A stretch of DNA of 64,000 nucleotides from Amphiura filiformis (taxonomy: Eukaryota > Echinodermata > Ophiuroidea > Amphilepidida > Amphiuridae), in the NCBI RefSeq assembly GCF_039555335.1, contig NC_092637.1, positions 42,610,990-42,674,989 on the forward strand. Direction: 5' to 3'. Position 1 is the stretch's first letter. Every line of letters begins with the position of its first letter. The position numbers and the translations under genes were made by a program. The notes under the pieces are model-generated. The model saw nothing but the letters and a program-made list of their open reading frames with translations, made no database searches and had not been told where the DNA came from. Shown in pieces: positions 1 to 64,000 of this stretch.

Positions 1-100
1 TGTATCCAAGCATGTGATTTCACAGCAGCGCTTGTGTCTAAAATCGGCAAGGTATAATATTTGACCCATCGATAAAACATAATGGGCACTTGAAACGCTA

Positions 101-684
101 GACCGACCAATTACATGCTATTGTTGTCAAGTGGATTTACCGCTACCCTCCGTGGAGCATGTCTATTGATCGTGGTCCCACTTGTAAATTAAGGTCTGTG
201 AGTCGATGTGCGACTCATTCCATTCACATTCAAACAATTAATTAAAATAATCATAAATGTTAATTTTAGTTGTTAAAATCAAATTTCTTGTTAAAAATTA
301 CCACACAAAAAGTCCAAATATGTTTGGCTCTTTAATATAGGCCTAAATATTCTCGGGAATATTATATTTTACATTGCACGAGCAGTGCAAATGACCGACC
401 AATTACATGCTATTGTTGTCAAGTGGATTTACCGCTACCCTCCGTGGAGCATGTCTATTGATCGTGGTCGCGCTTGTAATTAAGGTTTGTGGGTCGACAT
501 GTGACTCATTCCATTCACATACTGAACTAATTAATTAAAATAATCATAAATGTTAATTGTAGCTGTTAAAATCAAATTTCTTGTTAAAAATTACCACAAA
601 AAAGTCCAAATATGTTGGGCTATGTGATATAGGCCTATATATTCTCCCGGGAATATTATATTTTACATTGCCCGAGCAATACAA
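101..684. repeat. Two-copy tandem repeat, 292-bp period
   Basis: The block starting gaccgaccaattacatg at 101 recurs at 393 and stays similar to about 684. The copies differ by scattered substitutions and small indels. Both contain an AT-rich core and end near a short ggaatattatattttacattg stretch. No coding potential is visible. Confidence 0.85.
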
Positions 685-1673
685 TTTATAAATGGAAATT
701 TTCAACTCTATCTGCTGTGAGAATGTATGGGATTGTGTACTTATCTATTTCATTATTTTTATCACAAAAATACTTAATGAAAAAAGTAAACTATTAATTT
801 AAACACATGTGAAATTTCGCATTATATTCGCATTATATGAATTCCCGGATGAAGAGCTCGGTGTTAACATGGAGTCATATTACTGAGTAGGCCTGTGATT
901 GGTGATTTATAATGTAATTGTGTAACTTATTAATTATTTCAAGACAACATCAGTCGGTGTCTCTAGGATTAATTATAAAAATATAATTTTATTAAATTTT
1001 TCTCCAAAATATTATTGGTCCTTTGAGTTATTTTACAGCTAACATAAAATCAATTCCATTCAATTTCATTATTATAACTCAATAAAATTAAGGCAACCGA
1101 TTTCTAGCGCACAATTTATTTATTCATTATTTTTTTATTTACTGTTATCATTATTATTTTTATTTAATTTGGAAAAAATATATATACAATAATTATACCT
1201 ATAATATTGAGTTATTCACATAGACAGGAATTTAGGCCTGGAGCTCACACAAACAATATAACGTCATTTTGATCTATTCTATAAATAGTAGTACAAGATT
1301 GGTGGTGAACTTCCAGATAAATCAATATTGATTCTCAAATCACGCACTGAGTACAGCCTATTGTTGTTTTGTAAGTGGTACTCAAGTATTCTGATAAGTC
1401 GATACTTGATTTGAAAAGAGTGATAGCTCGATCAATTGACGTTTTAAAATCAAATCGGAAACTTGCTATCCGATGTTATGATATTACAGTTACAAAATTG
1501 TCTTCAAAATCCATGAGTGCAAGAGCTTCATATCGGCATTGACATCAGACTTTGTACTGCGAAAGCGGACAATCGTATCAGATTCGTTTACGTGTCTCCC
1601 CTTACAATGGTTTAGGAATACAGAGAATGGTAATCTTGTTTTCGGTACACTTTTCAATTTCTATTTCTAACAC
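685..1673. other. AT-rich non-coding stretch
   Basis: No frame, RNA gene or clear repeat is visible. A donor-like GTAATC follows cagagaatg near 1630, so an upstream exon of the following gene could end here with an intron of about 70 bp. That is only a possibility. Confidence 0.4.
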
Positions 1674-1700
1674 ATGTTCCATTTTCATTTTTTTTTCAGA

Positions 1701-3347
1701 ATGGAAACTCTAAATAAACAGTATGAAGTAATGAGTATGGAAGTTACTAAACAGTTGCAGAACCTCAACAAAAACTTATCAGCAGGAATCCACCATACAC
1801 CGGACTTACTAGTGGACTCACAAGATCAAATGGTGACCTCACAAGGTCAAATGATGACCTCACAAGGTCAAAAGATGACTTCGCAAGGTCAACTGATGAC
1901 TTCACAAGGTCAAATGATGACCTCACAAGGACATATGGCAACATCACAAGGTCAAATGATGACCTCACAAGGTCAAATGGTAACCTCACATGGTCAAAAG
2001 GTGAACTTGCAAGGTCATATACAACAGGGTCAATCCCTATCAGGAACAGATAAGCCATGTGAACTTCCTTTAGACAAAGTCAAAGAACATGACACCATCT
2101 CACAAACTTCCTCCATTATATCAAATGATTCCTCAGCAAGTCAAGGGAAGAAGAAAAAAAGAAAAAGGACTGCAAAAGTTACACCTGAAGGAAACCCAGA
2201 TGAGGAAAGTACTAAATGGGCAAATAAACAGCCTGGGGTTCCTATACCGACCTCTGTAACACCAGGTCCACTCCAGACTCGGTTATCTAACGTCCAAATT
2301 CATATGGCACCCAGTACTGCAACCATGTCTTCAAATAGTGAGAATTATAACATGCCCAGTCACCCTAGTAGTAAACCTAGTGATAATAATCAAGAAAACA
2401 TTTCTGATAGCAAACAGGGAAGATCGACAGATCGCATTGGTTCAGGGATAATGAACAGAAGTAGCATAACTGCTGAACAGCTTCTGTACATGAATGCCCT
2501 ATTAGACGATTCCTCTGCTGATAGCACTACTCCTGATTCTAAAACGCAAAATTTGACTAATGAAGCAAGCATAACTACAGACCACTTAACACATGAGTCA
2601 CCAAATGCCAGCAATAATGAAAACCCTCAAAAGGGGCAAGATTCTGTTGCATACGATCCTGCTAAGCCACCTACTGAAATGGGGACTACAAGACCACATA
2701 TTGGTAGTACCAATTCTGCTGACCCAAATCCGTTTAGTGTGGTCAACATCAGTCAAGTTGCTAGAGCTAGACAGAACAAGACTTCAAATCCTGCTTCTAA
2801 CACCAGCACTCCTGTGACTACAACTAGAACAGCTTGCCCATCACCAGATGTACTGCAGAGTGCATTTACTGCAGGAGCTCCAAATGTTGCATCTGGACAA
2901 CCTGTAGATGTCAAGCCATCTGGTGAATCAACCGAGACATCTTCGAAACATCAAGACAAACGCATGAGCTTCTCATACATGGATGAGGTCCAACAGTCGG
3001 GATCTACACCCAATGCCTTGTCAAGTATCCCAGATGACCCAGAAGGGGAAAAGGTTGCCAACGTGTCAGATAAAGCACCCAAATCTGATGAAAAAGTACC
3101 CAAATCAGATGAAAAAGCACCCAAATCTGGTGAAAAAGCACCCAAATTGGATGAAAGAGCACCCACATCTGATGAAAAAACACCCAATTCTGATGCAGAG
3201 TTCAAACATAACCATGATGACCCTGATCTTTGTGGGGCTATAGAAAAAGCACCCCATTCTTCTGATACAGCACTCAAGAAAAGACGTCCAAAGCGGTTGC
3301 CAATGACAGTGGATGAGTTTCTTAATAGTTCAATTGTTGAAATGTAG
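1701..3347 (+). CDS. Probable terminal exon of a low-complexity, repeat-containing protein of unknown function
   Basis: A 548-codon frame runs from ATG 1701 to TAG 3345-3347. It can be extended to an ATG at 1674, but the T-run and ttttttcag at 1691-1699 look like a splice acceptor. The exon therefore probably starts at 1700, and residues before METLNKQYE are unlikely to be protein. The N-terminal 40 residues are polar and mildly helical. Next come about nine 7-residue repeats of the type MMTSQGQ (about 1828-2007). A basic KKKKRKR cluster at about 2148-2168 is a candidate nuclear localisation signal. A long Ser/Thr/Asn/Pro-rich region follows, then a second 7-residue repeat, KAPKSDE (about 3070-3190). 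The C-terminus is basic (KKRRPKR) and ends in a short acidic/hydrophobic tail. No domain or family is recognised. Length and base composition suggest real coding sequence, probably an intrinsically disordered nuclear protein. A polyadenylation-like AATAAA lies at about 3444. Confidence 0.6.
   Translation: METLNKQYEVMSMEVTKQLQNLNKNLSAGIHHTPDLLVDSQDQMVTSQGQMMTSQGQKMTSQGQLMTSQGQMMTSQGHMATSQGQMMTSQGQMVTSHGQKVNLQGHIQQGQSLSGTDKPCELPLDKVKEHDTISQTSSIISNDSSASQGKKKKRKRTAKVTPEGNPDEESTKWANKQPGVPIPTSVTPGPLQTRLSNVQIHMAPSTATMSSNSENYNMPSHPSSKPSDNNQENISDSKQGRSTDRIGSGIMNRSSITAEQLLYMNALLDDSSADSTTPDSKTQNLTNEASITTDHLTHESPNASNNENPQKGQDSVAYDPAKPPTEMGTTRPHIGSTNSADPNPFSVVNISQVARARQNKTSNPASNTSTPVTTTRTACPSPDVLQSAFTAGAPNVASGQPVDVKPSGESTETSSKHQDKRMSFSYMDEVQQSGSTPNALSSIPDDPEGEKVANVSDKAPKSDEKVPKSDEKAPKSGEKAPKLDERAPTSDEKTPNSDAEFKHNHDDPDLCGAIEKAPHSSDTALKKRRPKRLPMTVDEFLNSSIVEM
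1828..2007 (+). repeat. 21-bp in-frame tandem repeat (MTSQGQ heptapeptides)
   Basis: About nine copies of a 21-base unit around cctcacaaggtcaaatgatg lie inside the first coding exon. The period is a multiple of three, so copy-number change keeps the frame. Variant codons between copies (aagatg, ctgatg, catatg) show that it is not recent slippage only. Confidence 0.85.
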
Positions 3348-3400
3348 GAGCCAAGGTGTGGTGGAAGCTGTCCCCCTTTGAAACAAAGCAGCAACACAGA

Positions 3401-4475
3401 CTTAGTGGCCCATACCTATTTACCAGTGCTCTTAGGCAATAGAAATAAATTTGTTTGATCTTCGGATCGATCGTCGATACTGCTTTGATACTTGTTATTA
3501 ATGAACTATCAACTAATTAATCATAATTCTCTCTCTGTCTCTGGGTCAGATGGCGCAGGATTGCGCTGCTGTGGTCTTCACAAGAGTACGCCATCTACTT
3601 CTATCAAAAGCCAAACGTGTTGCACCATACATTCTGTGTGATGAAACGTTCTTCACATCATTTGTCCAAGATGTTGATGGACCTCCCCTTCCACGATGGC
3701 CTTCCACAGCTCCCTGAAGAATCTGCTTCTCAACTCCACTTACAATGTGGCCAAAGTAGCGCAATTTCCTCTTAATCATAATTAACACTAAATTTATATT
3801 GATCAATATCACTACTGGCACAAATTATTATTTTATCACAATTAACAATAGTCAATTAATTGATTTCATAAATAATAAGGATCGAACAAGCATCGAAGGT
3901 CGATCGAAAAATCGAACTAATTTGTTTCTATTGCCTTCAAGGCAATAGAAATACTAGTAAATCGGTTTAATCTTTTGATCGACCATCGATGCTTGGTCAA
4001 TCCTTATTATTTATGAAATCAATTAATTGAATGTTATTATCAAATTAATCAGTAGCAAGTTTATCTCTGAATTGACAGGTGCTAATTGATGCAATAACAT
4101 TTATACATCTCTTAGCACTTGTCAAATTCAGAGATACAATACCCTTGTTACTGATTAATTAACCAGGCAGGTTTAGTTCACCCCAGAAGAATTTTTTATG
4201 AACATATGAATTTTTGCTTGTATTGTCATTGACCCATATAAATTTAGCATTAAGTCCAATTAATTAGTTGTTAGTTCATTAATAACAAGCATCGACAGTC
4301 GATCCAAAGATCGAACAAACTTGATTCTGGTCCCTTAGTGCCCATACCTATTTACAGTACATGTTCTTCCTCATCCATGCTGCAGCCACAATGGTTAAGC
4401 TCCCAATGTATGAGGGATTCCCTAGCCAAGCTGGAGAATGCTGCACACTGGTATTTAGGTATGGGCCCTTAAGCA
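3401..4475. mobile_element. Large fold-back element interrupted by a LINE fragment
   Basis: The left end (ggcccatacctatttaccag near 3408) pairs with the right end near 4450-4470. Inner arms around 3450-3525 pair with about 4262-4325 through cttgttattaatgaact and neighbouring sequence. A second palindrome at about 3850-4035 lies inside. The LINE-like fragment on the other strand sits between the arms. The left arm overlaps the probable 3' UTR of the gene ending at 3347. Confidence 0.65.
3546..3821 (-). mobile_element. Non-LTR retrotransposon 3' fragment
   Basis: The minus-strand frame reads KRKLRYFGHIVSG, then a Gly/Arg-rich GHRGRGGPSTSWTNDV, then MYGATRLAFDRSRWRTLVK. This series is the characteristic C-terminal tail of many invertebrate LINE ORF2 proteins, after the reverse transcriptase. 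Only this tail is present, so it is a dead 5'-truncated piece. The clade cannot be settled from the tail. Confidence 0.75.
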
Positions 4476-4680
4476 CTCAAGGCACTAATTACATTGAGTA
4501 TGGTACCTTTGCTTAAATGAGACTCCTTTCAGAGCACATAAAATTTAGGTGAAATTGTAAATTAAAACATTAAAATCACCCAGGCATTTAAAGATACAAT
4601 CACTATGACATTTGTTCAAAAGTGCATGTATTTATTATCTTTATCTTCAACAACATGTTACACACACTAGCATCGTTAAG

Positions 4681-4800
4681 CAGAAAAACCTCATTTTCTG
4701 TGTGACCCCTGAACATGTATCACACAAAACTGCCAACAGGTTACATATAGGAGGTTTTGCTTTAAACATGTTCAGGGGCCGATAACACAGGTTTTTCCTG
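4681..4800. mobile_element. Short inverted-repeat (MITE-like) element, copy 1
   Basis: The arms pair around cccctgaacatgt (about 4707) and acatgttcagggg (about 4766). A related copy lies at 11066-11180 with the same core and spacer, so this is a dispersed family. Confidence 0.75.
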
Positions 4801-4984
4801 CCTAGCAACTTACATGGAAAGTTTCCCATTTTATATAGGTGTTTAATACAAAACATTGGTCTGCTAACCTGCTTCAGTGATATTTTTCTGCATTTTCTGC
4901 AGACTACATACGTTTTATAAACACAAGTTTCATACATGTAGACAAACATTTTCAGTTTACACCCGACTCAACAATTTCTGTTGA

Positions 4985-5053
4985 TTTGGACATTGAATTT
5001 AAATATTGAATTTGGACATTGAATTTAAATATTGAATTTGGACATTGAATTTC
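4985..5053. repeat. 26-bp tandem repeat
   Basis: The unit ttggacattgaatttaaata plus ttgaat is repeated about 2.6 times in AT-rich non-coding sequence. Confidence 0.8.
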
Positions 5054-6279
5054 CAAGTTACTAGTAGTTACATTGCACTGAAAAATACAAATTGGGCAAT
5101 ATTCTTTTGCACCCAAACATAAAGGTACATGTAGTGCTAGTTTCTGGTGGTATTACTATTAAATATTTAAAAAAATTTAGATTTTATTTGCTCCCTACTA
5201 TAGTTTGATCAGCTTGTAATCGACAGGCCTTGTAACATCGCAGATTAATATCAAATATTTTATTTGAAGAATTGTCTTGCGTTATCTCACAAGAAGCATC
5301 ACAAATATGACCATCCACTTCAAATAGCCAAGAAGTCAGAAAATGTGATTTTGAGCTACAGTGCAAAATAATCAAAAATTTTATATTTTGTGAAAAAATT
5401 TATTTGAAATATTTCATACTTCTCTTAATATACAGCTGGAAAGTTACACAGCTCTACAAAAACTAAAATAATTAAAATTGATATTTAATGCAGCTGGTTT
5501 CATCAGAAATAATATAATTTTAATTTTAATAAGTGCAGTTTTCTCACTGTTGCGTTCTGTTTCAGGGCAATATTGAAGAAATGTAACTTCATTTCAGGAT
5601 ATCATACAAAATTGGTTGAAGTGTCATTTTGAAGCTTCAGGTATGATCTTTCCAAATCTGTAAAAATCGCAAATTTATGAATGGCAGACTTCCAAGCTCA
5701 TTTGTGGTGGACGGTTACACATTGTTAATTAAAGTCCTATAATGAAAGATGGAGAAAAAAAGACTAAACAGTGTCTGACGTCAGGGCAAAGGCGCGCTGT
5801 GATTGGTTGCCGGCTTGCACAGTATGGCATTATCTGTTCAGTTGTTAGAATTTCAGACGCAAACTAGTCTTTTTTTTCAGTATATTGTCTAATTTATGCA
5901 ATATGTAGGCTAGACACATTAACTATTATCACTCTTTATGTGGGTCTACTTTCCGGCATAGTGGTAAAAGCCTACAATGTAACTCTCGATTACGAGCAGA
6001 TCAAAGTGTATAATTATATTTTTGTACCCTATATCTATGTTACTATAAAATGTTAAATGATTTATAAATACGATAAATATAAACTTTTTTTTACTTTGTG
6101 TATTGTGGATAAATCATGCATTTTTAATTTCCAAGTGAAATAAAAGATTTTGATACAGATGAAGTAATGAGATAATTAATATCATTTAGTTTAATTCATT
6201 TCATGTTGTACCTTTCAAGCCATAATACAAATTCATGCTGCAATGGAAAACCTGATAATAAAATAAATGTTGGTATTTA
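5054..6279. other. AT-rich non-coding interval
   Basis: No supported gene is visible. The piece near 5770-5810 (gacgtcagggcaaaggcgcg) is more GC-rich than its surroundings, but it has no recognisable promoter architecture. Confidence 0.4.
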
Positions 6280-6577
6280 CATGTATACAGCGCCTTTCAC
6301 ATGTGTACAAAAGCGCATTATATTTATTCCGCTTTCATTAGATATATAGAATACATGTATGTCAGCTGCCATACACTGCCCAAGGCATGCGCATACCTTT
6401 GGGCGGCGCTCAATGGACAATATTCATAACAGCACCCCCATTTCTCCCCTGGGTAGAGAGATGCAAGTAAGGTAAAGCGCCTTGCCCAAGAGCACAACAC
6501 GATGGCACAGCTGGGGCTCGAACTCGCAATCCACCGATTACAAGGCAGAGCCCGTACACTGCACCAACGTGCCCCAA
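6280..6577 (-). mobile_element. tRNA-derived SINE
   Basis: Read on the minus strand, the element begins near 6577 with a tRNA-like head. It has an A-box-like tggtgcagtgtacgggc and a B-box-like gagttcgagcccc about 50 bases later. A body containing ttgtgctcttgggcaaggcg follows, and the tail reads gaaaggcgctgtatacatg. Head, body and tail order fits a Pol III SINE with a LINE-related tail. The head is not a functional tRNA. Confidence 0.75.
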
Positions 6578-6896
6578 ATAAACCATTTTGTTAAAGAATT
6601 TATAACAGAATTAATTTTAAAATGTAATAGAATGGTATAACGGTCTGTTCATACTATGCCACAACTGCTTTGCCGAGTGGTGCATTGCCGCACTGCATGT
6701 ACTGCAAAATACTGCATTGTGGTTCGCAATAAAGTTAAATACATTTTAACTTGGAAATGCGACCAGTTGCGTACAGTTGCTGCAAAAAGTAATCAATATA
6801 TTGACAAGGCACCGCATAGCAATTTTAGCGTAGTACATGTATGAACGGATCTTAAAAGTAGTTCAGCTGCAAAACCATATATCCATGGTATCCATT

Positions 6897-7183
6897 TGTG
6901 ACACGATCTGGTCCATGGAGGCCAAAAGAGGCATTTTTGAAAATTGAGTTGCTATTAGGCTATCACATACTGAAAACATCAAAGATCTAGCATACAATCC
7001 CATATATAGTTATGAAGTTTTGTGATGTCTATTTTCTAATGTTATATTATTGTGTTTATGAAAGTTTTGTGATATCTATTTTCTAATGTTATATTATTGT
7101 GTTTTTATTCCATTTTTTTTTTTTGCTTTTATCTCTATTTCAAATTTGCTGCCTTTGGCCTCCATGGACCATATTACGTCATA
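6897..7183. mobile_element. MITE family B, copy 1
   Basis: Terminal inverted repeats are gatctggtccatggaggcca (about 6905) and tggcctccatggacc (about 7156). The interior carries a 48-bp direct duplication (about 7016-7105). Other copies are at 14249-14503 and about 59140-59313. It directly abuts MITE family A. Confidence 0.85.
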
Positions 7184-7185
7184 TT

Positions 7186-7462
7186 GGGCTATTCCATTTA
7201 AAATCCACACTACCCCTGTGGAAAATTTAGCTAAAGTCTGCCACAGAGGGAGTATCAATTTTGAATAGAATAGACAATTGGGTAACTTCCATTTGAAATA
7301 CTCACTCCAGTTGTGGAAGATATAGTAAAGCCATAATACAGGGGGAGTATGGGTTTCAAAATGACTAACTCTGACCATTACATTTGAAAAACATACTCCC
7401 CCTGTTGAAGATATTTCCAAAATCTTCCACAGGGGTAGTGTGGATTTCAACTGGAATAGCCC
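7186..7462. mobile_element. MITE family A, copy 1
   Basis: The ends are gggctattcca and tggaatagccc. The inverted arms extend through ccacactacccctgtgg, and internal short copies of the ggaagat motif are spaced along the element. Possible 3-bp ATT flanks suggest a target duplication. A second full copy is at 12797-13064. Confidence 0.85.
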
Positions 7463-9240
7463 ATTGATATATTGGCAATTATAACTGGTCAAATATTAGA
7501 TATGCAATACAAAAATATACATGCTACTTTGATTCAAAAAATTGGGATATGTAATTTGGAAATGCATTATAATCATAGGGTTGTCAACTGTACAGTCCCA
7601 CATCCGGACACTTTCTCACGTCAAGGTAGTAAAATCTCACACCAAGGTTAAAAATGTCCTGGGTAAATGTCACGCCAAGGTTGTAAAATCGCACAAAATG
7701 TTACACATCTTCAAATTAAATAGTTTTTCTCAGAAAAGCAAAATGATTTCTATGGTCTGGGTCTAGCAAACATTTTTCCTTGGTCCAACAAACCTCAGGA
7801 TGGACTAGCAGTCATTTCCCACATTTTTGGCATCCTTTAGATGGTATTATCAAAGGAGTATTGTCTCAGGAGCAACTAAAGTGTATACAAGACTATAATT
7901 TAAATTTATTACAAATTTCAGTTCAAAATATATTCATATTCATCAGCTGTATTACATGTATACATGTATCTAAATCTAAATCTAAATATTAAACATCAAT
8001 AGTTTATCAGGTTTCATCAAATACATTGTTCGAATCAGGTACTTAAATGCATGTTCATATCAAGGCTGGGATTTTTTTTGGTATGTGTCTTTGTACCATA
8101 TGTAATTTACATACTGGTACCCTGGGTACCAGCAGGGGTGTAGCCAGGGGGAGTTGGGGGAAAACTTCCCCCACCCACATTAAGTGTCTAAAATGACTAA
8201 AAATGGGACAAAAATAGATACTACCAGTATCACCAAGGATTTTAAAGTAATGGTCTTTATTTAAGGTTTGATCTTTATTTATGATTTAGGTTATCCCAGG
8301 AATTGAATTCGGGCCTCTTGTAATTGGATTTTAGTGACCAAGTTTATCAACTCATTGGTGCCACCACTGAACTTTTCATGCAAACAGTCTAGAGGACTAC
8401 ATGTAGGCTTGTAAACATTAACATACATGTGTAATGGCCATCAGGTAACCCTAAAGAAATTCAATCCTGGGTGCCTTAGGGACTGGCAGGTACCCAAGAG
8501 CCCCCCCCCCCCCAAAGAAAAATATCCCATCTTAGTTTGATACATACACATTATCTAATAGACCACATGATTGCTTGAGAGTCAGACATTACTTAAGTGT
8601 GACAATCGCTGTACGGAAAAAATACTCAGGAAAATGTTATATCTTATGTCCTGCTATTATTGATGAATATAATCACTGAACATAAGGGAATGTATTGTAA
8701 TGAGGTTCACAATAGAATTGAGGGCATGATTAATAGGTCGAATATGGTATTCTACACACAAAATATCAACACTGATTTCCCCCAACCTATACACCAATCC
8801 GACTTCGTCATTACTGCGGTGTCCCCGATGTAAAACTGCGGTGTCCCGAGGTCGGGGTTCCACCCATTATTGTGTGCTACACAGAATTGTACCCGGGAAT
8901 TGTACACAACAGTGATATTCAATACACGATCATGAGTATTGAATTACGAATTAAATCTCCCGCTCTGGTACATCAGTGTTACCGACAATAGAGGGCCAAA
9001 TACAGTAAACGCTTCTCGGATTGGTGTATAGTCCATTTGGCTTTCTCAAGACAGTCAGTAGCGTATGTGTCTGATACATGTGCGATCAAAGGCCGTGTAT
9101 CTGAATAGTGCAACTTCACGCCTGTGTCACACACAGACGCTACTGTTTCGAAAAACCAAATAAGTATTGATTGGTCTCATGTATAAAAAGAATGAGTCCC
9201 TCCAAGGATTATAGTATATGATTATATATATCGGACAGTA
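7463..9240. other. Non-coding interval with short repeats
   Basis: It contains short repeated tcacgccaaggttgtaaaat phrases (7610-7690), a C-run at about 8502 and a short inverted motif (ccaatccgac at 8793, cggattggtgtatag at 9016). No gene is supported. Confidence 0.4.
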
Positions 9241-9410
9241 CAGAGTGTTTAAAAAAGGATGAAGTACTTAAATGCCTGGTTTAACACCAAATACTTTACT
9301 TGGACAATTTTCTTGGTTATACATGTGTCTACATATGTATCTTTTTCATTACATTCATTGATTACCTTTTCCAACACTACGGTAGACCTGAGAAAGATAA
9401 CAATTTGCCG

Positions 9411-9645
9411 TAGAAGTGATGATGTAACAGGATTAACTACATGTACCATAGCAATAGTAGCATTTTTGAATATATCACCCTGCCTGCACTTCTAGCAGGT
9501 TGTACTCACCACCTGTTCATGTCTGCAATCAATGTAGAGGTACCACATGAACGTACTAGAGAACTACATTGTATAGTCCGATATATTCAAAAATTGTTTT
9601 AGCGTATTGCTATGGTAGTTAATCCTGTTACATCATCACTTCTAC
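9411..9645. mobile_element. Hairpin (fold-back) element
   Basis: The left arm 9411-9476 and right arm 9577-9645 are inverted copies of about 65 bases, sharing agaagtgatgatgtaacagg and ccatagcaata. The loop is about 100 bases. No frame is present. Confidence 0.8.
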
Positions 9646-10304
9646 AGCCAATACACTACAGAAATGGATGACTATAATCGGAGTCAGACTAGTTGGTGTC
9701 ACCTGCAATCAAACTCAGAAATGGTTTGTTTACGATTTGTTATAATGATTAAATTCTGATCACAGTCACAGTGTGCCCTGTGGTTAGCTTTTCACTTTCA
9801 AACCAACTCAAAGGTTAGGTCTTGGTAACAGGAAACTGTTTTTCCTGAAGACTCCTTGTCAACAATCCAAAACAAAGTTGCTCTTTGCCTTGTAAAAGTT
9901 AAGTACGGTACCAACCTTACATGTATTTGCCATTTTCTGTGATTCCTTTTCTCCGATGAAGGCACCAGATGAATCAACCTTCCTTAAACACATTACTAAC
10001 CAATCATAGGTTGTGGGGAGTTGATCATCAGACCCAAAATAGTTTCTTTAACTCTGACTTTTACTTTAAAACTATGAGTGACAGGGACTGCCTTTTGAGA
10101 AGAGCAAGAGCTAGTATCACTCTCCTACTGCTCTCCTTAAATCTGATATAGGAGAGTGATTTTTAGATCTTGTTAGTGAACCATTCTCTCCTTACATATT
10201 GTAAATGCTCCAAACAACTCTCCTTATATGGCTCCAGAAGAGCCATTTAATGCTCTCCTGCTAATATAAAATGGCAATACTACATGTATATAGTGAGCCC
10301 AATT

Positions 10305-11037
10305 TCAATCTGTACATTTGTCCACTGTTGGCCATACCTGCTTAGGTCCATGCCAATCCTCTAACCCGTATAAAAGTCCTTGCTGCCTCTCTCTCTTATA
10401 TCCTAAACAATGCGACACATACCTCACCCCATCAACGACACGATCACGATTCCGATGCTGATGTCCGAATACATGTACACTGCACTTCATCAGGCGAATG
10501 TGGCTCTCTATAACTAGGCTTCCCGCGTATCTTGTGAAGTTAAACCCGGCCATCGAACCTTGTCTTTGGGGCATTTCTTCCGGTAATCCAAGCCGGTGTC
10601 TTTCCGCCACGGTCTGTTTGATATCATCCTCATCTGCTGCAATCAGATCTTTTCGCGGAAGAAAATGCGTAAACGACACAACTGGGGCATCGTATTCTTT
10701 CACTCTATCTTCATTTAAGTGCATAAAATATTTAGACGGTGAGAAGTGTGGCGCTTCAGACCATACGCACATGTGATTATCCATCCACACAGATTTAGTT
10801 AAATGTCGCGTCTTCCGTCGGCGATGATACGTAAAGGGAGTTCTCCGGTCGTCATCCGGTGTAGAATACCAGGAAAAGAGCGGCACTATCCAGACGTAGT
10901 TGCCAGGATTTACCAGAGCGATTTTCTTAGGGTCTGTGTGAACACCAATCTCGCACATAGAGCAAGGATTTGATGGAATTTGTCAACGGAGGTACGAGGT
11001 TGTTTTTGTTTATCCCGGATCCACAACTCATGGTTTC
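10305..11037 (-). CDS. Metallophosphoesterase exon 2 (terminal exon)
   Basis: It starts GA-AAC-CAT-GAG after the ttacag acceptor and ends QVWPTVDKCTD then stop at 10305-10307. It carries the WYSTPDDD acidic loop, SFTHFLPR, FGHQHRNRD and the late YVSHCLGYKRER strand. The single-base frame break near 10958 is the only disruption; the 217 codons downstream are intact. Confidence 0.78.
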
Positions 11038-13273
11038 CTGTAAGAACAAAAAAATATATATATATAAAACCTCATATGTGTCATTGGCCCCTGAACATGT
11101 TTAAAGCAAAACTGCCTATATGTCACCTGTTGGCAGTTTTGTTTTAAACATGTTCAGGGCCACAAGCTACAGGAGATTTTTTCTTGTCCAACCCAACAAC
11201 GATATAAAAATATTAATCTCTTCGGCGAGGATGTCAATTTTGACATCCTTGTCTGTTTACAAACAGAGAGGTAGACGAAAGACCTGTCAAAACTGTTCCA
11301 GTTGTCCAAACACAAAAGTATCATCAGGATGGTCCACAATAGAGTGATTCACGCAACATGAATAGTGATTACAAAGCTGTCAAGTAGAATCATGTGCTTC
11401 TATTGTCCAGTTTGCCATCAAGATTTTGAATGCAAACAGTTCAGAACTGGTCCGAATAATCAGTCCCAGAACTGCAACATAATATTCATTTACTGACATG
11501 ATTGTGTTCTGGGTCTGAACTGTTTTCATTCAAAACCTTGGACAAAAGAAGCACATGGATCTACTTGACAGCTTTGTAATCCCTATTCATGTTGCGTGAA
11601 TCACTCTATTGTGGACCATCCTTCTGACACTTTCGTGTTTGGACAACTGAAACAGTTTTGACCTCTCTGTTTGGTCCTACTTCATAGCTTTTTTAGTCCC
11701 TTATTAATGCTGCATGAATCATTCTATTGTATACTATCCTTCTGACAGATACTTGATTGAGTGTTTGGATAACTGGAACAGTTTTGACAGGTCTTTTGTC
11801 TACCCAGCTGTTTGTAAACAGACGAGGATGTCAAAATTGTCATCCTCACAGAATAGGAAAGTAACAGCGTTAGTACGGCACTGACATTTGACATCAAGCT
11901 AACCTTTGACACAGCAAACATCTGCGATCCAATTTTACTTTACGTACAAAGAAACCTTCCTAAATAACTTCTCACACAGCTTGGTCAATGTTGATTTATT
12001 ATTAGGATTAGGGTTCAGGTTAGGGTTAAGGGTAGACAAGGTACTGTTGGTCGAAGCAGCCAAAAAATATTGATTTTCATTATGTAAATCAATATTATTG
12101 AAAAATAACACTTTCATGTTTTGCAAAAGTTCATTCTACAAACCATATACGGTACTTTCAAACCTTGCTTGATTTATTGTTGTTAATGAGTTATGTATGT
12201 TTATGTAAGGCCTAAAAAAAAAATTGTTTGATTGGCGTAACCCGACCTACCCTAAAATTAGGCCCGACCCTAACTTTTTTATTGTTTTTTTGCAAAAAAA
12301 ATAATAAAATTTAAAAAATTAATTAAAATAAATCAATTTAAAAAAAAGAAGAAAAAAAGTTCCAAAGCCTTTATCAAACGAAATTTACAGCTTAAAAAGT
12401 AAAAAAAAAAGAAGAAGAAAAAAAAAAAGAATCCCGACCTACCTACCCTAAATTTTTTTTTATGTTACGCCAATCAAACAATTTTTTTTTAGGCCTAAGT
12501 GTTGCAGGTGTTTCAGCCCTCCTACAACATAACTCAAGAACCACAGGACCTACAAAAGTATATCTGTCATATTTGAAATCTTCTACACACTCGCTATGAA
12601 ATGAGCAATGCGATTTTTGCCAAAGCTGACTACCATTTGCAAGATGCTGTGAACTACCAAATCGCAACACTTAAAATTAGTGTCAAACCTTAAGGTTAGG
12701 GCTAGATTCGACATAGCAAACCTTATTTCATATTGGCATAGCAAACCATTGCCATACATGTAGCAAATCTTCAACATATTGAGCTGTTACCCAACTGGGC
12801 TATTCCATTCAAAATCCACACTACCCCTGTGGAAGATTTAGCTAAAGTCTTCCACAGAGGGTGTATGGGTTTCAAATAGAATCAACATTTGGGTAACTTC
12901 CATTTGAAATACTCACTCCAGTTATGGAAGATATAGGTAAAGCCATAATACAGGGGGAGTATGGGTTTCAAAATTATTAACCCTGACCAATTACATACTC
13001 CCACTGTGGAAGATATTTCCAAAATCTTCCACAGGGGTAGTGTGGATTTCAACTGGAATAGCCCATTTTATATTTACCTGGTACATAGAAGACTTCCTTA
13101 AACCTCTCACGCAGCAGGTTCAGTGTTGATTTGATCAGTGATAGTTTATCGCTCACGTCGCCTGCTAATAGGAGCACATCATTTTGGTACTTGATCCTAG
13201 ATATCTTTTCCATCCATAGCTGATTGTCTGGGTGGTCAACGTGGATGTCCGAGATTGCAAACACACGGGACAT
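10305..13273 (-). CDS. Calcineurin-like metallophosphoesterase, two coding exons with a frameshift
   Basis: The exons are 13273-13078 and 11037-10305 (stop included). Joining at CCA-G/GA-AAC forms VPGNHE exactly, with a GT donor (gtaaat) and ttcttacag acceptor. Metal-site blocks appear in order: SDIHVD (residues about 8-13), LAGDVSD (about 37-43), GNHE at the splice junction, SFTHF in mid exon 2 and GHQH near the end. This is the complete dinuclear-metal phosphoesterase signature. Known members hydrolyse phosphate mono- or diesters; the substrate here cannot be read. About 309 codons are present. There is no signal peptide or membrane segment, so a soluble protein is likely. About 26 codons into exon 2 the frame shifts by one base (near 10956-10960). 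Before it the frame reads QILALC, after it EIGVHTDP, as if one base of an Asp codon were lost. Either the gene is newly broken in this haplotype or the base is a sequencing error. A MITE starts 13 nt inside the intron. Confidence 0.8.
11066..11180. mobile_element. Short inverted-repeat element, copy 2
   Basis: Same family as 4681-4800: ggcccctgaacatgttta pairs with taaacatgttcagggcc. It sits in the metallophosphoesterase intron about 28 nt upstream of exon 2 in transcript sense, close to the expected branch-point region. Confidence 0.75.
11227..11849. mobile_element. Long nested fold-back element
   Basis: The outer arms (gaggatgtcaattttgacat near 11227 and tgtcaaaattgtcatcctc near 11829) and inner arms (gattcacgcaacatgaatag and tattcatgttgcgtgaatc) pair over most of the length. 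Fragments sharing tccgaataatcagtccca recur at about 26886 and 41887, so it belongs to a dispersed family. Confidence 0.8.
12208..12498. mobile_element. A-rich fold-back element
   Basis: The ends are aggcctaaaaaaaaaattg and its inverse at 12480-12498. Both arms then read attggcgtaac and gttacgccaat, followed by cgacctaccctaaa. The centre is A/AAG-rich. A decayed relative lies at about 38870-39045. Confidence 0.8.
12797..13064. mobile_element. MITE family A, copy 2
   Basis: Its ends and internal order match 7186-7462. It lies in the metallophosphoesterase intron with its edge 13 nt from the 5' splice site. Confidence 0.88.
13078..13273 (-). CDS. Metallophosphoesterase exon 1 (coding part)
   Basis: It holds 65 codons plus one base from ATG 13273, beginning MSRVFAISDIHVDHP. 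The Met was chosen because the conserved beta strand RVFAISD starts immediately after it. An acceptor-like tttatttacacag ends at about 13302 (minus strand), so this exon has about 28 nt of 5' UTR and an upstream non-coding exon is expected. An in-frame upstream reading (LSSGHVRRA) is less likely to be translated. Confidence 0.8.
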
Positions 13274-14248
13274 GGCTCTCCGAACATGCCCAGAGGACAA
13301 ACTGTGTAAATAAAACAATAATAATAATATTAAATATTGCAGCACATTCACTGGCTATTCCCCACACAAACAATACTGGTACTCAATGAATTTTGACGTA
13401 AAGAATCTTAGAAGTTATTCAGGCATGCTAAGATCATTCCTGAATGTTAATCCTTGGAGCCCATTAAAGCAACCAACATATTGCGATGTTTAACAATTCT
13501 GAATGTGATTAATCATGAAAAATCACATTTGCCCCTGCAGAGAAATGGTTGTTTCCTGGTTTGACCTAGAAAGGTTGTTTTAACCCGGGGGTAGCCACAT
13601 CCTAATACACATTCATCAGCCATCATTGAATATGGTTGTGACAATTTATTTACCCACCCACCATCTGCCAAAATTTTTGTTTTTCTTGTTTTTGAACTTT
13701 TGCTCCTTTGTTGCAAAGTGTTTCCAACTACATGTATTTGAATCTGGGTTTTATATCGTGGGTGTACTATGGTAGAACTTAATAACAATTTATATATTGC
13801 TATGTACATGTATGTACAATATTTTAAAGAACAATATAATAATTATTCAATATTATATCTTTTGATTTGAAATTTATTGAACCACTTGCAGTAAAAGATA
13901 AATTAAATATTTGGTAAAGGCTTCAGCTAATTTTGCTTATTTGCTTCCAAAGTATCTCACTTTTAGCTATGGTAATTCACATCCAGCTTTATACTTTTCT
14001 GAAGTACGGTATCTCACTTTCAGCTATACTGTATATTGGAGTAATTAGAAATTGAATACCTACACATGTATGTAAGTGGAAGAAGAATCCATTTAGATTC
14101 TTGCGATTTTGTTGACGAGAATCTTTGTGAGAATGGATTCTCGCTGAATTTCTGACCAGGGTAGCGTTAACCCCCGATCGGGGGTGAATGACCCCCTGAA
14201 TTAACAAGAGCACCAATGGTGCTGTAGCTCATTTTCCCTAATTAAATA

Positions 14249-14503
14249 TGTGACATGATCTGGTCCATGGGGGCCAAAGGCGGCAAATTTGAAACTGAGA
14301 TAAAGGTAAAAATGTGCAGTAAAAAGCAATAAAATACATAAGAAAACAGACATCAAAAAACTTCATAACTTTAGAACCAAGTATGCGAGACCTTTGGGGT
14401 TTTCAGTAAATGATAGCCTCTTGTATGTATAATGTAATAATTACAGTAACTCAATTTTCAAAAATGCCTCCTTTGGCCCCCATGGACCAGATCGTGTCAC
14501 ATA
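14249..14503. mobile_element. MITE family B, copy 2
   Basis: Ends tgtgacatgatctggtccat and atggaccagatcgtgtcaca are near-perfect inverted repeats. The A-rich centre shares aaaatacataa and ttttcagtaaatgatagcct with the copy near 59200. Confidence 0.88.
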
Positions 14504-16690
14504 TATGCAAATTAGCTAATTAATATGCTTAACATTTGAGTATTTTTTGTTTATATCAATTACTTTGTACCAAGTTTTAAATTTCTATGATCTTCACACA
14601 AAAACCGATTACACCTGTCTCACCTTAATATAAAGCAGGGCCAAATTTTTACGAGCTGCATACATGTAGTCAATAAGATAACAATAATGTTAATTGGACC
14701 ACTAAGTACTTATCTTGGAGACAAACAACTGGGTGAAAAAGAAAACAAACAATTATATTGAGGGTTTAGGACCATACACTGCAAACCCAAAGTGCCTATA
14801 TTTCAGCAGATCCTCTCAAATTGGTTTGGCAGTAACAATGAGGGATTAATTACTAAATATAGGCACAAATTTAGACCACTATTTGGGGAGTATACAATCC
14901 AGAAGATCAGACCTCAAATGTAGTCTGATAAGTAGACTCAAAATTAGACACTATAAGCCCAAACAGCATAGGGTGCATTTTACACATGGGTGGTTCTGGA
15001 ATAAGAAGCAAACATGGGTAACATTATGGGCTCTTATAAATCATTGCAAAGGAGCAATTTCCAGTTCAGTGAATTGCTAGCAAACAATAAGCATGGATTT
15101 CAATGGTGATGTTATTAATAGTATTATTTGAGCAGTAATTTTACATATAGTTGTACAACAATCAACATTGAATAATAGTTAGTGATCTTCAGAAAAAGTG
15201 TATAACAAACCATTTGGGCTGGTAAATTGGGAGGGAGCTAGCAGACCATGAATGTGTCTATAATAATTGTTTCCATAAGTAATTTTGTCCAGTATCAGTT
15301 TAACAAAGACTAATACTCTATTCATATCTAATCTCCAATACTAGAAGTTTTGCTGAATTTAGACATTCTGGGTTTGCAGTGATAGCTGCTCCATAGACAT
15401 TTGGGTAATTTCTGCATTCTATATTGTACACATTTTACACCTGGCAGCTATTGCAGATAGGGGTTTCTTGCCCTAAACCCCTAAGCCCTAAACCCCTAAT
15501 GTGTACTTTATCTCTTATATACAAAATTGTAAAAACACATCTAGGTAGGGTTTATGCAATAGCTGTCAAGTGCTTTATTTTTAAGGTTATGTATAGGGTA
15601 CATATTGCTATTGCAGATACGACCTTCTCGATATAATTACTTTCACAACATGTTTGCCTGACCTAATTAAGTGTATTTAATTAGCTCTCAGTTTATTTGC
15701 TCAGTATTTTATGACTGCTAAGCCTTTATAGTTGTTTACTGGTCCCCCAAAACCTCCCAATTGGAAAAATTACACATTATTAGCACATAGTAGCACCATT
15801 GAGTTATTAGTTAGCCTTGGTGCAATATCTATGGATTTGCCGAATGAATGGCAAGCAACACTGAAAAGCAAACATTGAAGACGCACTGAAGCAGTAAAGT
15901 TCAACATCTCTTTTACAAAATCGCCAGATCAAGGAGTTTGTACAGTGTTTGTAATATGAAAAGCACCACAAACAGTCTGCATAGGAGACTATTCCATGAA
16001 ATTTGGTAAAAATTTTCGTAACAAAATGCTCCAAAAATGACACTTTCTGTCCGAATTTTCCTAGCTAAATAAGTAACAATCATGAACGATCATGCAAAGA
16101 TCGCCGCCTCAAATTACCAGATCCATTGCTCAAACGATGTAGCAAGAGAAAGAAAAAAACATACATAAATGGTCGCATGTCACAAGTTCGTACCCTAAAA
16201 AGGTGGAGGTGTTACATTTTTCTAAATGGGGGGGAATGAAAAATGTTTTACTGCAACAACCCCTTGTCCTATCTAGCTAGATGAGGTCTCAATTTAAAGC
16301 TGAAGGATGGGGTAAAATTGTGGAAAATGTCAATGAAACAGAAGTTTAAACAAAAAAATGGCAGCAGTTTACATTTGAAATTGCGGGGGTGGAGGAGCAG
16401 GTGGGTCAGGAGCAGGTGGGTCAGGAGGAGGTTGAGTGTGCTGAGTGAATGGGAATATTGTTTTCTGTCATACCCAGACATGTTTTGCAATGAATATCTT
16501 TTAAACAATACATAATAAGGAGCTGTTTTAAGTATTTAATTGTGAGTAACACATCAGAGTATTGTTCTGAAACATTTTAACATTTTCAGTATCAGTACTT
16601 GTAAAGTGGTACGCTGATTTGCATGGAATGCACTTGTAATTCCTTATGTATACCTGATCTCATGTACCAATACCTTGTGTATTGGTACAT
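14504..16690. other. Non-coding interval
   Basis: No supported gene is present. It holds a short degenerate ccctaaacccctaa stretch (15472-15501) and a 15-bp minisatellite around ggagcaggtgggtca (16390-16432). Frames here are short and lack coding character. Confidence 0.4.
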
Positions 16691-16859
16691 GATTCGGCGA
16701 GTATACTTCAGCAATAGCGAATAAGTGGTCGTTTTTACTCTTTTCAAAAGCGTCACATGTACACCAAATACAGCCCCCGAAATGGTCTACTTTTAGCGTG
16801 CCTTAACTCCGAAACAGTTTAGTCAAAGTTAAAAATGCGATCCCCAACCCTTTGCTTAC

Positions 16860-17165
16860 CTTGGACGAATTTGCAGTATTTTCCGCTAGCTCCGTGTTGA
16901 AAAATGTCCGTACTTGCCCGGTACAAACATAGAAATGGCCACATTTGCTTCAGTCCTGGTATGAATATTTCTTCCGTAATCCAATGGTTCCAACGTGGGC
17001 ATCACGATGATAGTCTCCTACACAACCAGATTGTGTCGGCCTGACGCTCGTCGATCCTAAAAGTGAGGACAGCGTGACCTCTTACCTGCGTAAAAGTCTG
17101 TTCGACAAAGGCAATAAGGATGATTGACAGCGCCGTTCATTGGGCGGAGCCATTATATTACACAG
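16860..17165 (-). promoter_or_regulatory. Candidate promoter and non-coding 5' exon, possibly for the metallophosphoesterase
   Basis: This 300-bp stretch is more CpG-rich than its surroundings. It holds a GC box (gggcgg) directly next to an inverted CCAAT box (cattggg) at about 17138-17148. Downstream on the minus strand lie two good donors, tttacgcag/gtaaga (about 17092) and cgtccaag/gtaagc (16860). The nearest minus-strand gene with an unfilled 5' end is the metallophosphoesterase, whose exon 1 has its acceptor at about 13302. The link is inferred. Confidence 0.35.
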
Positions 17166-17438
17166 ACAGGTTGCGCTGTTCTCTGACCTTGACTGTTAAA
17201 TCACGTAGACATACCGTGACCTGGGTACACGTACAAAGCTGGGGGATGCGACTGCGACGCCATTTTGACACGCTGTATCTACTCTTCAGAAAAATTACTT
17301 TTGGTGACGTTTTATATCAAACAATTTTCGATAACGGATTTCTACTAGGATTTCAATTTTTTATTAATGAAGGTGCATGTAGTTTTGAGCAATAACACGG
17401 GATGTTTCGAGTTTTATTTCAACTGGTGGTGTAGGAAG
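17166..17438 (+). promoter_or_regulatory. Candidate divergent 5' exon
   Basis: On the plus strand, starting next to the same GC/CCAAT cluster, a GC-rich stretch ends in a consensus donor ggaag/gtgagt at about 17438. It could be the first exon of a divergent transcript. No downstream exon was identified. Confidence 0.25.
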
Positions 17439-19641
17439 GTGAGTGAATTCGTGAATGAGGCCGGGATTGAGGTTTCGTTGTTTCAACGATCCGATAGTAG
17501 GATACTAAACGTAGGCTAAAATGTCTAATGACGCCATGTTTACATGAAAACATTAGCTGTTGCGAGGTCAGTGTCGTTGAATTAGTTACCTAAATTCCTT
17601 TCAGGATATTCTGATTTCACTTATTTATGATGTGTACGAAAATTCACCATATAAACTCAAAAGTGTGAATGCAAGCTGTTATTGCGGACAATAGAAACAT
17701 TGTTGCAAAGTCATTAAAAACAGGTATGTATTACAGACGTTCTTTGGCCGAAACGAGATACAGGCCAGTTAGGCAGTCTATTCCTTATGTATTCTATTGT
17801 TTTCTAATATCGAATTTGAAGAAACAGCATTTTGCCATAGCACACTTATTATAGTCACCCTACTATGCTTAAAGTATACATTTTCTGGGGTGAAATTTGC
17901 TGACAAATTCAAAATTTGAATTCAAAATTGAATAGGTTGAAGTGTTAACAAGTTGTCCTTAAAAATTGAAAAAAATAATTAATTAATTTTACGTACTTTT
18001 TACGTACCCTGTATACAAGACGCCTTTTATTGAAAGAGTCATTTATTGACTCCAAGATGTTCACAGTCATGTTTGGAACATATTCTGATACAAAATATTC
18101 CAAACACTCTATTTCAATGATGTGCAATGTAAATTGCTCTGATAATAGTCGAAAAGGAGAAAAATGCATTTAAAGTTTCAAATTTACATTGAATCCTGTA
18201 CATTAATTAGGCGGAAACTGTCCGTTTTCGCAAAAACGGAACATATTTTTTCTTCAAAAGTCATGTTGATTAATAAAAGGGTCAAAACCTCCAAAATATC
18301 CAAAAACCATTTTTTGGTAAGTTTTTGGCCTGTAACGCAAAATGGACCACCTTCTGACATGCGACCAAATCTGGACTATGCCTATAGTTCATTGCGTTAC
18401 GCAATGAGCTAAAAATATATTAATTTTTCACCCTCCATATATTGGGAATGTGCAAGCTCAGGGGTGAACTCTGACCCTCTACGTTTGGACCTTACTCCTA
18501 CCCCTGACTACACTGCAAAATATTTTTCACCCCCAAGATTTAATTTTCACCCCATGTATTTGGATTTTCTGCAAGCTCAGGAGTGGAAAACACGGGAAAA
18601 CAACCCCTGACTTTCGGGCCTTAATGCTACCCCTGACCCTGCCCTTCTCTTTTGGAATAGATCGACACTTAACGTGCAGGGATGACTCTTCCTCTACACC
18701 AGACCAGATCCCAAGTCTCTGCACGTGGTTTGCTCGAGAAGTCTAGCCAAGAATTTGCTCACCGATAGCTTCACATTCTAGGCTACATGTAGAGACCATT
18801 GCATTCAAAATCATAATCGCTGTTCACACCGTGTAAAGCAATGGAAGTTCATAAGTAAACAGCTGATCATGACAGGCGATTACATCCAAAAAGTTGCTAA
18901 AATTATAGGCAAAATATTGCTCAAAAGATACAGTTGCCTCATCAAAATAACTTGCTGTCTGACCGAAAAACCATAGCAAAGCACTCTAGCATCAAATGCG
19001 TAACTATCGTGTGCAAATTCGAGGGTAGAGTTCTTGAGTAACACATGTCACATGGTACCGGTACACAATGTACTAAGCAGTGTATGGGGGTGAGAAGGAA
19101 TTCTACAATACAATTCCCTCGGGTCTCCCCTCCCTTTAGTTTTGGCCTACCGCACCAAAAACAATTTGCCCCCTAATTAATTCATAAAAAGAATTGCACC
19201 ACTAAAGACAAACAAATTAATTGCCATTTTTGCTGATAAAGTATATTATTATACAAGTACTGTATCATATAGTAGTAAGCAAATACTATAACAAAAAGTA
19301 TAGTAAATAAATTGGAAATGGGCATGCTCAACTATCCTACATGCAATCATGATGATGTGATGGTCATGCATTGTGGGCATGATGGGCTCATGGGGACACT
19401 GATGGAGTCGTGGCATGGATTGGATGGATGGGAAATGCATGCATATGGCATAGCCATGGAAGCTTACAAAATTTATACACAAACATTTACAGCTACCACA
19501 GAAACTAGCAAAATTGCATTGTACTTGCAGACGCACATATTATAATACTTACAATTTCCCCATAAAACAAATCAGTCAATTACAGATCGAGATACTATCT
19601 GATAAGCTAAGCTGCCCTGCTAATCGTTAATCGGTCCCCTG
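17439..19641. other. Non-coding interval
   Basis: No gene is supported. Around 18455-18630, phrases such as gcaagctcaggggtg, tacccctgac and ttttcacccc recur with a period near 130 bp, suggesting a decayed repeat. Confidence 0.4.
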
Positions 19642-19906
19642 CTAAGGGACCGATCGTTATTTACGGCAGGGGGGGGAATGGGTGTTTTGGCAAAAATATC
19701 GACAAAAATTTCGCGTTCCCCTCGCGTCCGCTCAAAATTTTCGCGTTCCCCTTGTTTTCCCAATTTTCTCCATTTAAAATTTAACAATCCCCCTCCTGGT
19801 TCAACTAAAAATTTCAGGTTCCCCCCTCAAGACCACAAAAAAATTTCGTGTTCCCCCCTAAATTTACCCATCCCCCCCCCCTGCCATAAATAACGATCGC
19901 TCCCTA
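19642..19906. mobile_element. G/C-run MITE
   Basis: Ends agggaccgatcgttatttac and taaataacgatcgctccct are inverted repeats with G-run and C-run extensions. The interior repeats a ttcgcgttcccc-like phrase about four times. No stop-free gene is convincing. Confidence 0.8.
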
Positions 19907-20047
19907 ATCAGCTGTATTTGTACTGCGTGACCTTTGCAACAACCACTTTGCCCCAGCTAAATACAGCCTGTAGCCTTGCGCGATAGGGTCATTCTTCGGT
20001 AATGTGCCTACTTTTTATGAGGCATTTTGCAAAGTCTAGTAGGGTAA

Positions 20048-21669
20048 GGGGTGGTGCAATAATTAATTAAAAATTGTGTATTTTCGGGCTGAATTTTGGT
20101 AAAAAAAAGGGCTCCTTGCTTTTCTTTTCCTTTGCCCTCCTGATTTTCCCTTTTATTTTTTGTCACTAGGGCACTTTTTTCTTTCATTTTTTGTCAGGGG
20201 CCCTCTTCCCCCCGCTGGCTACGCTACTGCCCCCTTTTGACGTGCCAAAAAATCTTTGCCCCCCCCCCCCTTACACATGCAAGATTTTGGGGAACCCAAA
20301 TTTAAAACCTTAAATTGTCTTAACATATTATAGGCTAGGGTGATTCACAAAAAATGAAATTGGTATTTTTCAACGGGACACCCCTTCATTTTGTTCATTT
20401 TGATAATAAAATCATACCTGCAAAATATGAAAAAAAATCAAAAAATTTTAGGGGGTGCTACCGGTCAATGAACTTTTGTACACAAAGTCAATGGGATTTA
20501 TGAGCCATTTTCTTTACAACACAAAAAAGCCATGTTAATTTTCCTGATTGTGCCAAAAATATTTGATCATAGTGTGAGTAATGTCCTTAAAATAAATGCT
20601 AAAGAAAATTGTAAAAATGTTAACCCGCTTTCCAGAAAATTGCATTTTTGTGAAAACTGTTACATTTGGGGCAAGGCAGTTGCTGGAACAGCCAAAATAT
20701 TATCAAAGTACCTTGCACAAGGTGTAGTTTTGAACTGGCCACTATCCAATGTTGTGACCCCAATTTATATACATTTCTTTTCAACCATGGTGAATCTAAT
20801 CCTTCCTGTGGTCATTCAATTCAAACAATACAAATCTTCATCAGGTATGGCCATATTGACCACCCCTGATACAGATGTATGGATTTTGATAGTTACTATT
20901 ACATAAGATTTCAAAAGCTGGTATCACCATTGGGGTAAACTAATATGTGAAGAATTTTAATCTTTTTTTTTATCAACAGTTCAGTTCAATAAGGTATAAA
21001 TTTGGGGTGCCTGGTGGGATTCCAGGGGATATCCCAGGGTATTCTTTTCTTGAGCTACACTCCCTCTGTCACTTTTGAAACATTTTTATTATTACAGTCA
21101 ACTATGAACTTTAATTTGGTAAAAACCCATGTTTTCACAAAGTTAGGTATATCATTGAACATTTACTTCAGTTTTGCAAGCCTGGTAGACTTTTTAGGCC
21201 CTGAAATAAGCGTTTGAAATTTTGAAAAAAATCCCATTGACTTTGTGTACAAAAGTTCATTGACCGGTAGCACCCCCTAAACTTTTTTGAATTTGTTTCA
21301 TATTTTGCAGGTATAATTTTATTACCAAAATGAACACAATGAGGGGGGGTGTCCCGTTGAAAAATACCAATTTCATTTTTTGTGAATCACCCTAATATAG
21401 GCCTAATGCGAGCGCAGCGAGCAGGAAATTTTGTAGGCCTATATTTGAACGTGTTCGTAACGTTTTCCTACGCTTTTTAGGGCGTAATATAGAAACGGTG
21501 GCCAAAATATGTATGCCAAAAATTGCTTGCCCCCCCCTTTCGACCTGCCAAAAATCGCTTGACCCCCTTTCGACCTGCCAAAAATGCTTGACCCCCCTTT
21601 TGGCCTGCCAAAAATCTTTGCCCCCCTATAAATCACCCCGGGGGTACACATAATTATTGCACCACCCCT
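20048..21669. mobile_element. gtgcaataatta element, copy 1, interrupted
   Basis: The outer ends aggggtggtgcaataatta (20048) and its exact inverse (to 21669) define the element. It carries C-run cassettes around gccaaaaatcgcttgcccc and a gcgagcgcagcgagcagg motif at about 21412. A separate palindromic element has inserted at 20336-21394. Confidence 0.75.
20336..21394. mobile_element. Long-TIR non-autonomous DNA transposon
   Basis: Inverted arms of about 160 bp run 20336-20499 and 21228-21394, beginning agggtgattcac and ending gtgaatcaccct. They include gtgctaccggtcaatgaact. The roughly 730-bp centre has a 124-codon frame with no recognisable domain. It splits a repeat whose uninterrupted relative is at 21839-22229. 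Confidence 0.85.
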
Positions 21670-21838
21670 AAGATGGGGTAAGTGGGACAGTGGGGTAAGG
21701 GAGACACTTACTATACTTGTGTTTTATTACCATATCAATTTGTGTTTTGTTGTTAAGTGAAAGAGCCAGGTCTTGAATGGTGAGAATGAGCAGTGGGATT
21801 CTGTGGACAGTGGGGTTTACAAGTGAGACACTTAGGGG

Positions 21839-22229
21839 CTGTGCAATAATTATGAGCCCCCCCCAAACGGCTCGCCAAAAATCGCTTGCCCCCTCCCTCT
21901 CGGCCCGTCAAAAACGCTTGCCCCCCCCCCCCTCTGACCGCCAATGAATTCTTTGCCCCACCCTTGAACATGCCAAATTTTTGGGATCCCAATTTGCAAA
22001 CCTTATTAATGGTCTAGATGTAGGCCTGCATTGCGAGCGCAGCGAGCAGGAAAATTTGCATATTTAAGCGTTTCCATACTGTATTCCTAAGCCTTTTTAG
22101 AGCGTTTTATTAAGGCGCCCCATGAATGTGCCAAAATTGCTTGCCCCCCCCTTTCGGCTCGCCAAAATTTCTTGCCCCCCCAATTTTACCCTCCCCAGGG
22201 CTCATAATTATTGCACATCCCTTACTATA
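21839..22229. mobile_element. gtgcaataatta element, copy 2, uninterrupted
   Basis: Ends tgtgcaataattatgagccc and gggctcataattattgcaca are inverted. It contains the same C-run cassettes and gcgagcgcagcgagcagg motif (22032) as copy 1, but not the long-TIR insertion. Confidence 0.8.
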
Positions 22230-22683
22230 CTAGATCTTCATTGCAGCACTAAATCGATCCATACGATAGCGATTGGTGACTTACCCCATCGCAAAATATG
22301 TTTGTTATAATTTCACTGCTCAATATTGGAGTTTATTTGGTATTTGAGCTGCGAGATGCTTGAGACCAACACCACCTTGATGTGGCGGCCAACTTTGAGG
22401 AACTTATAGGCCTACTTATTTATTACCAAATATTTAAAGGTCTTTTTGCTGAGAATTAGGAGAAATTGAGAGATAATACTGATATTTCATTTACCATTAA
22501 AAAAAAAAGACTGCTTTTTACAAGCCTGATAGCAGAAAATCATGATGAAATCATGCAATTAAGCCTTAGGGCCTATTTAGTATGGTGTCCCACTTACCCC
22601 ATCCACTTTGGGTAGGTGGGACAGTGGTTCTTGAAATTAATATACAAAAATAACAAAATTACTAAGTTAAATTGCATATAATG

Positions 22684-22845
22684 CCAGTGGCGTGCGTAGC
22701 ACATTGAAAGGGGGGAGGTTGTTCAGTTCCCCCGAATGGAGTCTGATTAGGAGCAAATTTTGACGTTTTTAACGTTTTTCCCCCGAATGACCAACAAACG
22801 TGGGGGCCATGCCCCCCCCCTTTGCGCACGCCTGTCTAATGCCCC
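22684..22845. repeat. G/C-run inverted repeat
   Basis: The phrase agtggcgtgcgtagc at 22686 and the C-run followed by gcgcacgcct at 22835 are weakly inverted. Similar ends occur around 48465-48630, so this is probably a common decayed element. Confidence 0.45.
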
Positions 22846-23335
22846 CAACAAGCTCAAAAATCAAATTAATACTGAAAACGCAAATCGTGGGGTTTTGGAG
22901 GTTTTGTCACCAAAAACCAAGAAAAAAATCTGCCTCATGTATTAAGATGAAATTAATAAACATTTAAATAGTATTACTATTCTTTTGGTATAATTATGTT
23001 AATAATGCCCAAATGCTCCAATATAAATATGTATATTGCTGTAAAATATGTTCTTTTAATGTAATAATATCAAATTTACCCCTACCCCTTTTCCGGGCCC
23101 CTTATGCGTCCCACTTACCCCAAAGTGTTGGGGGTAAGTGGGAAAGTTGAGTCATTACATAATTGGCCCCGCCATTCTGTACTGATGGAGTATCGTCCCA
23201 AAACTAACACCAGACATTGTCCTAGGATTATACTTGAATTATAAAAACACAAGTCCAATCTTTATTCACTTACATGAGTTTTGTATCCAATAATATCCTT
23301 AAGTGTCCCACTTACCCTACCTTACCCTACAGAGT

Positions 23336-24275
23336 AGGGCAAACTGCAAAGCAATACTTGAAATCGGATAATTACGGTTTTCATATTAAATAGGCCTACA
23401 CATCTTTTTAATTTAGTTTGTTTTTATCAATAATCCATAGGCCTATAATAGTTAGGCCCCTAATTTGGCTATCATCGGACTTGAAAGTGCTCATTAGGTT
23501 ACATTTGCATTGGGCCTATTATCATTTATGCAAATTAGCTTTAATTAATAAGTAAATATGCAGATTAGCTGGCGGCAGACAATATAATACATTATTTTTA
23601 GGGAGTGTTCATTGCATGATAGGCCTACTTTGATGGGGTGGGTTGGAAATGTTGGCGCCTTGGACACAAAAAATTTCTTGATCCTTTGTAGGGTCCAAAA
23701 ATTTGTTGATCCCCTTTTTTAGGGTCTAAATTGTTTTGATCCCCCCTCATGTCTATAAGACAAAAAATAACAAACGCTATAAAATAAATCTAATTTAATC
23801 TTACTTTTATTCCTAAGTATCCATATGACAGGTATCTAGACACAATTGTGTAAATACTAATATAATTTATCATCAGTAGATATAGACTTCACCATCACTG
23901 ATATCAGCAGTACATAACAACTTCAGCACATTGCGGCCACCCTATTTTAAGTTTACCAAAGGTTAAAAGTTTACCAAAGGTTAAAAGTTTACCAAAGGTT
24001 AAAAGTTTCTCAGTGTGAAAAATGTCATTCCAGAATAAAGTGCTACGACACAATTGTTTCTTCTGATTGTTTAGGCTATGGATTTTTAATTTTGTTGATT
24101 TGAAGCTTGATAGTAGGCCCCTACACAATTGAACACTTTAATAACATTTATGCACGCGAAGCGCGCAAAATGTTTGGAATGTGAATGCCATGCCGTACAT
24201 GTTACCCCGGACTTTTAGCCTCAAATATTTTTGATCCCCCTACTATTAACGACTGAATTTAGGAATTTCTAACAC
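23336..24275. other. Non-coding interval
   Basis: It contains an 18-bp tandem repeat aagtttaccaaaggttaa (3.5 copies, 23946-24008) and repeated gatcccc phrases near 23690-23750. No gene is supported. Confidence 0.45.
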
Positions 24276-25983
24276 CATCTCATGAATATTCAAGTTTCTG
24301 ACGTCATCTCATGCATATTCAAACATGACGTCATCTCATGAATATTAAAACTGAATGACGTCATCTCATGAATATTAAAACTGAATGACGTCATCTCATG
24401 AATATTAAAACTGAATGACGTCATCTCATGAATATTAAAACTGAATGACGTCATCTCATGAATATTAAAACTGAATGACGTCATCTCATGAATATTAAAA
24501 CTGAATGACGTCATCTCATGAATATTAAAACTGAATGACGTCATCTCATGAATATTAAAACTGAATGACGTCATCTCATGAATATTGAATGTTCAAACTG
24601 AATGACGTCATCTCATGAATATTCAAACTGAATGACGTCATCTCATGAATATTCAAACTGAATGACGTCATCTCATGAATATTCAAACTGAATGACGTCA
24701 TCTCATGAATATTCAAACTGAATGACGTCATCTCATGAATATTCAAACTGAATGACGTCTTCTCATGAATATTCAAACTGAATCACGTCATCTCATGAAT
24801 ATTCAAACTGAATGACGTCATCTCATGAATATTCAAATTTGCTGACGTCATCTCATGAATATTCAAATTTGCTGACGTCATCTCATGAATATTCAAATTT
24901 GCTGACGTCATCTCATGAATATTCAAATTGGCTGACGTCATCTCATGAATATTCAAATTGGCTGACGTCATCTCATGAATATTCAAATTGGCTGACGTCA
25001 TCTCATGAATATTCAAATTGGCTGACGTCATCTCATGAATATTCAAATTGGCTGACGTCATCTCATGAATATTCAAATTGGCTGACGTCATCTCATGAAT
25101 ATTCAAATTGGCTGACGTCATCTCATGAATATTCAAATTGGCTGACGTCATCTCATGAATATTCAAATTGGCTGACGTCATCTCATGAATATTCAAATTG
25201 GCTGACGTCATCTCATGAATATTCAAATTGGCTGACGCCATCTCATGAATATTCAAATTGGCTGACGCCATCTCATGAATATTCAAATTGGCTGACGCCA
25301 TCTCATGAATATTCAAATTGGCTGACGCCATCTCATGAATATTCAAATTGGCTGACGCCATCTCATGAATATTCAAATTGGCTGACGCCATCTCATGAAT
25401 ATTCAAATTGGCTGACGTCATCTCATGAATATTCAAATTTGCTGACGTCATCTCATGAATATTCAAATTTGCTGACGTCATCTCATGAATATTCAAATTT
25501 GCTGACGCCATCTCATGAATATTCAAATTTGCTGACGCCATCTCATGAATATTCAAATTTGCTGACGCCATCTCATGAATATTCAAATTTGCTGACGCCA
25601 TCTCATGAATATTCAAATTTGCTGACGTCATCTCATGAATATTCAAATTTGCTGACGTCATCTCATGAATATTCAAATTTGCTGACGTCATCTCATGAAT
25701 ATTCAAATTTGCTGACGTCATCTCATGAATATTCAAATTTGCTGACGTCATCTCATGAATATTCAAATTTCCTGACGTCATCTCATGAATATTCAAATTT
25801 CCTGACGTCATCTCATGAATATTCAAATTTCCTGACGTCATCTCATGAATATTCAAATTTCCTGACGTCATCTCATGAATATTCAAATTTCCTGACGTCA
25901 TCTCATGAATATTCAAATTGGATGCCGTCATCTCATGAATATTCAAATTGGATGACGTCATCTCATGAATATTCAAATTGGAT
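24276..25983. repeat. 30-bp satellite array, about 57 units
   Basis: The unit is 30 bp, core tgacgtcatctcatgaatat followed by a 10-bp variable tail. Each standard unit holds the palindrome TGACGTCA and most hold TGAATATTCA. Tails change in blocks along the array: aaaactgaa, caaactgaa, aaatttgc, aaattggc, aaatttgc again, aaatttcc and aaattgga. Runs of TGACGCCA units sit within two of these blocks. Because 30 is a multiple of 3, both strands carry frames of about 395 codons. These are by-products and not genes. Confidence 0.97.
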
Positions 25984-26570
25984 CGTGTATAGCTCTTGAA
26001 TACTGGCCAAAATCCAATGAATTGTTTCCAATTTCAAATTATGTTAACAGTATACGAAATGATTAGAAGAAAGCACGGACTCGAATAAAACACACACACA
26101 CCTAACGTTGACATGTTTGGTTGAAAATATAGCGTTTGTTAATTTGTATAATTATGTACTCTCTTCAGGAGACGATATATATAGAAAAAATAAATAAGTG
26201 ATTTTTATTTTCGGATGCAATATTTTCAACCACCATGACAACATTTTCTTTTTCTTTTTCTTTTCTTTTTTTTTTTTCTTTCTTTCTTTTTTTTTTTTTC
26301 TTCTTTTCACATGGCCTTATTCGGTCAGGTTCTAAATAAAAGGAGGTTAAGTCAAATTTAGTGCATTTTGAGAAAAATGGCAAAACGTATAATTTATATG
26401 TATGCATGATTATTACTTACATTACAGAAATTTTAACTGATTTTTTTTTTTCAAGTACTAAACTAAGAATACACCATCTATATCTGTATTTTATATCTGT
26501 ATATATACAAATACTAAATAAAGATGGTTCTATGTTTAACACATTCTTGTTTTAAGTCCAGATCCATGGG
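25984..26570. other. Non-coding interval with a polypyrimidine tract
   Basis: It holds a T/TTTC tract at about 26242-26305 and otherwise AT-rich sequence. No gene is supported. Confidence 0.45.
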
Positions 26571-26705
26571 CGTTTTTTTTGGGGGGGCTTTGGGGCGAGA
26601 GCCCCCTGGGTAAAAGCAGGGGCGGCCAAAACGAAGAGTCGGCGGAAGAAGAAGGGGCAGCAAAAAGAGGGGCGGCGGAAGAAGAAGGGGCGGCGGAAGA
26701 ATTAG
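26571..26705. repeat. GC-rich minisatellite
   Basis: A G-run is followed by two to three copies of ggcggaagaagaaggggc-type units (26637-26703). It is strongly GC-rich against an AT-rich background. Confidence 0.7.
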
Positions 26706-27477
26706 TAAAGCAAAAATGGCGGAAACAAGAAATGTCTTTAAAAAAGACAATGCCTCAAGAGATTCCAGCGGGCACCATTTGTTATTAGCTTATAAGAGAT
26801 ACTTGAAATGCTAGCTTTAAGCCATCTTGCAATGGTAATAATTCTGTTGTATTTAATGCAGGAATACCTGCATGCCGGGTGGTAGTCCGAATAATCAGTC
26901 CCAAAACAAAATAAGGCCCTATTCATTTACTGACATGATCGATGGACCCTGCATTTCCAATACATTGATGCTGTAGCCTTCGTACTGAGTGAAGAAGGCT
27001 ACACACAAGGAAACTAGGCTATAATCACGTATCATGAGCCTGTCTAGGCCTAGGCAAAAAAAACCTTTTTTTTTCTAATAATTTCTCCGCAAGCGTTTGA
27101 AAAAGTATAAAAAATTTTGAAAAAATGGTAGGGCCTACTACTATACATCTAAATGTGTTGCTTTTCGGGCTGTTGAGGAAGGGCGGCAAAATTGAATTTT
27201 CTCATTGCTGGTAGTTAGGGCTTAGTGGTGTGTTGGTATTAATCTTTGGAGTGAAGGAGAAGGTGGTTTTAGCTCTAATTATTTACCCAGACCATCCGCT
27301 GCATCCTCGTCTCGTCTGCATGGCAGCAACTTTCTAGCCGGTACATGATATGATGCCTACACAGTAAAAGATTACCCGTTTCTGCAAGAGCTTGCACGGA
27401 ACCTCCCCGTAAAATTTAGAGCTTTTGTCTGCATTTGATCTAAATTAGGTATAGAAACTTGAAATATTTCTGTTATT

Positions 27478-27911
27478 TCACATTAATATTTATTACACCA
27501 ATAATTTTTATAAATCCAAAATTTGATATTTTTAACTGATAATTAACAGTCCTCGAAGTAAACTGTCTAAATCTAATGATATGTACTTAAAGTCTATGTA
27601 GCTGGGATAAAAAGCCGACGATCAATTGAAAATGTTGACCTTTCGTATTTAAGATAAAGATCCCCTAAAAAAAACACCACAAAGTCTGTCTTTTGGGGGA
27701 AAATCCATAAGTACATTAGATTTAGAAAGTTTACTTCGAGGACTGCTAAATTTCGAAATGAGCAATTTTTAATAATTTGCCATAAATGTGTATCATATCG
27801 CGAATATTATCATTAGGACATTCTTCGTATCCAGAATGCAATTCGATATGTCTGATGTGCTCTCATGCCCTACAAAAAATACTGTCCAAACGTTCATACC
27901 CCAGCTCTTAA
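27478..27911. mobile_element. 5'-truncated copy of the TTAA fold-back family
   Basis: It shares gccgacgatcaattgaaaat, acttcgaggactg and the right-end block aatgcaattcgatatgtctg with the full copy at 62577-63204. The right end reaches a TTAA at 27908; the left end has been lost. Confidence 0.8.
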
Positions 27912-27978
27912 AATGTCTCGGAAAAATTGCATTTTACCGTAAATCTTTTACAGTGTAGACCAATCAGGTCTGGTATAA

Positions 27979-29095
27979 TACCGTTAAATTCCGTCTACAA
28001 GCATATATGCCTCTAAACGAGGTTTTTTTGACACAAGAGACAAGAGGCAGACACTCTCAACAAAAACGTTATTTGGAGTTTGAACAACGCGGGACTACAA
28101 ATTCTTTAGAAATGCATAGTCGCGCTAAAAGTCGATCGATACATGTTAAAATCAGCACAATTCAGAGATACACCTTTTTGCTATGAAATTTATTTTCTCG
28201 GTCAAATATAAAGCAATATTTTTTTTCTTCAGTAATGTCAGTTAAAGACATAGTGCTTGGATATACATTTTTTTTTAAATCCTGGTGTTAAACTTCAAGC
28301 ATCATATTTTTTAGTGTGATATTTTTGATTTTTATAGGCCTTTAGTTCGCCCGTGAGCTTTTTACGGAATTCATTTTTTCGCGTCTCAAACTAATATAGT
28401 TTGCTAAAGAAAGATATTTCCCACCTCTGTAAAGCACATCGTGTGGGTCTATATATTATAGTTTTGTCAGAATTTCCGTTTTTATTTTACCCTTTTTCCC
28501 TTCGTGATCCGAAAATGTCAAACTCAGTACTTTATCTCGAGAACAACCAGCAGAAATAATCGATATTTCAATTGTTGTCAACCAGGTCCCTTTTCCATTG
28601 AAAACCAGGATTGCCTGACCAGCGATTTGGTAGCCCAAATCCCCAATTCTGGTAAATGAGGTGAATTTTGGAAATTTGCTCCCGTGATTGCAATTTCAAT
28701 TTATAGGGGCTATGGATTCCATGATTATGAAAACCATTTTGTCTGTTTGTTTGTTTATTTACCTAGGATGAGGTCCTTGGGAAAATCCACTGTCCAAACC
28801 TAAAACAATTTCATTTGGCCGAGAAAAAAAATTTTACACTGAAAAGGTGTAACTCAAAATTTTGTTCATTTGAATACCAAATTCGATCGTTTGTATTGCC
28901 TTAAATGACTGAGTGAGCCTTGCAGAACAATAACAATCGGTAGTCCCGCGTCCTAACTGTATATTACTGATAAAGGCGGCTGTACAAACATGTATATTTG
29001 TAAGACCAATCTATTGCAATGTTTTTGAGAAGGGTATTGGCCTTTCATATCTTTCGTTTAGAGGCATATATGCTTCTAGACGGAATTCTACGGTA
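27979..29095. mobile_element. 1.1-kb TIR element
   Basis: The terminal inverted repeats are about 42 bp (taccgttaaattccgtctac at left, mirrored at right), with only about three mismatches. A TA dinucleotide flanks both CCGT ends, fitting a TA target duplication as in Tc1/mariner-type elements. An internal pair (gcgggactac at 28087, gtagtcccgcg at 28941) adds a second inverted layer. No transposase frame is visible, so it is non-autonomous. Confidence 0.8.
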
Positions 29096-29748
29096 GTGCA
29101 GTTGGGTTTGAACAGCCGCCGTTGAGGTTATTCCGAAGTCTTCACAATCATTTTAACTGTAAAAATGAATAACAATATAAACATGATAAAGAACGTCAAG
29201 TTATAGACTAATTGCAACAATTAGGCCAAGAAAAAAATGTTTGCTTGCTAGTGGGATTTTGGGGTGGGTGGGTCGTAATTTATAGTCCTGTATATTTCAC
29301 TTCAGACCTTCAATACACAAGATACACAAAACGACTGCATACTCACAAGCATAATACCCCCAGCTGATTGGAAACATTGATATGCATGAATTGATAGTTA
29401 TAAATGTTATAATGAGTTTACAGTAATGATTTTCTTCTTAAGAAAATGTTGTTGGCCAAAAGTTAGACACAGAAAAAAGTAATAAAAAACCATTAAAATT
29501 ATAAATTAAAAAATAAATTTAAAGGGCCGACCCTAATTTTGGGTCGACCCTAATTTTGGGTCGGTCGGAGGAGGCCTTATATTAGAATGGATTGTTCTAT
29601 TCCATATTAGCCGAACGGTATTGAACTAACTTGATAAAAATGAATATAACAAGTGAACGCAAATCGCATCAAAACGAGATTTTACAGTTGATCTGTTTCA
29701 GAAAAACAATGAAAGTATATGGTTTTGAGAACAAATAATGTTTTAAAG
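29096..29748. other. Non-coding interval
   Basis: No gene is supported. A short double phrase ccctaattttgggtcg at 29530-29570 is a repeat remnant related to the A-rich element at 12208. Confidence 0.4.
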
Positions 29749-29922
29749 TACCGTAAACCGGGGTGACTTTAGACACTGGGGTGACTTTGGACAGGCATAT
29801 AGGACAGAGTTGATTGATTTAAATTAAAATCAATGATTTTTTGGGAAAAAAATCATATGATTTAAATTGAGCAACCCTGTCCAAAGTCACCCCAGTGTCC
29901 AAAGTCACCCCGGTTTACGGTA
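29749..29922. mobile_element. 174-bp MITE with TA flanks
   Basis: The arms are about 45 bp and nearly perfect, starting taccgtaaaccggggtgact. Each arm itself contains a doubled ggggtgacttt motif. TA at both edges fits a TA target duplication. Confidence 0.9.
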
Positions 29923-30617
29923 TATTGATGTATACGCAAAATAAATTTATATAATACTGCCTTTATTCCAGGTTCTGGTTAAACTTGAACTATACGGTCC
30001 TTCGGTGAGCTCAATAGGACATAGGCCTACATTGTAAAGACTATTTTACGGCTTACATGATGTGCTATTTACGGATGGGTGTAGGTCTAGGCCTACTGCA
30101 CGTGCACTGAGTGTAAAACTATTTTTGGTCATAAGTTTTTGGTCATAAGATCCACTTTTAACCAATCAATGAACAAGAATATATTATAATAATTCAATCA
30201 CTTAAATTGAGTATTTCGTAATCCTATCATACTCTTTTTATGACATTTTCAGTAGATATCCACGAATAAAGCTAGTTCCCAAAATTTCAGTTGATTCCGA
30301 TTGTACATGTAGACTGCTCCATAGACAATGTGTTGTAATTTCGTTCTGGTATACCAGAACGATATTCAAATGTTACGATATCTTTGTTAAACGCCTAAAA
30401 ATTATTTGTACATAAACATTATGTAGCCAGAGGTTTCCAGTGATATAAAAAACTTTTTTTGAGAAAAGTGTGGGGAGGGGGGATGATGCTGTGGATCACG
30501 AAATGCCCTTTTAAATATCTACTGCTGTTATAATTGAAGCAGTTTTGCTATCTGCTGGTAATAATTCAAATAGTTTTGTCTTTTTAACACATAACTGGAA
30601 TTTAATTTAAAGAACAA

Positions 30618-31312
30618 CCCAGCAAACACAAAAACGTTTTTAGAACGTTTTAAATAAGTTATATTTTGGGTTTTGGTTTAGGTAAAAATGTTTTAATAAC
30701 ATTAAAATGTCGGGTTATATAAAGGTCATGAAATCGTTTTAAAACGTTTTGTATGAAAACACACTACAACAATATTTTTAAAATGTTTTCGAAATGTCAT
30801 TGTAAACTATTTTTGCAAACATTTTTGGCCAAATATTTTGTCAACACTTAAAAAACATTATGTTAAAATATTTGTACCCAGCAAACACAGAAATGTTCTT
30901 AAAATGTTTTTTTACAAAACGTTTTAATAACATTTAAATGTCGGGTTATATAAAGGTCGTGAAAACATTTTAAAAACGTTATTGTAAATATTTTAGGCAA
31001 ACATTTTTTGCATAATATTTTTTTCAACCCCAAAATAACATTCTGATTAGAATGATTTGTACCAAGTTTTCAAAAATGTTTTTGGAATGTTATTAAAACG
31101 TTTTTATACCCTTTATATAACCCGACATTTAAATGTTTTCTGTAAAACATTTGTGTTTGATGTGCAGTAAATTACCAACAAATGTTATTTAATGTTATGA
31201 AAACGTTTTATACCATTAATGTACCCTTTATATAACCCGACATTTAAACGTTTTCTGACAACCTTTTCAAACCTTTTGCGAATGATGTCGAAAACGTTTT
31301 GTGTTTGCTGGG
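30618..31312. mobile_element. cccagcaaacaca TIR element
   Basis: The ends are cccagcaaacacaaaaacgt and its inverse acgttttgtgtttgctggg. Many internal aaaacgtttt and cgggttatataaagg motifs occur in both orientations, and a second internal cccagcaaacaca lies at 30877. A decayed fragment occurs at about 36085-36200. Confidence 0.8.
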
Positions 31313-31489
31313 AAACTAAATGTGCCCTCCCGTAAAATTCCCACCAGCCAATAAGGGTACGTACCCTTAATTCTTGTTGGAATTTTCAGAGGAGGAAGTT
31401 CTCCATGTCTACGTGAAATATGTCCTAAGGCAAAGAAGCCCATATGCGCTCTATGGTATTCGAGCTTTTCGTTATCTATACTGTTGATA

Positions 31490-34400
31490 TTAATATTCAA
31501 GCATTTTTGCTATCTACTGCTGACAGTAATAATTCAAACATTTTGTTATCTACTGCTGATAGTAATAATTCCAACATTTTGTTATCTACTGCTGATAGTA
31601 ATAATTCAAACATTTTGTTATCTACTGCTGATAGTAATAATTCCAACATTTTGTTATCTACTGCTGATAGTAATAATTCAAACATTTTGTTATCTACTGC
31701 TGATAGTAATAATTCAAACATTTTGTTATCTACTGCTGATAGTAATAATTCCAACATTTTGTTATCTACTGCTGATAGTAATAATTCAAACATTTTGTTA
31801 TCTACTGCTGATAGTAATAATTCAAACATTTTGTTATCTACTGCTGATAGTAATAATTCAAACATTTTTGCTATCTACTGCTGACAGTAATAATTCAAAC
31901 ATTTTGTTATCTACTGCTGATAGTAATATTCAAGCATCGTGTTATCTACTGCTGATAGTAATAATTCCAACATTTTGTTATCTACTGCTGATAGTAATAA
32001 TTCAAACATTTTGTTATCTACTGCTGATAGTAATAATTCAAACATTTTGTTATCTACTGCTGATAGTAATAATTCAAACATTTTTGCTATCTACTGCTGA
32101 CAGTAATAATTCAAACATTTTGTTATCTACTGCTGATAGTAATATTCAAGCATCTTGTTATCTACTGCTGATAGTAATAATTCCAACATTTTGTTATCTA
32201 CTGCTGACAGTAATAATTCAAACATTTTTGCTATCTACTGCTGACAGTAATAATTCAAACATTTTGTTATCTACTGCTGATAGTAATATTCAAGCATCTT
32301 GTTATCTACTGCTGATAGTAATAATTCCAACATTTTGTTATCTACTGCTGATAGTAATAATTCAAACATTTTGTTATCTACTGCTGATAGTAATAATTCA
32401 AGCATCTTGTTATCTACTGCTGATAGTAATAATTCCAACATTTTGTTATCTACTGCTGACAGTAATAATTCAAACATTTTTGCTATCTACTGCTGACAGT
32501 AATAATTCAAACATTTTGTTATCTACTGCTGATAGTAATATTCAAGCATCTTGTTATCTACTGCTGATAGTAATAATTCCAACATTTTGTTATCTACTGC
32601 TGATAGTAATAATTCAAACATTTTGTTATCTACTGCTGATAGTAATAATTCAAGCATCTTGTTATCTACTGCTGATAGTAATAATTCCAACATTTTGTTA
32701 TCTACTGCTGATAGTAATAATTCAAACATTTTATTATCTACTGCGGACAGTAATGATTCAAACATTTTGTTATCTACTGCTGATAGTAATATTCAAGCAA
32801 TTTTGCTATCTACTGCTGATAGTAATAATTCAAACATCTTGTTATCTACTGCTGAGCATTTTTGCTATCTACTGCTGACAGTAATAATTCAAACATTTTG
32901 TTATCTACTGCTGATAGTAATAATTCAAACATTTTGTTATCTACTGCTGATAGTAATAATTCTAACATTTCGTTAGTAATATAAATATTCAAGCATTTTT
33001 TGCTATCTACTGCTGATAGTAATATTCAAGCATTTTTTGCTATCTACTGCTGATAAGAACAATCCAAACATTTTGTTATCTAAGTCTGCTAATAGTAATA
33101 TTAAACATTAAACATTTTCGTTATCTACTGTCGAGAGTAATATTCAAGAATTTTTTCTATCTACTGCTGACAGTAATAATTCAAACATTTTATTATCTAC
33201 TGCTGACAGTAATTAATCAAACATTTTGTTATCTACTGCTGATAGTAATAATTCAAACATTTTGTTATCTACTGCTGATAGTAATAATTCAAACATTTTG
33301 CTCTCTACTGCTGACAGTAATAATTCAAACATTTTGTTTTCTACTGCTGATAATAATAATTCAAACATTTTGTTATCTACTGCTGATAATAATAATTCAA
33401 ACATTTTTGCTATCTACTGCTGATAGTACAAATTCAAACATTTTGTTAGTAATATAAATATTCAAGCATTTTTTGCTATCTACTGCTGATAGTAATAATC
33501 CAAACATTTTGTTATCTAAGTCTGCTAATAGTAATATTATGCTATCTACTGCTGATAGTAATAATTCAAACATTTTGTTAGTAATATTTAAAGCATTTTT
33601 GCTATCTACTTTTGACAGTAGTAATTCAAACATTTTGTTATCTACTGCTGACAGTAATATTAAAGCATTTTTGCTATCTACTGCTGACAGTAATAATTCA
33701 AACATTTTGTTATCTACTGCTGATAGTATAATTCCAACATTTTGTTATCTACTGCTGACAGTAATATTAAAGCATTTTTGCTATCTACTGCTGACAGTAA
33801 TAATTCCAACATTTTGTTATCTACTGCTTATAGTAATAATTCTAACATTTTGTTAGTAATATTTAAGCATTTTTGCTATCTGCTTTGACAGTTATAATTC
33901 AAACATTTTGCTATCTACTGCTGATAGTAATATTCACATATTTTTGCTATCTACTTTTTTAAATTCTTGTTTGAATTTTCAGAGGGGGAAGCTCTCTATT
34001 TGTTCGCAAAATTTATCCTAAGGCAAAGGAACTCATGTGCGTTTTACGGTATTCGAGCTTTTCGTTATCTACTGTTGAGAGTAATATTCAAGCATTTTTG
34101 CTATCTACTGCTGACAGTAATTAATCAAAAATTTTGTTTTCTACTGCTGATAATAATAATTCAAATATTTTATTATCTAGTGCGGACAGTAATAATTCAA
34201 ACATTTTGTTGTCTACTGATGACAGTAATAGTTCAAACATTTTGCTATCTACCACTGATAGTAATAATTCAAACATTTCGTTAGTAATATAAATATTCAA
34301 GCATTTTTTGCTATCTACTGCTAATAGTAATAATCCAAACATGTTGTTATCTAAGTCTGCTAATAGTAATATTAAAGCATTTTTGCTATCTACTGCTGAT

Positions 34401-34705
34401 AGTAATAATTCAAACATTTTGTTAGTAATATTTAAAGCATTTTTGCTATCTGCTGCTGATAGTAATAATTCAAACATTTTGTTATCTACTGCTGATAGTA
34501 ATAATTCAAACATTTTGCTATCTACTGCTGACAGTAATAACTCAAACATTTTATTTTCTACTGCTGATAGTAAGAATTCATTTATTGCTGATAGTAATAT
34601 TCAAGCATTTTTGCTATCTTCTGCTGAGAGTAATATTCAAACATTTTGTTATCTACTGCTGATAGTAATATTCAAATATTATGCTATCTACTGCTGGTAG
34701 TATAG
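31490..34705. repeat. 36-bp satellite array
   Basis: The unit is 36 bp, core ttatctactgctgatagtaa followed by taattcaaacattttg, in roughly 85-90 copies with substitution variants. Variant marker tattcaagcat recurs at spacings of 216, 144 and 252 bp, all multiples of 36, showing higher-order repetition. Long frames on both strands come from the 12-codon period and are not genes. The second half (after 32980) is more degenerate. Confidence 0.96.
33966..34100. repeat. Duplicated left flank of the 36-bp array
   Basis: The non-satellite sequence at 31371-31500 (aattcttgttggaattttcagagg, then ggcaaag and gtattcgagcttttcgttat) reappears here inside the array. A segment including the array boundary was therefore copied about 2.6 kb to the right. 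Confidence 0.85.
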
Positions 34706-35215
34706 GTCAAAACAAGTCTTTGTTTGCACAGACATGGGGTAGAAAGGAATGGGTCGGTAGGTCGATTTTTTTTTGTCTTAGATCTATCCAGGTGCTAACA
34801 GCAAGTGAGTAAGATAAAATATAAGACATTCAGCCTCACATTTTGTAATTGTATTTCAATCTTACCATATATAAAGTTTAATCTCCAGCAATAAAATCTT
34901 GATACAGATTCAGTATAAATTCAGTATAAATACATGCTTGTTGGAAGGGTGACGCATTGGAAGTCTGTAGTATAAAATCCCAGATATACTAGTCACATGC
35001 TTGATTCTTGATGTTGATGGTAAAATATTGTTGGGTAGGGCTAAATGGGAAAAATGAAAGCTGTGATTGCCAGGAATATTAATTTTCAGGTGTCATTTGG
35101 CATTTTTATAAAAAAAACCATTATTTTCTTTATTTTTAAATTATTGTAAAAAAAGTGTTTGATGTTTTTTTATTTTTGGGTCGGTCGTGTCTGGGCAAAC
35201 AAAGACCTTTTTGCC
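34706..35215. mobile_element. TIR element inserted in the satellite array
   Basis: Ends caagtctttgtttgcacaga and tctgggcaaacaaagacctt are inverted over about 28 bp. Degenerate satellite units flank it on both sides (to 34705 and from about 35248). No frame is present. Confidence 0.7.
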
Positions 35216-35244
35216 TAATAAGTCAAACTTTTTTAAAATCTATA

Positions 35245-35440
35245 CTGCGGAATATTCAAGCATTTTCGCTATCTACTGCTGATAGTAACCAAATATTTTG
35301 GTATCTATTGATAGTAATATTCAAGCATTTTTGCTATCTACTGCAAGTAATATTTTAAGTACTTTACTATCTAACATATCTAATGCTGATAATAATGATT
35401 CAAACATTTTGCTATCTACTGCTGCTAAAGTAATAATTCG
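35245..35440. repeat. Degenerate remnant of the 36-bp array
   Basis: Four to five imperfect units (tatctactgctgatagtaa-like) lie beyond the inserted element. This marks the decayed right end of the array. Confidence 0.8.
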
Positions 35441-37200
35441 CGTGCTTTGAAAAGTTAACCAAAAATGCTTAATTTTCAAAAAAATCATAAAAAGCCTGAT
35501 TTTCGCCCAAATTTCGAATATTTTTTGATGAAGTTGGTCATAATTAAAAAAAATTAAAAAAAACGGTTCCTTGATATTTTTATCTAGTTTTTAAAAATTA
35601 ATGAAAAAAAAATTGGCCCAAGAATTTATTTGTTACCTTGAATGAAAACGAAGTGAGCCGAAAACCTTTTTTAAGGGATTTTGGGCCAAAACTGAGCATT
35701 TTGGCCCAAATTTCAACCTCACAGATGACTTTTTCAAGTCTTTGCCATTCTAAATATGCTTACTTGTATATACTTTAGACCAAAATAAGTAACATGTATA
35801 TCGTCCCCGTCCACACCGATTTTTGTAGATTTTCAAATATTTTTGTTAATTTTCTTTTGCTCTTTTACTTTGTTTCCAAAATTGTTGTGAAGCAAAAACA
35901 TGTACAGAAGTTATTGGTTATCATATTGCAAACACGTTATTCAGGCTATAGTGCTTTGGAGAAATCAGTTTCTATGATTTTTTGATAATGTTGACACAGA
36001 TATGAACATGATGAATGGTTACTGTGTATCAAAATAACAAATAATAAGGGCCTACCTCACCAACTTTTGATAAAGTTCAGACGATGTCGGGTTACATAAT
36101 GGTATAAAACTTTTCATAACATTCAAAAACATTTTTGAAATTGTACTACAAAATATTTTAACATTGTTATTTTTTTAAAGTGTTGACAAAATATTTGACA
36201 AAATGTTTGCAAACAAAAGCAGGCATTTTGGATTCATTGGTGCAAAAGAATGCAACTATAGCTTGAGACCATGTACCAGATGCAGCTTGCAGCTTTTACA
36301 AGCGTGAATATTTTGAGCATAATTTTGACATTTTTGTTTTTTACTAAAACGACGATTTTTCACACAACAATGCACGAATTTTGTGACAAGATAACTCGAG
36401 AAATATGCAAGCAAAACGTAAATTTTTAGGTAAATGTTTTAGAGCACATCAAAGTCCAGGGAAAGTTTTCTCATTTTTTCAAAATTTGTTTTTAACAAAA
36501 ATATACACCATTATGTGAAATTTTGGGTTGGATCGAACTCATGGAAAGCTTACTGAACTTTTTTATCCTACCTGATTTTTGGTGTGTCGTCACAAAACAC
36601 TTTGGGCAAAAAAAGTGTATTTTTGTGATTTTGTTCAAAAACTAAACATTGTTGTTTAAATCTGACGTTACCATAGGCTTCCTCGACTTGTCTCTCCATT
36701 CCAAAAATGTATAGTTTTATATACTTTGGACTTAAACTTCGGAAATAATGAAGTCGGAAAAGGGCCATGTTCTCTTCCATTACTCTGCTCTTCAACGTGT
36801 TTACAAATCGAGGATTAAAAAGTGTTCAATCTTTAGATACTGTTTTTGCTGTGTATTGCAAATAATATTCATTCTTCATTCAAGATCATCATTCAGAAAT
36901 CAGCCATTTCATATTTTCTTGTGTACTCATTAATTTTGCACATTATACTCGAAAATATTAAAAATAATTAATTACATGTGGAGTTATAATGTAGTTGATA
37001 TTTTTATTAGGTCCAATTCATATTTGTTGATGCCCATAAAATTGTGGGAACTTGGGTGTATAATGCGCTATAAACACTCACAAATTTGAGTTCAAGCCTT
37101 TAAGTTTCAACCAAAGAAAGGCGAGGTATTTGTTTGGGTTTGTGACCCATGGTATGGTGTGACAATGAAAGCTGATGACACTTCGTTGTTAAATTACAAC
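35441..37200. other. Non-coding interval
   Basis: AT-rich, with a fragment of the cccagcaaac element family near 36085-36200. No gene is supported. Confidence 0.4.
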
Positions 37201-37201
37201 A

Positions 37202-37598
37202 CAGGGGGGGGTGCACTCAACTTTAAAAGTGATGGTATGTGCTGTCAATAGGCCCCTTTCTTTAAATATAATATACCCGATGCCAAAATACTGTAATGCT
37301 GAAACTTTCAAATTTCAGCATTTTGTATTGTAAATTTGGGATATTTAAAAAAAAAATAGATTTTTGCTCAATTTTTTTGCACATTTTCTACTCGATGACA
37401 CCTTTTTTGAAACTTAATACCCAGTGACCCCTTTTTTTCAAAATATTATACCCAATGACCTTTTTTTCATTTTGTTTGTGCTCTATGCCCCCTCCCCCTT
37501 TTTTTAAGAACGTTTTGTACGGTACCAATATAGGCCCTACTTTGCAACAGTAGTAGGCACATACCCGTCACTTTTAAAGTTGAGTGCCCTCCCCCCGG
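37202..37598. mobile_element. TIR element with G/C-run ends
   Basis: Ends gggggggtgcactcaacttt and aaagttgagtgccctccccc are inverted, continuing through aaaagtga. The centre repeats the phrase tacccaatgacccctttttt with variants. Non-coding. Confidence 0.8.
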
Positions 37599-37697
37599 AT
37601 TTGAGAACATATGACTGAAATTGACCTATACAAGTTATAATGGAACTGTAATTGCATTATTTACATAATTGAGATGGCATAGCAATTAACGATGATG

Positions 37698-37755
37698 CTA
37701 ATGAATATGACGATGATAATGATTATTGGCGATGATGATGATAATGATGATGATA

Positions 37756-37796
<41 letters not shown>

Positions 37797-37839
37797 AATG
37801 ATAATGATAATGATAATGATAATGATAATGATAATGATA

Positions 37840-37931
<92 letters not shown>

Positions 37932-38040
37932 AATGATAATGATAATGATAATGATAATGATAATGATAATGATAATGATAATGATGATGATGATGTTGAT
38001 GATGATGATGATGATAATGATTTATGATGATGATGACAAC
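37698..38040. repeat. GAT / AATGAT compound microsatellite
   Basis: Alternating blocks of (gat)n and (aatgat)n span about 340 bp, with one ggt interruption (37875) and one gtt (37996). Frames reading poly-Asp, poly-Met or poly-Ser are artefacts of the repeat. Confidence 0.97.
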
Positions 38041-38868
38041 AATAACGATGATGAGATAGACCTACCTTATTCTTCTGCATCTACTTTCGCAGTCTTGATC
38101 TTCACTTTGAAATGTTTTCAACGCTCCCTTTTGGAGGATTACGAGAAGTTTCGGTTCCAAGTTTGATGGCTGCTTGATGGATGAGTCTTGAGTGATAAAT
38201 GCCGGCCATATAGTTGTTGGTTCACTTGAAATTCCTGCTTGAAATCGAAGCTCGAGGTCAGATGCCGTGTATGCTCAAAACAACTGAAATGAAACAATTT
38301 CAAAGCAAAATGTTTGTTGGTTCAAATTGAATACATCATTATGTAATTATGATTTGTGGATTCATTGAAATCCATTGTAACTTGATTCACTTTGATTGAT
38401 GGCCGAGTATACTTTGTGATCAACGAGAATATAAGGCATAGGCCTAAATACATCTAAACATATCTATCTAATTCTTCTTTCCCAGTAATAAAAAACAACA
38501 ACCAAGAAACACAAGAAAATTTCTCACCTGTGAATAGCGACGTTATTTATAGATGAACAAAATTTGGCATCAATTCAGCCGCGTTGGTTCATGGACAGTC
38601 AAGATTTATCACAAGCCTGGGATTTATCACCATCCACATCGTTGTCAATTATACACCGAATGAAAATGAAATCGAGTCTGTCCCGCGAATATCACATCAC
38701 AAACAAAGACGCGGTATCACGTGATTTTTAATGATGAAACTAAGTCTCGGAATTGATAATATTTTACGCAGAATATGATATAATAAGTCATATATAGCAG
38801 GTGTAGGCTACGAGAACGTTACACAATAAGGCGACGAAACAAAACAACAACAACAAAAGAAAAAAAAC
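38041..38868. other. Non-coding interval
   Basis: No gene is supported. The sequence is mixed composition with no strong repeat. Confidence 0.4.
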
Positions 38869-39045
38869 CTTAAAAAAATTTGAGTCTGTCGTAAACCAAC
38901 CTACCCTAAAATAAGCTTGACCCTGACTTTTTTTTTTGAAAAAAAAAAAAAAAACACGTTAAAAAAAGAATTAAAAGAAATTAATCTAAAAACAGCTCTA
39001 CCTACCTTATTTTTTATGTTACGTCAATCAAACAATTTTTAGGCA

Positions 39046-39720
39046 TAACTCTTGTTTCAGCTGGGCGCCCGTTTTGAAAAATACGCTGTTTTGACTTGTC
39101 AAGTTTTCAAAGCTGTTAATAAAACTCGTCTTTCTCGACTTTTTTTTTCAACACCAGAAATGGTTTTTTTTTTCAACTTTTCAACTATTAAAAGTTCTGA
39201 TGAATTATATTCTGAATTTTTTATTAAGCTCTAAATGCTATCATCAGTAGATAAAAAAACATGAAACATCAACGTATACCAACAGACCTTCCTAACTCTT
39301 GTTTCAGCCTGGGCGGCCGTTCAGAAAATTGGGCTTGTCATCTTTTCAAATAGTATTTTAACCAAAAGTTGGCCTTTTCAACTTTTTGGGCCTCATCGAT
39401 TTTTTTTCAACTTTTCAACTATTGCAAGTTTTGCTAAATGAATTATATTCTGGTTTTTTTATTAAGCTCTAAATGCTATCTTCAGTAGATAGCAATACAC
39501 ATGAAACATCAACACCAACATACCCTCCAAACTCGTGTTTTAGCTGGACGCCAGTTCAAAATATTGTAACCATTAAAAGTCGGCTTTTTCAACTTTTTGG
39601 GCCTCATCGATTTTTTTCAACCAAAATTAATTGTCTTTTTTTCCAACTTTTCAACTATTGCAAGTTCTGCTAAATGAATTATATTCTGTTTTTTTTTATT
39701 AAGCTCTAAATGTATCAGCG
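39046..39720. repeat. Three-copy tandem repeat of about 240 bp
   Basis: Blocks begin at 39046, 39294 and 39529 with aactcttgtttcag-like starts. They share caacttttcaactattg, gaattatattctg, ttattaagctctaaatg and catgaaacatcaac. The third copy is truncated. Confidence 0.85.
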
Positions 39721-39969
39721 TACAGATTATGCATCGATTCGCTGATAACTTATTAAATTTTCTTCTCGATTTCAATTTCCTTACCGCCGATCAAGTTCTT
39801 GAAAGAGGCCACATCATGCAGGAGCTATGTTGGTGGTAGATGGCAGCGAGTTCCATTTTGGTATATTGTCCATGGATAAAGTGAGAATTTATAGCAGTCT
39901 TTGTTGGGGCGTATGACGTTATAGTTAAGTTCATGAGTTTGACGAGTAGGGCGTCTGGCTGTAGTGTTC

Positions 39970-40800
39970 TTGGTCAGGAGATGACTGATGTTCGATGGTG
40001 TAAACTTGTGAGTTTCTTTGTATATAGGCTAGTTATGAGGCGAGCCTTTTCCCTTCTGTCATGTCTGTCTTGAAGTGTGTCCCATTTCAGATCATGAAGC
40101 ATGTCCGTGACACTGCTGGTGCGTCTATACTTTACAAATCTAACGGCCCTCCTCTGGACTTTTTCTAAATTATCCTGATGAATTTTCTGGTACGGATCCC
40201 AGATTGGGCTGCAATATTCTAGCCTCGGTCTCACCAGGGTTTTATAAGCAATCTCTTTAGTGCGAGGGGAACAGTTCCAAAGGTTTCTTTTCATAAGCCC
40301 AGAACGCTGTTTGCTTTGTTGACAGTCTGATTTATGTGTTTAGCCCAAGATAAGTTGCTGGATATCTCGACCCCCCAAGTAGGGATGGTGATCTACAGTT
40401 TGGAGAGTAGAAGTTCCCATGCGATACTGATGTGGAATGAAACTTCTTTGATGTGTCACGTGCATGATGAAACACTTGGATATATTGAACTTCATCTGCC
40501 AAGTTTCTTCCCAGTTACAAAGAGAGTTGATGTCTTCTTCTTCTTGTAAAATATCACAGTCCTCAGGGGAACTGATAGCTCTGTACAAAATCAGATCATC
40601 TGCGAAGAGTCTCACTTCAGATGTTTCTCCCTCCGGGATATCATTAATATAGGCTAGGAACAATATGGGACCAAGGACAGTCCCCTGGGGTACTCCTGAA
40701 ATTACAGGTGAACTTGGGGATGCCTGTCCATCAATGACGACACTTTGCTGGCGTTAAGCCCTCAATCCAAGATTTGGTATCTCCTCTTATTCCAAAGTGT
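39970..40800 (-). mobile_element. LINE reverse-transcriptase fragment (jockey/CR1-like)
   Basis: Minus-strand frames read, from 40800 downward: GVPQGTVLGPILFLAYINDIP, FADDLILYR (the catalytic YADD-type box, here FADD), ISKCFIMHV, then after a break YKTLVRPRLEYCSPIWDPY, VQRRAVRFV and SSVTDMLHDLKWDTL. This is the palm-to-thumb and C-terminal part of a non-LTR reverse transcriptase. At least two frame breaks (near 40340 and 40770) make it a pseudogene. The clade call rests on motif style only. Confidence 0.85.
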
Positions 40801-40919
40801 CAACAAAGAAATAGGCCTATAATTTTTATACACATAAATGGTCCTTGTCTTTCTTAGGAAGCAAAGTAATAATACCATTTCTTTGAGACAGTGACATGAG
40901 ACCATTATTCATAGAATAA

Positions 40920-41560
40920 TTTTACGAATTCATCAACATATCACTGAGAAATATCGGGCCAAAACACAATGTAAAATTCTAACATCAAATCCCGGTGTTT
41001 TGTTTTTACTTATAGAAACAAAAGTAGGCCTATTATACAATTCAGATTTAGAAAATGGCTGATCAAGGAATTGTTTACTTTCCTCACTAATATCAATATT
41101 ATCAAGAAACTCATTAGCATTACCATTCAAGATTGTTCTGACAGGAGTAGAGTGCCTGGAAAAGGAATGGATTTCATCCATAACATTACAAGAAATGATG
41201 GAATCATCATCAAGCTTAAGCCTGTGAATATTTTTTCTATCAGAAGATCTTTTCTCTAAATTATTTAGAGCTTTTCTCACCATGCTCCATCCAAGGAGAA
41301 CGCGAACGGATCATCAAACCTTTAGTTTCAAGATCTAAAATTTTATTAAGCTCAGACTCAAGCTCATCCAGGTGGTTGGATAATGAATCATCATCATTCA
41401 ACTGAATTTTAACTTTCTCAATTTGATCCATCAATTTTGTTTTCGCAGCTTTCCTTTCCCTCTTTTCCCTGGCACAAACGTTATAAGTTTGCGACTCCCC
41501 CTCCTCCAACAATCGACGAGTCTTCACAAACTTTTCAGCCTCGTTATGACTCCCAATTAT
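40920..41560 (-). mobile_element. L1/Tx1-like LINE fragment
   Basis: The minus strand reads a charged coiled segment, then WMEHGEKSSK, a frame break near 41270, NLEKRSSDRK, IHRLKLDDDSI, and later FSKSELYN followed by KNKTPGFD. This is the pre-RT and RT-block-1/2 region of L1-type ORF2. It differs in style from the neighbouring fragment at 39970-40800, so two LINE insertions seem to abut. Confidence 0.75.
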
Positions 41561-42812
41561 TTATGCAAAATAGGCGATTACTATTTTCCATGCATCAAAT
41601 TGATGACAACAAAAACAAGAAACCAGGGAGAACGCGGATTTCTATCCGAACATTTTGAGGCAAATTCTAGCTTTTACTTGTAACTAGGGTAAGTTTTGAT
41701 ACTATATTTTGGTTATATTACTTACATGTTTTTCAATTTTTAACTGGTTAAGCGTGACAAGAGACCGGAGCAGGTGATATTTTATAGTATAATTGTGGTA
41801 GTCGAAAGTGGTGCAAAATTTTGCAGCCATGACCATACATGTACTACATGCATGCATGCTATTAATGGTGCATGTATATATAATCTAGTCCGAATAATCA
41901 GTCCCAGAACAAAATATTAATTTCTGACATGATCGTGTTCTGGGACTGAACTGTTTCCATATGAAATCTTGATAGCAAATTGGACAAAAGAAGCACATGG
42001 TTCTACTTGACAGTTTTTAATCCCTACCAGTGTTGGACTCGGAAGTTATAAAGGACTTGGACTCGGACTCGGACCCCAAGGACTCGGGGAATCAGCTTTG
42101 AGTCCTCCTCGAGTCCGGCAAGGTCTTTTTAGGTCTTTTATTTTCGTTCATTGTAAACTTCTTATGCTTGATCAATGATCACATCACATGATTAATTTAA
42201 GTAGTTTTATGCAAATAAATTCAGTTTGTAAATAAAAGTAAGCCTACAATCAAAAAGCAAGATTGCTTTCAGTTATATCTTTAATTGGTTAAATGGATTT
42301 TAATCATATTCATTGTTTTGACATGACTGCTTTGTACTACGCAAGTCTAGAATGTACATGAATAATAATAATACTCTGGGGCACTCAAGTTAAATTTTGG
42401 TAGGGGTGTGCGGCGCCGAACTTTGGGAACTATAAGTATAAGAACTGATTTGGGGGCAAAATAGGGGCTTGATGAACGGAAATTTCAACATTTTTGTGGA
42501 GGTCTGTGAACTAAAGTTGGGCCAAATTATAGGCTTTGGAGCTAACAAATTCAAAATATTTCCAAATTTGAGCTCAAGACCCGACAATTTTAAGTCGATT
42601 CCGAGTTTATCGTCCCCCGACCGCGTCACTTTTTGAACACCAAAATCACCCGCGTCAAATTTTCAAAAATGCCAAAATAATTCATTATTTTTAAAGTACA
42701 AGATCAGTGTTTTCATCAGTTTTAGCAATTGGAAACATATATTTTTGTTTGTAAAACATATAAATTTATAACTTGGAACCAAAACCAGGCTCTTTTCTAA
42801 CTTTTCTAGTCC
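41561..42812. other. Non-coding interval with repeat fragments
   Basis: It contains a fragment of the 11227 fold-back family (41885-42025) and a repeated ggactcgg phrase (42040-42120). No gene is supported. Confidence 0.45.
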
Positions 42813-42820
42813 CTACCCAT

Positions 42821-43442
42821 TAGTGCTGTCGTCGACATGCCTTATGTCGACATAATGTCGACGTCGGCACGTATCCCGACATGTCGACATAAAAAATATT
42901 CTAAAAAAAAAAATTTTTTTTTTTTTTTTCATTCAAAAAAATTTTTTTGGCCAGAAAAGTAAGTTATAGGCCCCAAAATTACTTGTTATTCAAGGTTGGA
43001 AACCAGAAATATTGCTGCTACAAAAAAAGAAATGCCAATTTTTTTTTACAAAGTTGGATAAATTTGTTTATTTTGATTACCTTTGCTTCTATTGAACAGT
43101 CAGGGACACATTGAATTAGTATGCATTGCTAGCTGTTCAATAGAAGCAAAAGTAATTAAAATATACAAACGTATCCAACTTTGTAAAAAAAAATTGGCAT
43201 TTTTTTTTTTTTTTTTTTGAGTAGCAATATTTCTCTGGTTTCCAATCTTGAATAACTCGTCAGTTTGGGCCTATAACTTGCTTTTCTGGCCAAAAATATT
43301 TTTTGAAAATTAAAAAAAAAAAAAAAAAAAAAAACATTTTTTTTTTTTTTTTTAGAATTTTTTATGTCGACACACTGTCGACGTCGGTATACGAATTTTA
43401 TCGACATGTCGACATTGAAAAACGGTGCCGACGACGGCACTA
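42821..43442. mobile_element. Non-autonomous hAT-type element with 8-bp target duplication
   Basis: The element begins TAGTGCTGTCGTCGAC and ends CGACGACGGCACTA. It is flanked on both sides by CTACCCAT (42813-42820 and 43443-43450), an exact 8-bp target duplication. TIRs starting TAGTG plus 8-bp duplications are the hAT superfamily signature. It is palindromic for most of its 622 bp, with several GTCGAC sites in each arm and A/T runs between. No transposase is encoded. Confidence 0.9.
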
Positions 43443-43450
43443 CTACCCAT

Positions 43451-44186
43451 ATAAAAACATGTTTATAAATAACATGTATATGAGTGTGGCTTTAAATCAA
43501 CACGCACTTTAGGTCAATAATGAAATTTGATGAAATAATGAAAATGAAAAAGTCACCTCACCAACCTGGGAAAAAAAAGGGACAATAAACTCGGAATTGA
43601 CTTTCATGGGCCTTAGGCTCAATGAACTGGAGCATGATGCAAATGTGTTAAGGGACTGCCGGGAGCCTGAAAAAGGACCCCTGACTGCATCTTTTGCCTC
43701 TCTAAAACACAAGCCTAATAAGTTACTGTGAGTCTGTGATAAACTCGACACCGATATGCTGACAAAAATCAGTTGAAACTAGAGTCAACAGAATCTGAGT
43801 ACAATAGAATGAACACCTAGGTTTCATTATCATTGAGGTATAGGACTTTTTATTTTTTCGGAGAAGAGCAGGTAGGGTAACTACTTGATTATATTTCTAC
43901 ATGTTCATACTACATACTCTGAAAATTTTAGAAAAATTCGCACGCAGTCTGTTTTTTTAATCACATTTTTGTTCCTAAAATGGGGGTTATAGCGCCCTCA
44001 ACGGGCACTCTCTCCATAGGGCTACATGTAAAGACCAGTTATAAACAAATGGCCCTTGAATAAAACGGACTCATTCATTTTTCCTCAAATTTTGCACATG
44101 TAGATTTAACATCTGGAATGTAATGCAAGTGGTGTCGTTGCTGCTCTTCTAAATTCATTTTTAAAATGTCCGCCCCAGACCAAGGT
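43451..44186. other. Non-coding interval
   Basis: No gene or clear repeat is supported in this stretch upstream of CCDC148. Confidence 0.4.
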
Positions 44187-44347
44187 GTGAACTAAAAACT
44201 TTCCATTAGTCCTATAGGGACCTATTTTTTGGGGGGGGGGGGTCATTGTCCTAAAAAGTAAAAAAATAATTATTTTTGCCACCTGTGGACCAATGAACCC
44301 CCCTCAAATGGGTTCCTATGGGACTAATGGAAAGTTTTTAGTTCATT
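44187..44347. mobile_element. Hairpin element
   Basis: The arms gaactaaaaactttccatta and taatggaaagtttttagttc pair at the ends. Inner parts (cctatagggacc and ggttcctatggg) also pair around a G-run. Confidence 0.8.
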
Positions 44348-45133
44348 TTATAGCCTAACTACAAGTGTAATATGTTTTAATTCGCTTTTTATCCCATATC
44401 TCCATAGGGCATATCGTTTTTGAGATCTCCTGCGCGCAGCGATGTCGGGTCATTAAAATTCACTTCTGAGATATCGGCAATTATGTATAGAAACACTTGT
44501 TTTTTAATTATTTCCATAGTTTAGAAACACTATTCTATTTTAATATTTTGTGAAAAATAAGAAATTGAATTTTCGCAAATTATTAAGAAAATTTTAAACT
44601 TAAAGCTTAATTAGTTTTTGAGATATGCATTTTTAAATTGGAAAAATTAAATATCGCAGCTTGAGAAAACAATAGAATACATAAGAAATATCGCAGGTTG
44701 AAAAACAATGAAATACATAAGAGATTCTAATTTACGAAGTTACATTTTTGACCATAACTTTTGAACAGAAGCTTCGATTGATATCAAACAAAAAGCAAAA
44801 GAAAGGTAATGTTTCCCTTTCTATAAATATATCATGTCTTATTTAAGCCCTTGCAAAGGCATATTCCCCCTTGGTTGCACTTGATGTAAGGTCCAGGGAC
44901 TCTCCAAATCCACGAAAAAAAATTAAAAATCACATTTTTTTTTTTTTTTTTTTAGATTTTTGCGTTTTTGGCGGGAAATCACAGATTTTTGTTTTTTGGG
45001 AAGTCGGGGTGCGTTTTTTGGCCTCCAAAATCGTGTATTTTTAGCAGGCCTACATACATACAATCCATTCAAGCTAGCAACCACTGATGTCAGATTGTGA
45101 TGTTTTATTTCAGATATCCAGGCCTGCAGTACC

Positions 45134-45212
45134 ATGACAGGGCGAGATTACCGTCCGTTTGTGTCGGAGCAGCGGGTAGGCAACAGAGAGATTGGACGAC
45201 CAGAGGAAGCAG
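45134..45212 (+). CDS. ccdc148: CCDC148 exon with start codon
   Basis: ATG 45134 opens MTGRDYRPFVSEQRVGNREI and the exon ends GCA-G before a gttggt donor, the weakest donor of the gene. A ttttatttcag acceptor ends at 45113, so a non-coding 5' exon further upstream is expected. The N-terminal 26 residues are less conserved than what follows, so the start is probable, not certain. Confidence 0.7.
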
Positions 45213-48200
45213 GTTGGTGCTCAACATGTTTGATTGAGTGATGGTTCTATATCTATTGATTGATTGAGTGAGTGATTGATTGAGTGTAAGATAGTGAGCA
45301 TGCATGGTGGCTGATGAGTGGAACAGGATCTGACTCATAATTGGATGGATGCGGATTTGAGTCCCGATGATGCCATCGTGTTGTGCCCCTGCGAAAGCAG
45401 GCGAGACTCGTGGTTGTTAGGAAAGTGCAGTCTTATGCCTGTGATCAGATAGGACTATACTCATAAATTTGTATGTTTTTGTCTTTTCAGATAAACTTCT
45501 GCTGCGAATGAAACAAGGTTTGGGGAGCTCTCGTTATGCTGCACCTGATTATGAGAAACTCAAAGCGCTGGCTTTGGATAAGAAGATCGCAGCTAATAGA
45601 ACACTTATCAAGGTAAGGCTTAACCCCATGAGAACTACCAGCCGATTGGCTAAAAAGAAGTTTTCATTTTCAATTGGACCAATCAGCAACATTGTTCGAA
45701 TAATTTCACCACGCATAAAAAATGAGGTGAATTATTTGCAAAGCTCCATTCTGATTGGTGATTAAAGATATCATGTAATTGATCAATCAGAGGCAATGTT
45801 GGATTGGCAGGTAGTGCTCAGGGGGTATAACCCAAACCCAACCCATGGGTTTTTGCTATCGGAAGGGAAAAATGGAACAAAAAAGACCCCTTAAAGGGCA
45901 GGTCTATTGCAAAAACAACATCATATCATTGGCAAGCTAATATTTAATATTAGGACAATGAAAATGACTTTGAGAAAATACTGTAAATCAACTTAATTTC
46001 GCGGATACTTTATTTCGCGAATTGGGGATTGTCAGCATTTTCGCGGAGATTTAATTTCGCGGAGATTTAATTGTCAAAATTTTGACATGAATCTAAGTCT
46101 TCCGAATTTTGAAGTCAGTAAGCTTATGCATTTTAATTTTCAATTTCCACCCCAATACAAAAATACCTTAATGGGAGCATGCTGTACTGGGTCTATAAAA
46201 CATGCAGTTCATTGGTTTGAGTAGGCCTACTCTAGTATAGTAAAATATATTCCATCACAAGGCTGAATAATGATTCCATGAATTAGCTGGTGATCGTAAA
46301 AATTGCTCTTCTGATCATTAATTTTCTGCGATGTTTAAAGGGGGGTAACCCTATCGGTTTAGGATATGGATTCTCTTCAAACTTACATACAATGTCAAAT
46401 ATGGTCCCCTTTATCAATCTATGTGAGAAAACGGGAACAATTTCAGCATAAATGTGAATAATTAGCATATTAGCAAGCCAAAAAACTGATACGCGTGAAT
46501 TGCATTCTGGTCAGGCATCCCGAAACAACGGCCGAGCGCATCTCCCGGTGGAAATAGGAAGTGTTCGCCTTGGCACTGAAAACCGGCTCGCCCCTGTACA
46601 CTTTTATACCCTCTATTCATACTGATTAATCTTAAAAAACATTACATATCACTGCCCTCATTATCATTCTTGACAAGATAGCCCATGCTGTATTTACTTC
46701 GCTTAATTATTTCTTTATTTTTAGCTATTATGATGCACATTTTCACATATTTATGATTTTTCTTTGTTTTATTTTTTAACTAATTTTTTAATGGGGGAGG
46801 TGCTCTCATAATTTTTTTCATATTCCTCGTATCATGCTTGACAATATAGGTCATGTTTCCTTATTTATTTCGCCTCTTATGTATTTCTTTATTTTTGTTT
46901 TTTGTTTTATATCATTATAGCGCCATCTATAGTTTGACATTAGGGGCCTATTTGATGTATTTTTATGGGCGAATTGGTACTGGGGTGAAGTCTTCCGAAT
47001 CTATTCGATTTCATTCTATGACTACCCAAAACTCCCGTGTCGTGTAAAATGCGAACAACTGGTAACCTGTAAAACCGCTGTGTTTCATAATTTCTCCGAA
47101 ATACATCGACTTGGAGCGTCAAATTTCAGGATAGTAATGAGAAAAATAGTATCTATTATGTGATACCAAAACCTCATCAACAATGAAAAAAATCGGGGAT
47201 GATGCTGTCGATCGGGTTACGGACCTTTAATGTTTTGATCGTGTTGACAGCTGACAGCTACACCACTGTTGCAAATTCATTAGTACTTCTGAATTCCCTA
47301 AACGTAAACGGCTCTTCATTTTATAGTCACAAAATAGGAAAGCAGATCAATTCTTTATTATAGTAACACTAGTCCAAGAAGAATGGCACGCAGTGGTGTG
47401 TTCAATCAATTCGATGAGCTGAGCACCCGGCTGAGCACATGTTTTGTGAGCTATGGCTAGCCCGGATGTGCTCGTAGTCTTATTCAAAGTCTCACTTTAC
47501 CGACACTTTAATTGGCACGTACAGATCGGTCGGGGGGTCAGATGCTTGTGAGGCAGTAAAGTTTGAACAAATTGTATTACTTGGTGAAAGGAAAATGTTT
47601 TATAATTTGCCTACAGAAGTTATAAAGAAATTTAAAGATGGAGAGGAAAGAAAAGGAAGGAAAAAAAGAACAGAATTAAAATAGGGAAATAAAAGACATC
47701 ATATTGACATCTGGGATCAAGACTAGCAAACATGTTGTGACTTTTCTGTGGCCTTTGCTATGGCAAACGATGTCAGTCGGACAGAAACTCTTGCATAAAA
47801 TATGCCATCAATATGCACCAAAATTAATAACTAAGGTAAAATTTTGTCAATATTACAATAAAAAATACTATATTGACATGAAATACTATATAAATTGGGC
47901 AGTAAAGTTTAATATTTTTACAGAGAGTCGATGCTCCTGCAGCTAAACAACTTCCATTGCACGATCGTTGCTGTATTGTGAACTGTGTGAGACGTTGGAA
48001 GCTTCATGCACTGTGGGCTAGTCTGCATGATTTCAAACGCTATTTTAAATTCGTGTGATATTTAATTTCGCGAATTTTGCCTATTCGCGAAATTAAATAT
48101 CATGCGAAATTAAGTTGATTTACAGTAAATAAGATGTTTAAAATTGATATTCCGCAAAAACCAACTTAAGTGGTGAGTTCCTTCGAACGAGACAGATTTG

Positions 48201-51200
48201 GCTTAGAAAAGGTCACGTCATGAAATGAGATGTGCCCGCTTTGAGAAAAGGGACTATAAACGCTCTCAATGGACAAAACGTATATTGTTGTTGCTGCTTT
48301 TTGCTACATGAAGTTAAAGAAGAGACGACAAAAAAGCATTTATCACTTGCGGTGATAGTGCCATGGCATCACCTGGGATTCATGCATGCGCAGTGGTTAT
48401 CCTTGCGGCATTTTGTGGTACCTAGCTATGTTAGGGTTAGTTTATTTGAACAGTAGCGTGTGCAGGTTTTCAAAAGTCGGGGGCATGGGCCTCGATTCCC
48501 CTGACTGTTCTCAAATTTTTGGCTCGCTTCACTCGCTGTAAACCTCCTGATTGAGGGCATTTCCTCTGAGTTTTTGACAAAACCAGGGGCACGTTCCTCC
48601 CGACACCCCCTTTGCACACGCCACTGTATTTGAAGAACTTGATACTTAAAGCTGTTGGGCCAAATTTCATAAAAATCACCCTACCAAAGATACATGCAAA
48701 GATTGTATGTTTTTTTTTTCTCAATTATTCCTATCGTTTATTCTTTAAATGCTTTTCTTTTCATACAGGTGAACAAATTAGCAGCCATTTCTAAGGCAAG
48801 TCGAGAGAACAGCCTCTTGAAACAACACAAAATGGTATGGGATAAAGAACTCAGGAAACTTGAATCGGCAAGAAAAATTGCAGAGGACGAACACGAAGAC
48901 CTCATCCAGAGAGGTAAGTCACATCCAATTGGGCGAATCAAGAGAAGATATCTTACACTTCCCATAATGCAATTCTTCCCTGTATTGATTTGCTATTCAG
49001 TGCAACATGGGTTGATAGTGAAAAGAAATTGGTAGGCTTACAGGGAAGAAATGCATTGTGGGAAGTGTAAGATGTCTTCTCTGTGACAAATCCACCAGAA
49101 TTATATCGGTATCGAAATGTACTGAGATACGGATCTACAGTATTTTTAAATACAGTAGATCCATGCTATAAACATGTTAAAACATGCTGTACAGTGCACA
49201 GCAACAGCATCATTTTTTGCAATATTGGGAAAAAGCAGGAACGCCAAAGTGCATGTGTAACAGAAGCATGCCTTTAGGACGCAGTAAAGGCACACTGGAT
49301 AGTGTTGCTTTTACGCACTATGCAGAAAAAAAAAAGAAAAAAGAAAAAAAAAGCGCAGTGAGACTCAGTACACGGACGATCTTACCGCTTCCGATGTTGA
49401 TTAAGATACTTCTTGCATCGATCCCGAGATGCGGAAAAACCAATAGTCATTTTGTCCCACATAAATGAATAAATAACAAAAACCCCGATCCCCAGGTGGA
49501 CTCACCCATTTGGTGACGTCACACCAGATAATCATCTCTTATCCTCCTTGGTCTCCGACTGACACAGACGTGCCTATACGATTGTTCTTAGCACTGTGTA
49601 TCAATTTCTCGACCAAGGCGAGATATACGGTTGTAGTTTCACACCTTAGGTAAAACCAAACCGGTATTGTTCGGCTGAGGATAGTTTTGACGACATTTTC
49701 TGGCGAAAAAGTGACAAAAACAATCCAAAACTTAGCTACATATCGTGCCTCCGTTTGTTTACGGGACACACGAGCAATTCAAAATGGCCGCTCGTTGGCG
49801 CCATTCTTTTTGTTTCCCACGTAAAACAACCATTGCAGCCTGTAAGTTACAATAGATGTTTGTACATGCTCATGTATTTCATGTACGTTAGGTTATTGTT
49901 GCTATGTTAGGGTGATTACTCTATCGTTATGTCTTCATTACCGTCCGATAAGACGAGTTAATCAGATATTCATACGGTGGAGCTTGGTAGGGACCCGTCT
50001 GACATTTTAGCAATAAAGTTAGCCAGTCCTTACTTTACCACTAACGTTAGCGACCAGCCTCCGTGCTCAGGTTTGCTTACTGGGCTTGAGTCGCGTGTTG
50101 GGGGGGGTAGTGCCCCTCCTTTCTCCTCGCTTTGCCTCGGCCCTGTCGGGCTTGCCCTTCCCTGGTGACGGAGTGGGACCCACACCCGCTCTGTTTCACC
50201 CACAGGGAGTGCTCACGATCTTCTAAATGTCTTTTTTTTGCTTAGGACTCTCCGAGTTCCAGCTTGACGATTGGGATAGGCTCCGCCATCGCCATAAGAC
50301 GTAAGAAGAAATCTACCAAGGGCACTGGTAAGGTCGACACGGTGGATTCTGCTGTGACAGCCCCTATGGGTCATGGCAGGTCTGCTTAAGGGGCTCCGGT
50401 CCCCGGACAAGCAGGCGGTTCCTTTGGGGACTGCTAAGCGCGTCCAAAGGCTCAGCAGCCAGCGAAGCACTGACTATACGTCGGAGCAAAGTAGCAGGCA
50501 GCAGAGCGGTAACCACCAGCGAAAACCCTAGCGGGTTTGTAGCAGGAGGATACCAGTCCTTTAGCAAAAATCCTCACGGCTACGGCTTGACTTCAGTGGT
50601 AGCCGCTATGCACCCGCCCATAGCTGCCGTGAGTGGTCCGCCACACACGGCAGGTTCCCTCTAGCCAAGGGACAGCCGGTATAGCGGGGTACCCATACAC
50701 ACGGCTTGATCCTCTTACGGGGAACGCAGTGAGGCATGGGTACAGCGGTACACAGCCGGGAACCCTCACGGGTACCCACGCTGTGCCGCGCCGGTACCAC
50801 GCCAGCACACAGCTTGATCCCCCAATAGGGAACGCAGTGTGGCGAGGGTACAGCGGTCCACAGCTGGGAACCCTCACGGGTACCCACGCTGGTACCGCAC
50901 CGGCACCGCAGCACGCGCCCTAGTCGCCACAGTCTGTGTGGCAACAGGGGGGGGGGGGCGGTGCTGGTACTGCAGTACCATGGGGTTACCCTGGTGGCGG
51001 ATCCTTTCAGGGTCAGCTGCCGACTGGGTATGCCCCGTGGTACCCGCCGCAGGGTGTATTCTTCCACGGTCTAGCACCGTGGCAAGTGTCGCCTAGCGAT
51101 GGCCACGCAGTACCATCAGCTGTTGACCAGGCCAGCCGGCGTGGGGCTAACCCCAGATCAGGGTGTCCACTCAGCGCCGGGGGGTGGGGGCCTGCCACTC

Positions 51201-54200
51201 CAATCGCTCAACGCGATGGAAAAGGCAGGGTGGAGGACCGTGCAAAGAAGCTACCAACGGGAGCACTCTGAAGAAGTCGGAGACTGCCCTTACCATGGGT
51301 AGGAGCTCCGACTTCAGCAGGCCGTGCACCATCAACAGTACCCGAACCCACTACTTCTGCAGCGCCCATTTCTGGGAGGCGCAAGGGTAGCACAGGAACA
51401 GCTGGCAAGCCCCGAAGAAGAGCAAGCGCTCTTCCAAGGGAAGCTAGGCGGAGCATTCCTGGGGGCTCGGCGGTCGACGGTCCATGCCGACAGGCACTGG
51501 ATTTTTCCACAGGGGGATCTCCCAGTGGACGACCGCTTATGGCTTTCGCCCAGAGGTGGGAAACCATCTCTTTGGGTGCCTGGGTATGGTCAGTGGTGAG
51601 TGGGGGTTACAGGCTGGCAACCCAGTCTCCCCACATTCGCCTGCACATTTCAGAGGTCCACAGTAGTGCCGCCAGACGGCCCCCAGCGCCGGGCACTACT
51701 GACAGGGATCACACAGCTTCTCCCGAAGCGGGCGATTGTACCGGTCTACCCCCCGTTCTGCGGGTGATCTTGGAGCCATTGGCTCCAAGGAAGATCGGCG
51801 ACAGGAGTCCCATCCGAACCGCAGGCTGTTGAACAAGTTCTTCAGGCCCAAGAGGTTCAGGGTGGGGACTCTCGCCGGTGCTAGCCTGCCCCATCAGGGG
51901 TATGGGAACAGCATCGCTATATCTCTCGGACGCCTATCTGCATAGATGCCAATCGCCTCTCAAGATCGGAGGTATCTGCGCTTCTAGGTACAGGATCAAA
52001 ATTACCAGTTTTGATACCGCCATCCGCCTGTCCTTCTCTCCCAGGGTGTTTACACTCTTGGTCAGAGCGGTGGCAGCGTACCTGAAGCACAGGGGTGTCA
52101 ACATCAGTTGCTACCTGGACGTTTGGCTCATATACGGACGCACTCCACTGGAGACTACGGGTCTGGTGGGGTTGATAGTCCGTAGGGTGCGGGACCCTGG
52201 ATTTTTTGATCAGCTCAAAAAAAGTCCAGCATGGTCCCGACGCAGACACCACTATTTGTAGGGGCCCAGATCACCCTCATGGAGGGGATCGCGGTGCCCT
52301 CACCCGAGCGGATGACAAACATGGGGCGGTATGCCCGACTCTTGGCCTAGTCTCGGGCAATACCCGCTGTGGCATGGATGAAGGTGGCAGGCCTAATGGC
52401 CAGTATGGTAGACCTCGTACCGTACCGCCGTTTCTACGTTAGGCTTACCCAACGGCACCTTCTAGCCTGCTTGCAGGCCCAGTCATCACCCAATATCCCT
52501 CACGGTTCCGTTGTCGGAGATCGCGCGAGAGGAACTCTGGTGGTGGATCCATCAGCCTAATTTGACCCAGGGTGTCAGGTTTTCCTGCACCCCCGGTATG
52601 TCACGTAGTGACGACCATAGCGCCAAAACGGGGCTGGGGGTCCACATCCACGGAGACTCCGCCTCGGGCCTATGGGGCCATAGAGACAGAGTTTCACATC
52701 AACCTCCCTCGCTTACGAGGAGATGATCGTGGAATCACATACCGTTGTCCTGACGGACAACACAACCGTGGTAGCCTACCTCAACAGACAAGGGGACTCC
52801 GGGCCACCACGATTGTGCCTGCATGCACGACACCTGATAGGGTGGTGCAAGTTCAGGCAGATTAAGATGAGAGCGATACACATCGCGGACGTCACCAGCA
52901 TCCTCGCGCACAATCTGTCACGAGGAAGGGTGTCGGGACCAACAGAATGGGCCCTTGCTCCGCAGGTCGCTCTGACGATCTTCAAGGGGATGTACCACCC
53001 CTCGATAGATCTGTTCGCATCTCATCGCAATCATCCACTGCCGGTGTACTGCTCAAGGGTCGCGGACCCCCAAGCATTCACCGTGGACGCTCTGTCCATA
53101 GACTGGGGAGGATGACAGCTTATGCATTCCTCCGATCTCACTACTCATGAGGGTGGTGGCCAAGATCGGGTGGGAAGACTGCATTGTCATTCTGCTAACG
53201 GCAAGGCCGCTGGCACTCCCCGAGGTACCAGATCTACTCCGGATGCCCGGAGGGGAGGTACCCAGTCTATCACTAGAGCACCTGCAGTTAGCTGCATGGC
53301 CCTTACCAGGAACGTGCAGCGGAGGGATACTTTTCATCAGAAGCTGTTTTTCTCATCGCCGGGCTAGACGGAAGACTACCCTCCGTACGTATAGCCATCG
53401 TCTGGCTCCATACTACGCTTGGTGCGATGAGATAAATAGCTCTCCCGCTAGAGCCTCTGTGCTACTAGTTCCGGAGTTTCTGACAGAAAAGTTTCAAGCA
53501 AGACTTCAGCGGGCCACTGGGGCCAGCTATAAGTCAGCTATCCTCTCCATTCTCCGAGGTTTCGAGACGGGTCGACTATCAAAGCCGATGGTTACCTCAG
53601 TCTACGCCTCGACGGTATGTTCAACGAGTGTCCGCCGAAAAGGAAAGTGATCCTCCTAAGGGATCCCAACACAGTCTTAGATTACTTTAAGGGGCACCCT
53701 TTTGAGCCCCCGTCAAAAGCGACTCTTATATACGTAACTCTCAAGATGGCTTTCGGGTTTGGCGTTGGCTTCGGGACGGCGGTGCTGAGTTGCACACGGT
53801 CTCGGTTGGCTTCCGTGTTCACAAACACTGGAGCGACACTGTTTCGGGCGCTCTGTTCTCGTGACTACTGAACGGGCGCGGTGCATACCGACATTCGCCC
53901 CTCTCCATCCCCGGTTGGGCAAGGTTCGCCTGAAGACGAAGATGGGCTGGGTGTCCGATAGGGCGCTACAGCACTATTCTTCCGAACACAAGCCTTGCGA
54001 GGGACTCACGACCACATTTTCATCACCCTTACTGAGCCTTTCGGTCCAGCCGCTGTCGCAATGGCTGGTCCAGGTGTTGGTGGAGTCCGGGCGATCGCGA
54101 AGGTTTCGCGTCCCACAGCCCACTCGACACAAGCAATCTCATCATCTTGGGCATACCGTTCGGTTGTCCCTTGAGGAGATCTAGCAGGCGGTGTCCCGGA

Positions 54201-57200
54201 AGCCACCTTTGCCCTTCTCTACGATATACTTCCGCTTACGTTAGTAATCAGAGACGGGCGGGAGGTTTACCAGGACATTGTTCGGGCGATCATAATACGG
54301 TGGTGTACGGGTACCAGGTTTTCAGACTATACAGAATACTCAGCATGGTAAGAACCAGTGTTTCTATTCTTAACCACCGAACGTAATAAGTAAGGAGGTT
54401 TATGTCTGTGATCGCATGGTCTTTTTTGTTTTTCCCGACCGTTGGGGGAAAATATTTCTGACCTCGCGAAAACCATCGTTACCCGCTCCCGATCCCTGAT
54501 CAGATGCTGACCAATCTTGTACCTCCATCCGTCGGTTACTTGCTAGATCGATCTTTCAGATGTTGATGCAAGAAGTATCTTAATCAACATCGGAAACGGT
54601 AAGATCGTCCGGTGTACTGATTATAGTCCTAAACAGAAATGTTTTGTAGACTCATAACCGGAGCGATCTTACCTTTCCGATGTTGATTATTCCCGGACCC
54701 CGGCCACCCCCTACAAGTTTGGTCCGAGTAGGGGATCCCAAGTCGGATAAGGGATGATTATCTGGTGTGACGTCACCAAATGGGTGAGTCCACCTGGGGA
54801 TCGGGTTTTTTGTTATTTATTCATTTATGTGGGACAAAATGACTATTGGTTTTTCCACATCTCGGGATCGATGCAAGAAGTATCTTAATCAACATCGGAA
54901 AGGTAAGATCGCTCCGGTTATGAGTCTACAAAACATTTCTGTTTTGGACTATTTATAGTGCGCTACGCACAGGCACAACATCTAGACTTTGATCCACAAA
55001 CATCAGCACACTATACAGGTGGTTGCTGACTACTACAGCCCCACATCATTTCATAAACCATTTAACAACAATTCAGGGACACTGCTGCTTCAAGAGCGCA
55101 CACCCTACACTTTCCACAAATAACCATCGCAACCAGGATCCGCTCCCCGAGTTTCGTACGGGTTGCAATGAGACAGTAAGCAGTAAGTTCCTTGTCCAGG
55201 GGAATTTCAAGCTAACTCAATTCTTCCACGAGAGCATACTAGGCACCACCAGGATTCGAACCCGCAACCTCTCAGTAAGTGCCAAGTGAAGTGCCAAATC
55301 CCTATCACAGGTACACATATTGATGTGGATTAGCAGTGTGGAGTCACCCACCGTCACACTACATGTGAAACCCTATATTGGGGAGGAGTCAAGAAATTGT
55401 GGCCATTTATAGGGCATGTTATCAAATTTTCGGTTGGTTTGGCATGACGTCACCACTCACTCGTGATATATTGCTTCATTGCATTGGTTATGTCGGGATC
55501 TGTCCTGTTGGTTGGTCACATAGATATAGGTGATCAAATGATATGACAGCTTCATAATAATTGTGTACATCCATATCAAAAGGATGCACTTACAGTGTCT
55601 GTTTTTGCATAAAGCTAGGAATAAATACAAGACTAGTTCATCTCAAGTGGTGGTCACTTCAAATTATCCCCAAGTTACATGGTTTAGGAATGTTCTCTGT
55701 ATGCCTAAACCATGTGACTTGGAGATGATTTGAAATTACTTTCATTTGAGATGAGTTGGATGTTACTCCTAGCTATTATGTAAAAAAGAGACACGTGTAG
55801 CAGCCGACAAACCTCCTTTTGATATGGATGTACATGTAATTCTTAATCTCTTTTGACAGGTACCTCAGAAGAGTCTTCCATCTCCATGTTCATGCTAGAC
55901 ATGGAAGACTACACCCTGCAACTTGCAGCGCAACTCCAAGAATTCCAACAAGCAACCGCTGATCCCATCTGGACCCTGAAGGAAGACCTCCAAGCATGGC
56001 TCGCCGAAAACGGACACTTGGTCGGTACAGACCAGATGGGAGAAGTTCTTGACCAGCACGCGGAAATCTGCTGCACGATTGATTCGGTGAAACAGCAGCA
56101 GGATCGGATCATGTCTGTGTTGAATAAAGAACAGAGGGAATTAGAAATGGATTTGAACTCATCCACGTTGAACAAGATTTTTACAGGAGCGGAAAAGTTT
56201 GTAGTGGAGGGGATACCGGAGGAAGCAAAGGAGTTGTCGTGTCCGCACAATGCGTTAAAGGAGTCTGTTTTGAAGGAGTTTATTGTGTTGGATAGGAGGT
56301 ATAAAGGAATGCTGAAAGAGCTGGATAAGAGGCATGAATTTGTCAGAAGGTAAGATACGAGGATATATGGATGGTGTTCTGTGGCTCAAACATGGCCTTA
56401 ATCTTCCATGCAGGTTGTGTGAGTTTCGAATAGGGTTACCTGAATGAGTGACTCCATTTGAAATTCACACTCCCTGTGTGGGAGATTAAGGCCATGTCTT
56501 CCATAGGGGGTGTAGGGATTTGAACTTGAATAGCCCAGTAACTATGGGAGCTGGAGCAACATCTGTACTTTTAAATCACTATAGTCTGTCCTGTATTAAT
56601 TGAAACATGACCTACACTAAGATGCACAGATCTTACACAAATGGGGGTCATGTTGCCGGCTTACGTGAGAACCACAGAGAAGAAAGAAACAGAGCGTGTG
56701 CAACCAGTCAAAGTCCCTGTGTATTGTATGGTGTAAGTTCTCGCATATCCATGAGGGCAGATTGTTCGATCGTGTTGTGTCTAACAAACACGCCAGCACT
56801 GCGTGCTTTCGTGTTGCATGCTTTCGGGATTACGCGATAGACAGTGAATATACGCGGTAATTGCGTAGCAGTCTCGCCTGTCGCATTTCATGGAACAATC
56901 GGCCCTCATTATCGGGTGATGCTGAGACTTTGACTGGTTACACGCGCTCTGTTTCTTTCACCTCTGTGGTTAGAACATACTTCAAATGTTACAGATCATT
57001 TACAGAAAGAAGGAAGGGAAATGATCTGTGGAAGGAGGGAGTATGGAGTTATTAATAAAGGTTAGTGGATGGGGTCATGTCCCACCTTATACTGAATAGA
57101 CTATAAAACACTTCATTTACACATTTTTTCTTTGCAGATCTGATACCGGTGAATGGGATCCCAATGATCACTTTACTTTCCAAGCCCTTGTAGAACAACA

Positions 57201-60200
57201 TTCACATGACTTGCCGAATAGGAGAACACTGTACATGGATAGGTTGAGGAGGCAGCTACCGCATAAAAATAGAACAGAATTGGTGAGTTGACTCGCTTAT
57301 TATGCTACCCTGGAATGAGCGTTAACCCTATGAGAACTACCTGCCTATTGGTCAAAAAGAAGTTCTCATTATCAATTGGACCAATCAGCCACATTGTTAG
57401 AATAATTTCACCATGCAAAAAAATTGGAGTGAATTATTTGCAAAGCTCCATTCTGATTGGTGATTAAAGTGAAGATATCACATAATTGACCAATCAGAGG
57501 TAATGTTAGATCGGCAGGTAGTGATGTAGTTTTGAGACGTCGTGGCTGCTGCATTGGTGTTCTTTGTTTCACACGCACCTGTTCAAGCCAATAGTATGTC
57601 TGTATGTACTTACAGTGGGGGCACAATGGGCCATTCACGAAGGATATACGTCCGACTTGTACAGGTCTGAGGTGCCCGGCAAACAAAGAACGTCAGCTCA
57701 GCAACCAGGATGTCTCGAAACTGCCAGGATGTCTCGAAACTACCAACTTGGGACTTAACGCTCATTTTGTGGGAGCAGGTCACATACAAATAGAGAGAAG
57801 GTAAAAACTGGTTATTTTCTGTATGACATTTTCTGGAATCCATAAAGTATGACATAAAGCTTTAAAAGTGGAATTTTTTGCAGAAAATCAGACCTGAAGC
57901 TTTTCAGCTTCGTAGCGGATTTCAGCTTTTTTTGTTTCACAAATTTACATTTAAGTGACGTCAACTTAATGTCACTATAGACGAATCCAATTTCACACAT
58001 TCCTACACCTCAATGGCAGCCATAGCTGGGTCCCGGTCGGGTATATCACACCTAAAATATGAAATGATGCGTCCTTGGCGGGGATTTTAAACTGCAATTC
58101 ATCACCCGTGTCACCCGTTACACATAGACAATAGAATGATACAACATTACAATACAACATTGTCAACAATGACAATACAACATTTCATCGATTTTTAAGT
58201 GGCTTTAATCCACCCAATTGGGCAGTTACAACACCAGTTTGGTGCGCTGGGGACCCAGTCATGGCCGACTAAATTCTAACCATCACTTGGCTCGTTGCAT
58301 TCATCTATAGACCACTTGACATCACTGTTTATCAACAAAGGCGAGGGACTCGTCTATCGATATGCTCGAACGAGCCACTACACTGATCAATGGCTTTCTT
58401 GTACTGTATGCACGGTTGTTTGATGTATATAGAATTGGCTTCATTATTAACTAAATGCAAACTATAGATGGCGCTATTTATCCTAAATCATATTTCTTAA
58501 TTTGCAAGGAGTAGGTGATCAATATTGCCTTTAAAACAGATGGAATAGGTGAAACAAGCAGCAAAGAAATTCTATAAACATAATTCATCAAAAAATAAAA
58601 GAAATTAGTTGTATTAAAAGTTTGAAAGAGTAATTGTCAGTAACTAAATAGCGCCACCAATTTTGTCATAAATAGATACATTTTATATCCGAAAAGCTTT
58701 AAAAAATGCTGTAAAAGTGAATAATTTAGTAAAAGAGGAGAAATTTTAAAGTTGAAAATGACTCAAAAGCATCTGTACACATTAGCATGATATCGCTTTT
58801 AGCTGTTTAAGCCTAAAATTGGGTTGTACGTGATGTTTTGCTTGAAAAACTAATAAATGATCACATCAAACAGCCGTGTATGAAATGTGACGGGCAATTT
58901 AAAATGCATGTGCCCTTAGCAGACTATGATGCGTACGCACACTGCAGGGCAAAGAACAATGTAAATTGTAATAATGCGCACGCATACTGCCGGGTAATGA
59001 CGTCACATGCCAAGTGGTCTATAGCACTACATAGGATATTTATCATATTTTGTCTATAAAGAAATAGGCCTACTACTATGATAGCTTTACTCAGTATGAT
59101 GCATGGTATTTTGTACGTGTCCCCATGTTGTTTTGGGTCATCCACTCCAGTAAAAAAACCAATAAAATACATAATAAAATAGACATTACAAAACTTTGCT
59201 AAACCGTTGAAGTTTTCAGTATATGATAGCCTAATGTTTGTATTGGGTAATACTTATAATACAGTATTTCAACAATTTTCAAAAATGCCTCCTTTGGCCT
59301 CCATAGAGCAGATGGTACTAGCAGTCGCACTGTTGTTTTATGTATATGGTCATTTTCACGGTAAAGGGTGTAACTTTTGATTTTTAGGGTCAAAATTTCA
59401 AACCACTTAAATATGTTTCTGTTTACTACAATCATGCATAGAAGCAACTTAAATTCAAGTAAAATAATGTTTCAAGGCTTAAACCTTTTGATTTCTAATA
59501 AAAAATTTGACATTTGCATAACATTTTGGTTAAAATCTAAGAAAAAATGTATTTTACATAACCTCAGAAAATTTTGACATGAAAGCTGGAATACATGTGA
59601 AATTCCATTCCAAAGTAAGTCAACAGATATAAGTTAAATTTTATACCATGTTTTGCTATGTTTGTAATTGCAGTTTTGAAAATTTTTAACATCAAGTGTC
59701 ATTTACAATGGAAATTTCCAAACCTTAAACATATTTTTTAAGTTTTAATTGGGTTCCTAAAATAATTTGAATGTCTAACTTCATGTACAAATACTACTTG
59801 ATGAAAGGAACCTCCCAGCCAAGTTTCACAGAAATTGGAGTTATTTTTTAGAATTGGCAATTCAAGCGATTTGTGTTTCGGAGGCTTCAGTTAACAACAC
59901 AGGTGATCATAAAAGTAAAATATTTAGCTAACTACTACAAGTTGACATAAAAAAATAGGTAAAAAATATCACAATTACCAATTTTCATGCTTTGCTTCTA
60001 AGTATTGAAATTTCAAAAATTCAATTATCACAGCAAGTCATTTTTTTTGTTTCGGAGGCTTCATGTTAACAATTGTTAAACATTGCAGAAGTAGTTTTTT
60101 TGAAAACAACAGTGTTGGGATCATCTAAGCTGTTATTTTCTTGTGTGTATTGAATCAATGATTCTATGCGGCAGATATTGTAGATTTATCACACATTAAT

Positions 60201-63200
60201 TTTTTCACCCATTTGTTAAGTATGGTGTTTTTTGCATGTGAAGCCTCCGAAACAGGCTTTTTAAGGTATCAGTATATTTTTCAAACATTAACCATAATGT
60301 CAATTTTTTTTAAAATTTATGACATTCTGCACATATCAAGTAATAATTACAATGCAGATATCATTATGAAACACACCAATTTAGATATGCATAGATGATA
60401 ATTAAGTTTACTGTTGTTTCGGAGGCTTCATTTGTTTCGGAGGCTTCAATTGTTAACGGAAAGTTTGTATTGGGTCCCATTTTCAAACGGTGATATATAT
60501 CTCCACGATTTAAAAACATGTGACTTGAGGATCTACTTTGCTACATTTTGATAAATAGATTGGATGAGCTCTTTTATTTATATTTGCACAAGCTTGCTGA
60601 ACAGTTTGTTTCGAGGCTTCAAAAAGTTAACGGAAAACGGCTATTTGAAGTCAAGATTTTATAAAAAATTTTAAAAGCTTGCAAATCGGCTAATTTTTGT
60701 TACCCATTTCAAGTTAAGATAACAACTGTTATAAATCAAGATGAAGTGAAGAAATAACCAAGAATTATGAACCAAAGCTACACCCACAAAGTTTGTTAAC
60801 AATTGTTAACGGAAAATGAAGCCTCCGAAACGACAAATATCGAAGTCCGGTTCTCAAAAATACAGGGCCGTTCACAATTAAATCCAATCTGGCAATGTTT
60901 ACTGATCATATGACTCTACATACAGGAAAAGAAAAATTATCCATGAACTAACTGAAGAAAACACAGGGTTTTACAAAATGTTACTGTTTTTTATAGTTTT
61001 TCAAAATGGCAATATTAAGTACATTTAAGCCTGCTAAAACTGAACGCAGTTAACTCCCAAAGCTGATTATGCTACCCAAGGTAGCTGCTAACTAGATGAC
61101 TTATGTGGCCAAAAATCATGGAATTCTGTGGCTTTATTGGAACACTACGGATTAAAATGTTAAAAATCCAAAGTTACACCCTTTACCGTGAAAATGACCA
61201 TATAGCTTCATTATTAACTAAATGGAATACTATAGATGGCGCTATTTATCCTAAATTATATTTCTTTATTTGCAAGGGTTTAGGTGATTAATGCTGCCAT
61301 TAAAACAGCTGGAATGGGCGAAACAAGCAGCAAGGAAATTTTATAAACATATTTGATCAAACAATAAAATGTATTATTTGTTTTAAAACCTTGAAAGAGT
61401 AAATTCCAGTAACTAAATAGCACCACCAATTTTATCATTAAAAAATACTCTGAAAGTGAATAAATTTGTAAAAGAGGGGAAATTAAAGTTGAGAATACAC
61501 GTACAAAAGCATCTGTATACATAAGTATGATATCACTTTTAGCTGTTTGAGCCTGAAATTTGGTTGTACATGACGTTTTGTTTGAAAAACTAATAAATGA
61601 TCCCATCAAACATCCGTGACAAGTGGTCAAAATACCAACATTCAATCTTGACTAGCCATGTCGCTAGACGTTTTCCGAAAGATATATGTGTACATCCATA
61701 TCAAAAGGATGCACTTGTCGGCTGCTACATGTGTCTCATTTCACATAATCGCTAGGAATAAATACCAGATCTCCGAAGTGGAGGTCACTTCAAATCATCC
61801 CAAGTCACATGGTTTAGGAATACAGATAACATTTCTTATACAATTTGACTTGGGGATGATTTGAAGTGACCTGCACCTTAGGCTGCACTTGATATGAGTC
61901 TGGTATTTATTCCTAGTTATTATGTGAAATGAGACACATGTAGCAGCCGACAAGTGCATCGTTTTGATATGGATGTACACATATCGTCAGTCGCTTCATC
62001 CGTTCAAGTGGCAAAAATGTGTTTTGACAAACCGCTCAACACTTAGTAAGATACATGCATGACGATGATAAAATTTTTCTTCACATTTGTTTCAGGTTGA
62101 GCATGAAGAGTGGGTGAGAAGTCATCGTTATTATTCATCCGTTCAAGCGGCAAAAATGTGTTTTGACAAACCGCTCAACACTTAGTAAGATACATGCATG
62201 ACGATGATAAAATTTTTCTTCACATTTGTTTCAGGTTGAGCATGAAGAGTGGGTGAGAAGTCATCGTTATTATAACAACCATAGGAAAACTCTGATCAAC
62301 ACATGGGCCAAATCCAAGCAAGAGTTGTACAACAAAGCGGAAGCCGTGTTTGCTGACGCATTCCTGGCGGAGGAACTCCAACGAGTGTCTCTTATCAATC
62401 ACCAAAAACAGCAAGAGATATGTCAGCAGCTCTATGAGAAAGTATGTAGCCTACCAGTTTGTTTTTTGTGTGTTTGTTGTTTTGTACCCTGGGTCCATAT
62501 TCAGAGGGAAATTAAATTTAAGTACTGTATAGGTGGAAATTTTTGTCGGACATGAAAACGTGGGTGTTCTTTTTAAGGGATGGGGTATGAACGTTTGGAC
62601 AGTATTTATTGTGGGACATTAGAACATATAAGACATATCGAATTGCATTCTGAATACGAAGAATGTCCTTCTGATATCAAATAATTTTGATTACATTCGC
62701 AATGTAATACACATTTTATGGGAAATGATTAAAAATTGATATTTTTGATATTTAACAGTAATCGAAGTAAACTTTATAAATCTGATGATTTATACTTAAA
62801 GTGTGTATGTAGGTGGGATGAAAAGCCGACGATCAATTGAAAATTTTGACCTTTCGTATTGAAGATATGGATTTTTTTCCGCAAAACACCATTAGGTCTT
62901 TTTGGGATAAAATCCATATCTTCAATATGAAAGGTCAAAATTTTCAATTGATCGTCGGCTTTTCCCAGCTACATACACTTTAAGAATATATCATTAGATT
63001 TATAAAATTTACTTCGAGGACTGTTAAATATATCGAAAATGTGAAAAATATCAACTTAAAAGTTGTATTATATCGTGAATTTCAAAAATTATTTGATATC
63101 AGAAAGACATTCTTCGTATTCAGAATGCAATTCGATATGTCTGATGTGCTCTCATGTCCCACAAAAATACTGTTGAAACGCTCAAAACGCTCATTCCAGA

Positions 63201-63645
63201 TCCCTTAATTCTATAGATGTGTGAAAATTCAAAATCGCACATTTAAAAATGAACAGAGTTTCAACAAAGACGCGTTGATCAGAATCTTTTGGCAGCAACA
63301 AGGTGCAACCTCTCGGGTCGGATGAAGCAAGCGAGGTATAACCCGTTCACTGTAGAATAGCCTTTGAAAGTCTCGGGAACAAAAACTTGTCTATATTCCA
63401 CAATTTGAGGTCAAATCATGATCATTGATTGTTAAATGAAGGACTATGGTGGATAGGAAATGAGAGAATATATCAGCTCATAGTTGTGTACTTTTTCTTG
63501 ACAGATTCAACTGTGGAGGGAACAAAAAATGGAAGCCGAGAGACTTGAGGCAGAAATTGAAGCTAGAAAACAAGAAAAGTTGGAGAAACAGAGAATTAGA
63601 GAGTGGGAGATTGAGCAGAAACGACGAGCTGTTGATAAAGAAAAG
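45134..63645 (+). CDS. ccdc148: CCDC148 (coiled-coil domain-containing protein 148), exons 1-7, 3' end beyond the window
   Basis: Coding exons: 45134-45212, 45491-45612, 48769-48913, 55860-56349, 57138-57282, 62235-62441 and 63505-63645. Together they make 443 codons with every splice phase consistent (1, 0, 1, 2, 0, 0) and GT/AG at every junction. The protein matches vertebrate CCDC148 along its length, as I recall that family. Anchors are RMKQGLGSSRY..DYEKLKAL, LLKQHKMVW, LSCPHNALKESVLKEF, HDLPNRRTLYMDRL, LPHKNRTELVEHE, and a highly charged helix rich in E/K/R in exon 7. Human CCDC148 has about 590 residues, so roughly 150 C-terminal residues lie to the right. The protein is predicted mostly alpha-helical and coiled-coil, without signal peptide or membrane segment. 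Its molecular role is not established from sequence. Introns are 0.28 to 6.9 kb, and most hold mobile elements. Confidence 0.93.
45491..45612 (+). CDS. ccdc148: CCDC148 exon 2
   Basis: It lies between gtcttttcag and gtaaggct. It encodes DKLLLRMKQGLGSSRY, then DYEKLKALALDKKIAANRTL. The Tyr-Glu-Lys-Leu block aligns with the DYQQLRAL block of the human protein. Confidence 0.93.
45618..45820. mobile_element. MITE family C, copy 1 (intron 2)
   Basis: It contains agaactacc at left and ggcaggtagt at right, with internal inverted attggaccaatcag-type pairs. It matches 57321-57525 over its whole length. It begins about five bases after the exon 2 splice donor. Confidence 0.8.
45979..48127. mobile_element. 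2.15-kb TIR element with repeated TTTCGCG motifs (intron 2)
   Basis: Ends tactgtaaatcaacttaatt and aattaagttgatttacagta are inverted. The subterminal regions carry five to six copies of atttcgcg in both orientations (46000-46060 and 48063-48110). AAAT at each edge may be the target duplication. No transposase frame is visible in the centre. Confidence 0.75.
48465..48630. repeat. Decayed G/C-run repeat (intron 2)
   Basis: Inverted-style ends tagcgtgtgcaggt and tttgcacacgccactg enclose C/G-run phrases. It is similar in style to 22684-22845. Non-coding. Confidence 0.5.
48769..48913 (+). CDS. ccdc148: CCDC148 exon 3
   Basis: The acceptor is ttcatacag and the donor gtaagtca. It encodes VNKLAAISKASREN, SLLKQHKMVWDKEL, then a charged helix ending EDLIQR. 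The LLKQHKMVW block is nearly identical to the vertebrate LIKQHKQVW block. Confidence 0.94.
48940..49082. mobile_element. Hairpin element next to exon 3
   Basis: Arms of about 43 bp (agagaagatatcttacactt and aagtgtaagatgtcttctct) pair around a 57-bp loop. It starts about 27 bases after the exon 3 donor. Confidence 0.85.
49372..49544. repeat. DIRS left inverted terminal repeat
   Basis: It pairs with 54745-54918 over about 172 bp, including gattaagatacttcttgcat and atttggtgacgtcacaccag. The two copies differ at only a handful of positions, suggesting insertion that is not very old or concerted repair. Confidence 0.92.
50300..51560 (+). pseudogene. DIRS gag-like region, degraded
   Basis: GC-rich sequence between the terminal repeat and the reverse transcriptase, at the position of the gag-like frame. 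It is broken by many stops and no residue motif can be assigned. A 108-bp tandem repeat lies within it. Confidence 0.5.
50701..50916. repeat. 108-bp tandem repeat within the DIRS element
   Basis: Phrases cggcttgatcc, gggtacagcgg and gaaccctcacgggtaccc recur at an exact 108-bp offset, for two copies plus a partial one upstream. Confidence 0.8.
51560..52540 (+). pseudogene. DIRS reverse transcriptase, broken
   Basis: Across shifting frames it shows WVWSVVSGGYRL, LAPRKIGD, LLNKFFRPKRFRVGTLAG, then after a frame break near 51876 LYLSDAYLH (motif A), LSFSPRVFT (motif B) and CYLDVWLI (motif C). A thumb region with VPSPERMTN and LVPYRRFYVRL follows. Motif C has Val where the second catalytic Asp is expected (codon 52121-52123). 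With the frame breaks, the enzyme is dead. Confidence 0.88.
52560..53115 (+). pseudogene. DIRS RNase H region, partly open
   Basis: The best frame (52723-53115) reads LTDNTTVVAYLNRQG, IHIADVTSILAHNLSR, EWAL, PSIDLFASHRNHPLPVYCS, then DALSIDW and a stop. This is the RNase H core and C-terminal extension shared by DIRS and related elements. The N-terminal part (KTGLGVHIHG, FHINL) is split between frames. Confidence 0.88.
53340..54240 (+). pseudogene. DIRS tyrosine recombinase, broken
   Basis: Successive frames show SHRLAPYYAWC and YKSAILSILRGFE (core-binding domain), FNECPPKRKV, HPFEPPSKATL, then AELHTVS (box I region), QPLSQWLVQVLVESG, HSTQAISSSWA (the HxxR box with Gln for Arg, 54121-54132) and LEEI followed by a stop. 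At least four frame breaks occur. It is the integration enzyme of DIRS elements, now inactive. Confidence 0.82.
54565..54689. repeat. DIRS internal complementary region
   Basis: Bases 54565-54620 are the inverse of the left end (49365-about 49419). Bases 54625-54689 are the inverse of the right end (about 54887-54952). The junction reads gtactga-tt-atagtcc. This is the hallmark used by DIRS elements to make a circular intermediate. Confidence 0.9.
54745..54918. repeat. DIRS right inverted terminal repeat
   Basis: Inverse of 49372-49544. The outer part continues to about 54952 as right-end-specific sequence mirrored in the internal complementary region. Confidence 0.92.
54955..55310 (-). mobile_element. 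tRNA-related SINE remnant
   Basis: On the minus strand a B-box-like gggttcgaatcctggtggtg lies at about 55245-55265. The body and a tail resembling tgcgtagcgcactataaata run down to the DIRS edge. The architecture is the same as at 6280-6577, but the body sequence differs. Confidence 0.55.
55563..55835. mobile_element. Fold-back family D, copy 1 (intron 3)
   Basis: Ends tgtacatccatatcaaaagg and ccttttgatatggatgtaca are inverted, with further pairing through taggaataaatac and ccatgtgacttgg. It stops about 25 bases before the exon 4 acceptor. The second copy is at 61681-61986. Confidence 0.85.
55860..56349 (+). CDS. ccdc148: CCDC148 exon 4
   Basis: The largest exon (490 bp, 162 full codons). 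The acceptor is cttttgacag and the donor gtaagata. It encodes a helical segment with DYTLQLAAQLQEFQQATADP, DQHAEICCTIDSVKQQQDRI, KEQRELEMDL, ELSCPHNALKESVLKEF and ELDKRHEFVRR. The SCP-x-x-x-LK-x-S block aligns with the human ECPYPDLKSS block. Confidence 0.94.
56396..56541. mobile_element. Diverged short relative of MITE family A (intron 4)
   Basis: It contains gaatagggttacc, attcacactccctgtgtgg and gaacttgaatagccca, echoing family A phrases in the same order, but it is shorter and diverged. Confidence 0.5.
56670..56971. mobile_element. TIR element (intron 4)
   Basis: Ends aaccacagagaagaaagaaa and tttctttcacctctgtggtt are inverted over about 46 bp, continuing through cagagcgtgtgcaaccagtc. The centre is CpG-rich (tacgcggtaattgcgtag). 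Non-coding. Confidence 0.85.
57138..57282 (+). CDS. ccdc148: CCDC148 exon 5
   Basis: The acceptor is tttctttgcag and the donor gtgagt. It encodes SDTGEWDPNDHFTFQALVEQ, then HDLPNRRTLYMDRLRRQLPH and KNRTEL. The GRRTLYLD-type block is the most conserved piece of the family and gave the identification. Confidence 0.95.
57321..57525. mobile_element. MITE family C, copy 2 (intron 5)
   Basis: Matches 45618-45820, sharing agaactacc, aattggaccaatcagc, tgcaaagctccattctgatt and ggcaggtagt. It starts about 39 bases after the exon 5 donor. Confidence 0.85.
58305..59024. mobile_element. 720-bp TIR element (intron 5)
   Basis: Ends ctatagaccacttg and caagtggtctatag are perfect 14-bp inverted repeats. The body from about 58440 to 58885 recurs at 61204-61629 as a truncated second copy. 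No frame is present. Confidence 0.8.
59140..59313. mobile_element. MITE family B, copy 3 (partial, intron 5)
   Basis: Shares ataaaatacataa, ttttcagtatatgatagcct and aaaaatgcctcctttggcct with 14249-14503. The left end is decayed. Confidence 0.75.
59343..61204. mobile_element. 1.86-kb TIR element with seven TTTCGGAGGCTTCA motifs (intron 5)
   Basis: Ends tatatggtcattttcacggt and accgtgaaaatgaccatata are inverted, continuing through aaagggtgtaact (about 36 bp, few mismatches). Inside, the 14-bp motif TTTCGGAGGCTTCA or its inverse occurs at about 59876, 60050, 60240 (inverse), 60417, 60435, 60609 (one base missing) and 60818 (inverse). GTTAAC sites lie close to most of them. No transposase frame. 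TA at the edges may be the target duplication. Confidence 0.8.
61204..61629. mobile_element. Truncated second copy of the 720-bp TIR element
   Basis: From cttcattattaactaaatg onward it follows 58440-58885 closely, with indels, then ends gacaagtggtc. Its left third is missing at the junction with the 1.86-kb element. Confidence 0.8.
61681..61986. mobile_element. Fold-back family D, copy 2 (intron 5)
   Basis: Ends gtgtacatccatatcaaaag and ttttgatatggatgtacac are inverted, and the arms include gtcggctgctacatgtgtct and agacacatgtagcagccgac. It ends nine bases before the 139-bp duplication at exon 6. Confidence 0.88.
61995..62272 (+). repeat. ccdc148: 139-bp tandem duplication covering the exon 6 acceptor
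   Basis: Units 61995-62133 and 62134-62272 are nearly identical (one visible difference, caagtgg versus caagcgg). Each holds intron sequence, the gtttcag acceptor and the first 38 bases of exon 6. Only the second copy continues into the full exon. Confidence 0.97.
62235..62441 (+). CDS. ccdc148: CCDC148 exon 6
   Basis: It spans 207 bp (69 codons) between the second gtttcag and gtatgtag. It encodes VEHEEWVRSHRYYNNHRKTL, then INTWAKSKQELYNKAEAVFA and INHQKQQEICQQLYEK. VEHE and the KKQQEL-type block align with the human protein. Confidence 0.94.
62577..63204. mobile_element. 628-bp near-palindrome flanked by TTAA (intron 6)
   Basis: It starts GGGATGGGG and ends GATCCC, with TTAA at 62573-62576 and 63205-63208. 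The two halves are inverse copies through tgcaattcgatatgtct, tcttcgtattcagaatg, tacttcgagg and gacgatcaattgaaaa, meeting near 62890. The TTAA flanks fit piggyBac-type target choice. No transposase. A truncated copy is at 27478-27911. Confidence 0.88.
63505..63645 (+). CDS. ccdc148: CCDC148 exon 7 (last in window)
   Basis: The acceptor is ttcttgacag and the donor gtcagtgg. It encodes IQLWREQKMEAERLEAEIEA, followed by a strongly charged helix (RKQEKLEKQRIREWEIEQKR). This is the start of the long E/K/R-rich coiled coil of the family. It ends in phase 0; following exons are outside the window. Confidence 0.9.
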
Positions 63646-64000
63646 GTCAGTGGAAAAGAGAAGAGTTTACCTGGGGGGAGGTCAACTTAAATTTAAGTAG
63701 AACTGGTGTGTATGGAATATCCACATCATATGGGTCTTAAAGAACTGCTGGAGAGCCTGTAAAGGGACCCTTCACCGCCACACATACCCATACCAACTTT
63801 ACATGCGAGTGCCCCTTCCAGGGTTGACCTCATGTTTTAAGATTTACAATCTCAGAACAAAATTGTTTTGAAAACTTACTACGCTGTTGTGAGTGACACT
63901 GAATGCTCTAAAATGATGTGATAAAAAATAAATGTGATTTTCTCACCGTAACGTTGACGGACTGAGGGTGACAGTCTGTATTAGCACAGTGTGCTGAGGC

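What the first reader, a model, noticed from the sequence alone, without database searches (positions are those of the whole stretch)
61995..62272. Duplicated acceptor makes a decoy (poison) splice site in CCDC148
A 139-bp tandem duplication copied the exon 6 acceptor plus 38 coding bases. If the upstream copy (AG at 62094-62095) is used, the reading frame runs 29 codons and meets TAG at 62183-62185, truncating the protein or triggering decay. The true acceptor is the second copy. The near-identity of the copies shows it is recent, and it abuts a fold-back element that may have helped cause it.
Basis: partly seen in the sequence, partly recalled or inferred. Interest (0 to 1): 0.72.

Follow-up and report, generated by a model that had tools for sequence, protein, structure and literature searches.

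The report
Duplicated splice acceptor in ciliary gene
A 139-base stretch covering the start of one exon of a CCDC148-like cilia gene has been copied in tandem, giving two equal splice acceptors; using the first could truncate the protein, but a hidden donor site in the copy could also cut the extra piece out again and add only six amino acids, a known route to a new intron.

Summary
61995-62133 and 62134-62272 are a 139-bp tandem duplication with one mismatch. Each copy carries 101 intron bases, the same AG acceptor and 38 coding bases. Five exons (45491-62441) join in one open frame into a protein like human CCDC148; the human sequence was recalled, not taken from a database. Used alone, the upstream acceptor meets TAG at 62183-62185, 256 nt before the exon's donor, so decay is plausible.

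The 'poison' reading misses one point. The copied coding piece contains a latent donor, TGG|GTGAGA at 62114, scoring better than the exon's own donor. Pairing it with the second acceptor removes 121 nt and the stop, leaving an in-frame 18-nt microexon, VEHEEW. A potato RdRp gene gained an expressed intron by this route (PMC4974935). A human reporter library found no order preference between equal tandem acceptors (PMC6783452).

Most likely: a young break-repair duplication giving mixed splicing, a new member of a known kind. No reads, relatives or genome were available, so all RNA use is inferred and an assembly error is not excluded.

The parts
61995..62133 (+). upstream copy of the 139-bp tandem duplication (101 intron bases + 38 coding bases)
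62134..62272 (+). downstream copy of the duplication, 138 of 139 identical
62094..62095 (+). upstream acceptor AG
62233..62234 (+). downstream acceptor AG, keeps the CCDC148-like frame
62183..62185 (+). TAG met in frame 29 codons after the upstream acceptor, 256 nt before the last base of the exon
62096..62113 (+). possible in-frame 18-nt microexon (VEHEEW)
   Evidence: its use in RNA is inferred
62114..62234 (+). possible new 121-nt intron: latent donor TGG|GTGAGA to the second acceptor, 36% GC
   Evidence: its use in RNA is inferred
62235..62441 (+). exon of the CCDC148-like gene (207 nt, phase 0)
57138..57282 (+). preceding exon of the gene
55860..56349 (+). exon of the gene
48769..48913 (+). 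exon of the gene
45491..45612 (+). exon of the gene, first one located
61684..61984 (.). fold-back element (86-nt arms, 97% complementary, 129 nt apart) ending 10 bp before the duplication
   Evidence: no role shown

Best explanation
A recent DNA-break repair event copied in tandem a 139-bp segment spanning the 3' splice site of a CCDC148-like exon (the copying is what the sequence shows; the repair mechanism is inferred). The gene now has two near-equivalent acceptors, and I expect mixed splicing (inferred). Joining the preceding exon to the second acceptor gives the normal protein. Joining it to the first gives a stop after 29 codons and probable nonsense-mediated decay, unless the latent donor at 62114 pairs with the second acceptor; then a new 121-nt intron is removed and the protein gains six in-frame residues (VEHEEW). 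The locus so has the layout of intron gain by tandem duplication across an intron-exon border, as in a potato RdRp gene, rather than that of a dedicated poison switch.
For: Tandem copies with 1 difference and 1-bp junction homology. Identical acceptors, tracts and branch-like motifs, with equal predicted accessibility, 0.25 and 0.26. Latent donor at 62114: 7.4 bits and -9.3 kcal/mol against U1, versus 5.6 bits and -1.8 for the exon's own donor; 69 of 3373 GT sites on the + strand of the window reach its score and 20 reach both values. Best of 10 GT sites between the acceptors; its use leaves 18 nt, in frame, and removes the stop. Same anatomy in potato with 106 RNA-seq reads over the new junction (PMC4974935). 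No order preference between equal tandem acceptors in a human reporter library (PMC6783452 passages).
Against: No RNA evidence at all. The donor matrix is recalled and human-like, its organism unknown. An 18-nt microexon is usually recognised poorly (general knowledge). The same latent donor lies in the second copy (62253) and so in the ancestral exon, where it was presumably ignored. The region around both acceptors and the latent donor is predicted to be mostly paired (unpaired 0.23-0.26). The reporter library used sites 2-59 nt apart; here they are 139 nt apart. An assembly artefact is not excluded.
Confidence: 0.45

Rival explanations
1. Plain poison site: the upstream acceptor is used without any new intron, giving a truncated or decayed transcript that lowers CCDC148 output.
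For: In-frame TAG after 29 codons, 256 nt before the exon's last base; both acceptors look equally strong.
Against: A latent donor better than the exon's own one sits 18 nt after the upstream acceptor and would restore the frame. Nothing points to regulation. Whether an intron follows (needed for decay) was inferred from the donor at 62442 only.
Confidence: 0.2
2. Silent duplication: the second acceptor is used almost exclusively and the upstream copy is inert intron.
For: The second acceptor keeps the natural 207-nt exon, the first gives 346 nt; exon context is known to influence choice between duplicated sites (recalled, Reed and Maniatis 1986, not read).
Against: The signals are identical, and no order preference was seen for equal tandem acceptors (PMC6783452).
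Confidence: 0.15
3. Assembly artefact: two overlapping contig ends or two haplotypes were laid in tandem, and the genome has one copy.
For: Taking out one copy leaves an ordinary exon border; the single difference would fit an allelic base; only one such near-identical two-copy repeat of this length is in the window.
Against: No run of N in the window; the junction is a clean join with 1 bp of homology, as break repair leaves it; other, older two-copy tandem duplications exist in the window.
Confidence: 0.2

Closest known systems
Potato RdRp gene PGSC0003DMG402000361: intron gained by tandem duplication across an intron-exon border (PMC4974935; parts 1-3 of 5 read)
   Same: Duplicate holds the 3' part of an intron and the 5' part of the exon; acceptor, tract and branch site come from the parental intron; a latent donor lies in the upstream copy's coding part.
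   Different: There the copies differ at 10 bases, genomic reads and 106 RNA-seq reads prove duplication and splicing, and sister species lack the intron. Here one difference, no reads, no relatives.
[quoted passage not shown]
   Same: Both copies contain AGGT (CAG|GTTGAG), so a precise 139-nt intron is formally possible.
   Different: That donor is weak: 1.9 bits, rank about 780 of 3373. The latent donor at 62114 fits the 'imprecise' variant that the review describes.
Poison exon / splicing coupled to nonsense-mediated decay (general knowledge)
   Same: Use of the first acceptor alone introduces an early stop well before the exon's donor.
   Different: Regulated poison exons are typically conserved (recalled); this copy is recent, near-identical and shows no sign of regulation.

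Membership tests
Intron gain by tandem duplication across an intron-exon border (potato RdRp type) | Tandem duplication spanning an intron-exon border | tested here: met
Intron gain by tandem duplication across an intron-exon border (potato RdRp type) | Usable latent donor in the coding part of the upstream copy | tested here: met
   62114 TGG|GTGAGA by recalled matrix and U1 pairing; met at sequence level only
Intron gain by tandem duplication across an intron-exon border (potato RdRp type) | Acceptor, tract and branch-like site inherited from the parental intron | tested here: met
Intron gain by tandem duplication across an intron-exon border (potato RdRp type) | New intron removed in mature mRNA | not testable with these tools
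   no RNA reads
Intron gain by tandem duplication across an intron-exon border (potato RdRp type) | Relatives lack the duplication and the intron | not testable with these tools
   no relative found; no genome held
Rogers AGGT model (precise gain) | Duplicated AGGT works as donor and acceptor | tested here: inconclusive
   AGGT present in both copies; donor weak, 1.9 bits
Poison exon / NMD-coupled splicing | In-frame stop more than about 50 nt before an exon junction | tested here: met
   256 nt to 62441; the downstream exon was not traced
Poison exon / NMD-coupled splicing | Regulated or conserved use | not testable with these tools
   no reads, no relatives
CCDC148 orthologue | Sequence likeness to CCDC148 along the spliced exons | tested here: met
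   score 391 versus at most 101 in 500 shuffles, against a human stretch typed from recall; Pfam only sub-cut-off hits and PDB only E 0.69-0.76

The most novel reading that the evidence does not exclude
A spliceosomal intron is being born in this animal gene: 62114-62234 is spliced as a new 121-nt intron in part of the transcripts, adding an in-frame VEHEEW repeat to a ciliary protein, while products that keep it carry the stop and are cleared by decay. It would be an animal counterpart of the potato RdRp case, caught when the copies still differ at 1 of 139 bases.
Probability: 0.25. Interest if true: 0.5.

Novelty: new member of a known kind. Interest (0 to 1): 0.3.

Why it matters
Few intron gains are caught while the source copy is still almost identical; PMC4974935 stresses how seldom source sequences are found. 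If the 62113-to-62235 junction is expressed, this locus shows the step from duplicated acceptor to new intron, with decay as a possible backup, as PMC2809761 proposes for Drosophila (abstract read). If not, it is an ordinary small tandem duplication.

Tried and rejected
Precise AGGT (recursive) splicing at 62096: kept only as a minor option, donor 1.9 bits.

Likeness of a stretch about 61610-61632 to the start of the duplication (22 columns with 3 non-matching): 6 of 1000 shuffles reached its score in one chosen region, uncorrected. It borders the end of a dispersed repeat (58438-58878 / 61205-61618); not pursued.

Fold-back element as cause: neither shown nor excluded. It ends 10 bp away; a related copy at 55562-55834 ends 25 bp before another acceptor that is not duplicated.

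Relatives: viral contigs gave 4 pattern matches and genome contigs (prokaryotes) 9, none confirmed by tblastn. Species not identified.

Papers: (wording for duplicated splice sites or acceptors) found 3 papers, of which passages of PMC6783452 were read; one search was mostly off-topic (15 of 18,929 listed); some searches were read as listings except for the papers named in the report.

Full report
Observation. The window holds a 139-bp tandem duplication, 61995-62133 and 62134-62272, identical at 138 of 139 bases, the one difference being 62009 T / 62148 C. The match extends one base, to 62273, so the junction has 1 bp of homology. The longest exact run, 125 nt, compares with 10 nt in each of 5 shuffles. 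Divergence is 0.7% (95% interval 0.02-3.9%), so the event is young unless gene conversion keeps the copies alike. The C of the downstream copy lies in a CpG and the T of the upstream copy in a TpG, so the upstream copy may carry the derived base; this is inference.

Gene. Four exons (48769-48913, 55860-56349, 57138-57282, 62235-62441) join in frame into 329 residues. With a further exon at 45491-45612 the join is 369 residues with no stop, and all five exons have AG and GT at their borders. The 329 residues align over residues 8-329 with a stretch of human CCDC148 typed from recall: score 391 against at most 101 in 500 shuffles. Pfam gave two hits below their cut-offs (E 0.11 and 0.86) and PDB three at E 0.69-0.76, so the name rests on recall. 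PMC11781205 (passages) places GFP-tagged mouse Ccdc148 at the foundation of the ciliary central pair, with the caveat of overexpression, and reports homologues from choanoflagellates to mammals but none in nematodes.

Splice options. Both acceptors have the same pyrimidine tract and branch-like motifs and like predicted accessibility (0.25 and 0.26; both mostly paired). Use of the first alone gives a 346-nt exon, a shifted frame and TAG after 29 codons, 256 nt before the exon's last base. Decay is plausible if another exon follows, which the donor at 62442 implies but which I did not trace. Between 62096 and 62234 there are 10 GT sites. The best, TGG|GTGAGA at 62114, scores 7.4 bits and -9.3 kcal/mol against U1, while the exon's own donor scores 5.6 bits and -1.8. 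The other four donors of the gene score 8.4 to 11.9 bits, so the latent site is weaker than those by matrix. On the + strand of the window 69 of 3373 GT sites reach its score, 22 reach its U1 energy and 20 reach both. Used with the second acceptor it gives a 121-nt intron of 36% GC beside an exon of 44% GC, of which 20 nt were coding, removes the stop, and adds VEHEEW in frame. By density such a score is expected 0.04 times per 38 nt, 0.014 in frame; this was computed after seeing the site. Other exonic GT sites of the gene reach similar matrix scores (7.7 at 48769 and 7.0 at 57149), but with weaker U1 pairing, -8.4 and -5.6.

Which acceptor wins. In a human reporter library equal-strength tandem acceptors showed no preference by order, for sites 2-59 nt apart (PMC6783452, passages). 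Here the distance is 139 nt and the species unknown, so this is only a guide. That the second acceptor keeps the ancestral protein is clear from the frame; that the first is a mere decoy is not.

Comparison. The potato RdRp case has the same anatomy: duplication across an intron-exon border, a latent donor from the upstream copy's coding part, and the other signals inherited from the parental intron, proven by genomic and RNA reads (PMC4974935, parts 1-3 of 5). PMC3443670 (passages) calls use of latent sites inside a duplication 'imprecise' gain, and its table lists 188 events under tandem genomic duplication. PMC2891723 (passages) reports 5 probable cases among 31 novel Drosophila intron positions and cites 1901 duplications in natural lines, 624 of them with some exonic sequence but no whole gene; so a duplication of this kind is not in itself surprising. 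PMC8355091 (abstract and passages) ties small tandem duplications to fill-in of break ends and end-joining, which fits a 1-bp junction; that this happened here is inference.

Ordinariness. Of 51 tandem-repeat rows in the window, 5 outside the satellite at 31479-34702 have a period of 36 or more, each with about two copies, this one included; it is the most alike of the five (99% against 85-95%).

Limits. No genome, reads or relatives were available, so an assembly artefact, polymorphism and all use in RNA stay open. The donor matrix was recalled.

Noticed in passing
61684-61984 and 55562-55834: Two related fold-back (MITE-like) elements lie close upstream of acceptors of the same gene: 10 bp before the duplication, and 25 bp before the exon at 55860; flanking TA dinucleotides look like target duplications (read by eye).
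   Followed up: partly
62588-63184 and 27518-27913: A second, unrelated fold-back element of about 600 bp starts some 150 bp after the exon's donor, with a relative elsewhere in the window; the duplicated exon so sits between two fold-back elements.
   Followed up: no
45620-45816 and 57322-57523: One repeat (88% identical) begins 7 and 39 nt after two exon ends of the gene.
   Followed up: no
49361-54952: A large GC-richer insertion in an intron, with like segments in inverted order near its ends (94% identical); it recalls a DIRS-like retroelement, but four of its ORFs gave no Pfam match.
   Followed up: partly
101-684: Another two-copy tandem duplication (about 292 bp, 91-92% alike), older than the one studied.
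   Followed up: no
40343-40753 (-) and 13052-13354 (-): A reverse transcriptase fragment (RVT_1) and a calcineurin-like phosphoesterase fragment (Metallophos) by Pfam.
   Followed up: no
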